Below the pieces are notes generated by a model. It was not told the DNA's origin. It ran no database searches and saw only the letters and a program-made list of their open reading frames with translations. A program made the translations under genes and the position numbers. Of a DNA stretch of 44,779 nt, positions 1 to 44,779 are shown piece by piece. This stretch comes from Candidatus Poribacteria bacterium (GTDB lineage: Bacteria; Poribacteria; WGA-4E; JAJDTR01): the NCBI GenBank assembly GCA_022827055.1, contig JAJDTR010000056.1, positions 1 to 44,779 of the forward strand, read 5' to 3'. Within the stretch, counting starts at the first letter, position 1. Each line of letters starts with the position of its first letter.

Positions 1-242
1 ATGATGAAAGGGCAAAATCGGTCAATCAATCGGATTCGCGGCAATATCTAGGTGACTTCTGCTCGTTCATGCCGGTATACCCCAAGATCTAGTATGTGAA
101 AATTCGAGATTACACAAGCTCTATTATGCGGATGATAAGTAGGTGTTTTCACTTCGTATTCATGCTTGAAGTCGAGAAACAAAACTTAGATCAATCGGCG
201 TCTGTAATTCTGCCCTAACATCGCGTGTTCCTGAGTTTCCTG
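1..242. other. Left-edge non-coding stretch
   Basis: I see no convincing gene here. A 16-codon frame opens at base 1 but has no ribosome binding site and no recognisable product. It may be the far upstream region of the gene at 346. Confidence 0.4.
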
Positions 243-271
243 TTGACCTGAAAAAAAAATGAAGGTAGAAT
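243..271 (+). promoter_or_regulatory. Sigma-70-type promoter for the glycosidase-like gene
   Basis: A -35 box TTGACC (243-248), a 17-base spacer and a -10 box TAGAAT (266-271) match the housekeeping consensus well. Transcription would start near 278, leaving a leader of about 68 bases before the ATG at 346. Read by eye only. Confidence 0.6.
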
Positions 272-345
272 GCTCAGATACTGCCAATAGATAATTTGTC
301 CAACGTGTTCGCGTCCTAAACGAAACAATTACCGGAGACTAACCC

Positions 346-2319
346 ATGATTAGAAGGCTGCACCCCGATTTTCACATTCCCGACTACGTAACTAACGTCG
401 CTTCGGAGTTTGATGGAGATGAATTTGCCGAGTCGCTGCTCGAAGCGCACATAGATTCGGTCGTCATATTCGCCAAATGTATGTACGGATTGGGGTATTG
501 GAATACGATGGTTGGCAAGCGCCACCCCGGGTTAGGCGAGTCGGATTTCTTCGGCGAAGCCACGGAGGCGTGCCGCCGCCGCGGTATCGAAGTTTTAGCC
601 TATTTCTATCCTCTCATCGAAGCCGCGCTTGACGACGACGACAAATGGCAACAACGAGATCAGGAAGGTGAACCGTGTCGTTTTCAGTGTCCCAATTCGG
701 AGTACACGGAGGCATTTCTACTGCCCCAGATGAAGGAAGTGACGCGAAATTACCCGATTTCGGGCTGGCATGTAGACGGCATCGTCTTGAATTCTGGCGG
801 CTGTTGGTGCGATCTATGCCGTGCGCTCATGAAGGATGAAGGAACGGACGCGAATGCCCCCGACGAGGTTCAGGAATTTTCTCGGCGTACGATTGCCAAA
901 CTCGCCCAACGAATGACCGAAGCGGTTCGCCCGGAACGCGACGGTCTTATCCTCAGCTACAACAATCTTGTAAAGATAGGGTGCTATCCGCAAGTTCAGT
1001 GGTCCGATGTCGTAGATATAGAGGTTTATAACATCCTGCAAGGTTTAAATTTCAACTTCAGTCGCGAGGTACTGTACCACGGGGACATCGGTGCGATGAG
1101 CGCTTCCGTATTTAGTCGGCACATCCGCACAATCGGGCGCGATTTCGCTGTCACGACGTGCTGCAGGTCGCGCGGTGTCGCCGTGTACGGTTCCGTGTCG
1201 ACTGCCGAAGAGCTCCGCTATAGTGCAGGACTGGGATTGGCTCTAGGAGGATACTGCCAATTCATAAATGAGATGCTTCCCGAAGGAAAAATGGAACCCC
1301 CGCTGCTCACCCGCGTAAAGGATGCATACCAGTTCGTCAAAGAACGAGAACGTTGGTGCATCGGAGCAGAACCGGTACGCCATACCGCCGTCATGGGCGC
1401 CACCGAACCGGGCACGGGCGAAGCCGCCTGTGTTCAAGGATCGCTCTCGGGGCTGATGGGCGCAGCACGTCTCATGAAGGCGTCTCATGTACCGTTTGAT
1501 GTCATAGACGAGCATGCGGATCTTTCCCCCTACAGGTTGGTAGTACTTCCCGAAACCGACATAACCGCTCCCGAGGTACTCGCCAAACTGCGCGAATACG
1601 TACAAAACGGCGGCGTTCTGTTTGCAACGGGCGATGCTACACTTGGAGAGGATGGGCAACTGGGATTGTCGGATGTTTTCGGCGTATCATGTCAAGAGGA
1701 AGGTGACGACATCTCGTATTTTCGACTTGAGGAACCCCTTTCTACGAATCTGCTAGACACGATTCGAGTAGTACGCGGCGAATGGTTGCGCGTTGAACCC
1801 GCTGCCGGCGTCGAGCGCTTGGCGGAAATGGTGCGCCCCCGACTCGCGGATGCGGGTTTGAAGATCGGTCATGGAAAACCGCCCGAACGGGCTGATTCGG
1901 GATGGCCCGCACTTGTTCGACATCAATATGGGGATGGATGCACGGTATATTCCCCGGCGCCAATCTTCAAGGACTTTGACGAAGCGCCCGACGAGGAACA
2001 ACGATGCTTCCTAAACAACATCGTTGAATTGGTTGCCCCCAGCGCTGAAAGACAGGTGCTCATTCCTGATTTGCCCCCATCCGCCGAGATTTCATTGATG
2101 ACGTTAGACGGAATGTGGATTCTCCACATCTTGAGAGGCGGAGAGACAGCGCCGCCCGAATTGAGAGATTTGACCGTGACGTTGCGACCCGATTTTCAGC
2201 CAAGCCGCGTCTATCTTGCGCCAGAGCAAGAGTCCGTCCCCTTCCATTTTGAGGATGCAACGTTACAGGTGACGCTGCCCCGCGTCGGAAGTCATACAAT
2301 CTTGGTGTTAGAACCCTGA
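346..2319 (+). CDS. Glycosidase-like protein (TIM barrel plus beta-galactosidase trimerisation-like domain)
   Basis: A 657-residue protein with no signal peptide, so probably cytoplasmic. The N-terminal ~330 residues resemble the hypothetical glycosyl hydrolase (GHL6/alpha-amylase-like) barrels: a strand with DSVVIFAK, an FGEATEACRRRGIEVLAYF segment, and GWHVDGIVLNSGGCWCDLC, which carries an Asp and a CWCDLC cysteine cluster typical of this group. Residues about 350-470 resemble the Rossmann-like beta-galactosidase trimerisation domain, with YRLVVLPETD and YVQNGGVLFATGD. The C-terminal part looks like a beta-sandwich. The ATG is preceded by GGAG (334-337) at 8 bases, and a good promoter lies upstream. 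The substrate cannot be read from sequence; the assignment to a sugar-acting enzyme is by family resemblance recalled from memory. Confidence 0.7.
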   Translation: MIRRLHPDFHIPDYVTNVASEFDGDEFAESLLEAHIDSVVIFAKCMYGLGYWNTMVGKRHPGLGESDFFGEATEACRRRGIEVLAYFYPLIEAALDDDDKWQQRDQEGEPCRFQCPNSEYTEAFLLPQMKEVTRNYPISGWHVDGIVLNSGGCWCDLCRALMKDEGTDANAPDEVQEFSRRTIAKLAQRMTEAVRPERDGLILSYNNLVKIGCYPQVQWSDVVDIEVYNILQGLNFNFSREVLYHGDIGAMSASVFSRHIRTIGRDFAVTTCCRSRGVAVYGSVSTAEELRYSAGLGLALGGYCQFINEMLPEGKMEPPLLTRVKDAYQFVKERERWCIGAEPVRHTAVMGATEPGTGEAACVQGSLSGLMGAARLMKASHVPFDVIDEHADLSPYRLVVLPETDITAPEVLAKLREYVQNGGVLFATGDATLGEDGQLGLSDVFGVSCQEEGDDISYFRLEEPLSTNLLDTIRVVRGEWLRVEPAAGVERLAEMVRPRLADAGLKIGHGKPPERADSGWPALVRHQYGDGCTVYSPAPIFKDFDEAPDEEQRCFLNNIVELVAPSAERQVLIPDLPPSAEISLMTLDGMWILHILRGGETAPPELRDLTVTLRPDFQPSRVYLAPEQESVPFHFEDATLQVTLPRVGSHTILVLEP

Positions 2320-2353
2320 GGTTTTCAGTCATTCAGGGATTGAGTTTGGACTT

Positions 2354-2490
2354 ATACCATTTCGCTTGAATGACAGTGCATATGATTTATTAATCCTATC
2401 ATCCATTTCTCCGTAGGCGGGGCATCTTGCCCCGCCTTGGAACGGCTTGTTTGACACCATTTATGCACAGACAATTTAGAGAAATGGTAT
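2354..2490. repeat. MITE-like element 1 with a nested GC hairpin
   Basis: Imperfect terminal inverted repeats of about 29 bases. The outer ten, ATACCATTTC (2354-2363), are exactly complementary to GAAATGGTAT (2481-2490), and inner parts such as GTGCAT (2376-2381) and ATGCAC (2463-2468) also pair. Inside sits a perfect 9-bp hairpin with arms AGGCGGGGC (2415-2423) and GCCCCGCCT (2429-2437). There is no coding capacity. The arrangement resembles a miniature inverted-repeat element with a GC hairpin inserted in its centre. It fills most of the 2320-2608 spacer. Confidence 0.65.
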
Positions 2491-2608
2491 TACGGGCGTG
2501 AGAACAACCAATTCCGCATTGCCGCGTCAATAGTCTTGAGTCCCTACTGTTCGCTACACGTCTTTGTGGCAGCTTCATCCGCTAATTGTGAGGAGGATTT
2601 CGATTTTT

Positions 2609-3385
2609 ATGGCCGGTGTTGACATAGATCTTGAATTGTATCACCATCAGGGGTTTTTGGCAGGTTTCCGAATCTTCGAAGAGGAGGAATGCGCCCGCTT
2701 ACTGGAGTTGTATTGGCGACTGCGCAAGCTCCTGCCGCCCGGGATGTCGACGCAGGAAATGGACTGGTGGCATGCAACGGATAAGGAATTATGGGAACTC
2801 TGCAATCATCCCACGATATTGGATTATGTTGAAGCTATTCTGGGGCCTGATTTTTACCTGTGGGGCACGCAATTCTTTAGCAAGGAACCTGGCGATGGCA
2901 AAACGACGCCGTGGCACCAAGATGCCTTCTATTGGCCGCTCTCCCCGCACAAAGCGGTCACGGTGTGGTTGGCTTTTGCCGACAGCGATGAAGGAAACGG
3001 GGCGATGATGGTTGTGCCGGGGTCGCATCGTGCCGGTCAATTGAAATATCGTAAGACGGCACGCGACTCCGATGTCCTCGACATGGTGTTAGAACACGGC
3101 GAATTCCGCGAATCCGATGCCGTGCCGCTAATTCTGAAGGCGGGCCAAATCAGCTTGCACGACGACAATATCATTCACGGCTCCGCGCCGAATCACTCCG
3201 ACCGTCTGCGCTGCGGTCTCACCATGCGATATTCTGCCGGTGAGGTGCGTTGCGATCTTTCAGTATGGCCGTTTTTCAAGTCATTTTGGGTTCGGGGCGT
3301 CGATCAATGGGAACACAATCCGGTCGGTGTGCCGCCAATAGGGGAGATGACGCAGTACATTCAGGTTGCCGGATTGTATACGTAA
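2609..3385 (+). CDS. Phytanoyl-CoA dioxygenase (PhyH) family oxygenase
   Basis: Fe(II)/2-oxoglutarate-dependent dioxygenase of 258 residues, a normal family length and probably cytoplasmic. The facial triad is visible as H103-x-D105 in TPWHQDAFYW and H190 in IIHGSAPN; R199 in the HSDRLR segment is the likely 2-oxoglutarate contact. I start at ATG 2609 because AGGAGG (2591-2596) precedes it; an in-frame ATG at 2564 has no such site. The substrate is unknown, since PhyH members hydroxylate many small molecules. The last ~60 codons reappear as a fossil at 4498-4688, showing that this gene was part of a tandem duplication with the propeller gene that follows 90 bases downstream. Confidence 0.87.
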   Translation: MAGVDIDLELYHHQGFLAGFRIFEEEECARLLELYWRLRKLLPPGMSTQEMDWWHATDKELWELCNHPTILDYVEAILGPDFYLWGTQFFSKEPGDGKTTPWHQDAFYWPLSPHKAVTVWLAFADSDEGNGAMMVVPGSHRAGQLKYRKTARDSDVLDMVLEHGEFRESDAVPLILKAGQISLHDDNIIHGSAPNHSDRLRCGLTMRYSAGEVRCDLSVWPFFKSFWVRGVDQWEHNPVGVPPIGEMTQYIQVAGLYT

Positions 3386-3475
3386 GCTTGCGTGACGAGA
3401 AACTACTATTTTCTACATTCGCCCTGCCTTGGGCCAAGAACCTTTCTCATCAATTTCGAGTCAGGAGGGTTAATC

Positions 3476-4480
3476 ATGATAAGACGCTGTTGTGCGAACT
3501 CACCGCCCTATTCTTTAAAAAACCGCATTGTCTTCGTGCTGATTCTGGCGGTGGCATTGATAAACACCCAGGCAAACGCACACGCGCAGATTGCCTTTTC
3601 GTCCGATCGTGGCGGAGATATGAACATCTATGTGATGGATGAGGATGGAAAAAACGTGGTACAACTCACCGATCATCCGCAAGTTGACTCTACTCCGGCT
3701 TGGTCTCCCGACGGAAGGCTAATCGCGTTCAGTTCGTTGCGGGATGAACCGCCCAATACTCATGGCAACTCGGTAATCTATATCATGGACTCAGACGGCG
3801 GCAATCCCACGCGGTTAACTCAGGAACCTAACTCAATTGATACACTGCCCGCCTGGTCACCCTATGGAAATCGGATTGCTTTTGTATCCAACCGGGATGG
3901 AACTGGCGACATATACGTGATGGATGCTGACGGGGGCAACTTAGGGCGACTTACTCATGATGAATGGAATCGATCGCCGTATGATTGGGCGCCGTCATGG
4001 TCACCAAGTGGCCGGTTTATCGCGTTTGAGTCTACGCGAGGTGGTCGCGGGTCTGATATCTGGCTGATGAATTCTGATGGAACCAATCCCGTTCTACTGG
4101 CAAAACCCCCTGCCCATGATACATCCCCCTCGTGGTCACCGGACGGAAAACGCATTGTGTTCGCCTCGCGAGATGGAGAGAACTTCACATGGGAAATCCA
4201 TCGCGTTGACGTAGATGGCGGAGGTATACAGAGTCTGACGAACAATGCAGCAAACGATAGACAACCTGCGTGGTCACCGAGTGGAGAGCAGATTGCTTTT
4301 AGCTCCGATCGGGACGGAGATTATGACATCTACGTGATGAACCCTGATGGAGAGAACGTGCTTAGGCTTACGAACCACGCGGCAGGCGACTATGCCCCTT
4401 CCTGGTTTCCCAACACGTTAGCGGTTTCGTCGCAAGGAAAGTTACCAACTCAATGGTCGGCTATCAAGAGCAACCAGTAG
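3476..4480 (+). CDS. Secreted TolB-like PD40 beta-propeller protein, copy 1
   Basis: A 334-residue protein. Residues 1-37 form a signal peptide (basic start, hydrophobic stretch about 18-30, likely cleavage after NAHA), so it should reach the periplasm or outside. The rest is six PD40/WD40-like repeats of about 45-50 residues with the recurring SxxRGGD.DIYVMD.DG, RLT and WSPDG signatures of the TolB propeller fold. The ATG at 3476 follows AGGAGG (3463-3468). There is no catalytic motif, so a binding or scaffold role is most likely. It is a close paralogue of the gene at 5151-6152, including the end (KLPTQW.AIKSN) and the bases just past the stop. Confidence 0.85.
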   Translation: MIRRCCANSPPYSLKNRIVFVLILAVALINTQANAHAQIAFSSDRGGDMNIYVMDEDGKNVVQLTDHPQVDSTPAWSPDGRLIAFSSLRDEPPNTHGNSVIYIMDSDGGNPTRLTQEPNSIDTLPAWSPYGNRIAFVSNRDGTGDIYVMDADGGNLGRLTHDEWNRSPYDWAPSWSPSGRFIAFESTRGGRGSDIWLMNSDGTNPVLLAKPPAHDTSPSWSPDGKRIVFASRDGENFTWEIHRVDVDGGGIQSLTNNAANDRQPAWSPSGEQIAFSSDRDGDYDIYVMNPDGENVLRLTNHAAGDYAPSWFPNTLAVSSQGKLPTQWSAIKSNQ

Positions 4481-4497
4481 GAATACATCGCTTCGCA

Positions 4498-4688
4498 TTC
4501 CTCTCACCGTCGTCGAATACACGATCGGCAATCAGTTTCCTGGCGAGGTGTGTGGCGACCTGTCGGTATGGCCGTTTTTCAAGTCATTTTGGGGGCATGG
4601 CGTCGATCAATGGGAACATAATCCGGTCGGTGTGCTGCCGAAGAAGGAGATGACTCAGTACATTCATGTTGCTGGTGTGAACACGTAG
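4498..4688 (+). pseudogene. Fossil 3' end of a PhyH gene
   Basis: Translating from about 4503 to the TAG at 4686-4688 gives a run closely matching the C-terminus of the PhyH protein at 2609-3385: the shared segments DLSVWPFFKSFW, GVDQWEHNPVGV and EMTQYI appear in the same order, ending at an equivalent stop. The other three quarters of the gene, including all catalytic residues, are absent, and there is no start or ribosome binding site. It sits directly after propeller copy 1 and before propeller copy 2, as expected for a duplicated PhyH-propeller unit whose second PhyH was deleted. Confidence 0.85.
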
Positions 4689-4691
4689 GCT

Positions 4692-4833
4692 TTATAGTAA
4701 AACAAATAATCATTTATACACTGCGGTAGGTTCGGTTTCCTAACCGAACCGGTATTTATCCGGTCTCGTAGGTGCGGTTGGAAACCGCACCTACCGAAAT
4801 ATGTGTAAATATGAATGTAAATGATTATACCAG
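4692..4833. repeat. MITE-like element 2 carrying two hairpins
   Basis: Bounded by imperfect inverted repeats (TAATCATTTA at 4707-4716 against TAAATGATTA at 4818-4827). It holds two perfect hairpins: GGTTCGGTT (4729-4737) with AACCGAACC (4742-4750), and GTAGGTGCGGTT (4768-4779) with AACCGCACCTAC (4783-4794, 3-base loop). The equivalent spacer before propeller copy 1 (3386-3420) lacks this block entirely, so it is an insertion made after the duplication, or lost from copy 1. The exact ends are uncertain by several bases. Confidence 0.7.
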
Positions 4834-4874
4834 CGGGAAACTACCATTGTCTACATTCGTCCTGTCTTGGGCCA

Positions 4875-5097
4875 GGGGAAACGCATCTAAATTTTCTGTA
4901 TCATAAGAAAGAAAATCAGGCTACGTTTGTGACACTATTTTGGGATTCGTAGATTGGGTTGAACGGAAATTCGCTAGTAATCGCTAATCTTGTAACAGTT
5001 TTCGAGTGCCTATTTCGCTTGAACGCGCCAAAATTTGAGTGAAACCCAACACGGTCTACCACCATGAGACCTCCTTTGCAATTAGATGCGTTCCCCC
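4875..5097. repeat. MITE-like element 3 with direct repeats at its flanks
   Basis: Inverted ends: GGGGAAACGCATCTAAATT (4875-4893) against a near-complement (5080-5097, reading AATTAGATGCG then TTCCCC). It is flanked by a 9-of-10 direct repeat, TCTTGGGCCA (4865-4874) and TCTTGGGCTA (5102-5111), present only once in the matching spacer of propeller copy 1 (about 3429-3437). This is what a target-site duplication looks like. Inside are the two arms of a further hairpin (TTGGGTT near 4955, AACCCAA near 5043), themselves separated by about 80 bases. Confidence 0.7.
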
Positions 5098-5150
5098 TGT
5101 GTCTTGGGCTACGAACTTTTCTCATCAATTTCAAGTCAGGAGGGTTAAAC

Positions 5151-6152
5151 ATGGTAAGACGCTTTTGTGCGAACTCACAACCGCATACTGTAGAAATCCG
5201 CATAGTCTTGATGCTGATTCTGGCTGTGGCATTGATAAACATGCAGCCAAGCGCACACGCGCAGATTGCCTTTTCGTCCGATCGCGGCGGAGATGTCGAC
5301 ATCTATGTGATGGATGAAGACGGAAGCAATGTAATTCAGCTAACGAATCACCCGAGTTCGGACGTCAATCCTGATTGGTCACCCGACGGCACACAAATCG
5401 CGTTTGAGACGTTGCGGCATGAACGAATGAAGATTGATCGAAACTTTGAAATCTATGTCATGGACGCGGATGGAGGTAACCCCGCGCGACTGACGGATGA
5501 CCCCCTCGTCGATGCGTCCCCCACTTGGTCTCCATATGGAAATCGGATTGCTTTCGCATCCAACCGGCATGGACTTGGCGACATATACGTGATGAACACC
5601 GATGGCGGGAATATCACGCGCCTTACTGTTGATGATACGAATGGTGCTTCATTCGATTGGGCGCCTGCATGGTCGCCAAACGGACGGTTCATTGCCTTTG
5701 AATCCACGCGCGGTGGTGGTGGATCCGACATCTGGCTGATGAATCCCGATGGAACCAACCCCATTCCACTTGCGAAACTCCCCGCTCATGATACATCGCC
5801 CTCGTGGTCACCAGACGGAAAACAGATTGTGTTCGCATCGCGAGGTGGAAAAAACTTCACGTGGGAGATACATCGAATAGATGTAGATGGTGGCGGCATT
5901 AAGAGCCTGACCGACAACCTTGCAAATGACAGATATCCCGCCTGGTCGCCGAATGGAAAACAGATTGCGTTTTCCTCAGATCGGGACGGAAATTATGACA
6001 TTTACGCGATGAACCCCGACGGTGAGGACGTACAAAACCTTACGGACCATCCGGCGGGCGACTATACTCCCGCTTGGTTCCCCAGTGCGTTAGCGGTTTC
6101 GGAGCGAGAAAAGCTGCCAACCCAATGGGCGATCATCAAGAGCAACCGGTAG
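5151..6152 (+). CDS. Secreted TolB-like PD40 beta-propeller protein, copy 2
   Basis: A 333-residue paralogue of the gene at 3476-4480 with the same plan: a signal peptide (cleavage probably after SAHA, near residue 37), then six PD40 repeats with DIYVMD.DG, RLT and WSPNG signatures. The start ATG 5151 is set by AGGAGG (5138-5143) and by alignment to copy 1; the 29 codons upstream in the same frame are duplicated leader sequence, not protein. Divergence is spread along the gene and the frame is intact, so both copies are probably under selection. Probably periplasmic or surface-bound; ligand unknown. Confidence 0.85.
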   Translation: MVRRFCANSQPHTVEIRIVLMLILAVALINMQPSAHAQIAFSSDRGGDVDIYVMDEDGSNVIQLTNHPSSDVNPDWSPDGTQIAFETLRHERMKIDRNFEIYVMDADGGNPARLTDDPLVDASPTWSPYGNRIAFASNRHGLGDIYVMNTDGGNITRLTVDDTNGASFDWAPAWSPNGRFIAFESTRGGGGSDIWLMNPDGTNPIPLAKLPAHDTSPSWSPDGKQIVFASRGGKNFTWEIHRIDVDGGGIKSLTDNLANDRYPAWSPNGKQIAFSSDRDGNYDIYAMNPDGEDVQNLTDHPAGDYTPAWFPSALAVSEREKLPTQWAIIKSNR

Positions 6153-6371
6153 GAATACATCGCCTGTCATGCCACTTACTGTCCACCACTCGCTCGGTGG
6201 GCAGTGAAAGATGGCTGTTAAGAAGGACCATGCAAAGCACTCTTGACCAAAAATCGCCGACAAGCAGACGCCGCATTCCACAATACCTCGAACTGCGAGT
6301 CAGGGCGCGAGCCTTCGCTTGCCTTGCAAAGGGATCTGTCAAGTGCATCCAGTTCAAGGGTTTCCGCGCAT

Positions 6372-8309
6372 ATGCCCGATAACAAACACGGCAGAGAAGC
6401 AGGCGTCACTGCAAGAGCTGTCTGTATTGCCCTAGTCCTGATTCCACTGAACTGTTATTGGTGTATTCGGCAGGGCGAGATTTCGAGCAACACCCCTACG
6501 ACTCTCTCCCTCATCTTTACCGCCGTATTTTCGCTTTTCTTCTTGACGCTGTTCAACACGTTCGTTCTCCGGCGATTCTTTGCTCGATTCGCTTTGTCGC
6601 AGGCTGAGTTTTTGACAATCTACATCATGATATGCTTGGCTTCAATCATGAGTGGATTTGATACAACTCAAGTTTTTTCCGCTGTCATCGGTCATGCGTT
6701 TTGGTTCTCTACGCCGGAGAACGAGTGGAAGCAGCTATTGGGCCCCTACCTTCCGAGTTGGCTCGCCGTGTCCGACATGAAGGCGCTTGAGGGATATTAC
6801 GTAGGGGGCTCAAGCTTTTATCAATCCTCATTTATCAGCGTATGGCTCAAACCCGTACTGTTTTGGTCGGCATTTTTGGTCGTCATTGCGTGGGTGGCGT
6901 TATGTTTTAACACCCTTTTGCGGAAACAATGGGTAGAGCGGGAAAAACTTGCCTATCCCATCATTCAAATCCCGCTTGCGGTAACCTCCAGCGGCGGTTT
7001 ACTCGCGTTATTCAGAAGCAAGCTCTTTTGGATTGCCTTCATAGCCGCAGGATGCCTTGACACCCTGAATTCATTGCATGCGCTATTCCCCAGTATCCCC
7101 GGCATCCCCAACCGCGGTTTAACAATCCACCAATTCTTCACCGAAAAACCTTGGAGCGCCGTAGGCATTCTCAGGGTCGAACTGATGCCATTCAGCATCG
7201 GGATGGCTTTCTTTTTGCCTCTGGATCTCTCCTTCTCCGTGTGGTTTCTGTTTCTGTTTCAAAAGGTGTTGAAGGTAACATTCAGCGTACTTGGAATCAG
7301 ACCAAGCCAATTTTATATCGGGTTTTATGAAGAACTATTACCCTATCACAGCCAGCAAACATCGGGCGGATATTTTGCGCTCGGGGTCTTGGCGATACTG
7401 AAGAGCAGGCGGTATCTATTGCGGGCGGGCAGGAAAATTCTCGGAGCGAAGGGCGGCGAGGACGATGCGTCAGAGCCGATGGGTTATAGAACGGCATTCG
7501 TGGGAATGCTTCTTGGATTCGCTTTCTTGGCTGTTTTCTGTCTCAAAGCCGGCATTACTTTATGGGTCGTCGCCCTATTTTTTCTCTTCTTTTTCGTGAT
7601 GGCAATCGGGATTGCGAGAATGCGGGCAGAATTGGGTCCCCCTTCGCATGACGTGTGGTCGGCGTCCGCCGACCAGATGGTCATGTCCGCCTTTGGATCA
7701 CGTCGTGTCGGTTCACCCAACATCGCGATGTTCACGTTGTTCTACGGCATTACGCGCTCCCAAAGAAATGAACCCATGCCCCATCAGTTGGAAGGGTTCA
7801 AGATGGCGGAGAGGACGGGAGTAAGCGGCAAGCGGTTGGTATATGTGATGATGCTTTCCAGTGTACTCGGAGCACTATTGGGGTTCTGGATTATACTGGA
7901 TAGGTCGTACAAACACGGCAACGATTTTTGGTTTGCCGGCGAGATATTCGCCAAGACGCAGCGCTGGCTGCACCATCCGACGGACACCAAGATTGACGAA
8001 ACGGTCGCGATGGTATTCGGTTTTGCCTTTACCATGTTTCTAGCCGTCATGCGTCGATTTCTATGGTGGCCCATTCATCCGATTTCCTATCCCCTGATCT
8101 TGCTCGACTATACCGTGCGCATGATGTGGATTAATTTTATCATCGCTTGGTTCGTTAAGTGGATAGCGCTAAAATATGGCGGGCTTAAAGTTTATCGAAA
8201 CCTGATACCTTTCTTTTCAGGTTTACTACTAGGGGAATTCATCATAGGAGGTGGATGGAGCTTGGTGGGCATGCTTTTCAACGTACCCGTGTACGCTTTT
8301 TGGCATTGA
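6372..8309 (+). CDS. DUF6785/DUF6784-type polytopic membrane protein, copy 1
   Basis: A 645-residue integral membrane protein with about a dozen hydrophobic segments. It matches a family of unknown function that I recall as DUF6785 with a C-terminal DUF6784. Signatures shared with the second copy at 10422: FSTPENEW (from residue 112), REKLAYPIIQIP (190-201), a charged RMRAELGPPSHD loop (from 417), the RNEPMPHQLEGF loop and FLWWPIHPISYPL near the C-terminus. I chose ATG 6372 because the family N-terminus (basic residues, then ALVLIPLNCYW) begins just after it; a TTG at 6243 would add 43 low-complexity residues. No strong ribosome binding site is visible for either. Function unknown; a transporter or envelope-assembly role is a guess from topology and the neighbouring glycosyltransferase. 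Confidence 0.75.
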   Translation: MPDNKHGREAGVTARAVCIALVLIPLNCYWCIRQGEISSNTPTTLSLIFTAVFSLFFLTLFNTFVLRRFFARFALSQAEFLTIYIMICLASIMSGFDTTQVFSAVIGHAFWFSTPENEWKQLLGPYLPSWLAVSDMKALEGYYVGGSSFYQSSFISVWLKPVLFWSAFLVVIAWVALCFNTLLRKQWVEREKLAYPIIQIPLAVTSSGGLLALFRSKLFWIAFIAAGCLDTLNSLHALFPSIPGIPNRGLTIHQFFTEKPWSAVGILRVELMPFSIGMAFFLPLDLSFSVWFLFLFQKVLKVTFSVLGIRPSQFYIGFYEELLPYHSQQTSGGYFALGVLAILKSRRYLLRAGRKILGAKGGEDDASEPMGYRTAFVGMLLGFAFLAVFCLKAGITLWVVALFFLFFFVMAIGIARMRAELGPPSHDVWSASADQMVMSAFGSRRVGSPNIAMFTLFYGITRSQRNEPMPHQLEGFKMAERTGVSGKRLVYVMMLSSVLGALLGFWIILDRSYKHGNDFWFAGEIFAKTQRWLHHPTDTKIDETVAMVFGFAFTMFLAVMRRFLWWPIHPISYPLILLDYTVRMMWINFIIAWFVKWIALKYGGLKVYRNLIPFFSGLLLGEFIIGGGWSLVGMLFNVPVYAFWH

Positions 8310-8618
8310 CGGATGATCAATTACTACTCGCGCATTTCAATAATTGTGTAGGGTGGGCACTGCCCACCATTCCTTGTAGGGCGGGGGCCGCGATTGAGCG
8401 CGCAAACAGGATCAAAAGACAGGACAACGAGTGCGAGAGAAACCCCTTATCCCTATCCTTACTAATGGCACCACGTAGCCAAACCGAATCGGTGAAATCC
8501 TTTAATCTGTTCAATTGGGAACAAGCCAGCGGCTAATGTGCGCGATGAAGCCCCAATCGGACAACTGCCAAAAAACACTTACCTTTTAGCTGATAGATCG
8601 CTTTAGCGGAGAATCCAA
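8310..8618. other. Spacer with one GC hairpin
   Basis: A 309-base gap with no gene that I can support. It holds the perfect 8-bp hairpin GGTGGGCA (8352-8359) / TGCCCACC (8361-8368), related in style to the other spacer hairpins. There is no T-run, so it is not an obvious terminator. Confidence 0.5.
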
Positions 8619-10406
8619 GTGGAAAAGAAATCCTCAAGATGGTTTCCTAAGATGGAAATCAGCCGCCTACACGCGGCGATTCTCGCGCTCATCTTGATCT
8701 CCCTCATCTTGAGAATCCCCATTCTACTACTAAGATGTTTTTGCCCCGACGAATTTCAGCACCTGCACGCCGCACGATCCATTGTCCACGGGATGGTTCC
8801 GTACCGCGACTTTTTTGAACATCACACCCCGTTCCTGTATTACCTGCTTGCCCCCGTTTATGCTATCGTAGGTGATAGCATTAGTATGCTATTCTACAGT
8901 CGAGGGATCATGCTCCTATTCACGTGCGGCATCATCTACCTGGTTTATAAACTAGGTAAAATGGTCTACGGGGCAGATACAGGTTGGATTGGCGCGCTAT
9001 TTGTCGCGTACAATCTGATGTTCATGGACAAAACTATTGAGACACGTCCAGATTTGCCGGGCATGGTTTTTTGGCTGCTTACCCTAATCTTCCTCATAAA
9101 AGGAGCGAGGCTTAAAGAGCGCAAATTCTATCTCTTCACTGGTGGGAGCATAGCGTTAGCCATCCTATGCACGCCGAAGATGTTGTTTGGAGGTATAGGC
9201 CTGTTTCTTGCCGCGATGTGGCTCCTTATCGATAGGCGCACCGAGATCACGTTAAGGGAGTCAGTCAGCGCGATGGCATGGATGGCACTGGGGGTTGCCA
9301 TTCCTTCCGGGTTGACGTGTATCTATTTTGGTGCAAACCACGCTCTGGACGATTTCATCTACAGGAATTTCACCACGAACCTACAATGGCGGCATAGCAC
9401 CGGTCTCGGCGCAACGTGGTCGTTTTGGTTGTATAATGTCGCACGAAACCCCTTCTTCTCGGTATTCAGCTTCACCGGTCTGGCAATTGCCTCATACCGT
9501 TTGAGATGTAAACATGACATCGCAAAAGGGGCTTTCGTCCCCGTCATTGCAACATACGCACTCCTTGGTGCGCTTTTCGTGATTCCCGAAGCCTATGGAC
9601 AGTATTTCGTGTTCTTTCTCATCCTCCTCGCTGTCTTCGCCGGATTAACGGTCTCGACAATAATGAACCGCTTTTCAATATCAGCACTTAAGGACATGTT
9701 CAGCAAAAGTAAACTTGATCTCGTCGTCTATTGCTTGATAGGCGCAGCGACGATGGTGGCATTGGGTTATGCACTCGCGTACAGCAGTCCCAAACTTCCG
9801 TTTCTCTCCAGCTCCAGCGGCGGTAATCTCTGCTCCCATGCCTGTTATCCTGCCGGTGACCAGCTCCCGTATTCCGGTCTCATCTATCTTTCGGTATGGG
9901 CGTGCCTGTTGCTTGGTGCACTTTCGGCCTTCCTCCACCAACGGCATTCTGCCGACAATTCCAATACAATACGACGGGCGATTACATTCCTACTTCTCAT
10001 AGGAATTTTCATGTACCCTCTAAGTGAAGTCGCTTCGCAGGTCAAGCGCACGAACGCATTAACACTGAAGGAGATTCAGTTTGTTTTGGACAACACCACG
10101 GAAGACGATCATGTGATCGACGGCTTTCACGGATCCGGCGTTTTCAGGCAACACACATACTATTATCACTTCGTGCATGTCGGGGTTCGCATGATGATGA
10201 CTGAAAAGGAACTCTCCACGGACATCGTGTCGGCGATGCGTCAGAAACAGCCGAAAATTGTGGTATTTGACCGCGATCTACAACACACGTCGGAAGCGGT
10301 TAGACAGTACGTCAAAGAACATTATGTACCGACAGGAGTCGGCATCCTCCATATCTTGAAAGAGACCGCGTTAGAGCCAGGGAAGACCTCACCACCAGAA
10401 GATTAG
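8619..10406 (+). CDS. GT39/ArnT-like membrane glycosyltransferase
   Basis: A 595-residue polytopic protein of the GT-C fold: a first transmembrane helix (about 18-39), then the acidic pair D44-E45 in CFCPDEFQHLHAA and the RDFFEHHTPFLYYLLAP loop (63-80), the typical start of dolichyl/undecaprenyl-phosphate-sugar transferases. Roughly ten further hydrophobic segments follow, with a soluble C-terminal portion from about residue 480. Such enzymes move a sugar from a polyprenyl carrier to a lipid, glycan or protein on the outer face of the inner membrane. GTG start, with GGAG (8608-8611) 7 bases ahead. The stop lies only 15 bases before the second DUF6785 gene, so the two are probably co-translated. 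Acceptor unknown. Confidence 0.78.
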   Translation: MEKKSSRWFPKMEISRLHAAILALILISLILRIPILLLRCFCPDEFQHLHAARSIVHGMVPYRDFFEHHTPFLYYLLAPVYAIVGDSISMLFYSRGIMLLFTCGIIYLVYKLGKMVYGADTGWIGALFVAYNLMFMDKTIETRPDLPGMVFWLLTLIFLIKGARLKERKFYLFTGGSIALAILCTPKMLFGGIGLFLAAMWLLIDRRTEITLRESVSAMAWMALGVAIPSGLTCIYFGANHALDDFIYRNFTTNLQWRHSTGLGATWSFWLYNVARNPFFSVFSFTGLAIASYRLRCKHDIAKGAFVPVIATYALLGALFVIPEAYGQYFVFFLILLAVFAGLTVSTIMNRFSISALKDMFSKSKLDLVVYCLIGAATMVALGYALAYSSPKLPFLSSSSGGNLCSHACYPAGDQLPYSGLIYLSVWACLLLGALSAFLHQRHSADNSNTIRRAITFLLLIGIFMYPLSEVASQVKRTNALTLKEIQFVLDNTTEDDHVIDGFHGSGVFRQHTYYYHFVHVGVRMMMTEKELSTDIVSAMRQKQPKIVVFDRDLQHTSEAVRQYVKEHYVPTGVGILHILKETALEPGKTSPPED

Positions 10407-10421
10407 GACAGCTAAAGGGCA

Positions 10422-12326
10422 TTGGAAAAAGGCAGAATACGAACTCACGTTTTCATTATCGCGATCCCCCTGATTGTAGCCAACTCCTCTTGGCTCAATG
10501 CAAACTGGGGCGCCGGCGGATATGTCACCGGACAGAGTTTTCCGACGATCGTCAGCCTTTATTTCAATGCCATCTTCGCCCTTACCGTGCTCATCGGCGT
10601 GAATTATTGCCTTCGCCAATTCTCGGTGAGGCTGGCATTCAGCAACGTGGAACTGCTGGCACTGTACATCATGCTCGTCGTGGCATCGGCAGTTTCGGGA
10701 CATGATACCCTTCAGATTCTGTGGCCGATGGTGACCTATCCTATCTGGTTCAGCACACCCGAGAACGAGTGGGCGATATTTCATCCGTACATACCCGATT
10801 GGCTAACGATTAAGGACAAAAGCAGTCTCACCTCCTTCTATCAAGGCGAGTCGAGTCTCCATATCGCTGAACACCTCGCTCTATGGTTTCCGCCAATATT
10901 ATGGTGGTCCGTCTTCTTCATCATTCTCACTCTGGCGATGCTTTTTATTGTCGTGCTGATTCGGGCGCAGTGGATTAGACACGAGAAACTGTCATATCCT
11001 ATTATCAGGATGCCAACAGCCATGACGGCGGAAGAGGGGAGGTTTTTCAAAAACAGGTTGATGTGGGTCGGCTTCTGTATTGCCGGCGTCATCAACCTCG
11101 TCAACGGTCTGCATTTCCTCTTTCCCAGAATTCCAAGTCTTGGCGGCTCATGGTACGACATCGGAACTCTGTTTGATATGAAACCGTTTTCCGCAATCGG
11201 CTCGACACCGATTGCTGTTTTTCCGTTTACCGTTGGGCTGAGTTTTTTCATTCCGATCGATCTCTCGTTTTCAATCTGGTTCTTCTACCTGTTCCGCAAG
11301 CTGACGCGCATCGTCGGCGATGCATTAGGGCTGACCCGTATCCCGGAGTTTCCGTTCACCGAAGACCAGTCCACGGGAGCATGGGTTGGTTTGGCTCTGG
11401 TGGTCGCGTGGACTAGCAGGAAATATTTCCTTGAGCAACTCAAGACGGCAAGCCGGACAGGAAAGCCGCATGGAGACGAACCAATCTCCGCCCGAACCGC
11501 ACTCATCGGACTTCTGCTCGCGGGCATCTTTTTAATTGGCTTCTGCTGGATCGCCAACGTGTCGCTGCTGCCGATTCTTGCCTATTTCTTCCTGTTCTTC
11601 GCGCTCGGCTTTGCAATTACGCGCGTGCGGGCTGAGGCTGGTCCTCCATCCCATCACGTTTTTACGCAACCCACAACCATATTAACGACGTTTTTTGGAC
11701 CGCGGTGGGTTGGCACGTCGGGACTGACACTCTTCAGCTTTTTTCGAGGATTCAACCGCTCCTATCGAAACCACCCGATGCCGAGTCTGCTTGAGGGGTT
11801 CGCCATAGCCGCGCAGCGAAGCATGAAGAGCAGCACACTGTTGTGGGCGATTGTTCTTGCAGTGATTGTCGGTACGTTGTCATCCGCATGGTCGTATTAT
11901 GCCCAAGCCTATACCTTCGGCGGAGCGCTTTACGGCGAGCAGAACCAGTGCCGCTGGTACTATGATGAGCTGGCTCAGTGGGTCTCCAATCCGTCGCCGC
12001 CCGATGCAAAAGGCATTGCCGCCGCTTTAACGGGCGGCGGGTTTACCGCGCTGCTCATGGCGCTTCGGTACCGGTTCTTTTGGTGGCCCTTTCATCCGGC
12101 AGGGTACGCATTGTCGTTGGGCGAGTGGAACATGAACTGGTACTGGTTTTCTATCTTCGTAGGATGGGGGTTAAAACTGATTGTCCTTAAGTTCAGAGGT
12201 ATTCAGACGCATAGACAGGCACTCCCCTTCTTTATGGGGTTGATCTTGGGCGAATTCATAATGGGCGCCGCATGGACGCTGTTCGGCATTTCCATCCAGC
12301 AGCCGATGTATCGATTCATGCCCTAG
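10422..12326 (+). CDS. DUF6785/DUF6784-type polytopic membrane protein, copy 2
   Basis: A 634-residue paralogue of the protein at 6372-8309 with the same landmarks in the same order: FSTPENEW, RHEKLSYPIIRMP, RVRAEAGPPSHH, RNHPMPSLLEGF and FFWWPFHPAGYAL. The start is TTG 10422; an in-frame TAA three codons upstream and the absence of nearby ATG/GTG codons leave little choice, although the purine-rich AAAGGG is very close. The two copies are clearly diverged and flank a GT39-like gene, which suggests distinct, non-redundant roles. Function unknown. Confidence 0.75.
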   Translation: MEKGRIRTHVFIIAIPLIVANSSWLNANWGAGGYVTGQSFPTIVSLYFNAIFALTVLIGVNYCLRQFSVRLAFSNVELLALYIMLVVASAVSGHDTLQILWPMVTYPIWFSTPENEWAIFHPYIPDWLTIKDKSSLTSFYQGESSLHIAEHLALWFPPILWWSVFFIILTLAMLFIVVLIRAQWIRHEKLSYPIIRMPTAMTAEEGRFFKNRLMWVGFCIAGVINLVNGLHFLFPRIPSLGGSWYDIGTLFDMKPFSAIGSTPIAVFPFTVGLSFFIPIDLSFSIWFFYLFRKLTRIVGDALGLTRIPEFPFTEDQSTGAWVGLALVVAWTSRKYFLEQLKTASRTGKPHGDEPISARTALIGLLLAGIFLIGFCWIANVSLLPILAYFFLFFALGFAITRVRAEAGPPSHHVFTQPTTILTTFFGPRWVGTSGLTLFSFFRGFNRSYRNHPMPSLLEGFAIAAQRSMKSSTLLWAIVLAVIVGTLSSAWSYYAQAYTFGGALYGEQNQCRWYYDELAQWVSNPSPPDAKGIAAALTGGGFTALLMALRYRFFWWPFHPAGYALSLGEWNMNWYWFSIFVGWGLKLIVLKFRGIQTHRQALPFFMGLILGEFIMGAAWTLFGISIQQPMYRFMP

Positions 12327-12380
12327 GTACTGTTGAGATTTATGTAAGGTGTGTTCATAATTCGCCGATAAGTCTCAATC

Positions 12381-12429
12381 GTAGGGGCGAGGTCTCCTCG
12401 CCCAGCGGGTTGGGAAACCCAACCCCTAC
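12381..12429. repeat. Compound GC hairpin
   Basis: An outer stem GTAGGGG (12381-12387) / CCCCTAC (12423-12429) encloses two stem-loops: GGGCGAGG (12385-12392) / CCTCGCCC (12396-12403) and GGGTTGGG (12407-12414) / CCCAACCC (12418-12425). As RNA this would make a compact branched fold. There is no T-run after it. Confidence 0.65.
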
Positions 12430-12443
12430 GGAAATTGACCCAA

Positions 12444-12474
12444 TGTAGGTGCAACCCTTGTGGTTGCACCTACA
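12444..12474. repeat. 13-bp perfect hairpin
   Basis: Arms TGTAGGTGCAACC (12444-12456) and GGTTGCACCTACA (12462-12474) with a 5-base loop. It shares the GTAGGTGC start with the hairpins at 4768 and 43207. Not followed by a T-run. Together with the compound hairpin just upstream it occupies much of the 12327-12660 spacer. Confidence 0.65.
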
Positions 12475-12579
12475 TACTGTCTCAAGTGAATCAATTTTGG
12501 CTCAATTTTCAAATGTCAACAGAACCTAGACTATTGGAGGAAGAGACAGGCATCTATTGTAGAATGCCGAGAACAAGGC

Positions 12580-12608
12580 TTGAAAAAACCGAATGAATCT
12601 CTTATACT
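12580..12608 (+). promoter_or_regulatory. Sigma-70-type promoter for the PhyH pair
   Basis: TTGAAA (12580-12585), 17 bases, TATACT (12603-12608): five of six matches to each consensus box. The predicted start of transcription is near 12615, 46 bases before the ATG at 12661. It also argues against the in-frame TTG at 12580 being a translation start. Confidence 0.6.
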
Positions 12609-12660
12609 GTTTGCAGTGATTCAGCAAAATTGTGGGCGGTATATCACATCGGGTGAAATT

Positions 12661-13482
12661 ATGAACCAATCAACCGAAGTCGGCGGCTTGACGGACGCAC
12701 AGCGTGATTTCTACAATACCTTCGGATATGTCGTCTTGAAGCGACTATTTTCGACGGAAGAGCTCGACATCATCAGACGGGAGTTTGACAATATGCTGGC
12801 AGAGCAGTACTCGCACGCTCCTTACGACGGATCCGTGCGCCACTGGACTCCGATGATGGATGAGGATACACCCTTTCTAGCCGACTTGATGGAGGACGGG
12901 CGATTCTTTTCGGTTGCCAAGCAACTCTACGGAGACGACGTGCTCGGTGTCGTTGTTGATGGAAACCGGTACACAGGGAACACCCATTGGCACCGCGATA
13001 CCGCTACGATTCACCAATACGGTGTAAAGTTTGCGTTTTATTTACAAACGGTAGACGCGGATACGGGCGCCCTGCGCGTCATCCCCGGAACTCATCGACT
13101 GCCGAATGACGATGAGTTTGCTGATGGCGTACGTGCTATGCTTGTGGAGTCCGTCCCGGCGACCGCGCTCGCCTCTGAACCCGGAGACGTGGTAGCGTTC
13201 GATATTCGATTGTGGCACGCGTCCTTTGGCGGCAGCGATGACCGCCAAATGTGTACGGTTGTGTATTACGCCAATCCCAAGAACCCCGAAGAACTTGATG
13301 CGCTCCGGAATCAGGGCGCGCGAAATGTCGAAGCGGGAATCAAGTCGTTCAGACCCACTCGGCAGTATATTTACTCGAAAGAATGGGTGTCCAATCCGGC
13401 AGGCAGTCCAGCCCGCCAATGCTGGATTGATCGTTTAACGGAAGTAGGCTACTTCGATGCACCAGGCGTTGTGCAGGCATAA
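12661..13482 (+). CDS. PhyH-family dioxygenase
   Basis: A 273-residue Fe(II)/2-oxoglutarate dioxygenase. The metal triad is H111-x-D113 (HWHRDTATIH) and H186 (IRLWHASFGG), with R195 as the probable 2-oxoglutarate anchor; the VIPGTHR strand typical of the family lies between. The start ATG 12661 follows a weak GGGTGA and fits a promoter centred at 12580-12608. Only 35 bases separate it from the next PhyH gene, so the two are likely one transcript. They are quite different in sequence and so probably act on different substrates or successive steps. Confidence 0.88.
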   Translation: MNQSTEVGGLTDAQRDFYNTFGYVVLKRLFSTEELDIIRREFDNMLAEQYSHAPYDGSVRHWTPMMDEDTPFLADLMEDGRFFSVAKQLYGDDVLGVVVDGNRYTGNTHWHRDTATIHQYGVKFAFYLQTVDADTGALRVIPGTHRLPNDDEFADGVRAMLVESVPATALASEPGDVVAFDIRLWHASFGGSDDRQMCTVVYYANPKNPEELDALRNQGARNVEAGIKSFRPTRQYIYSKEWVSNPAGSPARQCWIDRLTEVGYFDAPGVVQA

Positions 13483-13517
13483 CAATCGCGAATTAAGTTT
13501 TGAGGAGGCGCCTTAAA

Positions 13518-14375
13518 ATGGAACAGAAAGAGTCCACTCACGATTCTTCAGATGAATCTAGTGTTGCGGAAGTGTCCGGCCCAACCCAGGCAGATCGCTT
13601 TTTCTTCGACAACAACGGCTATCTCATTTTGGAAGGCTTCCTGAAGGAAGACCACGTGAATGCGCTGACAGAAGCGCTGCTTCGAGTCGTTGCACGGCGG
13701 CGCGAACTGGAGGAAAAAGGAATTCCGCATACGGGACAGACAAACATCAGCGGTGAGCGCAGCGCGCGCATCTTGTACATCTTGGACGACGATCCGCTAT
13801 TTCTCGAGATGCTGGATTGGCCCCCCATCATGCCTTACGTGACCGGGCTACTCAATCAACTTCCTCACCACCACTCCTCCGATGCGTTTGCCGAGTATGG
13901 GAGCGATCAACTCGGACGCGGGATGGGTTGGCACATTGATGGTCATGACAAAGGTTACCGGGATCTCGGCACGCCTATTCCACTCCTTCAGCTCAAAATT
14001 GGATACTATCTGAACGACATGACGACCCCCGGCCAGGGAAATATCGCCGTCGTCCCCGGGAGTCACAAGGCGTCGTACAACCCCGATGCAGAGGACGTGA
14101 AGCGGCCGGATCTGTTCCCCGGTGCAATCCAAATCTGCGCCCCACCGGGTGCGGCTATCCTGTTTCATAACGCACTGTGGCACTCGGCTGGTCCATTTAC
14201 CAATCCGGATGGGCGCCGATTACTGCTTTACTACGCCTACGAACAACCGTGGATGGTTGGCTCTCACCAGCATTGGGGATATCCGAAAGACTTCTACAAC
14301 AACCGGCTCGCACCCGAGCAACGTAAACTGTTTCACGGGTTCCTATTTGACCCGCCCGAAGTGCGTTGGGGTTAA
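13518..14375 (+). CDS. PhyH-family dioxygenase
   Basis: A 285-residue PhyH protein with triad H139-x-D141 (GMGWHIDGHDKG) and H222 (NALWHSAGPF) and a following Arg (R233/R234). The VVPGSHK motif and the PPGAAILFHN strand support the fold. The start is ATG 13518 because AGGAGG (13503-13508) sits 9 bases ahead; the in-frame TTG at 13500 overlaps that site and is rejected. The N-terminal ~25 residues are acidic/serine-rich and probably disordered. Second gene of a likely two-gene transcript; substrate unknown. Confidence 0.88.
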   Translation: MEQKESTHDSSDESSVAEVSGPTQADRFFFDNNGYLILEGFLKEDHVNALTEALLRVVARRRELEEKGIPHTGQTNISGERSARILYILDDDPLFLEMLDWPPIMPYVTGLLNQLPHHHSSDAFAEYGSDQLGRGMGWHIDGHDKGYRDLGTPIPLLQLKIGYYLNDMTTPGQGNIAVVPGSHKASYNPDAEDVKRPDLFPGAIQICAPPGAAILFHNALWHSAGPFTNPDGRRLLLYYAYEQPWMVGSHQHWGYPKDFYNNRLAPEQRKLFHGFLFDPPEVRWG

Positions 14376-14420
14376 CGCAGAGTTCGGATTGTGAAGTAGA
14401 AATAATACCATCTCTATCTC

Positions 14421-14480
14421 CGTAGGCGGGGATCGAGGGAGTGAATAACGACCGCGATAGGGATCTCCTTGCCCCGCCGA
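14421..14480. repeat. GC hairpin interrupted by modular A/B repeat (copy d)
   Basis: The arms GGCGGGG (14425-14431) and CCCCGCC (14472-14478) are separated by about 40 bases which, on the minus strand, read as one A module (GATCCCTAT) and one B module (CGCGGTCGTTATTCACTC then CTCGATC). In the uninterrupted relative at 2415-2437 the arms are separated by 5 bases. Confidence 0.65.
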
Positions 14481-14524
14481 CTCTACCCGACAATAAGACC
14501 CTCACTACACCCAAATTTCTTTAC

Positions 14525-14553
14525 TTGACTCACCTAGTCAATGCACTTAAATT
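14525..14553 (+). promoter_or_regulatory. Candidate promoter with overlapping dyad for the cyclase gene
   Basis: TTGACT (14525-14530), 17 bases, TAAATT (14548-14553). The -35 box forms one arm of a perfect dyad TTGACT-n5-AGTCAA (14525-14541), a natural place for a regulator to bind. The -10 is a weak match. Confidence 0.4.
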
Positions 14554-14593
14554 CAATAGAGAATGTACGATTCATTGATTGAACGTATCGGTT

Positions 14594-15253
14594 ATGGCAC
14601 AAAACATCATTGATTTGACCCATCCTATGGATGAATCAACGCCCCCATTCCCCGGCAATCCGCCGGTTGAAATTGGCATACTCGCGGAAATCCCCGAGAA
14701 TCACCCTGCCGGCGAGCCGGGATACGGTAACTCCTGCACGTTTAAGACCTCTGTCCACACGGGCACGCACATGGATGCCCCCTTCCACTTCTACAGGCAC
14801 CACCCGACAATCGATCAGATCCCTTTAGACCGGTGTATGGGCCACACGCTGCTCATCGACCTGTCCGACAAAGCGCCGAATGCGGAAATCACCCCCGATG
14901 ATCTTAAGCCTTACGAAGAAAAGATTCGTGCGATACCCAAGGTGGTTCTCAATATCGGCTGGGCGGTTCATTGGAGCAAGGACATGTTTTTCACCGATTT
15001 CCCGGTCATTACGGCGGAAGCCGCTCAATTCCTGGTGGATTGCGGCACGGAGCTTATCGGTGTAGACACGCCGTCTGTTGACAAAGCGCCGAATAAATCG
15101 CATTTCATTATACTCGGCAACGACACCATAATCGTCGAGAATCTGACGAACCTTGATTTAATCGGAGAGAATGAGTTTCACCTCATTGCATTGCCATTGA
15201 AAATCACGGGCAGAGACGGCTCTCCGGTGCGAGTTGCGGCGATCATAGAGTAG
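14594..15253 (+). CDS. Cyclase / kynurenine-formamidase-like metal hydrolase
   Basis: A 219-residue member of the cyclase family (Pfam Cyclase), which includes kynurenine formamidase and isatin hydrolase. The signature HTGTHMDAPFHF is at residues 55-66, with metal ligands H55, H59, D61 and possibly H65. IDLTHPMDESTPPFPG at the start and a GVDTPSVDKAPN stretch in the middle are also typical. No signal peptide. I start at ATG 14594; a TTG at 14579 would add five residues and neither has a clear ribosome binding site. No tryptophan-pathway genes are nearby, so formamidase activity is not implied. The substrate is probably an amide or lactone. Confidence 0.8.
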   Translation: MAQNIIDLTHPMDESTPPFPGNPPVEIGILAEIPENHPAGEPGYGNSCTFKTSVHTGTHMDAPFHFYRHHPTIDQIPLDRCMGHTLLIDLSDKAPNAEITPDDLKPYEEKIRAIPKVVLNIGWAVHWSKDMFFTDFPVITAEAAQFLVDCGTELIGVDTPSVDKAPNKSHFIILGNDTIIVENLTNLDLIGENEFHLIALPLKITGRDGSPVRVAAIIE

Positions 15254-15316
15254 GCAGCACCATTCAGCACGAATAATAGTGTATATGATGTCTGGATTAT
15301 ATCGCCCATTTTCTCT

Positions 15317-15407
15317 GTAGGCGGGAATCAAGCGAGCGGATAGCGAGTGATCAAGTAACCGGATAGGGAACGCGATAGAAATCCCATAGAGATCCCCTTG
15401 CCCCGTT
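15317..15407. repeat. GC hairpin interrupted by expanded modular A/B repeat (copy e)
   Basis: Degenerate arms GTAGGCGGG (15317-15325) and CCCCGTT (15401-15407) flank about 75 bases. On the minus strand these read as two A modules (GATCTCTAT and GGGATTTCTAT) followed by two B modules, each with a CTATCCG core and a TTGAT end. This is the longest hairpin-nested version in the window. The remainder of the 15254-15631 spacer shows nothing else that I can name. Confidence 0.65.
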
Positions 15408-15631
15408 GAATTTGTATGGAGACAGGTTTGATATATTGCTCTAATCAGGTTTCTTAAATCCATCCATGTAATCAATTCACTCCCATTTCATAGAAACGGC
15501 ATAACGGTTCAAGTAACAATTGATGGCCCGCGCTATACGCCTTTAGGATTTACAGTGTCATCGGAAGAAACAGGAATACCCCTGTTTCGCCCACTAACTA
15601 GCTAACCGCTGTCGTGAATGGAAGGAATTCT

Positions 15632-16486
15632 ATGTTCAAGGCTCTACATCCGGGCAACGTAGGCATCCGGGCGGGAATGCGGGAGTGTCTACAGTTGGCA
15701 AAAGACGCCGGTTTCGAAGGTATGGACCTAGAGATTCGTGAGGCTGACCAGCTTGCACAGGAAAATTCCGTGGATTACGTCAAAGATCTGTGGGCTGCGT
15801 CCGGGTTAAAATTGGGAGGATGGGGACTCCCGCTGAATTGGCGCGACAGCAAAGCGGATTACGATGAAGATCTCAGGAATCTGCCGCGATTGGCAAAACT
15901 TGCCGTAGACCTTGGGTGCTTTCGCGTAACAACATGGATCCTTCCCTCTGGCGAATTGCCGTTTAAGGAGAACTGGAATCATCACGTCAAGTGCCTACGG
16001 CCTGTGGCAGAGATTTTGAAGGAGCATGGACACCGGTTCGGTTTGGAGTTCGTAGCACCCGCAACGAGGCGAGCGGACGGGAAGTTCCTATTCCTTCACA
16101 CCATGGACGCGGTGCTCGGACTTGCCGCCGCAATCGGCACTAGCAACATCGGCTTACTGTTCGATGTGTGGCACTGGTACACGAGCCACGCCACGTTCGA
16201 TGATGTCAGGAAACTCGATAAAGATGACCTCGTCTACGTCCACATCAACGACGCCCCTGCCGGCATCGAACGCGATGATCAGCAGGACCTTGTCCGATGC
16301 CTACCCGGCGAAACCGGTGTGATACCAGTCCCGGAGTTACTGCAAATCCTGGACGGCATCGGTTATGAGGGGCCCGTAGTGCCGGAGCCACTGAGCGAGA
16401 AAGTTTATGCAATGGAGCCACAGGATGCCGCCAACGCCACCGCGCGGGCAATGGATCGAGTGTGGCAGTTGGCGGGATTCGAGTAG
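15632..16486 (+). CDS. Sugar phosphate isomerase/epimerase-like TIM barrel protein
   Basis: A 284-residue protein of the AP-endonuclease-2/xylose-isomerase-like barrel family: MFKALHPGNVGIRAG, GFEGMDLEIRE, RFGLEFVAP, GLLFDVWHWYTSH, DDLVYVHINDAP and GYEGPVVPEPL are the usual strand ends carrying Glu, Asp and His metal ligands. The family includes ketose 3-epimerases, hydroxypyruvate isomerases and inosose dehydratases; which one applies cannot be read. ATG 15632 is preceded by AGGA (15623-15626); the GTG at 15614 lies upstream of that site and is rejected. Standalone gene, possibly grouped functionally with the preceding hydrolase. Confidence 0.8.
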   Translation: MFKALHPGNVGIRAGMRECLQLAKDAGFEGMDLEIREADQLAQENSVDYVKDLWAASGLKLGGWGLPLNWRDSKADYDEDLRNLPRLAKLAVDLGCFRVTTWILPSGELPFKENWNHHVKCLRPVAEILKEHGHRFGLEFVAPATRRADGKFLFLHTMDAVLGLAAAIGTSNIGLLFDVWHWYTSHATFDDVRKLDKDDLVYVHINDAPAGIERDDQQDLVRCLPGETGVIPVPELLQILDGIGYEGPVVPEPLSEKVYAMEPQDAANATARAMDRVWQLAGFE

Positions 16487-16565
16487 TCGGGAATTCGGTC
16501 AACGGAAGGCAATCACATCCGATTCTAACCAACGTATCCGATCGAAAAAAACCTAGTCCACTGAC

Positions 16566-17258
16566 TTACCCATCGTGATTCGAAAGAAACTGACTCAAAT
16601 CCTGAAGCTGTGATAGCTGGTAATCAGCGGCTGACGACTCTTGACACGTGTCAGGCTGATCACCAACCAGCCACGCCGTCCACATTCCCACGCTTTTTGC
16701 GCCCACCATATCGTCCAAATAGGTATCCCCGACATAGATCGCCTCGTCTGCCGAAACACCCAACTCGGACAACGCCGTTCTAAAAATCCCGCCATCGGGT
16801 TTCTTGATGCCGACTACCGTAGAATCAACAATAACGTCTAGCAGCGGCGAAAGCGCATAATCGTCGCACCAGCCCTTTGTATTCCCGAAGTTGTTGCTGA
16901 TCACGCCAAGCCGGTAATTCGCTTGCAGCGCTGCGAGCCATTGACGATTTTCGCGCAACCATTGTTCCGCGTCGCGGCAGAAGTCGTGAAGGAATACATC
17001 CCGTATTCTTGGATTCAGTTCTAGCTTCTCATAAATCCTCGCAAAAATCGCATCCGCGGTTTGCCTGAGGCTGCATGCTGGTCCATTGCCACTCGCCACA
17101 AATTTTTCCACGGACGCGCGATCCGCTTGATCAAACTCCTCGCGTCTCACGTGTGGAAACTTACTCCGAATGAATCGGTAGGCGCGTTCTCGCCAATGCA
17201 GCCCATTCCCGTCGAGCGTTCCCCCAAAGTCAAACAGGATGGCTTGGATTTTTGTCAT
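16566..17258 (-). CDS. HAD-superfamily hydrolase
   Basis: A 230-residue haloacid dehalogenase-like phosphatase with a helical (C1) cap between motifs I and II. Motif I is D10-F-G-G-T-L-D: the nucleophile Asp is present but the usual second Asp (general acid, position 12) is Gly, as in a minority of HAD proteins. Motif II is the Ser of ISNN (121), motif III a Lys in GIKKPDGG (152/153), motif IV GDTYLDD (D178 and D182/D183). The start ATG overlaps the stop of the upstream GT9 gene by four bases (ATGA, 17255-17258), so translation is coupled. A role in processing a sugar phosphate for the glycosyltransferase is plausible but inferred. Confidence 0.82.
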   Translation of the reverse strand: MTKIQAILFDFGGTLDGNGLHWRERAYRFIRSKFPHVRREEFDQADRASVEKFVASGNGPACSLRQTADAIFARIYEKLELNPRIRDVFLHDFCRDAEQWLRENRQWLAALQANYRLGVISNNFGNTKGWCDDYALSPLLDVIVDSTVVGIKKPDGGIFRTALSELGVSADEAIYVGDTYLDDMVGAKSVGMWTAWLVGDQPDTCQESSAADYQLSQLQDLSQFLSNHDG

Positions 17259-18304
17259 GATGTATCCATAAGATTTAAATGAGACGCAATCCGCTCAATC
17301 ACGTCCGCTGCTTGGATTTCCGTCATGCAAAGATTCGGAGCATCTGTGCGCATACACTTACGCTTGTAGCAGGGACGGCACGACACGTCTTTCTCAATCA
17401 CGCGATGCCCTTCGCCATACGGACGGTGCCGTAGCGGGTCGGTTGGCCCGAATAGAGCGATTGTCGGCGTGCCAACAGCCGCGGCAATGTGCATCGGCCC
17501 GCTATCGCAGGTTAGGTAGAGATCGCACCGTTCAATAAGCGCTCTGAGTTGCAAGATAGTTGTTTTTCCAATAAAGTTTATTACGTTTGCCTTGACTAGT
17601 TTCTGTAACGCCTCACCCAGCTTTACCTCCGAACTTGAACCCGTCAGAACCACAGCACCCTCAAATCGATTTTGTATTCCCGCAATCACGTCGGCGAATC
17701 TGTCCAAAGCCCACGATTTCGTCCCCCATGTTGTGCCAAGATTGATGCCAATAATGCGGTCTTCCGGTAGAACATTGCAGTCACTCAGGATTTGATCCAC
17801 TGCGCGACGATCGGCGTCCGTGTCCCAAAACTCCAAGCCGGTGGCCGACTCATTTATATTGATAAGTTGGAGCACTCGAAGATAACGATCGACTTCGTGA
17901 AGAGTGGTATCATCCGCACAGGTGTGCGACAACAAAATCCCTCTGCCGCCAGCGTTTGAACCGACCCGCAAGGGTATACCTGCCAGGAAGGGAATCAACG
18001 CGTTGCGAAAAGAAGTTGGATGCAAGACGACAGCGAGATCAAACCGTCTTCGCCGGATGCGATGCACAAGTTGAAAGAGTGACTGGACACGGCCAATTCC
18101 TGTGCCCTTTGTGTCGATAATCACCTCATCAACGTACGGGCAGGTTTCCATCAAGGCTGCGACAAGCGGTCGAATTAGTAGTGTAAGATGGGATTGCGGG
18201 TAGGCGCGCTTCAACGCTCTCAAGGCAGGGGTGAGGAGAATCATGTCACCGATCCAGCCGCCAGTTTGCGTGATAAGGATTCTATCTGCGGATTTCACAT
18301 TCAT
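17255..18304 (-). CDS. Glycosyltransferase family 9 (heptosyltransferase-like)
   Basis: A 349-residue GT-B enzyme resembling lipopolysaccharide heptosyltransferases. The N-terminal domain has the acceptor-site loop GGWIGDMILLTPALRALKRAYP. The C-terminal domain has GINLGTTWGTKSW, CDSGPMHIAAAVGTPTIALFGPTDP (nucleotide-sugar site) and the CRPCYKRKC cysteine cluster common in the HepII group. Cytoplasmic, membrane-associated; it would add a heptose or similar sugar to an outer-membrane lipid core, which implies a Gram-negative style envelope. No classical ribosome binding site is seen before the ATG. It overlaps the HAD gene at its 3' end. Assignment to a specific Waa enzyme is not justified. Confidence 0.85.
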   Translation of the reverse strand: MNVKSADRILITQTGGWIGDMILLTPALRALKRAYPQSHLTLLIRPLVAALMETCPYVDEVIIDTKGTGIGRVQSLFQLVHRIRRRRFDLAVVLHPTSFRNALIPFLAGIPLRVGSNAGGRGILLSHTCADDTTLHEVDRYLRVLQLININESATGLEFWDTDADRRAVDQILSDCNVLPEDRIIGINLGTTWGTKSWALDRFADVIAGIQNRFEGAVVLTGSSSEVKLGEALQKLVKANVINFIGKTTILQLRALIERCDLYLTCDSGPMHIAAAVGTPTIALFGPTDPLRHRPYGEGHRVIEKDVSCRPCYKRKCMRTDAPNLCMTEIQAADVIERIASHLNLMDTS

Positions 18305-18581
18305 GGAGTTCTCGAAAAGGGACTTGCGAATCGGAAACGCGACTCACCCCCCAGTGATGATTATCGGCTTGTATACATCGAACAGCTTAATAAGATAAGC
18401 CGGGGCTGTCAACGTAATTCACCCTATTGGCTAGGCAGCGATCGCGGCACAGTACTTGCCCGGCAAGACACCAATGATGAAATAACAAGCAAATACGACG
18501 TCTATTTCGGCGCTCCTTAAGGGTTTTCACCTCCGACTTTGCCGCATGTCGACAGTTTAATTTCTCATTGCGTGATTTTTG
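18305..18581. other. Divergent intergenic region
   Basis: Spacer between the minus-strand GT9 gene and the plus-strand regulator. A minus-strand TTGACA lies at 18407-18412 but I cannot pair it with a convincing -10 box. No gene is supported here. Confidence 0.4.
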
Positions 18582-18590
18582 TGGTATAAT
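18582..18590 (+). promoter_or_regulatory. Extended -10 promoter for the SufR-like gene
   Basis: TGG followed by a perfect TATAAT (18585-18590) is an extended -10 element. There is no good -35 box. The predicted transcription start is near 18597, giving a leader of about 55 bases before ATG 18652. The same nonamer recurs at 27459 and, on the minus strand, at 27269. Confidence 0.6.
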
Positions 18591-18651
18591 TGATTCGTCC
18601 TTGGGAATTCTCGTGGATTCAAGATTCAAGCCTAAGGCGGAGAAACCCCAA

Positions 18652-19281
18652 ATGCAAGAAACCCGCAGTCAAATCCTGAAGTTGATTAAACTTCAATACA
18701 GTATGACCGTGAATGAATTGGCGGAAGCCCTCAGTATCAGTTCAATGGGGGTGAGGCAACATCTCGCAATTCTGGAGAAAGACGGTCTGGTCGAATTCCA
18801 TCGGGAGAAACCGAAGCGGGGTCGTCCAATCCATATCTATCAACTAACGGAAAAAGGGAACAATCTTTTTCCATTAAGTTACGAGAGTTTTGCCCTCAAT
18901 CTGTTGCAAGAGATGGGAAGGCTTGATGGATGCGGACTTATCAACAAAGTATTACGGGGTCGAGTTAAATCCCATACGGAGTCTTATGCGCGACGCCTTG
19001 AGGGAAAGAGTCTGGCTGAGAAAGTGAAAATCCTCGCCGAAATCCGCGACGAAGAAGGCTACATGGCAGAGTTCTCCGAAGATGACGGAGACTATCTGCT
19101 AGTCGAACATAACTGCCCGATTGTCAGCATTGCCGAAGAATACCCCCATGTGTGCGAGACGGAGTTGGCGCTGTTCCGCCGTTCGCTGGGCCAGAAGATA
19201 CACCGCGAAGAACATCTCATGAACGGTAGCCATAAGTGCAGTTACCGGATACCCAAGGAACAAAAAGAAGACAAGGACTAA
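18652..19281 (+). CDS. SufR-like winged-helix transcriptional regulator
   Basis: A 209-residue regulator. Residues 1-65 form a DeoR/ArsR-type winged helix (TVNELAEALSISSMGVRQHL, then a KRGRP wing). The C-terminal half has cysteines C155, C168 and C196 in HNCPIVSIAEEYPHVCETELALF and SHKCSYRI, close to the C-x12-C-x13-C-x14-C pattern I recall for the Fe-S sensor SufR, but with Lys at the expected third Cys (182). It may therefore bind a cluster through three Cys or another ligand. ATG 18652 follows GGAG (18639-18642); the TTG at 18568 lies upstream of the promoter and is rejected. It is 21 bases ahead of a polyferredoxin gene, which fits redox or Fe-S control. Confidence 0.78.
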   Translation: MQETRSQILKLIKLQYSMTVNELAEALSISSMGVRQHLAILEKDGLVEFHREKPKRGRPIHIYQLTEKGNNLFPLSYESFALNLLQEMGRLDGCGLINKVLRGRVKSHTESYARRLEGKSLAEKVKILAEIRDEEGYMAEFSEDDGDYLLVEHNCPIVSIAEEYPHVCETELALFRRSLGQKIHREEHLMNGSHKCSYRIPKEQKEDKD

Positions 19282-19302
19282 GTCGAACCAAGGACATCGG
19301 GA

Positions 19303-19977
19303 ATGACGAAATCCGACGATTCAACCTTGTCTGAAAGGCGCGATTTTTTCAAGCAGGCTGCCAGCAAATTTATCCAGCATGTTGCAGGATACTTGGACGA
19401 GGGAATCGGCGAGTATCTTCCCACCACTCCAGATTCCTCCCCCAATCAGTTCCATGACCTACCGATATTACGTCCCCCGGGTGCCCTTCCCGAAGCAACG
19501 TTCCTTGAGACCTGCGAGCGATGTGGAAATTGTGTTGAGAGTTGTCCCGCCGAAGCCATTCAGGTATACCAAAGTAACGCTCCAAGCCATTCCGGAACTC
19601 CTTACATAGACCCGAATTCACAGCCGTGCGTTGTCTGCACCTCCCTAGCATGTATGCAAGTGTGCCCCAGCGGTGCGCTTCAATCACTCTCGGCAGATCA
19701 GATTCAGATTGGCTTGGCGGAAGTGAACTACGAAACCTGTCTGCGCACGCAAGAGGTGGAATGCACCTACTGTGTGGACCGCTGTCCAATCGGAGAAACA
19801 GCCATTCGACTTGACACACAAAACCGCATCCAAGTGATACCTACGGGTTGTGTCGGATGCGGCGTCTGCCAATATGAATGCCCCACCGCCCCCAAGTCGG
19901 TCGTCGTCAAACTGTTGACAGAGTCGAATTCTGCAAACGAGCAATTTGAGAATAACACTCAACTCGCTGAAAGCTAA
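19303..19977 (+). CDS. NapG/MauM-like polyferredoxin
   Basis: A 224-residue electron-transfer protein with four cysteine clusters: CERCGNCVESCP, CVVCTSLACMQVCP, the C...C-x2-C-x3-CP group in CLRTQEVECTYCVDRCP, and CVGCGVCQYECP. This is enough for four [4Fe-4S] clusters, the pattern of the MauM/NapG group. The N-terminus SERRDFFKQAASKF resembles a twin-arginine motif, but the hydrophobic stretch that should follow is weak, so export is uncertain. ATG 19303 follows AAGGA. Probably in one transcript with the SufR-like gene. No nitrate reductase or methylamine dehydrogenase gene is nearby, so the redox partner is unknown. Confidence 0.82.
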   Translation: MTKSDDSTLSERRDFFKQAASKFIQHVAGYLDEGIGEYLPTTPDSSPNQFHDLPILRPPGALPEATFLETCERCGNCVESCPAEAIQVYQSNAPSHSGTPYIDPNSQPCVVCTSLACMQVCPSGALQSLSADQIQIGLAEVNYETCLRTQEVECTYCVDRCPIGETAIRLDTQNRIQVIPTGCVGCGVCQYECPTAPKSVVVKLLTESNSANEQFENNTQLAES

Positions 19978-20100
19978 AAATCAAGGCGGCGACGCGAACA
20001 GATGTTCCAACGCCGATTGGCTCCCGGATTTCACGGTTATTCACAACCAACTCTTTTCGACACGTCAGACGCGATTTCCGAGTGTCACGCCGATTTGATG

Positions 20101-20130
20101 TTGACATCTGATTTGGGCAATTGTTATTAT
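20101..20130 (+). promoter_or_regulatory. Sigma-70 promoter for the S55-domain gene
   Basis: A perfect TTGACA (20101-20106), 18 bases, TATTAT (20125-20130). Transcription would begin near 20137, about 80 bases before the start codon. Nothing else is visible in the 19978-20218 gap. Confidence 0.6.
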
Positions 20131-20218
20131 TGTCTGTCCCTGCGAAGAGCCGGGTTCAACATTTACTAATGGCAAATCTTAACCACAATGACCGACAATT
20201 TAAAGTAAGGTGGACAAT

Positions 20219-22072
20219 TTGAAAAAGGTTTGGCTTATTGGAATTATCACATTTTGCCTGATGGCGCTAGAAGCAAACGGGCAAATCAAGTGGGACTCCT
20301 CGAAATTTATGCCTCTCTCTGAGGTTAAACCCGGCATGATGGGGGAAGCATTCACCGTATTCTCCGGCACAACGGTAGAAAAATTTAACTTTGAGGTCGT
20401 TAGCATTGAGTACAATTTCGCGCCGCAGTGGCACGTGATATGGGTAAGGGGAAGCGGTGAGAACTATGAACGAACTGGCGTGGCTGGCGGAATGAGCGGC
20501 AGTCCCGGATACATCAACGGACGGCTCATGGGTGCGTTGTCTCTCGGCTACTTCAACCAGCGCGAGTATTCAAACATCGCGGGATTCACGCCCATTGAAT
20601 CCATGATTGACGTTACCCATCGCGGAATGACGCCGAAACTTAGTTATCGAGGTGGGACGCTGTTTAGCTTCGGGGCTAATCGTGCGCAACAAGGAATTGA
20701 CATGCTGCCGTTTCCTACTGAGAATACCGCGAATAACGTCGAATTGACTGAGACTTCCTCCGCTTTTCCAATTTTAGCTGCAAGTACGGCCCGTCTTGAA
20801 GTTCCTGTGGCATTTTCCGCGATGAGTCACCAAGCGATGACATTACTAGCGCCTATTCTTGCGAAATACCGACTGCATCCGTTACAAGCAGGGGGTGGCG
20901 GTTCACCAGTAAAGGACGCGCCTATCGAACCGGGGCAGATTATCGGCACCGAATTCGCGCGCGGCGATTTTTCGATGTTCGGTTACGGAACAATGACGTA
21001 TATCGAAAACAACCAAGTGCTTGGATTTGGACATAGCGCATTCGGAGAAGGCAATGTCAATCTACCGGTTTCTGGAGGTTACGTTCACTTTATATTACCG
21101 AGTATTTCGAGATCCTTCAAAGTAGCTGGTCCGACAAAACCGATCGGCACAATGGTGCAGGATAGACAAGCTGCAATTGCAGGCACTATCGGATCCTCGC
21201 CCAGTTATATTCCGGTGCAAGCTAACATTGAAACTACCGATGGACGGACGTACCCGATGCAATTTGATGCCATGCGTCATCAAGGGTTTTCCGCCCTAAT
21301 CGCCATGATTGGCGCCTTAAATCTTCTGGACTCCGTTGAAATGAGCACGGGAGATCATACTATCAATATCAACTCCGTGATTACGCTTAAAGATCAGCCG
21401 AACTTGGATTCCCGGAAGATTACGCATGAAAATGTCTACTCCTCGAGTTCGTCACCGGGTTTCGCGATGTTTCAAGTGCTTGCTCCGTTATCGAACTTAA
21501 TAGGGAACACCTACACTAAGGTTTCCGTAGAACAGGTAGAGTTAAATCTAAAACTTGAAGACAAGCGCAAAACCGCGGTCATTGAAGCGATTCGAATTAA
21601 CAAGGATCGCTACCGTCCTGGAGAAGTCATTGAAGTCACGATTACGTTGCGTCCATATTTGGAAGCCCCCATAATTCAAACGGGCCGCATCACGATTCCG
21701 GACGACGCCCCCGAGGGATTGACGACACTTCTCGCCACGAGCGCCACCTCTTATGAAAGCTTTCAGCGGGCTCGGGCACCCATGAATTACCGTCCTATGG
21801 ACATCAATCAACTAATCGCAATTTTACAACGTGGTGAAAGCAACAGCGATCTAATCCTTGAACTCTTCACAGCGGAACGTGGGATGACGGTGCAAGGCCA
21901 AGAGTTCTCTAACCTTCCATTATCGGTGATGTCGGTAATGAGTACCGCCACGCAGGTTGGCGAGGGCGGCAATACGCTGGGAACCACGCTACACGTTGCA
22001 AACCATTCAACAGCGTATGTCATTTCCGGCAGTAGATTTGTACGATTCACCATCGACTACAACGCGCCGTAA
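20219..22072 (+). CDS. Secreted SpoIVB peptidase S55-like domain protein
   Basis: About 617 residues with an N-terminal signal peptide (MKKVWLIGIITFCLMALEANG). Residues 30-130 match the S55-type domain found in many environmental bacteria: MPLSEVKPGMMGEAFTVF, GVAGGMSGSPGYINGRLMGALSLG with the candidate catalytic serine (S93 or S95), and IAGFTPIESM. A second conserved block, VLGFGHSAFGEGN, places H272 well after the serine. I prefer TTG 20219 because AAGG (20207-20210) then has normal spacing; GTG 20210 would overlap it. The C-terminal ~200 residues look beta-rich. Proteolytic activity is not proven for this non-spore branch. The next gene downstream is also secreted, so the two may cooperate outside the inner membrane. 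Confidence 0.78.
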   Translation: MKKVWLIGIITFCLMALEANGQIKWDSSKFMPLSEVKPGMMGEAFTVFSGTTVEKFNFEVVSIEYNFAPQWHVIWVRGSGENYERTGVAGGMSGSPGYINGRLMGALSLGYFNQREYSNIAGFTPIESMIDVTHRGMTPKLSYRGGTLFSFGANRAQQGIDMLPFPTENTANNVELTETSSAFPILAASTARLEVPVAFSAMSHQAMTLLAPILAKYRLHPLQAGGGGSPVKDAPIEPGQIIGTEFARGDFSMFGYGTMTYIENNQVLGFGHSAFGEGNVNLPVSGGYVHFILPSISRSFKVAGPTKPIGTMVQDRQAAIAGTIGSSPSYIPVQANIETTDGRTYPMQFDAMRHQGFSALIAMIGALNLLDSVEMSTGDHTININSVITLKDQPNLDSRKITHENVYSSSSSPGFAMFQVLAPLSNLIGNTYTKVSVEQVELNLKLEDKRKTAVIEAIRINKDRYRPGEVIEVTITLRPYLEAPIIQTGRITIPDDAPEGLTTLLATSATSYESFQRARAPMNYRPMDINQLIAILQRGESNSDLILELFTAERGMTVQGQEFSNLPLSVMSVMSTATQVGEGGNTLGTTLHVANHSTAYVISGSRFVRFTIDYNAP

Positions 22073-22182
22073 CTATGAAAATGCAGAATCTCATCTGTTT
22101 TTCCGCCCAATTCTTTAGTGCATGAGGCATAGATTCGGTCGGCATGATTTCCCAACATGGATTTAAAGGAGGCCCTTTCCTG

Positions 22183-24264
22183 ATGTCTTTTCGTTTGATC
22201 TTGGTTATTCTTTTACTCTGCCTTTATTGCGTCACTCCGTTGTCGGCGGTAACCACATCAATTTGGGAGCAAAGCAGCCAGAAGCACTTTGAAGCTGGCA
22301 CTCTCAAAGACGTATCGGTTACAAGCGAAGGCGAGGTTCTTTTAGCACGGAAAATCGACCAATTTGTGGAGATACAAGAAGAAATTTACGTTTGGTCACT
22401 CGCTGAAGATTCAAAAGGCAATATCTATGCCGGTACAGGAAATCAGGGCAAAATATATCGGATCGCTCCGGACGGTCAGTCGTCGCTCTTCTACGATTCT
22501 CCCGAAGTCTCGATACTAAGTCTAACGGTAGATGCAAACGATAATGTTTATGCCGGTACGGGACCGGACGGGTTGATCTACAAGATTACAAGCGAGAATG
22601 TCCCGCCGACGACAATTCTGAGTTCTGAAGAGAAGTATGTGTGGGCATTGACATTCGACGATAGCGGCAATCTCTACGCAGCCACCGGCACAGCCGGGAA
22701 AATCTACAAGATTCCATCGACCGGCGAAGCCACGATTCTATTCGATTCGGAAGAGACCAATATCAGGAGTTTGCTTTACCACGAGAATTCTCTGTATGCT
22801 GGTAGCGGCGGCAAAGGGATAATTTACCGCATCTCCGTTGATGGTGAAGCTTCAGTTGTACATCAAACCGCTGAAAAAGAAGTCCCTGTGCTCATAGGTG
22901 GTGCGGATGGAAATATTTATGCCGCCGCCATTACATCGGCGCCGCCGCAGCCCGGTAGCCAGAATCGCCCCCCTCCGCCGCCGCCTTCGGGTGGTGGCCC
23001 TCCTGAGGAAAAGAAATCTTACATATACCAGATACGAAAAGATGGTGTTGTGTCGAAAATCTGGACTGCCCCGGTGCCACTCATACTATCTATGGTTTTT
23101 GAGGGTGAGGATCAGTTGCTGATTGGGACAGGCGACGAAGGAAAAATCTACAGGGTCGATATTGACGGTGATTTCATTTCCGTGGGAAAATGCGATGCTA
23201 GCCAGATATTGGCCTTACACCGTGCAGCGAGCTCAGACAAACTGTTACTTGGCACGGGAAATTCCGCAAAAATTTACGAACTGATGACAGAATATAAGGC
23301 GGAAGGTACTATTGAGTCCAAACCGCACAACACCCGAGCCATATCTCGTTGGGGCAAATTGCGGTGGGAAGCAAGTCTGGGAGAAGGAACATCTATTGCT
23401 TTCGCAACACGCTCCGGCAACACCAAGAAGCCCGACAACACATGGAGCGAGTGGTCAGACGAATTGATCGCCTCGGAAGGCAGTCAAATTGTAAGTCCCT
23501 CGGCGCGGTATATCCAATGGCGTGCGAAGCTTACGGCGAGCGATTCGTCACTAACTCCCGTGCTCGATAAAGTTGTATTAGCTTCCGCTCAAGCCAACAT
23601 TGAACCTCGATTCACAGAGGTTGAAATTCAGCACGGAAACGAACCAAAGGAAACGGGAGCGCCGCCTAGCCCACGTCCCCGTGAGAGCGGACCTCCAAAA
23701 CGATCGGGAAACCAGTCAAAGCAGTGGACTGTTCAATGGAAAATAGAAGATTTGAACAAAGATACGCTGCAATTTGCCGTTTATTACAAGCGGATTCACG
23801 AGACGAACTGGAAACTTCTAAAGAAAGAACTGACGGCCACCAGCTATAACTGGGACACAACGTCAATGCCGGACGGACGTTATATCATCAAAGTAGAGGC
23901 AACGGACAGACTTAGTAATCCTCCGGCTTGGGCGAAATCCTCCGAAAAAATGAGCAAACCTTTTGATATTGATAATACGCAGCCATCAGTCGGCGATGTC
24001 GTAGCTACCGCCAATGGGAATGGAACCTACAAAATTACCTGCACCACCGAGGACGAATCAAGTCACATTCAAAAGGCGGTGTATAAGATTGATGGTGACG
24101 AACACTGGAAGGTAATCTTTCCCGAGGACGGTATATTTGATTCCAAAAAGGAGACGTTGCTGCTCCAAACAAGATCGCTTCCGGCCGGAGCACACACAAT
24201 AACCATTCAGGTAACTGACGCCGCAGAGAATGTTGCTGTTGGCAGTGCGAACTTCGCAAATTGA
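22183..24264 (+). CDS. Secreted beta-propeller protein with proline-rich insert
   Basis: A 693-residue exported protein with a signal peptide (FRLILVILLLCLYCVTPLSA, cleavage near residue 22). Residues about 70-380 hold repeated blades of the form NIYAGTGNQGKIYRI, NVYAGTGPDGLIYKI, NLYAATGTAGKIYKI and LYAGSGGKGIIYRI, an NHL/SMP30-like propeller. The propeller is broken by a proline/glycine-rich run encoded around 22940-23010. The C-terminal third looks like Ig/fibronectin-type beta-sandwiches (WKIEDLNKDTLQFAVYYK, PDGRYIIKVEATDR). ATG 22183 is preceded by AAAGGAGG (22165-22172). It follows the S55-domain gene by 110 bases. Probable role: an extracytoplasmic binding or scaffold protein; no catalytic motif seen. 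Confidence 0.75.
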   Translation: MSFRLILVILLLCLYCVTPLSAVTTSIWEQSSQKHFEAGTLKDVSVTSEGEVLLARKIDQFVEIQEEIYVWSLAEDSKGNIYAGTGNQGKIYRIAPDGQSSLFYDSPEVSILSLTVDANDNVYAGTGPDGLIYKITSENVPPTTILSSEEKYVWALTFDDSGNLYAATGTAGKIYKIPSTGEATILFDSEETNIRSLLYHENSLYAGSGGKGIIYRISVDGEASVVHQTAEKEVPVLIGGADGNIYAAAITSAPPQPGSQNRPPPPPPSGGGPPEEKKSYIYQIRKDGVVSKIWTAPVPLILSMVFEGEDQLLIGTGDEGKIYRVDIDGDFISVGKCDASQILALHRAASSDKLLLGTGNSAKIYELMTEYKAEGTIESKPHNTRAISRWGKLRWEASLGEGTSIAFATRSGNTKKPDNTWSEWSDELIASEGSQIVSPSARYIQWRAKLTASDSSLTPVLDKVVLASAQANIEPRFTEVEIQHGNEPKETGAPPSPRPRESGPPKRSGNQSKQWTVQWKIEDLNKDTLQFAVYYKRIHETNWKLLKKELTATSYNWDTTSMPDGRYIIKVEATDRLSNPPAWAKSSEKMSKPFDIDNTQPSVGDVVATANGNGTYKITCTTEDESSHIQKAVYKIDGDEHWKVIFPEDGIFDSKKETLLLQTRSLPAGAHTITIQVTDAAENVAVGSANFAN

Positions 24265-24462
24265 TTCCTCACCGTCCGACCATAGCTACCTACAACGTTT
24301 TGAAGGATTTCAATATCTCACTCCTTCGCCCGTTCCGAATGGTTAGTATACTCCTGCCCTTCTGGATTACATCGGAACCAAATCAGAAACTCGCCGCCTA
24401 TATTGTTACCTTTCCCTGCTAAAACCGACTTCGGGAATGCGGGGCTGAATTTCTTAAGCAAA

Positions 24463-25827
24463 TCATGCTCTGGATTGTTCGCCCGTAACCCGTTCGATGG
24501 CGTTGTATACAATCTCAAGTAGCCCATCAAGTTCAGCGATAGTGATTTGCAAGGGCGGCATCAGGACAATGACATTTACGAGCGGCCGTAACATTGCACC
24601 ATTCCTCAACACTTCTTGACACACCCGCATGCCCACCTTTTCTGTCGCCGGGTACTCCTCTTTGGTGATTCTGTCTCGTACCAGTTCTATGCCGGCTGCC
24701 AATCCGCAGACGCGTACATCCCCAACGTGGTCGAGGGTATAGAATTTCTGAAGGCGATCTTTGAAGTGTTCAATCGTAGGTTGAATCTTGCGAATAAGGT
24801 CTGTTTTCTCGAAGAGATTGATGTTTGCCAATGCGGCGGCACAACCCAACTGATTGCCTGTAAAAGTGTGCCCATGGAAAAAGGTCTTGAAATCCCTGTA
24901 GTCTCCGAGAAATGCTTCATAAATTTCATCGGTTGTAAGGGTTGCAGCCAAGGGAAGATACCCCGCCGTTAGTCCCTTGGCGGAGCACAGAATATCTGGC
25001 ACAACCTCCTCGTGTTCACATCCCCACATTTTCCCGGTACGTCCGAAACCCGTCATTACCTCATCAAGGATGAGAAGCGTATTATACTTCCGCGCTAGCG
25101 CCGCTGCGCCCTTCAGAAATCCCGTGGGCGAGACAATCATGCCGCCCGCCCCTTGGACAAGTGGCTCTAAGATAACCGCGGCGATTTCCCCTTCGCGCTT
25201 TTGTAGTACCTTTTCCATCTCACCCAAACAGTAGTCTCTTACCGTGTCGGAGTTTTGCCCAGCTACCAACCGATACACACAAGGCGCGGGGATTGCCGCA
25301 CTTTCAAATAGAAGTCCATCAAATGTCTTGCGAAATAGGTCTATTCCGCCTACGCTCATTGCGCCTACAGTATCGCCGTGATAGGCACCGTCGAGATGTA
25401 AATATACCTCCCGTCGTGGCTCTCCCTTCTGCCGCCAATATTGATATGCCATCTTCAAAGCGACTTCGACCGATGTGGCGCCATCATCGGAATAAAAAAC
25501 CCTGTTCAGCCCGCGTGGTGTTATCTCTACCAGTTTCTTCGCGAGTTGAATCGCCGGAACGTTTGCGTACCCCAATAATGTGGAATGTGCAATCTTATTA
25601 AGTTGTGCAGTGATGGCATCATTGATTTCTTTCCGGTTATGGCCATGGACGTTTGTCCACATTGAGGCAACCCCATCAATGTACCGATTGCCTTCCGTAT
25701 CAATCAGGTAAATCCCTTCCCCCCGTTCAACGATAACCGGTATTTCCTCCATCCATTCCTTCATCTGTGTGAATGGATGCCAAAGATGTTTTCTGTCCCA
25801 TTCTACGAGTATTTTCTTGTTCAACAT
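24463..25827 (-). CDS. bioA: Adenosylmethionine-8-amino-7-oxononanoate aminotransferase
   Basis: A 454-residue PLP-dependent class III aminotransferase that makes 7,8-diaminopelargonate in biotin synthesis. Diagnostic features: WHPFTQM (16-22), GDTVGAMSVGG (151-161), LLILDEVMTGFGRTG with the PLP-nitrogen Asp255, and CSAKGLTAGYLP with Lys284 forming the Schiff base. Length is normal for BioA. The WHPFTQ motif separates BioA from other class III enzymes. No other bio gene lies in the window, so the pathway must be encoded elsewhere. No clear ribosome binding site precedes the ATG. A strong hairpin (25861-25896) lies between it and the gene upstream, so it probably has its own promoter. Confidence 0.9.
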   Translation of the reverse strand: MLNKKILVEWDRKHLWHPFTQMKEWMEEIPVIVERGEGIYLIDTEGNRYIDGVASMWTNVHGHNRKEINDAITAQLNKIAHSTLLGYANVPAIQLAKKLVEITPRGLNRVFYSDDGATSVEVALKMAYQYWRQKGEPRREVYLHLDGAYHGDTVGAMSVGGIDLFRKTFDGLLFESAAIPAPCVYRLVAGQNSDTVRDYCLGEMEKVLQKREGEIAAVILEPLVQGAGGMIVSPTGFLKGAAALARKYNTLLILDEVMTGFGRTGKMWGCEHEEVVPDILCSAKGLTAGYLPLAATLTTDEIYEAFLGDYRDFKTFFHGHTFTGNQLGCAAALANINLFEKTDLIRKIQPTIEHFKDRLQKFYTLDHVGDVRVCGLAAGIELVRDRITKEEYPATEKVGMRVCQEVLRNGAMLRPLVNVIVLMPPLQITIAELDGLLEIVYNAIERVTGEQSRA

Positions 25828-25860
25828 ACGGATTTACGCAATAAAATACACCAAAACGAA

Positions 25861-25896
25861 AATGCGGAATCTAGAAAGCGCTCTAGATTCCGCATT
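25861..25896 (-). terminator. Probable Rho-independent terminator after the ferredoxin fusion gene
   Basis: A perfect 15-bp stem, AATGCGGAATCTAGA (25861-25875) with TCTAGATTCCGCATT (25882-25896), and a 6-base loop. Read on the minus strand it is followed by a T-rich run (TTTTCGTTTT). It would end the transcript of the gene at 25975-27213 and insulate bioA. Confidence 0.65.
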
Positions 25897-25974
25897 GTAG
25901 GAAATTGATAAAAATAGTATGGTAATCTGCTAAATTACTCGGACCGCGCCACGAACCGAAGTGTGTTGTGATTA

Positions 25975-27213
25975 CTATCCCTTCAGTTTGGCGTAATGCA
26001 CTGGTTGTTCAATCACAAGGTCAGCAGCTTTTCCGACTTTCGGAACGATTATCTCAAGCACCTTATCGCGTAAATCCGCACGATAATCGTTCGGATCTCC
26101 TGCGACTTGGAAGGTATTCCTGAACCCATTCGGAAACGAACTCGCCCGCCCCAGAACTTGAGAGAAACGCGGGTCCTCCAATTTGGCCTCGACGGTTAAC
26201 GTGTCATCCTCCAAGTCGATCTGATATGCATAATCGGGCATTCGATCGGGTAAATCAAACTGTTTCTTATACACGGAGTCGGGCACCCAGCGCGGAAACT
26301 CGATTTCGATCTGGTAGTAATCCGATTCTTCCTGTATACGATTCACCATCCCGTAACGACGATACCGTTCTCTCAAGTCGTCTGAGTAGATTGGGCCATC
26401 TGTTAGAACCGCTCCCGGCACACTCGAACGCGGTGCGCTTGGCTGTGAAACAATAGTAGATTTTAGCGCCGACAGAATCATCTGGGCAATAAATGATGGT
26501 ATCCAGCCGTAAAATGCGGCTCCGTATCGAGATTTTTCTTCGCTTTCCGTAGAAACCAAATCATCCTTGAAGCGATAAAGCCCTTCAACCATCGCGAACA
26601 CAACGCCAATGAAGATGGCAAAATTGCTCTCAGCCGTAAAGAGACCAACGCCGCGCCCTTGGACGGCAAATAGGAAAAGTAAAACAGGATAAAGTGTTAG
26701 ATTAATCAAACAGTTGATGCCAGTTGAAACGGCGGAGCTAAATACCCGCGAATTGTCAACCAGCTCTTCCAGTTCACTTTTGAACTTCGCGGAAAATGCG
26801 CCAAACACCGGTTGGGCAAGCGTTATGAACAGACGTAAAACCGGGCGAATTGTGGAGCCCGGCAAATCGGGCAGTTGGACAAATTCCTCCGGGATCCCTT
26901 GTCTTTTGTCTGCTGTCTGTCCATCTCCACCCGCGCCTCCGGCGGCGTCCCCGCCAGTATCGGGCTTTACGAACGTCTCAAAAAATTTCTCGTTTATTTC
27001 AATATAGGAATTCCATTCTGCCGGAACCTCGTCGTGCATAAAAATTGCGTTGACAGGACAGGCTGGCTCGCATGCGGCGCAATCAATGCACTCATCCGGA
27101 TTGATGTAGAGTTGATTGTCGCCATCGACAGTATGAATGCAATCAACGGGACAAACATCAACACAGGCTGTGTCTTTGACATCAACGCAGGGTTCACAAA
27201 TCACATACGCCAT
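25975..27213 (-). CDS. Ferredoxin / membrane / Hsp20-like fusion protein
   Basis: A 412-residue protein of unusual build. Residues 1-60 are a FdxA-type dicluster ferredoxin: C6, C9, C17, C21 and C25, then C42-x2-C45-x2-C48-x3-C52-P, suited to a [3Fe-4S] or [4Fe-4S] plus a [4Fe-4S] centre. A Gly/Asp-rich linker (86-105) follows. Three hydrophobic stretches (about 163-186, 196-213 and 229-250) predict membrane insertion. Residues about 295-395 resemble an alpha-crystallin (Hsp20) beta-sandwich: YYQIEIEFPRWVP, YQIDLEDDTLTVEAKLED and a final VLEIIVPKV strand, which mirrors the family's GVLTI.VPK end. ATG with AGGAG 9 bases upstream. The Hsp20 call is by pattern and less certain than the ferredoxin. 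It may couple redox state to membrane protein protection. Confidence 0.72.
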   Translation of the reverse strand: MAYVICEPCVDVKDTACVDVCPVDCIHTVDGDNQLYINPDECIDCAACEPACPVNAIFMHDEVPAEWNSYIEINEKFFETFVKPDTGGDAAGGAGGDGQTADKRQGIPEEFVQLPDLPGSTIRPVLRLFITLAQPVFGAFSAKFKSELEELVDNSRVFSSAVSTGINCLINLTLYPVLLFLFAVQGRGVGLFTAESNFAIFIGVVFAMVEGLYRFKDDLVSTESEEKSRYGAAFYGWIPSFIAQMILSALKSTIVSQPSAPRSSVPGAVLTDGPIYSDDLRERYRRYGMVNRIQEESDYYQIEIEFPRWVPDSVYKKQFDLPDRMPDYAYQIDLEDDTLTVEAKLEDPRFSQVLGRASSFPNGFRNTFQVAGDPNDYRADLRDKVLEIIVPKVGKAADLVIEQPVHYAKLKG

Positions 27214-27268
27214 CTTCCGCTTCTCCTAGCTAAACGCACCTTGGTCCTCAACTGTTGGTTAATGAAGT

Positions 27269-27297
27269 ATTATACCATAGCCGACATGCTGTCGCAA
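27269..27297 (-). promoter_or_regulatory. Promoter for the ferredoxin fusion gene
   Basis: On the minus strand, TTGCGA (27297-27292), 17 bases, then an extended -10 TGG-TATAAT (27277-27269). The leader would be about 50 bases. The region faces away from the sigma-factor promoter at 27459. Confidence 0.6.
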
Positions 27298-27458
27298 GAA
27301 TTTATAGTCCAGTTTGCATATCCGATACTCCTATTTTTCGATCTCATGAGTTGCCGCGATCCAGGCGAATCAGGAGGGTACCCGCCGCCACGTTCTATTC
27401 AATGACTATCTAATCCGATTGAACCACAAAAGTAATTATGGTATTTTTCCGATGTAGA

Positions 27459-27467
27459 TGGTATAAT
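27459..27467 (+). promoter_or_regulatory. Extended -10 promoter for the sigma/FHA operon
   Basis: TGG-TATAAT (27459-27467) without a recognisable -35 box. The leader to the TTG start at 27626 would be about 150 bases, long enough to hold regulation, though I see no structured element in it. The divergent region 27214-27625 contains nothing else that I can name. Confidence 0.5.
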
Positions 27468-27625
27468 TCGCGCAATTGTGGCTAATTGTGTAGTTTTCCA
27501 TTGCATGAACAGCGAGATTCATGTTCTTGAAATCCTTTTGCTTTTTTGAAACGCGTGTCCTTCACGAGCGTTGAAAGTTGTAGCAACAGGGTCTGAAGTG
27601 CTCGGCGCAAAGGAGGACACGAGCT

Positions 27626-28237
27626 TTGGTGCACCGGATGATTGACGACCCCTCAGCTCAGGAAGATACTGACCTAGCAAAGCTTACAAAGAACCACGAT
27701 GAGGCCGCATTTCGGACTCTCTTTGATAAGCACTACAACTGGGTTTACAGTAAAACTTACCGGATGCTAGGTAACCACCAAGACAGTGAAGAAATTAGTC
27801 TAGATATATTTGTCAAAGTATGGCAAAAGATCGAAAAGTGGGATACCAATCAGGGGAGTTTTCAATCATGGTTAAACGTTGTTGCGAAGAATACTATTAT
27901 TGACGCAATACGGAAGAAAGAAAGGATTCGTGAATCTCTTCTAAGCATGGAGGACGAAGCTGACGTGCCACTAAGTGAATACGAAGACAGCAAACCAACT
28001 CCTGACAAGCAACTCGAATCCCAAGAAGTTCAGGAAATTGTGGAACAGGCTCTCCTTCAAGTGACAAAGCCGAATCACCGGCTTGCATGGATTTTACGTC
28101 ATATAGAAGGATGCAGCATCGCCGAGATTTCACACATTCTCCAGCGTAAAGAGGGCACGGTGAAGATTTGGATCTTTCGCTGTGCAGGTGAACTCCGTCA
28201 AATTTTAAATAGAAAAGGGATCCAGTTGATTTACTGA
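27626..28237 (+). CDS. ECF-type RNA polymerase sigma factor
   Basis: A 203-residue sigma-70-family factor of extracytoplasmic-function type: region 2 (about residues 10-90) with AFRTLFDKHYNWVYSKTYRML, DSEEISLDIFVKVWQKI and SWLNVVAKNTIIDAIRKK, and region 4 (about 135-195) with AWILRHIEGCSIAEISHILQRKEGTVKIWIFRC, the helix-turn-helix that reads the -35. There is no region 1.1 or 3. The TTG start is set by AGGAGG (27611-27616) 9 bases upstream; GTG 27629 is also possible. The next gene starts 16 bases later and probably encodes its partner. The signal it responds to is unknown. Confidence 0.9.
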   Translation: MVHRMIDDPSAQEDTDLAKLTKNHDEAAFRTLFDKHYNWVYSKTYRMLGNHQDSEEISLDIFVKVWQKIEKWDTNQGSFQSWLNVVAKNTIIDAIRKKERIRESLLSMEDEADVPLSEYEDSKPTPDKQLESQEVQEIVEQALLQVTKPNHRLAWILRHIEGCSIAEISHILQRKEGTVKIWIFRCAGELRQILNRKGIQLIY

Positions 28238-28253
28238 TGGGAGGAATAGGTTA

Positions 28254-29366
28254 ATGAATTTTTGGAAAAGATTTAAGCCAAACCACGAACGTGGAGATGA
28301 CGTTCATCGTGCAGAAATGTTAGATGTTTACACGCGTTGGCTTAAAGGCGAAAAGTTGTCACGAAAGCACAGACAAGTGTTAAAAGCGTGCCAAAAATCG
28401 GCAGAACTCGAACCTTTAAGAGAACTAGTCGATTTTGCGCATTACCAGTTCCAGCAGACCGAGGGAATTCAACCTCGTCCGGGAGCAAAAGAAAGAATTG
28501 CGAACGCGGTAATGAGAAGCGTTAATCGGCAATTACCGGAATCAGAGTCATGGAGCATGGATGGAATCGCATTGGAACCGGTGTATAGCCCTGAACAAGT
28601 TGGGAGCGATAGTGAGCTCGCTTACTCCCCGACTCCGGGCGCTTCGCCTATTCCCTCTGGGGCAGACATTTCTCTTGATGAAACTATTGTAGTGGAGCCA
28701 GAGAACAGCGACGCAAACAACATTGCTTCTCCCACGGTGAGAAACCGCAGCCTAAAGTTAAAAGTCATTCAGGGCGACCAGGTCGGAACTGAATTCAATC
28801 TTGTTTTCGCACAGATGACGATTGGACGAGGACCTGATTCAACTATCCATTTGAAGAATAATGCCAGCGCCTCGCGTAGTCATGCCGTACTGAGCATTGA
28901 AAACGAAGAATTGTATATTACCGATCTCGACAGTAGCAACGGCACATATGTCGACGAACAGCGAATCTCAAGCCCAACTCCGATCTATCTTGCGTCCCAA
29001 ATTATCATTGGGGATCAGGTGCTCCAAGTTACCGAACTGCGACGAGAAGACGATGCATTTCACGTTACCTTTAAAGCGATAGCCGGCGCAGATATCGGGC
29101 AACCCTATACGGTGAGGGTTCGGGAAATGACAGTAGGGCGAGGCACGAAAACAACGTTTCGTCTTTCAGACTCGACAGGAAGGCTCTCGCGACGCCATGC
29201 CGGATTCGAACTGACGAATGGGGATATACATCTCAGAGACTTGGGCAGCACGAATGGAACCTATGTTGATGGAACCCGCATTGAAGCGCCCACAAGAATA
29301 AATGTGGGGGCGGTCATAAAACTGGGTGGTATTAGCTGTGAAGTGATAGCCATCGAACACTCATAA
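28254..29366 (+). CDS. Double FHA-domain protein, probable sigma-factor partner
   Basis: A 370-residue soluble protein. The N-terminal ~95 residues (basic, helical, with ELEPLRELVDFAHYQFQQ) resemble the compact helical part of anti-sigma-type proteins, but I see no zinc-binding motif. A disordered linker (100-165) holds LDETIVV with T144. Two FHA domains follow: 168-260 (GRG 191-193, SRSH 207-210, SSNG 227-230) and 272-368 (GRG 295-297, SRRH 312-315, STNG 332-335); both keep the phosphothreonine-binding residues. ATG with GGGAGG (28239-28244) 9 bases ahead, 16 bases after the sigma gene, and a strong terminator after it. The likely role is to bring Ser/Thr phosphorylation into control of the ECF factor (inference). 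Confidence 0.83.
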   Translation: MNFWKRFKPNHERGDDVHRAEMLDVYTRWLKGEKLSRKHRQVLKACQKSAELEPLRELVDFAHYQFQQTEGIQPRPGAKERIANAVMRSVNRQLPESESWSMDGIALEPVYSPEQVGSDSELAYSPTPGASPIPSGADISLDETIVVEPENSDANNIASPTVRNRSLKLKVIQGDQVGTEFNLVFAQMTIGRGPDSTIHLKNNASASRSHAVLSIENEELYITDLDSSNGTYVDEQRISSPTPIYLASQIIIGDQVLQVTELRREDDAFHVTFKAIAGADIGQPYTVRVREMTVGRGTKTTFRLSDSTGRLSRRHAGFELTNGDIHLRDLGSTNGTYVDGTRIEAPTRINVGAVIKLGGISCEVIAIEHS

Positions 29367-29412
29367 AACGAAGTATCTTATACGCACGCAGGTCGTTTGC
29401 TTTTTCATAATT

Positions 29413-29460
29413 CCCGACTGTTTTCACCATCTTGACACAGTGGTGAACAGTCGGGTTTTT
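29413..29460 (+). terminator. Rho-independent terminator of the sigma/FHA operon
   Basis: The arms CCCGACTG...CACCA (29413-29429) and TGGTGAACAGTCGGG (29441-29455) pair fully apart from a 2-base bulge. The loop is about 11 bases and a TTTTT run (29456-29460) follows. Confidence 0.85.
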
Positions 29461-29483
29461 ATTATTTATACTAAGCGCTTTGT

Positions 29484-30683
29484 GTGTCTGAGGCGTCTAA
29501 TTTAGAGAGGTGGAACCTACCACAATCTCGCACGCAAGTATCATTTAGAACGCCAATGAATCGGACACAGGTCGCAGGAACGCATTTCAACCGCGCTACG
29601 GACTGTTTTCAACATGGCCGCTACGCTGAAGCCATTCGGCACTACCGGACTGGACTGGAAATCGAAGCAACGCGCGCCGAGATATACGCCGATCTGTCCA
29701 AATCGTACGAAATGGTGGGGCGGTGGGATGATGCACTGGACTGCCTGAATCGTGCGTTGGAATTGAGTCCGGACCATCCAACCGTCTTGCGTCGCAGGGA
29801 GCGCATCCAAGAGGAAAAACAGGTTTATGAGGCGTTGCTCCACGGGTGCAAACTAGATCCGGAACCGCCTGAAGACCTTCTACTCGAGTCTACAGACACC
29901 GGCTCTTGCCCTAGAATTAGACGTGAACGTTTCGTTCTTGAGTGTGACGACACGATTTCGTTGAACACGTCGTGGTCCTTGTGCCAACTCATTGAGCAGA
30001 CCTCCCGTGAACTAGGTGAACTCCTCCAATGTTACCCTACGCGAGAAGTCTCGGTCGTGCTTGAAGATGTCGAACTTCGTGATGAAGTGGAGATTCAAGA
30101 GCATGCACCTGCTAATTTCACCTTCTCCTTGTCAGGGGTCTCGGACTACGAAGGCCGCATTCGACTCGCCATCAGCATCTATGAAGAGCCTAATCCTGGG
30201 CTATTGCTGGCGTTGATTCGCCATGAGTGGGTTCATTTGCTCGTGGATATACTGGCACACCGGCGGTGCCCCGTGTGGTTTAACGAAGGACTTGCTCAGA
30301 TTCTCGCTCGACCTCTCATGGAGTTTGAGAGAACACGTTTACGGCGGGCATATCATAAATGTCAGTTCTTGCGGATCGATGAACTCCAACAACAATTTGG
30401 CAACATGCCGCCGGATCGGCGAAAATTAGCGTACCTGCAATCAACCGGGTTTATGGAGTATTTGATTCACCGAAATGGCTTTTCCCGAATTTACGATTTC
30501 CTTCGTTTCATTGGTAATGGTGTCACGCCCGACGTTGCGTTTCAACATTTTTTTGATGGAACACATGAGACTATCATGGACAAGTGGAAAGAGGTGATTG
30601 ACCGTGGCGAAACTCGATATCGCGATTGTCGTGCTCGCGACCTTGGGCGGCGTCAAGTGTTTCCGAGCTGGCTTTACGCGTAG
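29484..30683 (+). CDS. TPR protein with gluzincin (MA-like) peptidase domain
   Basis: A 399-residue protein. Residues about 33-110 contain two TPR units (AIRHYRTGLEI, ALDCLNRALELSP). The C-terminal domain has HEWVH (H247, E248, H251) and a downstream WFNEGLA with E268, the zinc-binding and catalytic pattern of MA-clan peptidases. No signal peptide or membrane helix, so it may act in the cytoplasm or be docked by partners. The start is uncertain: GTG 29484 lies within a few bases of a predicted transcription start, and ATG 29556 would remove 24 residues ahead of the TPRs; neither has a good ribosome binding site. The end overlaps the CvpA gene. Confidence 0.78.
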   Translation: MSEASNLERWNLPQSRTQVSFRTPMNRTQVAGTHFNRATDCFQHGRYAEAIRHYRTGLEIEATRAEIYADLSKSYEMVGRWDDALDCLNRALELSPDHPTVLRRRERIQEEKQVYEALLHGCKLDPEPPEDLLLESTDTGSCPRIRRERFVLECDDTISLNTSWSLCQLIEQTSRELGELLQCYPTREVSVVLEDVELRDEVEIQEHAPANFTFSLSGVSDYEGRIRLAISIYEEPNPGLLLALIRHEWVHLLVDILAHRRCPVWFNEGLAQILARPLMEFERTRLRRAYHKCQFLRIDELQQQFGNMPPDRRKLAYLQSTGFMEYLIHRNGFSRIYDFLRFIGNGVTPDVAFQHFFDGTHETIMDKWKEVIDRGETRYRDCRARDLGRRQVFPSWLYA

Positions 30684-31107
30684 TGTTTGGGGAATTGCTG
30701 CCATCTCTGCTGGCCTTTTTACGGCAAACCAATTATGGGGGGCACTCGCGCCAATTATGGGTCATTGGATCGAAGACCAGGGAGCAGTGAAGTGGGTCAG
30801 TGTGATTGTAATCACGCTAGTGGTCAGTATAGTAATTGACATAGTGTTTGGGCGTATTCAGGAAGTTCTTGATACCGGCGTTTTAGGTTGGATAAACAGC
30901 CTCGTTGGTGGTGCGTTTGGTGTGGCAGCGAGTTGCGTGCTGCTTGCCATTGCATTCATGTTGGCGAACCGTTATGGAAACGAATCTATACAGACGATAA
31001 TCAACGATTCCCGCTTCGGACCCTCCCTATTGGAAATTGGCAACCAAATCTTCGATTTTGGGAAAGAGGCTATTAAAGAACAAACCGAAAATTTGAAGAA
31101 TCTGTAA
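30604..31107 (+). CDS. CvpA-family inner-membrane protein
   Basis: A 167-residue protein with four hydrophobic helices and the CvpA pattern: KLDIAIVVLATLGGVKCFRAGFTRSVWGIAA at the N-terminus, a second helix pair at SVIVITLVVSIVIDIVFG, then GWINSLVGGAFGVAASCVLLAI. CvpA proteins sit in the inner membrane and are linked to colicin V production and envelope homeostasis; no biochemical reaction is established. GTG 30604 has GAGGTG (30591-30596) at 7 bases. It begins 80 bases inside the preceding peptidase gene in another frame, indicating co-expression. Confidence 0.82.
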   Translation: MAKLDIAIVVLATLGGVKCFRAGFTRSVWGIAAISAGLFTANQLWGALAPIMGHWIEDQGAVKWVSVIVITLVVSIVIDIVFGRIQEVLDTGVLGWINSLVGGAFGVAASCVLLAIAFMLANRYGNESIQTIINDSRFGPSLLEIGNQIFDFGKEAIKEQTENLKNL

Positions 31108-31123
31108 CGAATCGACCAAGAAA

Positions 31124-31624
31124 GTGACAAAATTGGCGAATCGATTTGAAGATATCATCTCTCAGAAGTCTTGCTCCACCCGCCGTTTTCTCCGCACAAT
31201 CACTGTGGGCGGTTTTCTGATATTACTCACCATACCGATTCAAGCCGATATCTCTAGCACGCTAAAATCAACGCTGTTGGAAAGAGCACTTGCCCAAAAT
31301 ATCGCCTACCAGTCAGTGTCATTCAGTATCGCAGCCGAATCGAAGTCGTCAAACTCGAATCCGCAACAACAGATTGGAACAGTAAGTGCCAGCCTTCGAC
31401 AATTATTAATTCTACCAATCCGACTGCATCGAGAAGTAATTACGCATCAAGATGGAGCTGTATGTAGTTTTCAGCCGAGTTGCTCGCGTTATGGTTTGGC
31501 AGCCATTCGCCGCTACGGTCTAAAGGGTCTACTGATGGCAAGCGACCGACTATTGCGATGTCATAGCGGAAGTCACAATTACTATCCCGTGTTTGAAAGA
31601 TCTGCCTATGACCCCGTACCTTGA
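31124..31624 (+). CDS. YidD-like membrane insertion factor with N-terminal extension
   Basis: A 166-residue protein. The C-terminal ~70 residues are a YidD domain: LLILPIRLHREV, then CSFQPSCSRYGLAAIRRYG (C114, C120), LMASDRLLRCH (C146) and the terminal YDPVP. YidD assists YidC in inserting inner-membrane proteins. Ordinary YidD proteins are about 70-100 residues; this one carries about 90 extra N-terminal residues with TRRFLR and a hydrophobic stretch (27-38), resembling a signal or twin-arginine leader. If genuine, that would put the domain outside the cytoplasm, unlike known YidD. The GTG start has a weak ribosome binding site. It follows CvpA by 16 bases. Confidence 0.78.
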   Translation: MTKLANRFEDIISQKSCSTRRFLRTITVGGFLILLTIPIQADISSTLKSTLLERALAQNIAYQSVSFSIAAESKSSNSNPQQQIGTVSASLRQLLILPIRLHREVITHQDGAVCSFQPSCSRYGLAAIRRYGLKGLLMASDRLLRCHSGSHNYYPVFERSAYDPVP

Positions 31625-31712
31625 AGACAAACGTCCCCACCGATGCAGATGCCAAATTCATGCTTCTTCATAGAACGGATGTTGGCGCTGCATTCGAATC
31701 TTAAGCAAGAAA

Positions 31713-32663
31713 ATGACAAAAACGCATTGTCGCTTCGCACTTTTTCCTCCTACCATAATACTGCTTTCCGTACTGCTATCAGCCGCCCATTCTCAAGAAT
31801 TCAGCAAAAGCGATTTGCTTGACTTTGCAGATTCTCTGTTTCAGCAAGCGGATTATCTCAACGCGGCGCACGAATACAGGCGCTATCTATTTCTGTTTCC
31901 TGGAGAAGAAAATAGCGATTTTGTTCAATTTCGTCTCGCCGCATCCTATCAGAACGCGGGCAAATTGGAATCGGCAATTCAAGCCTACCAACTCTTGATT
32001 GATACATTCCCGTTCAGCACACTAATGCAACGTGCACAATCCAATATCGCCCAATGCCAGCTCTTGGAGGGAAATAAAGAGATGGCGATTCGATCGTTAC
32101 AACAGTTCTTGTCAACATATCCCGAGAGTGATCTGGCACCACGAGCGCAGTTTATGATTGCGACCGTGCAAATGGAGGGCAAAGATTGGGAGAAAGCATC
32201 AAAGACATGGGAAAAAATTGCCGTCAAATATCCGGATACGCGGTTCGCAGAGGCGAGCCATCGGCTTATATGTATAGTAAGAAGCAGCAAGTTGATGCCT
32301 CAGCGCTCTCCAACCTTCAGTGGTTTGCTCTCGGCGGTCATACCGGGGCTTGGACAAGCGTATAGCGGCCGCTTTTTGGATGGCCTCCAATCGCTAACTG
32401 TTATTGGAACAATCGGAGCGGGAACGGCATACTACATCAATCGGGAGCAGTATGAAGTAGCCATACCGGTGGGGCTGCTGGGGCTATTCTTCTATGCGGG
32501 CAATGTTTATGGAGGCGTGCAAGCTGCCATGACATTTAATAGTCGCCAGGAAGACAAGTTCCTCGACGGTTTACGAGATGAAATCCACAAGTCAGGGCTT
32601 TTCGGCATGTCACGAACTCGATCTACGGACATCTCACTTGTGTTATTGCGTGCCCGTTTCTAA
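31713..32663 (+). CDS. Exported TPR protein with C-terminal membrane domain
   Basis: A 316-residue protein with a signal peptide (about 1-27, ending SAAHS-QEF) and three to four YbgF/BamD-like tetratricopeptide repeats (ADYLNAAHEYRRYLFLFPG, GKLESAIQAYQLLIDTFP, GNKEMAIRSLQQFLSTYP, KDWEKASKTWEKIAVKYP). The C-terminal part has hydrophobic segments with the AVIPGLGQAYSGRFLDGLQSL motif of small membrane modules (DUF5683-like) and GLLGLFFYAGNVYGG. Probably periplasmic repeats anchored in the membrane. Pairing with YidD in the same transcript suggests an envelope biogenesis role (inference). Confidence 0.75.
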   Translation: MTKTHCRFALFPPTIILLSVLLSAAHSQEFSKSDLLDFADSLFQQADYLNAAHEYRRYLFLFPGEENSDFVQFRLAASYQNAGKLESAIQAYQLLIDTFPFSTLMQRAQSNIAQCQLLEGNKEMAIRSLQQFLSTYPESDLAPRAQFMIATVQMEGKDWEKASKTWEKIAVKYPDTRFAEASHRLICIVRSSKLMPQRSPTFSGLLSAVIPGLGQAYSGRFLDGLQSLTVIGTIGAGTAYYINREQYEVAIPVGLLGLFFYAGNVYGGVQAAMTFNSRQEDKFLDGLRDEIHKSGLFGMSRTRSTDISLVLLRARF

Positions 32664-32826
32664 TGTCGAATCACGGCCTCCGTGCCTGGGCATACAGCAT
32701 TTAACATCTGAATGAAGCGGTAGCAACCGCTAACCGAATTAACGGAACAACTCGCATGAATCTGGAGATTTAAATACTAGCCCTCCCCACATCTAGGCAA
32801 TCGATTCACCTCCTAGAAAAAGACCA

Positions 32827-34032
32827 CTAGTTAGCATACGGATCAGCTGCGTCTCGCAAACCATCGCCCAAGAAGTTGAACGCGAGAACGGTAATGATAA
32901 CAAACAAGCCTGGAATCAAAAACCACGGCGTTTGAGAGATGACTCGGAAATGCTGCGCGTCGCTCAGCAACACACCCCAACTAATCGCCGGCGCCTGCAA
33001 ACCAAGACCTAGAAAACTCAACGTGGTTTCACCAAGTATCATCCCGGGGACGCTGAGCGTGGTCGCAGCAATAATGTGACTGTAAAACGAGGGCAGCATG
33101 TGGGAGAAAATTAGTCGCCTCGTGCTCGCACCGCCCAACTCCGCTGCCCGTACAAAGTCCTCCTCGCGCAGGGACATGAACTTTCCTCTCACCTCGCGGG
33201 CAAGGTCCGCCCACCCGACGATGGAAAGCACGACCGTAATTGCCAGAAAACGTTGAGATATAGACCAGTGGTCAGGAAGAGCGACACTCAACGCAAGCCA
33301 TAGCGGAAGGGTCGGTATGCTTCGCAGTGTCTCAATGAGTCGCTGTATCAGCAGGTCCAAAGTGCCGCCGAAATAGCCCGATGTCCCCCCGAGTAGGATT
33401 CCCAATAGAAGCGCCAAGAAGACGCCCAAAAGACCGATTGTTAGAGAGAGTCTCGCACCGCAGATTGTCCTGGAGAAGAGATCGCGTCCGGCAGCGTCTC
33501 CACCAAAGAGCATGAACCTTTCGCGCTTTACGCCGAACAAGTGTATGTTGCTCCCAATCAGCCCCCACAATCTGTAAGGATCTCCACGTACAAATAGCCG
33601 CAACTTTAGCGGAGTATCCACATCCTCGGAGTATTTCGTCGCGAGTGTCTGCGGATCTCGCCCCTTTACGACGGGATAAACGAATGGCAAAGAAAGTTTT
33701 CCGCTGTGGAAGATTCTTATTCGCTGCGGCGGGGCATGGGTATATCTTGGGTCTGTGCTGCGCGGATTGTAAGGGGCGACAAACTCGGCGAACATGGCGC
33801 AGACATAGAGGAGAGACAGGACGCCGAGCGCGATGACTGCTACGCGATGCTTAAGGAATCTCCACCGAATCAACTGCCATTGAGAAGCGCTGGAAAACGC
33901 CGAGAATTGTGGTGGCACTTGATGGACAAATCTATCGTCAACTTGAGATTGAGAATCATCACTATTCTGTGCTCTGTCACTCATAGGCAATTCGTTTACT
34001 TGTTCAGACGCTGTAATGCCATCTCCCTGCAC
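32827..34032 (-). CDS. oppC: ABC transporter permease, OppC/DppC type
   Basis: A permease of up to 401 residues. The N-terminal OppC leader helix (RWRFLKHRVAVIALGVLSLLYVCAMFAEFVAPYNP) is followed by a long periplasmic loop, then the core with LSLTIGLLGVFLALLLGILLGGTSGYF and the EAA loop REEDFVRAAELGGASTRRLIFSHMLPS that contacts the ATPases. The end GLFVIITVLAFNFLGDGLRDAADPYA is characteristic. The start is uncertain: GTG 34032 or ATG 33984 (385 residues). It is the last gene of the operon; a modular repeat (34043-34130) separates it from OppB. The substrate (peptide or oligosaccharide) is not readable. Confidence 0.87.
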   Translation of the reverse strand: MQGDGITASEQVNELPMSDRAQNSDDSQSQVDDRFVHQVPPQFSAFSSASQWQLIRWRFLKHRVAVIALGVLSLLYVCAMFAEFVAPYNPRSTDPRYTHAPPQRIRIFHSGKLSLPFVYPVVKGRDPQTLATKYSEDVDTPLKLRLFVRGDPYRLWGLIGSNIHLFGVKRERFMLFGGDAAGRDLFSRTICGARLSLTIGLLGVFLALLLGILLGGTSGYFGGTLDLLIQRLIETLRSIPTLPLWLALSVALPDHWSISQRFLAITVVLSIVGWADLAREVRGKFMSLREEDFVRAAELGGASTRRLIFSHMLPSFYSHIIAATTLSVPGMILGETTLSFLGLGLQAPAISWGVLLSDAQHFRVISQTPWFLIPGLFVIITVLAFNFLGDGLRDAADPYAN

Positions 34033-34042
34033 ACGAGACCCG

Positions 34043-34130
34043 GTAGGCGGGGATCAAGGGAGCGGATAACGATCAAACGAGTGAATAGCGAGTGCGATAG
34101 AGTTCCTATAGAGATCCCCTTGCCCCGCTT
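34043..34130. repeat. GC hairpin interrupted by modular A/B repeat, inside the opp operon (copy f)
   Basis: The arms GGCGGGG (34046-34052) and CCCCGC (34123-34128) flank about 70 bases that, on the minus strand, read as two A modules (GATCTCTAT and GGAACTCTAT) and two B modules (CGCACTCGCTATTCACTC then GTTTGATC; GTTATCCGCTC then CTTGATC). It lies in the transcribed gap between oppB and oppC. Confidence 0.7.
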
Positions 34131-34190
34131 TGGCGAGACTTAATCGCCCTATTAATACACTGAAAAAAGTGAGCCAGGTCTAAGTAAACC

Positions 34191-35177
34191 CTACACCCCA
34201 TGCCTAATTCTCGGATCGATAACGGCTAGCAGCAGGTCTGATACCAATGTTCCGACTAGCGTAAGAACACTCAAGATGAGCACGATGCTACCTGCCAAAA
34301 ACATGTCTTCCGTTTGGAGTGCACGCAATAACACCGGTCCAATCGTAGGGAGTCCGATAACAATTGATGTAATCACCTCTCCACTAATCAGCGCCGGCAA
34401 CACATAGCCGATATTGCTGATGACGGGATTGATTGCCAACCGCACCGGATATTTGAGGATGAGCCTAATCTCGGACACCCCCTTTGCCCTGGCAGTCGTG
34501 ACGTACAGTTTTTTTAACTCATCAAGCAGGTTCGCGCGGACGATCCGAATCAGGCCTGCCGTACCCGCTGTTCCAATAATCAAGGCGGGGATCCATAGAT
34601 GATTGAGCAGGTCAAAAAACTTTCCGAAACTCCATGACGCCACGGCATATTCCACCGAAAAGATGCCTACCAGTGCCTGTCCGGTAGCTTCAAAGTATAC
34701 CCATAACAGAACCAAGGCAAGCAGAAAGTTTGGAGTGGCGAGGCCGATGAACCCAGTGAACGTAAGGACGTAGTCCAAAATCGAGTATTGGCGCACCGCC
34801 GAGAGAAACCCTATGGGGAACCCGATCGAATAGACGATTATGAATGCCGAAAATGAAAAAAGGAGGCTCCACGGCAGGCGATCCATGATTATCCGCGACA
34901 CCGGTTGGTTGTACGCCATGGATACCCCAAGGTCGCCTTGCAGGATGTTACCGATCCATATAAGATATTGCTGCCATAACGGTTTTCCCAATCCGTAGCG
35001 CGCTCTCAGGGCATTGATTAAATCCTCGTCAACCTGATCGCCCCGCGCTTCCATTTGTACGGCCAATGTGGTCACAAAGTCCCCGGGAGGCGCTTGAATA
35101 ATAGCAAACGAGATTACCGAGATGAGAATCAGGGTTGGAATGAAGTACAGAAGTCGGCGGATAATGTAGCTTTGCAT
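34191..35177 (-). CDS. oppB: ABC transporter permease, OppB/DppB type
   Basis: A 328-residue inner-membrane permease. It opens with the family's MQSYIIRRLLYFIPTLILISVISF and PPGDFVTTL, then RARYGLGKPLWQQYLIWIGNILQGDLGVSMAYNQPV, the EAA loop YVTTARAKGVSEIRLILKYPVRLAINPV, and PALISGEVITSIVIGLPTIGPVLLRALQTED near the end. About six transmembrane helices. The gap to oppF is 128 bases and has no clear ribosome binding site or promoter. It forms the channel with OppC. Confidence 0.92.
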   Translation of the reverse strand: MQSYIIRRLLYFIPTLILISVISFAIIQAPPGDFVTTLAVQMEARGDQVDEDLINALRARYGLGKPLWQQYLIWIGNILQGDLGVSMAYNQPVSRIIMDRLPWSLLFSFSAFIIVYSIGFPIGFLSAVRQYSILDYVLTFTGFIGLATPNFLLALVLLWVYFEATGQALVGIFSVEYAVASWSFGKFFDLLNHLWIPALIIGTAGTAGLIRIVRANLLDELKKLYVTTARAKGVSEIRLILKYPVRLAINPVISNIGYVLPALISGEVITSIVIGLPTIGPVLLRALQTEDMFLAGSIVLILSVLTLVGTLVSDLLLAVIDPRIRHGV

Positions 35178-35305
35178 AACATTTGAATCACAAATGAAAA
35201 CTGTTGATTATGAATCAGCAATCCTTTCCCGTTGCAAGAATCGCCGGCAGCGAAACAGTGGCATTCAAACCACGATAGCAAAGGGGAAATCGGGGGTTTG
35301 GTCGT

Positions 35306-36331
35306 TTAGGCGTCAATGTCGAGTTCATCTGCAAAATGGCAAGCAACAAGATGCGAATCTTTCGTGTCTGTTGTCTTGGTCTCAAGCGATGGTGTTTCGT
35401 CGTGACAGATTTGGGCGGCGTATGGACAACGATGAGCAAACACACACCCACTGCCCTTTTCCGATGGCTTTCCCACCTCTCCGCTCAACTCCGGACTCCA
35501 GGGTTTGTGGGGATCCGGCACAGGTAATGCCGCCATCAAGCTAGTCGTGTAGGGATGCATCGGCTGTGAAAACAACTCCTCCGTGTCTGCCTCTTCGACT
35601 ATCGATCCCATGTACATCACTGCCACCCGGTCACAGATGTGTTGGATTACACTCAAATCGTGTGCGATAAACAGATAACTCAGCCCCAATTCATCCCTTA
35701 GATCGCTCAGCAGGTTGAGGATTTGCGCTTGCACAGACACATCAAGCGCGGACACCGGCTCATCTGCTATAACCAGCGAAGGGCTTAGCGCCAGCGCTCG
35801 GGCAATTCCGATTCGTTGTCTTTGCCCGCCGCTGAAAGCGTGGGGGTACCTTGGCATAAAACTTGGGTCCAACCCCACCATGGTAAGCAATTCCGTCACG
35901 CGTGCCTCGCGTTCATCGCGCTTTACGCCGTAGTTGAGGAGGGGATCAGCCACAATATCCAAGACTGTCTTGCGGGGGTTGAGCGAAGCGTATGGATCTT
36001 GAAACACGACGCCCATGTACCGACGAATCTCTTTCAAGCGAACCTTTTCGACTGCCGCCATATCCACGATTTCACTGTTGCCGGTCTTGAAGAAAATCTC
36101 GCCGGCAGTTGCTTCGTGTAGTCGCAAGATCGTCCATGCCGTAGTCGTCTTACCGCACCCACTCTCTCCTACTAGCCCCATGGTCTGGCCCTTCTGCACC
36201 GAAAAACATACGTCATCAACCGCACGGACGTAACCGGAAACCCGTCGAAGGAAGCCCTTCTCAATGGGAAAGTATTTCTTAAGATGGCGAACGTCCAAGA
36301 TAGATTCATTGTGGTTGTTGGACAATTTCAC
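35306..36331 (-). CDS. oppF: ABC transporter ATP-binding protein, OppF/DppF type
   Basis: A 341-residue ATPase. Walker A is GESGCGKT (55-62), the signature is AFSGGQRQRIGIARAL, Walker B LVIADEPVSALDVS, and the H-loop lies in LFIAHDLSVI. The C-terminal oligopeptide-transporter domain carries cysteines (CVFAHRCPYAAQIC) that in related proteins hold an Fe-S cluster. The N-terminal FPIEKGFLRRVSG insertion is typical of OppF rather than OppD. GTG start with AGGAGA close upstream; it overlaps the end of oppD by 26 bases, so the two are coupled. Confidence 0.92.
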   Translation of the reverse strand: MKLSNNHNESILDVRHLKKYFPIEKGFLRRVSGYVRAVDDVCFSVQKGQTMGLVGESGCGKTTTAWTILRLHEATAGEIFFKTGNSEIVDMAAVEKVRLKEIRRYMGVVFQDPYASLNPRKTVLDIVADPLLNYGVKRDEREARVTELLTMVGLDPSFMPRYPHAFSGGQRQRIGIARALALSPSLVIADEPVSALDVSVQAQILNLLSDLRDELGLSYLFIAHDLSVIQHICDRVAVMYMGSIVEEADTEELFSQPMHPYTTSLMAALPVPDPHKPWSPELSGEVGKPSEKGSGCVFAHRCPYAAQICHDETPSLETKTTDTKDSHLVACHFADELDIDA

Positions 36332-37373
36332 TTTCTCCTGTACCTGGCTCTATCTCCCTTTTGGGTGAATGGAGAAAGCAAGCGGCAAAATGATCCGCTT
36401 CAACCTCCTCCAGAACTGGCTCGGTTTGACGACATATTTCTCCTATAATCTCACGACAACGCGGGTGGAACGCGCATCCGGATGGAAGACGAGATGCATC
36501 GGGCACATTCCCTTGGATGGTGGCAAGCCTCTTTTCCGGTCTGTCAAGCTTGGGGATTGATCGAATGAGATCTCGTGTATACGGGTGTTTCGGACTGTCG
36601 AATATCGTGGCTACCGGCCCCTTCTCGACGACACGCCCAAGATACATCACGTAAACAAAGTCCGCCATGTGTGCGATGATGCCGAGATCATGTGTAATCA
36701 GGACAAGAGCAAGACCTAGCTCTTGCTGCATCTCCTTGATGAGCATTAGTACCTGCGCTTGAATGGTCACATCAAGAGCGGTCGTAGGTTCGTCGGCAAC
36801 AAGCACCTTTGGATTGCAGGCTAAAGCCATGGCTATCATCGCCCGCTGCCTCATACCTCCGCTGAGTTGAAATGGATACGCGTCTATCGCTCGCTCCGGA
36901 TTTGAAATGCCCACCATGCCGAGGTACTCGATAATCTTCTCTCTGACTTTCTTGTCCTTGGGAGGCTGGTGCAGCAGAATCCCTTCAGCGATCTGGTCCT
37001 TGATTGTGTGAACAGGGCTGAAAGATGCCATCGGTTCTTGGAATATCATGGCTATTTCGCCGCCCCTCAACTTCCTCATTTCTCGACTTCGCGGGTTAAG
37101 CTTCGTTATGTCGATTATACTCCCGTTACCCCCGCGGTACCTCACCTCACCGGATACGATTCTTCCGTTTAAGGGAAGTATATTCAGGAGCGAGTATGAC
37201 GTGACCGTCTTTCCGCAGCCGCTCTCCCCGACAATCCCGACCGCCTCGCCCTTATGCACGCGGATGTCCACGCCGTTCACGGCATTGACCGTTTTGTCGT
37301 CCTGAGAGAATGTGACGTGGAGATCCTTTATGTCTATAAGCCATTCTCTGTTTGGACTGCTATCTGAATTCAT
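36306..37373 (-). CDS. oppD: ABC transporter ATP-binding protein, OppD/DppD type
   Basis: A 355-residue ATPase partner of OppF. Walker A GESGCGKT (49-56), signature QLSGGMRQRAMIAMAL, Walker B VLVADEPTTALDVT, H-loop in LITHDLGII. The C-terminal CAFHPRCREIIGEIC cysteine group matches the oligopeptide ABC extension. I begin at ATG 37373, with AAGGTAG upstream; a GTG at 37403 would overlap the preceding gene's end by 22 bases and adds ten unconserved residues. It begins 8 bases after the binding-protein gene stops. Confidence 0.92.
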   Translation of the reverse strand: MNSDSSPNREWLIDIKDLHVTFSQDDKTVNAVNGVDIRVHKGEAVGIVGESGCGKTVTSYSLLNILPLNGRIVSGEVRYRGGNGSIIDITKLNPRSREMRKLRGGEIAMIFQEPMASFSPVHTIKDQIAEGILLHQPPKDKKVREKIIEYLGMVGISNPERAIDAYPFQLSGGMRQRAMIAMALACNPKVLVADEPTTALDVTIQAQVLMLIKEMQQELGLALVLITHDLGIIAHMADFVYVMYLGRVVEKGPVATIFDSPKHPYTRDLIRSIPKLDRPEKRLATIQGNVPDASRLPSGCAFHPRCREIIGEICRQTEPVLEEVEADHFAACFLHSPKREIEPGTGESEIVQQPQ

Positions 37374-37381
37374 ATCGACAA

Positions 37382-39493
37382 CTACCTTATGCCAACCGAC
37401 CACGTTTCCGGTTTTCCGTAGGTGTAATCCCCGGGTAAAGGAAGTGGTACGTTTTCCATCCGGTTGTGAACGATGATGTTTCGTGTCGGTGAAATGGCAG
37501 CAATTTTAAGCACCACTAGGAACCACAAGTTTTCGGCGTGAATGGCAAGCATCTCGTTTTCCAGCGCAATTCTCGTTCCTTCATCCGTTTCAAGCAAAAA
37601 CTTCCGGTATAACTGGTAGAGACGTTTGAATTCTTCCGGCGGCTCGTTACCTTCGGCCCCATCGGTATGCATCCACTGTGTCCAACGCGGAGACGCCTGG
37701 TTCCATGAAACCGGGTTGCTCGGCACCATTGAGCTCCGAACGCCCGGACGGGTCGGACGCACGCCGCCGCCAAAAGTACCGTCGCCGGTAAACATGTCAA
37801 ATTTATTGGCAGCCACTCGTTCGGCAATGAATGCTGTTTCACGCGGATTGATAGAAATGTCGATGCCGACAGCCTTCCAATCCTGTTGAAGCATCTCCAA
37901 CATGGGAACATCAGACACGCGCAGATCGGTGCGTGCCATCAGAACGAACTGCGCCGGCGAGCCGTCCGGAAGCAATCTCGTTTCCCGATTGGCATCCCAT
38001 TTCAACCCCATCTCGTCCAGCAACCGATTTGCCATACCGGGGTCATGACGTGTGTAGGCGGTGTACTTCTTCGCCTCACCGTGATATGGAGGCCCATTAG
38101 CCGGCGCCGCATTGGACACAATCATGAGACCATCCCGGAAGACTTCGTTCATTTCATCCCGATCCATAGCCACCGAAAGCGCAACGCGAAACCGCCTGTC
38201 CAGAAAGACTTGGCGTACAGCAGAATTTTCATGGGTCAAATTAAAGAAGATTGTCGTGACAAATCCCGGGCTACCAAATGCGGGCGTCGTACGGTAATCC
38301 CCGACCTCCTCATTTTCTCTAAAGTGAGATGGATTATCGCAGCAAGCAAATTCCACGTCCACATCGCCGGCGAATATCTTGAGGTATCCAGTCTCCAGTT
38401 CGTTGACAAGGAAGTTCTGTACCCCATCAAGGTACGGAAGCTGGTTTCCTTCCGGATCAACTTTGAAGTAGTACGGATTTCTCTCAAGCACCCAGACAAG
38501 AGAACCCCTCTCATTTATCGCCATCCACGGAGATATCGTCGGCGCACCGGGATGACTAATCCCCAGAACTCCGGTGCTCCATACATCCATTTTGGCGTTG
38601 AACAGTTGTTCCCAAGATGCGAACCCTTCTTCCTTCAACGTGTTGCTCAGTGCCCCGGGGCCACTGTACTCTGGATGAAACTGTCCCATGTAGTGCTCGG
38701 GAAGATACGGATGAAATTGAAAGCGGCCCATCTTATCAAGGAACAGCGGATTAGTTAGGTTGAATGTAATTTGAATCGTATAATCGTCAATTTTCTCAAT
38801 GACACCCATTTCGCCATCCGAGCTCTTCAAGCTGGAAACGCCGCTCGGATTGAGTGTCTCATTCAGCGCAAAAGCCTCGTACCAGAACATCACCGCACCG
38901 GCATTGAACGGCATTCCGTCGCTCCATCTCATGCCTTCTCGCATGAAGAAGGTGTACATCGTGGAGTCGTCATTCACTTCCCAACCTTTGAATACATTGG
39001 GTTCGAGCGATTGCACGTCCGACGAATAGTTGACGGGATGCGTGACCATGGCGTCCCACAATTTGTTTGATGTAGGTCCCGGCAGGTATATTTTGCGCCA
39101 GAATCCGCCATACTCCCCGATGCCGTCTACGGGTACGCAGACCAACGGCTCCGATGGTAGCCTCTCCTCGACAGGCGGCAACTCCCCCGCCGCGACTTTT
39201 TCGCGCAACTCAGGTGCTTCGTTGAATTGGGGGATGGCATTCCCCGTCGCCGCCTCATAGTCAGCAGGCGTTGCGTAAACATCCACGATGGGTACTTCGC
39301 CGGCAAGGACAAGCTCCCTGAGCGTCTCGAAGCGATCTTGTGGACCAAGCCCGTCTCCGTACGAGATCGATAGCGGAAACAGCGTCAAAATCACGCGGAG
39401 GATGGTTGAACGCCGCTGTAGCGACGCTCGATATCGATTCCATCTTGAGTAGAGATTTGAGATTGTTGCAACTCGCTTGTAATACTGTCTCAT
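37382..39493 (-). CDS. Extracellular solute-binding protein, family 5 (OppA-like)
   Basis: A 703-residue ABC binding protein, first gene of the operon. A basic N-terminus and hydrophobic stretch (about 31-45, ILRVILTLFPLSISYGDG) form an export signal with an unusually long n-region. SBP family 5 hallmarks: NDDSTMYTFFMREGMRWSDGMPFNAGAVMFWYEAF, IQITFNLTNPLF, LERNPYYFKVDPEGNQLPYLD and ALSVAMDRDEMNEVF. At 703 residues it is longer than typical OppA (about 540), with about 100 extra residues before the core (TPADYEAATGNAIPQF and onwards). This longer subtype is seen in environmental bacteria; its ligand may be a peptide, oligosaccharide or other oligomer. Confidence 0.88.
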   Translation of the reverse strand: MRQYYKRVATISNLYSRWNRYRASLQRRSTILRVILTLFPLSISYGDGLGPQDRFETLRELVLAGEVPIVDVYATPADYEAATGNAIPQFNEAPELREKVAAGELPPVEERLPSEPLVCVPVDGIGEYGGFWRKIYLPGPTSNKLWDAMVTHPVNYSSDVQSLEPNVFKGWEVNDDSTMYTFFMREGMRWSDGMPFNAGAVMFWYEAFALNETLNPSGVSSLKSSDGEMGVIEKIDDYTIQITFNLTNPLFLDKMGRFQFHPYLPEHYMGQFHPEYSGPGALSNTLKEEGFASWEQLFNAKMDVWSTGVLGISHPGAPTISPWMAINERGSLVWVLERNPYYFKVDPEGNQLPYLDGVQNFLVNELETGYLKIFAGDVDVEFACCDNPSHFRENEEVGDYRTTPAFGSPGFVTTIFFNLTHENSAVRQVFLDRRFRVALSVAMDRDEMNEVFRDGLMIVSNAAPANGPPYHGEAKKYTAYTRHDPGMANRLLDEMGLKWDANRETRLLPDGSPAQFVLMARTDLRVSDVPMLEMLQQDWKAVGIDISINPRETAFIAERVAANKFDMFTGDGTFGGGVRPTRPGVRSSMVPSNPVSWNQASPRWTQWMHTDGAEGNEPPEEFKRLYQLYRKFLLETDEGTRIALENEMLAIHAENLWFLVVLKIAAISPTRNIIVHNRMENVPLPLPGDYTYGKPETWSVGIR

Positions 39494-39631
39494 GTTCGTT
39501 ACTGACTCAAACTACGGCGTGAGTCCGTGTCTGGCAGTCCCTCTTGCGCTAGACCCTGATTGAATAATCGGTAGCGAAATCATTTGTAGAAAGTTTCCTC
39601 GTGAATTAATTGTCGCACGCAACATGCCCGT

Positions 39632-39674
39632 GGGACCTCTATCGCACTCGTTATCCACTCGCTTGATTCCCTCC
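39632..39674. repeat. Free modular A/B repeat (copy g)
   Basis: One A module (GGGACCTCTAT) joined to one B module (CGCACTCGTTATCCACTCG then CTTGATTCCC), without the flanking GC hairpin arms seen in copies d, e and f. It is the simplest form of the repeat and useful as a reference. Confidence 0.65.
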
Positions 39675-39757
39675 TAGCTGGAAATGTGATTCAGTTACTA
39701 GCTGAAAGAATTATTCCGATAGGGATAATGGGGCGCTTCCAAGTAACACACCACATT

Positions 39758-39774
39758 GCGCTCCGCTGGAGCGC
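39758..39774. repeat. Small hairpin GCGCTCC/GGAGCGC
   Basis: A 7-bp stem with a GCT loop. A sister copy at 39808-39824 has compensating changes (GCACTCC/GGAGTGC), so the pairing is conserved although the bases differ. Confidence 0.6.
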
Positions 39775-39807
39775 GGAGGTTGGACCCATCACGATTCTAT
39801 TAACATG

Positions 39808-39824
39808 GCACTCCGCTGGAGTGC
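39808..39824. repeat. Small hairpin GCACTCC/GGAGTGC
   Basis: The second copy of the 7-bp GCT-loop hairpin, 50 bases from the first. The G-C to A-T change is matched on both arms. Confidence 0.6.
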
Positions 39825-40060
39825 AAAACGCGGAAACTCTCTATTAAGGAACACTTTTTCAAAGTCTGTATGGTGCGTGCTCTTAAGTAATATGTTGATC
39901 GGCAGTTTGATGCTCGTCGGGGGAAAATCCTAACGCTGATGGGTGATTCGGCACTCGCCGACCCGCCCCAGTACCAAACACAACTCCGTTTTTGAAGGAG
40001 GCTGTAATCGGCAAGAGGAAATTGTATGCAGACTATCATTACGGGCCATCATCCTTGCAG

Positions 40061-41326
40061 TTACTGCCTATTTTCTTCCTTTATTGCTGCGTAGATGACA
40101 GGCCTGAGCGCTTTTCCGAGTTGTTGCATCGGAAGTTGCTGGCTTAGGATTACCACAGCTAGATCGTCGCGCGGCGAGATCCAGAACTCGGTGCCGGCTC
40201 CACCGTACCATTCGTACTCACCGACAGGCGAGGGATTCGCGTCAATTTTCCTGACGCGAACGGCGAAGCCCAAACCAAAGCCCCGACCCTCGGGTTTGCG
40301 GTCGATCGGCAACAAGGCTTCCGGCAATTGATTGCGCGTCATCATTTCTACAGTTTCCGCTTTCAGCAGCCGTACCCCATCAAGAAACCCACCGCCTGTT
40401 AACATCAAGCAGAATCGCATGAAATCAGCCGCCGTCGAGACAAGACCTCCTCCACCGGATAGAAACTTCGGCTGAGTGACAAAACTCGTCTCGGAGATGT
40501 TGCCGGATCCGCCTTCCGCAGCAACGATAGTCTCCAAACCACCATCGCGTGCTGGTCCATACAAACGGGAAAACCGATCGATTTTCTCAGGCGGGACGTA
40601 GAAACCGGTATCCTTCATGTGCAACGGCTGGAATATCCTTTCGGCTAGGAACTTGTCGAAAGCCAGACCGGAAATGACCTCAATCAGTCGAGCCAGGACA
40701 TCCGCCGCAATGCTGTAATGCCACCGCGTACCCGGCTGGTATAGCAAGGGAACAGTGCCGAGTCTCTCGACCACCTCTTGTAAGTTGCACTCGCTCAAGC
40801 GCTGCAGCCCCGCGTCCCGATAGAGCACTTCGATAGGAAACTTTTCACCCAGGTATCGGCTAGAGCCGGGCAGTCCGGAAGTATGACGAAACAGGTCGAA
40901 GACGGACATGTCTCGTATCGAGTCAACCAGTACGAGTTCCTCGGCGTCCGGGTCGACCGCCACCCTTAATCCGCCCAACTCCGGAAGGTAATCCGAGACC
41001 GGGGCGTGGAGACTTAGCGATCCCTCCTCAAAGAGCATCATCGCCGCCACTGCAACAACCGGCTTGGTCATGGAATAGATGCGGAAAATCGTGTCCTTCT
41101 GCATCAGCGCGTGCGCTTCGCGATGTCTCATGCCGTATGCTTCAAAGTGGACAACCCTGCCACGCCGTGCCACAATCGTGAGCGCCCCGGCGATCTTTTC
41201 CTCATCAATGAATTTCTGTATGGTTGGGGAGATACGTTGGAGTTTTTCCGCCGACAGTCCCACCGAGCCCGGGTCAGCCGTCCAGCCGGCACCGCCTGCA
41301 TGCTCCTCGATCTGTGCTTGCTCCAC
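40061..41326 (-). CDS. Class C beta-lactamase-like serine hydrolase
   Basis: A 421-residue member of the beta-lactamase/EstB/penicillin-binding-protein fold. S85-x-x-K88 in IYSMTKPV is the nucleophile-base pair, Y204 in RWHYSIAADV is the second-motif tyrosine, and WYGGAGTEFWISP near residue 370 is the third-motif region. No signal peptide, which argues against a periplasmic beta-lactamase and for a cytoplasmic esterase or amidase. GTG start with GAGGG about 7 bases ahead. Substrate unknown; proteins of this kind hydrolyse small esters, lactones or peptides. Confidence 0.83.
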   Translation of the reverse strand: MEQAQIEEHAGGAGWTADPGSVGLSAEKLQRISPTIQKFIDEEKIAGALTIVARRGRVVHFEAYGMRHREAHALMQKDTIFRIYSMTKPVVAVAAMMLFEEGSLSLHAPVSDYLPELGGLRVAVDPDAEELVLVDSIRDMSVFDLFRHTSGLPGSSRYLGEKFPIEVLYRDAGLQRLSECNLQEVVERLGTVPLLYQPGTRWHYSIAADVLARLIEVISGLAFDKFLAERIFQPLHMKDTGFYVPPEKIDRFSRLYGPARDGGLETIVAAEGGSGNISETSFVTQPKFLSGGGGLVSTAADFMRFCLMLTGGGFLDGVRLLKAETVEMMTRNQLPEALLPIDRKPEGRGFGLGFAVRVRKIDANPSPVGEYEWYGGAGTEFWISPRDDLAVVILSQQLPMQQLGKALRPVIYAAIKEENRQ

Positions 41327-41377
41327 TACTTAACCCTCTCGGTCGTAGTCATTTTCATTTATATCAGTGAATATTTC

Positions 41378-41490
41378 GGTAGGTGCGGTTGGAAAGGGAT
41401 CTCTATGGGAACTCTATCGCATTCGCTATCCGGTCACTTGATCCTTCGTTTATGGGAACTCTATCGCACTTCTTAATCAGTCGTTTGATC
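41378..41490. repeat. Half hairpin followed by multiple A/B modules (copy h)
   Basis: Begins with the left arm of the GGTAGGTGCGGTT hairpin (41378-41390). The right arm is missing; instead the sequence runs into A modules (GGGATCTCTAT, GGGAACTCTAT), a B module (CGCATTCGCTATCC...CTTGATC), another A and a diverged B ending GTTTGATC. The order is A-A-B-A-B, the most expanded copy here. Confidence 0.65.
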
Positions 41491-41602
41491 TCGGTTGATC
41501 GAATCTACCGCCGTGTATAAACAATAATCGGTTTTATTATAAGAATCCCTTGGTTAATTTGACTGTCGAGAATCAAAGCTGAGCCGAAAAAATGTATAAC
41601 GC

Positions 41603-41746
41603 AAGTTGCTACCGATAACAGAGAAACCGAGTTTTTGGTTCATGTTCGCTAAATAATAGGTAGCTTAGTTTGATTTTCGTCATTCCCGTAATTCCACGTT
41701 GGAAAAAACTCGGTTTCTTGCCCCTGTCGAACATAGGTGGCAACTT
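41603..41746. repeat. MITE-like element 4
   Basis: Ends AAGTTGCTACC (41603-41613) and AGAAACCGAGTTTTT (41622-41636) are mirrored by AAAAACTCGGTTTCT (41704-41718) and GGTGGCAACTT (41736-41746). Inverted repeats of about 35-43 bases enclose 67 bases with no coding capacity. It lies just past the 3' end of the coiled-coil PhyH gene. Confidence 0.65.
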
Positions 41747-41816
41747 GGGATAGTATACGAAAATCTCGGACAACTTGCTGATTTCAGATTGGCAGTCCTC
41801 GACGACATTGCGACGA

Positions 41817-43079
41817 TTATCTTTGCTCTGCAGGCATAACCGGGACGCATATGTGCGCGTTTGCTTCTGATAAACTGTCAGGATTCTCCTCCATTTGGCG
41901 GAGTCCGGATAGTGTGCGCTGATGGGCGATCCATGCCCGATCCAGAACGGGCAGCTGCAATGTGTCTTGCTCATCGGGGCAAAGATGCCGCATTAGAGGT
42001 TGCAACTCGACAGGCAACGCACGATACTCGTCGTGGGACAATGGTCGGCAGATGGCGTTTTCTACTCCGACGGGGGCATAGTCATCGACAGACAACCACC
42101 ACGGACACCACCGGTTAACTACGGCTACTCGATCGCGCCCACTGGAATTGTGCAGGGGGGATGCGTGCCAACTTCGCGAGTCCTGTATATATACCGAGCC
42201 GGCGGGGGCGGTGACCTGCATATCTCCGGGAATAGGCGCCGAGGTCGTGATACCGTCGGAGTGACCGCGCGGATTCCGTTTCTCCCTGTGGGAACCGGGC
42301 ACGACCCATGTACCGCCCGAACTCGCATCGACATCGGTGAGATACCAAATCATCACCAAGCACATGGGGAGGTCGGGGAACGGTAGGCGGATGCAACCGG
42401 CGTTCCTACCGGCATCTCTGTTCCCGTAAGCGGACAGGTCATGGGGCCAATCCGTGTGCCATCCTCTGGCGTCCGAGCGTCCTCTGCGGCTAACGGGGCC
42501 AAAACCGCCCGGGGACCCGTCCGGTTTGTCTGTCTCAACCATGCGAATATGAAGCTGCCCGATGCGCAGGTGATCGTCCAAAACACGGCACGCCACACCC
42601 GTAACCAAGGGGTTAGCGAGATGCCGAGCGTACCGGGGCATCCAAACAATGTCATTGGGAGGCTTCGGAGGATGGTTCACCCGGCGCACGCGCCTTAGCT
42701 CCACTCCGTCCGCCGCGTTGAGGCCGTCGCTTAAACTCGGCTCCTCCCTTCCGGTCAATCTTATCACATCCTTTATCGCTTTCATGTTTCGCTCTATAGT
42801 GACGTGTGCCGCCTTGACCTCCTCGCACACGGCGGCTACTTCGTCCGACGGTATGAGGTTATCAATGACGCAGAACCCGTATCGGTCAAGAGAACCGACA
42901 CAACCGTCGATTACCTCGTCGGCGGAAAGCGTTTCGGCGCTGAAAGCGAACGCGCGGGTGCGGCAGAGTTCCCGTGTGAAAGCTTCCGCGTCGTGGGTAG
43001 ACTGTGCAAGCAGTTCTCGGGCTTCCTGTAACTCCTTTTCTAACGACCTCACTCTTGCCTGAAGTTCGTCGGTATTCAT
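41817..43079 (-). CDS. PhyH-family dioxygenase with N-terminal coiled coil
   Basis: A 420-residue protein. Residues 1-45 are a heptad-like coiled coil (LQARVRSLEKELQEARELLAQ) not usual in PhyH enzymes. The oxygenase core has H208-x-D210 (RGWHTDWPHD), WVVPGSHR and H305 (SRSWHASPLH), with R315/R317 following. The Gly/Arg-rich segment just before the triad and the ~100 C-terminal residues are extra relative to the other PhyH proteins here. ATG with GGAG 6 bases ahead. The coiled coil may mediate dimerisation or docking. Substrate unknown; the neighbours are a serine hydrolase and a sulfatase on the same strand. Confidence 0.85.
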   Translation of the reverse strand: MNTDELQARVRSLEKELQEARELLAQSTHDAEAFTRELCRTRAFAFSAETLSADEVIDGCVGSLDRYGFCVIDNLIPSDEVAAVCEEVKAAHVTIERNMKAIKDVIRLTGREEPSLSDGLNAADGVELRRVRRVNHPPKPPNDIVWMPRYARHLANPLVTGVACRVLDDHLRIGQLHIRMVETDKPDGSPGGFGPVSRRGRSDARGWHTDWPHDLSAYGNRDAGRNAGCIRLPFPDLPMCLVMIWYLTDVDASSGGTWVVPGSHREKRNPRGHSDGITTSAPIPGDMQVTAPAGSVYIQDSRSWHASPLHNSSGRDRVAVVNRWCPWWLSVDDYAPVGVENAICRPLSHDEYRALPVELQPLMRHLCPDEQDTLQLPVLDRAWIAHQRTLSGLRQMEENPDSLSEANAHICVPVMPAEQR

Positions 43080-43108
43080 TTCACACTCCTATGATTATCT
43101 ATATGTTT

Positions 43109-43162
43109 TAGTCGAACCGAGACGTGCAATGAATTGCACTACTACGAACCGCCGATGATTGT
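43109..43162. repeat. 54-bp direct repeat, copy 1
   Basis: Identical at 53 of 54 positions to 43361-43414. It contains the hairpin GTGCAAT-GA-ATTGCAC (43124-43139) followed by ACTACTACGAACC. The two copies bracket the modular repeat at 43206-43302. Confidence 0.75.
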
Positions 43163-43205
43163 ATACTTCACGCTGCTGAAAATTGCGTATTTTCAAGCGT
43201 CTGGC

Positions 43206-43302
43206 GGTAGGTGCGGTTGGAAACCACACTTACGGGGAATGCAGGTCGCGACCTGGAGATCGCGGGATCTCTATCGCACTCGCTATCCGCTCGTTTGATC
43301 CT
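43206..43302. repeat. Hairpin plus palindrome plus A/B module (copy i)
   Basis: A decayed GTAGGTGCGGTT / AACCacACTTAC hairpin, the 14-bp palindrome CAGGTCGCGACCTG (43242-43255), then one A module (GGGATCTCTAT from 43264) and one B module (CGCACTCGCTATCCGCTCG then TTTGATC). It sits between the two 54-bp direct repeats. Confidence 0.65.
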
Positions 43303-43360
43303 ACAGAGGACGCAATTTCTGACAGCGCGGAGTATGTACGGATTCAAAATCTAAATGTTA

Positions 43361-43414
43361 TAGCCGAACCGAGACGTGCAATGAATTGCACTACTACGAA
43401 CCGCCGATGATTGT
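43361..43414. repeat. 54-bp direct repeat, copy 2
   Basis: Second copy; the single difference from copy 1 is C for T at the fourth base. Same internal hairpin with a GA loop. Confidence 0.75.
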
Positions 43415-43439
43415 CACTTATAGATTAATAATTAGTATC

Positions 43440-43461
43440 AAAAACGCCCGATGAATCGGGC
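43440..43461 (-). terminator. Rho-independent terminator of the sulfatase gene
   Basis: The stem GCCCGAT (43446-43452) / ATCGGGC (43455-43461), read on the minus strand, is followed by GTTTTT. It lies 47 bases past the sulfatase stop. Its ATGAAT centre resembles the hairpin in the 54-bp repeats. Confidence 0.7.
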
Positions 43462-43507
43462 AACTACAATTACCCGATGCGTGTAACTCATTGATTGGGA
43501 ATTAGCA

Positions 43508-44779
43508 TTACTTCAAAAAGGCATCCAACTTAGCTCGCAGTTCCGCCAAGCTACCGGCGTAAGCCGCATCATCAATCAGATTGCGATTTTCACCCGGATC
43601 AACCGCCAGATCAAACAGTTGGTCGGGCCAACCTTTTCCTTCAAAACGGAAGTATTTCAAGAAATCACGCTTTACCATGGCTGACGGTCCATTAAATGGG
43701 TGGTATAACTCGCTATAGACCTCATTTCGCCATCCATCGCCGCGTCCCTCCATCAATGGCACGAGCGAGCGCCCATCCAACCCGTCGGGTATGGGCACGT
43801 TGACAATCTCGCAGAGCGTGGGAAACAGATCGACCAGCGAAACGTTCTGTTGAACGATGTCACAGCCGCGAGGAAATAGCTGTTGCCACGATATGAAGAA
43901 CGGCACCCGTACCGACGCATCAAAATACTGTTGCTTCTCCCAAAGCCCCTTTTGCCCGAGCATTTCGCCGTGGTCACTGAGAAAAACAACCACAAAATCG
44001 TCAAGTACGTTCTTCTCCTCAAGTTTGGAGATAACACGTGTGTACTGCATATCCACCCACTCGATCATGCCGTAATAGGCGGCTGTTGCCCGGTGCGCTT
44101 CGCGGTAGGTGACGTCCTCCCCTATCTTCACTTTGAAGAACTCGTGGCAGTCGAAGTTGGAGGGCAAATCCTCGACATACGGCTCCACGCGACGCATATA
44201 GTAGTTAAACAGATCTTCGGGGCACTGGTAGGGATAGTGCGGACAATTCAGGCTCACAGTGAGTAACAACGGGCGGTCGCCTGGCCTATCGTGAACTTCG
44301 TCAACAAAATACTCGTCGAGAATCATCAAAGCACCTTCGACGGAGTATCGGTCTTGCTGCATCCATAGCCCTTTTCCGACACGGGCGTTGGTAATCTCCT
44401 TTGCAGAAGACCATTTGCCAGTCCCCTCCTCGGTAAATGTCGCGGCGTTATGAACCGGGTCATCTACGGGTTCGTAGCCGTTTGGTCCCCGGATGTCGCG
44501 ACCGATGCGTTCGTGCCAACCGTGCATCTGGTCGGTACCTACAAAGTGCATCTTTCCGGCGCTTACCGTTCTGTAGCCGTAGCGTGAGAGGTGTCCGGGA
44601 AGGGTGAGCACGTCGCTGGGCAATGGACAATCGAAGCCGGTGCAGCCGCTGTTTCGAGGATAGAGCCCGGTCAGGAAACTCTGCCGAGCCGGCACGCACA
44701 CCGGCGCCGGCGTGTAGGCGTTCCGAAAGTACGCGCCTTGGTTGATGAGGCGGTCAAGGGTCGGGGTGCGAATATGCGG
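43508..44779 (-). CDS. Type I sulfatase, cut by the right edge of the window
   Basis: The frame stays open to the last base of the window, giving 423 residues; the true start and the first metal-binding Asp pair lie outside. The visible N-terminal part reads PHIRTPTLDRLINQG and NAYTPAPVCVPAR, so the formylglycine motif C-x-P-x-R is intact (Cys codon 44696-44698), followed by SFLTGLYP. Also present: SAGKMHFVG, FLSDHGEMLG with the metal-binding Asp-His, LVDLFPTLCEI and QLFDLAVDPGENRNLID. It hydrolyses sulfate esters, probably of polysaccharides or glycosaminoglycan-like substrates, after Cys-to-formylglycine maturation. Export cannot be judged without the N-terminus. A terminator follows at 43440-43461. 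Confidence 0.92.
   Translation of the reverse strand, partial: PHIRTPTLDRLINQGAYFRNAYTPAPVCVPARQSFLTGLYPRNSGCTGFDCPLPSDVLTLPGHLSRYGYRTVSAGKMHFVGTDQMHGWHERIGRDIRGPNGYEPVDDPVHNAATFTEEGTGKWSSAKEITNARVGKGLWMQQDRYSVEGALMILDEYFVDEVHDRPGDRPLLLTVSLNCPHYPYQCPEDLFNYYMRRVEPYVEDLPSNFDCHEFFKVKIGEDVTYREAHRATAAYYGMIEWVDMQYTRVISKLEEKNVLDDFVVVFLSDHGEMLGQKGLWEKQQYFDASVRVPFFISWQQLFPRGCDIVQQNVSLVDLFPTLCEIVNVPIPDGLDGRSLVPLMEGRGDGWRNEVYSELYHPFNGPSAMVKRDFLKYFRFEGKGWPDQLFDLAVDPGENRNLIDDAAYAGSLAELRAKLDAFLK

Follow-up and report, generated by a model that had tools for sequence, protein, structure and literature searches.

A poribacterial ferredoxin fused to predicted membrane segments and to a domain of predicted Hsp20-like fold is probably linked to biotin synthesis and is a tentative candidate electron donor for biotin synthase

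What a ferredoxin does in one chain with membrane segments and a domain of the small heat-shock protein type is the question raised by a gene in a Candidatus Poribacteria genome (G000, contig C10). The window, that is, the whole stretch of DNA analysed, has a length of 44,779 nucleotides, and the gene and the parts of its product lie in it as follows:

25975..27213, minus strand: ferredoxin/membrane/Hsp20-like fusion gene, an open frame for 412 amino acids, stop codon included
26971..27213, minus strand: residues 1-81, 7Fe-type (FdxA-like) ferredoxin domain, from the NF045480 score and the alignment with 2v2k, 1h98 and 1bc6
26860..26970, minus strand: residues 82-118, variable Gly/Asp/Lys-rich linker (13-84% identity, 11 rows compared)
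26428..26859, minus strand: residues 119-262, hydrophobic region with predicted membrane segments, from hydropathy scans and helices in the tail model
26032..26367, minus strand: residues about 283-394, predicted alpha-crystallin (Hsp20/CS-like) domain (ACD), from predicted models

The preliminary description of this DNA had read all of these parts as one chain, had named a non-Hsp20 fold of the C-terminal part or a frameshift joining two genes as the findings that would overturn this, neither of which was borne out, and had proposed that the product is a redox-reporting, membrane-anchored holdase. One intact 412-residue frame does occupy 25975-27213 on the minus strand, no frameshift was found, and a frameshift or chance joining of two genes is ruled out by full-length homologues of the whole chain in 53 of 58 related genomes. 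The single chain with its ferredoxin, its predicted membrane segments and its C-terminal part of predicted Hsp20-like fold was therefore retained as described, and the redox-reporting holdase was not. The full-length AlphaFold model is poor (mean pLDDT 53.8, with the ferredoxin part below 50), so that no arrangement of the domains is claimed; a predicted model of the tail only is better (mean pLDDT 78.6, pTM 0.46).

The ferredoxin part is of the 7Fe type. The whole fusion protein scored 120.4 bits against NF045480 (FdxA), just below the cut-off of 125, and 88.5 against NF045490, below the cut-off of 135, and residues 1-81 align end to end with the solved 7Fe ferredoxins 2v2k, 1h98 and 1bc6. 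All nine cysteines counted in the preliminary description are present; eight of them (Cys 9, 17, 21, 25, 42, 45, 48 and 52) are invariant in 43/43 fused rows, and the ninth, Cys6, is a cysteine in 35 of these rows. By this pattern and the alignment, the domain has the cysteines required to bind a [3Fe-4S] and a [4Fe-4S] cluster, and seven of the eight invariant cysteines are presumably the ligands of the 7Fe clusters. FdxA-type ferredoxins are electron carriers. No Fe-S scaffold or carrier family matched the fusion protein in the profile searches.

A stretch rich in Gly, Asp and Lys follows at residues 82-118, which agrees with the Gly/Asp linker described before, though it is poorly conserved. 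Hydropathy scans placed the strongest hydrophobic segment at 166-184 and the next at 191-215 and 232-250, the three expected stretches, and added a weaker, borderline fourth at 122-140; helices are predicted across this region in the tail model. Segment 232-250 outscores 191-209 on one hydropathy scale and scores worse on another, and because of this disagreement neither the number of spans nor the membrane side of the ACD is fixed.

The full-length model and the tail model both place a predicted beta sandwich at the C-terminus, and structure comparison of the models matched it to small heat-shock proteins (sHSPs) and CS domains. The alpha-crystallin likeness is thus good at the level of the predicted fold, where residues about 283-394 matched Hsp20/CS, and it is weak in sequence. 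The ACD alone scored 17.7 bits against Pfam HSP20 (PF00011), below the gathering cut-off of 20.8, a match to this family at E<=10 was obtained for 3 of 25 family members, and when the ACD alignment was run as a profile against the PDB, none of the 10 matches at E<=10 was an sHSP. The conserved Gly before the last strand is invariant in 18 Hsp20s of the phylum; at this position the fusion ACDs have K, R or N in alignment A1, and no row of the fusion alignments A1 or A2 has Gly there. Across f1-f7, conservation within the ACD is highest in motifs peculiar to this family. An [ILV]-x-[ILV] motif, which we take to resemble the IXI anchor of sHSPs, follows the ACD in 38/39 order-level rows, a motif that carries little information. 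Ordinary Hsp20s are also present in 20/20 genomes searched.

The fusion is widespread in the phylum. Among the 58 related genomes, the five other than the 53 with the full chain are G019, where the match runs off the contig end, and G003, G006, G009 and G055, which have separate ferredoxins only; separate FdxA-type ferredoxins occur in the genomes, too. A search with the tail only found it in 73/84 genomes of the phylum, comprising 68 in the order and five in the distant family f7. Four of the five f7 homologues (487-526 aa) retain the ferredoxin, and the fifth, in G063, is a tail of 311 aa without it. A search of 5.8 billion clustered proteins with the tail profile, with scoring of the 7996 candidates that had the most words in common with it, gave 181 proteins at E<=1e-3, of which the best 120 were viewed. 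In named genomes there were nine full-length loci among 80 of at least 566 relatives, mostly matched by the ferredoxin alone, and all nine were titled Poribacteria. Among others in these lists, three proteins without the ferredoxin Pfam label were read: P0045 differs from its relatives at the two ends, and P0121 and P0138, whose first residues fall within the ferredoxin domain, seem to be gene calls cut short. In G072, a second, partial copy of 144 aa (L146:4664-5098), holding only the ferredoxin start and part of the tail, lies about 2 kb upstream of the intact gene.

In the ferredoxin tree (64 rows, 80 columns), which includes as a row an f7-like ferredoxin of 149 residues without a tail (L015:2093-2542), the fused ferredoxins from the order and those from f7 do not group together. 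The tree gave three changes, and a single change was seen in none of 200 bootstrap trees (0%); support at the deep forks is weak (57/82). A tree with such weak deep forks fits either one or two events joining the tail to this type of ferredoxin. Two f7 proteins (L141:5603-7177 and L143:282-1808) have an additional short helical motif where the ferredoxin gives way to the tail, and the end of the tail-less L015 ferredoxin resembles this motif as judged by eye.

The neighbourhood of the gene points to biotin synthesis. The two features following the fusion gene in the window are:

24463..25827, minus strand: bioA, adenosylmethionine-8-amino-7-oxononanoate transaminase (TIGR00508, 543.2 bits, cut-off 405), the next gene after the fusion
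25861..25896, minus strand: perfect hairpin of 16 pairs with a 4-base loop between fusion and bioA, at a single place in the genome

On the same strand, bioA is next in 67 of the 68 order-level carriers, with 34-227 nt between profile edges, and in the remaining one, G019, the contig stops inside the fusion gene. Seen from the other side, bioA is above the cut-off in 70/84 genomes, and apart from the 67 copies that directly follow the fusion, the other three belong to the f3 genomes G003, G006 and G009, which have bioA and bioB and no fusion; two of these have sufficient flanking sequence, and in them the two genes to one side of bioA are unchanged. The spacing was scored in 33 of 39 order-level copies, some of which are the same genome in two collections. 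The bioA start lies inside the fusion end in 5/33, 21-35 nt after it in 17/33, and 80-185 nt after it in 11/33, including the window, where the intervening stretches fold at -12.7 to -66.3 kcal/mol. Co-transcription is therefore likely for the tight pairs and possible for the window, whose hairpin is possibly a terminator or attenuator. Terminator-like sites were as frequent as in shuffles (4 vs 3.9), only the stem length of this hairpin standing out, promoter-like sites showed no excess (4 vs 4.1), and an Rfam scan of 20000-32000 gave nothing above gathering scores. On the other side of bioA, the window encodes a SpoIVB-peptidase-like and a beta-propeller protein (20210-22072 and 22144-24264, both plus strand), a pair also present next to bioA in 8 of the 10 loci that were compared and in two genomes of f3; in G066 (f7), relatives of the two flank bioB. 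Another protein of the window (31124-31624, plus strand; 166 aa) has a YidD domain at its end and an extra N-terminal part.

In family f7 no bioA was above the cut-off, and the partner is a different biotin gene. The gene bioW was found in 6/84 genomes, all of them f7 (five of the six below the curated cut-off of 226), and the tail gene follows it in 5/6, one such bioW having an internal deletion. The ferredoxin-less homologue of G063 likewise follows bioW; in G067, the sixth bioW genome, a different gene does. The fusion is thus tied genetically to the biotin pathway on two sides, with bioA next in 67 genomes and bioW before it in five of six in f7, and these neighbours speak against the holdase of the preliminary description. 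The six genomes without bioA, bioB and bioD above cut-offs all are without the tail, and the other 78 have it in 73; this tally was counted by hand on genome rows that are not independent. A Fisher p of 1.1e-6 is not relied on, since the genomes are related. What the analysis chiefly adds is this likely link between the fusion and biotin synthesis, and all function is inferred.

Which biotin enzyme would need such a protein? As bioA is the partner gene in f1, f2 and f4 but bioW in f7, and neither is shared, we propose as client biotin synthase (BioB), a redox Fe-S enzyme common to both lineages. The gene bioB is above the cut-off in 71/84 genomes and bioD in 72/84. For many bacteria it is not known what donates electrons to biotin synthase. 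According to PMC11099021, the donor in E. coli is the flavodoxin FldA with its NADPH reductase, the donor in mycobacteria is not known, and a small Fe-S protein, BsaP (Rv1590), is needed by actinobacterial BioB, in mycobacteria for the sulfur-insertion step. Flavodoxin_1 was found in 0/20 relatives, in a search whose control was positive in 10/14 well-known genomes. A gene for a PyrK-like FAD/NAD reductase (198.2 bits, below PyrK cut-offs) lies just upstream of bioB in 16/29 loci examined, comprising 16/16 in f1/f2 and 0/13 in f3, f4 and f7. These are L163:5888-6706 and 15 other bioB loci, and the product is a possible reductase for the biotin pathway. The fusion itself was absent among the ORFs of the nine bioB loci read, and in G000 bioB is on another contig.

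Considering these data, we tentatively assume that the fusion is a dedicated membrane-held electron donor for BioB, with the ACD as its docking domain. NAD(P)H electrons would pass to the ferredoxin clusters, in f1/f2 perhaps through the PyrK-like flavoprotein and elsewhere through another reductase; the membrane-held ferredoxin would reduce BioB, which would then cleave S-adenosylmethionine and insert sulfur into dethiobiotin. The chain from NAD(P)H over the PyrK-like protein and the fusion ferredoxin to BioB is drawn in this way because the PyrK-like gene lies beside bioB and flavodoxin was not found. The Hsp20-like domain would work as CS domains do, docking or holding either BioB or one of the neighbouring biotin enzymes, and would not serve as a general stress chaperone. 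The adjacency to bioA in 67 genomes and to bioW in 5/6 f7 genomes, together with the lack of a Flavodoxin_1 match in the 20 relatives, speaks for the donor role, and so do the missing tail in the six genomes without bioA, bioB and bioD above cut-offs, the eight kept cysteines, the PyrK-like gene by bioB and the BsaP precedent. Against it stand G003, G006 and G009, with bioA and bioB and no fusion, the homologue of G063 that has no ferredoxin, and the bioW of G067 that is followed by another gene. Furthermore, seven of the 73 fusion or tail carriers have no bioB above the cut-off, bioB is located elsewhere, the separate FdxA-type ferredoxins of these genomes could serve BioB, a hairpin separates fusion and bioA in the window, and the membrane side of the ACD is not fixed. 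This counter-evidence leaves room for a role in cluster repair, for a role at the pimelate stage, or for no functional link.

If there were no link, a general ferredoxin with a tail would owe its place next to bioA to shared descent and its place next to bioW to chance. The bioA neighbourhood may indeed be one inherited event within the order, and in the two f3 genomes with sufficient flanking sequence it persists although the fusion is missing; but the partner shifts from bioA to bioW between lineages, both being biotin genes, and even the ferredoxin-less tail of G063 follows bioW, so that we regard mere proximity as unlikely. A client other than BioB would be a membrane-linked step earlier in the pathway, one that builds the pimelate-derived carbon chain, and the fusion would be the electron donor for it. 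The membrane region and the position next to bioW, whose substrate is pimelate, would suit such a step; however, the fusion is mostly found in genomes without bioW, which is restricted to six f7 genomes of the 84, and no oxygenase or P450 gene stood out by eye among the neighbouring ORFs read. This makes a pimelate-stage donor quite improbable.

The auxiliary cluster of BioB is spent at turnover. The fusion might accordingly be imagined as an accessory for building or repairing BioB, its ferredoxin supplying or templating Fe-S clusters and its Hsp20-like part holding apo-BioB, and the presence of an Hsp20-like fold beside an Fe-S domain fits this. However, FdxA-type ferredoxins act as electron carriers, and the profile searches matched no scaffold or carrier family. 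The requirement of mycobacterial BioB for the Fe-S protein BsaP in sulfur insertion (PMC11099021) also agrees with a repair accessory, but the same genetic evidence suits an electron donor, and we consider the accessory distinctly unlikely. The redox-reporting holdase of the preliminary description, taken to act on stressed proteins, is favoured by the predicted ACD fold and by the [ILV]-x-[ILV] motif in 38 of 39 rows. It is very improbable in view of the biotin-gene context, the lack of the sHSP-invariant Gly in the A1 and A2 rows, the family-specific character of the most conserved ACD stretches in f1-f7, and the ordinary Hsp20s found in all 20 genomes searched. In case of the membrane-held donor for BioB, which we tentatively prefer, a further and rather doubtful step is to see in it a phylum-specific biotin machine, i.e. 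a one-chain membrane platform that combines a low-potential electron source with a dock of chaperone fold. The fusion gene names a candidate BioB donor in an uncultured phylum, and this candidate is testable in E. coli.

No report of a ferredoxin-membrane-ACD architecture was found in the literature searched, whose coverage mostly excludes subscription journals, and this chain would be the first known ferredoxin-ACD fusion. The novelty that the preliminary description saw in joining a ferredoxin to an sHSP-type domain holds to this extent, with the caveat that a CS domain, a relative of the Hsp20 fold, can sit inside a redox protein, as in Ncb5or (PMC9706631). Ncb5or (CYB5R4) has the order cytochrome b5, CS and b5 reductase, unlike the poribacterial fusion; it is an animal, soluble protein with heme and FAD instead of Fe-S and with no biotin link. 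The FdxA-type 7Fe ferredoxins 2v2k, 1h98 and 1bc6 share the cysteine pattern and align over the whole domain, whereas the poribacterial domain is fused to 330 further residues and the fusion, at 120.4 bits, narrowly misses the FdxA equivalog cut-off of 125. Small heat-shock proteins (PF00011) share the predicted ACD fold with weak profile similarity, but the fusion is below the Pfam cut-off, has the Gly replaced, shows conserved motifs of its own and carries a membrane region where Hsp20 has its N-terminal arm. This suggests that the Hsp20-type fold may be reused in a redox protein outside stress defence, and likeness to Hsp20 is not by itself a reason to call a protein a 'chaperone'.

In function, E. 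coli FldA with its NADPH reductase has the same role that is proposed here, electron donor to BioB (PMC11099021), but FldA is a flavin protein and its family was found in none of the 20 relatives. BsaP (Rv1590) is, like the fusion, an Fe-S protein genetically tied to biotin synthesis; it is tied to bioB itself, is reported to fit no ferredoxin motif described so far (PMC11099021), and has no membrane or ACD part. No BsaP-like family was among the best 25 of 85 NCBIfam rows for the fusion. If the donor role is true, the fusion would join BsaP as a further Fe-S helper, confined to its own lineage, that maintains the activity of biotin synthase.
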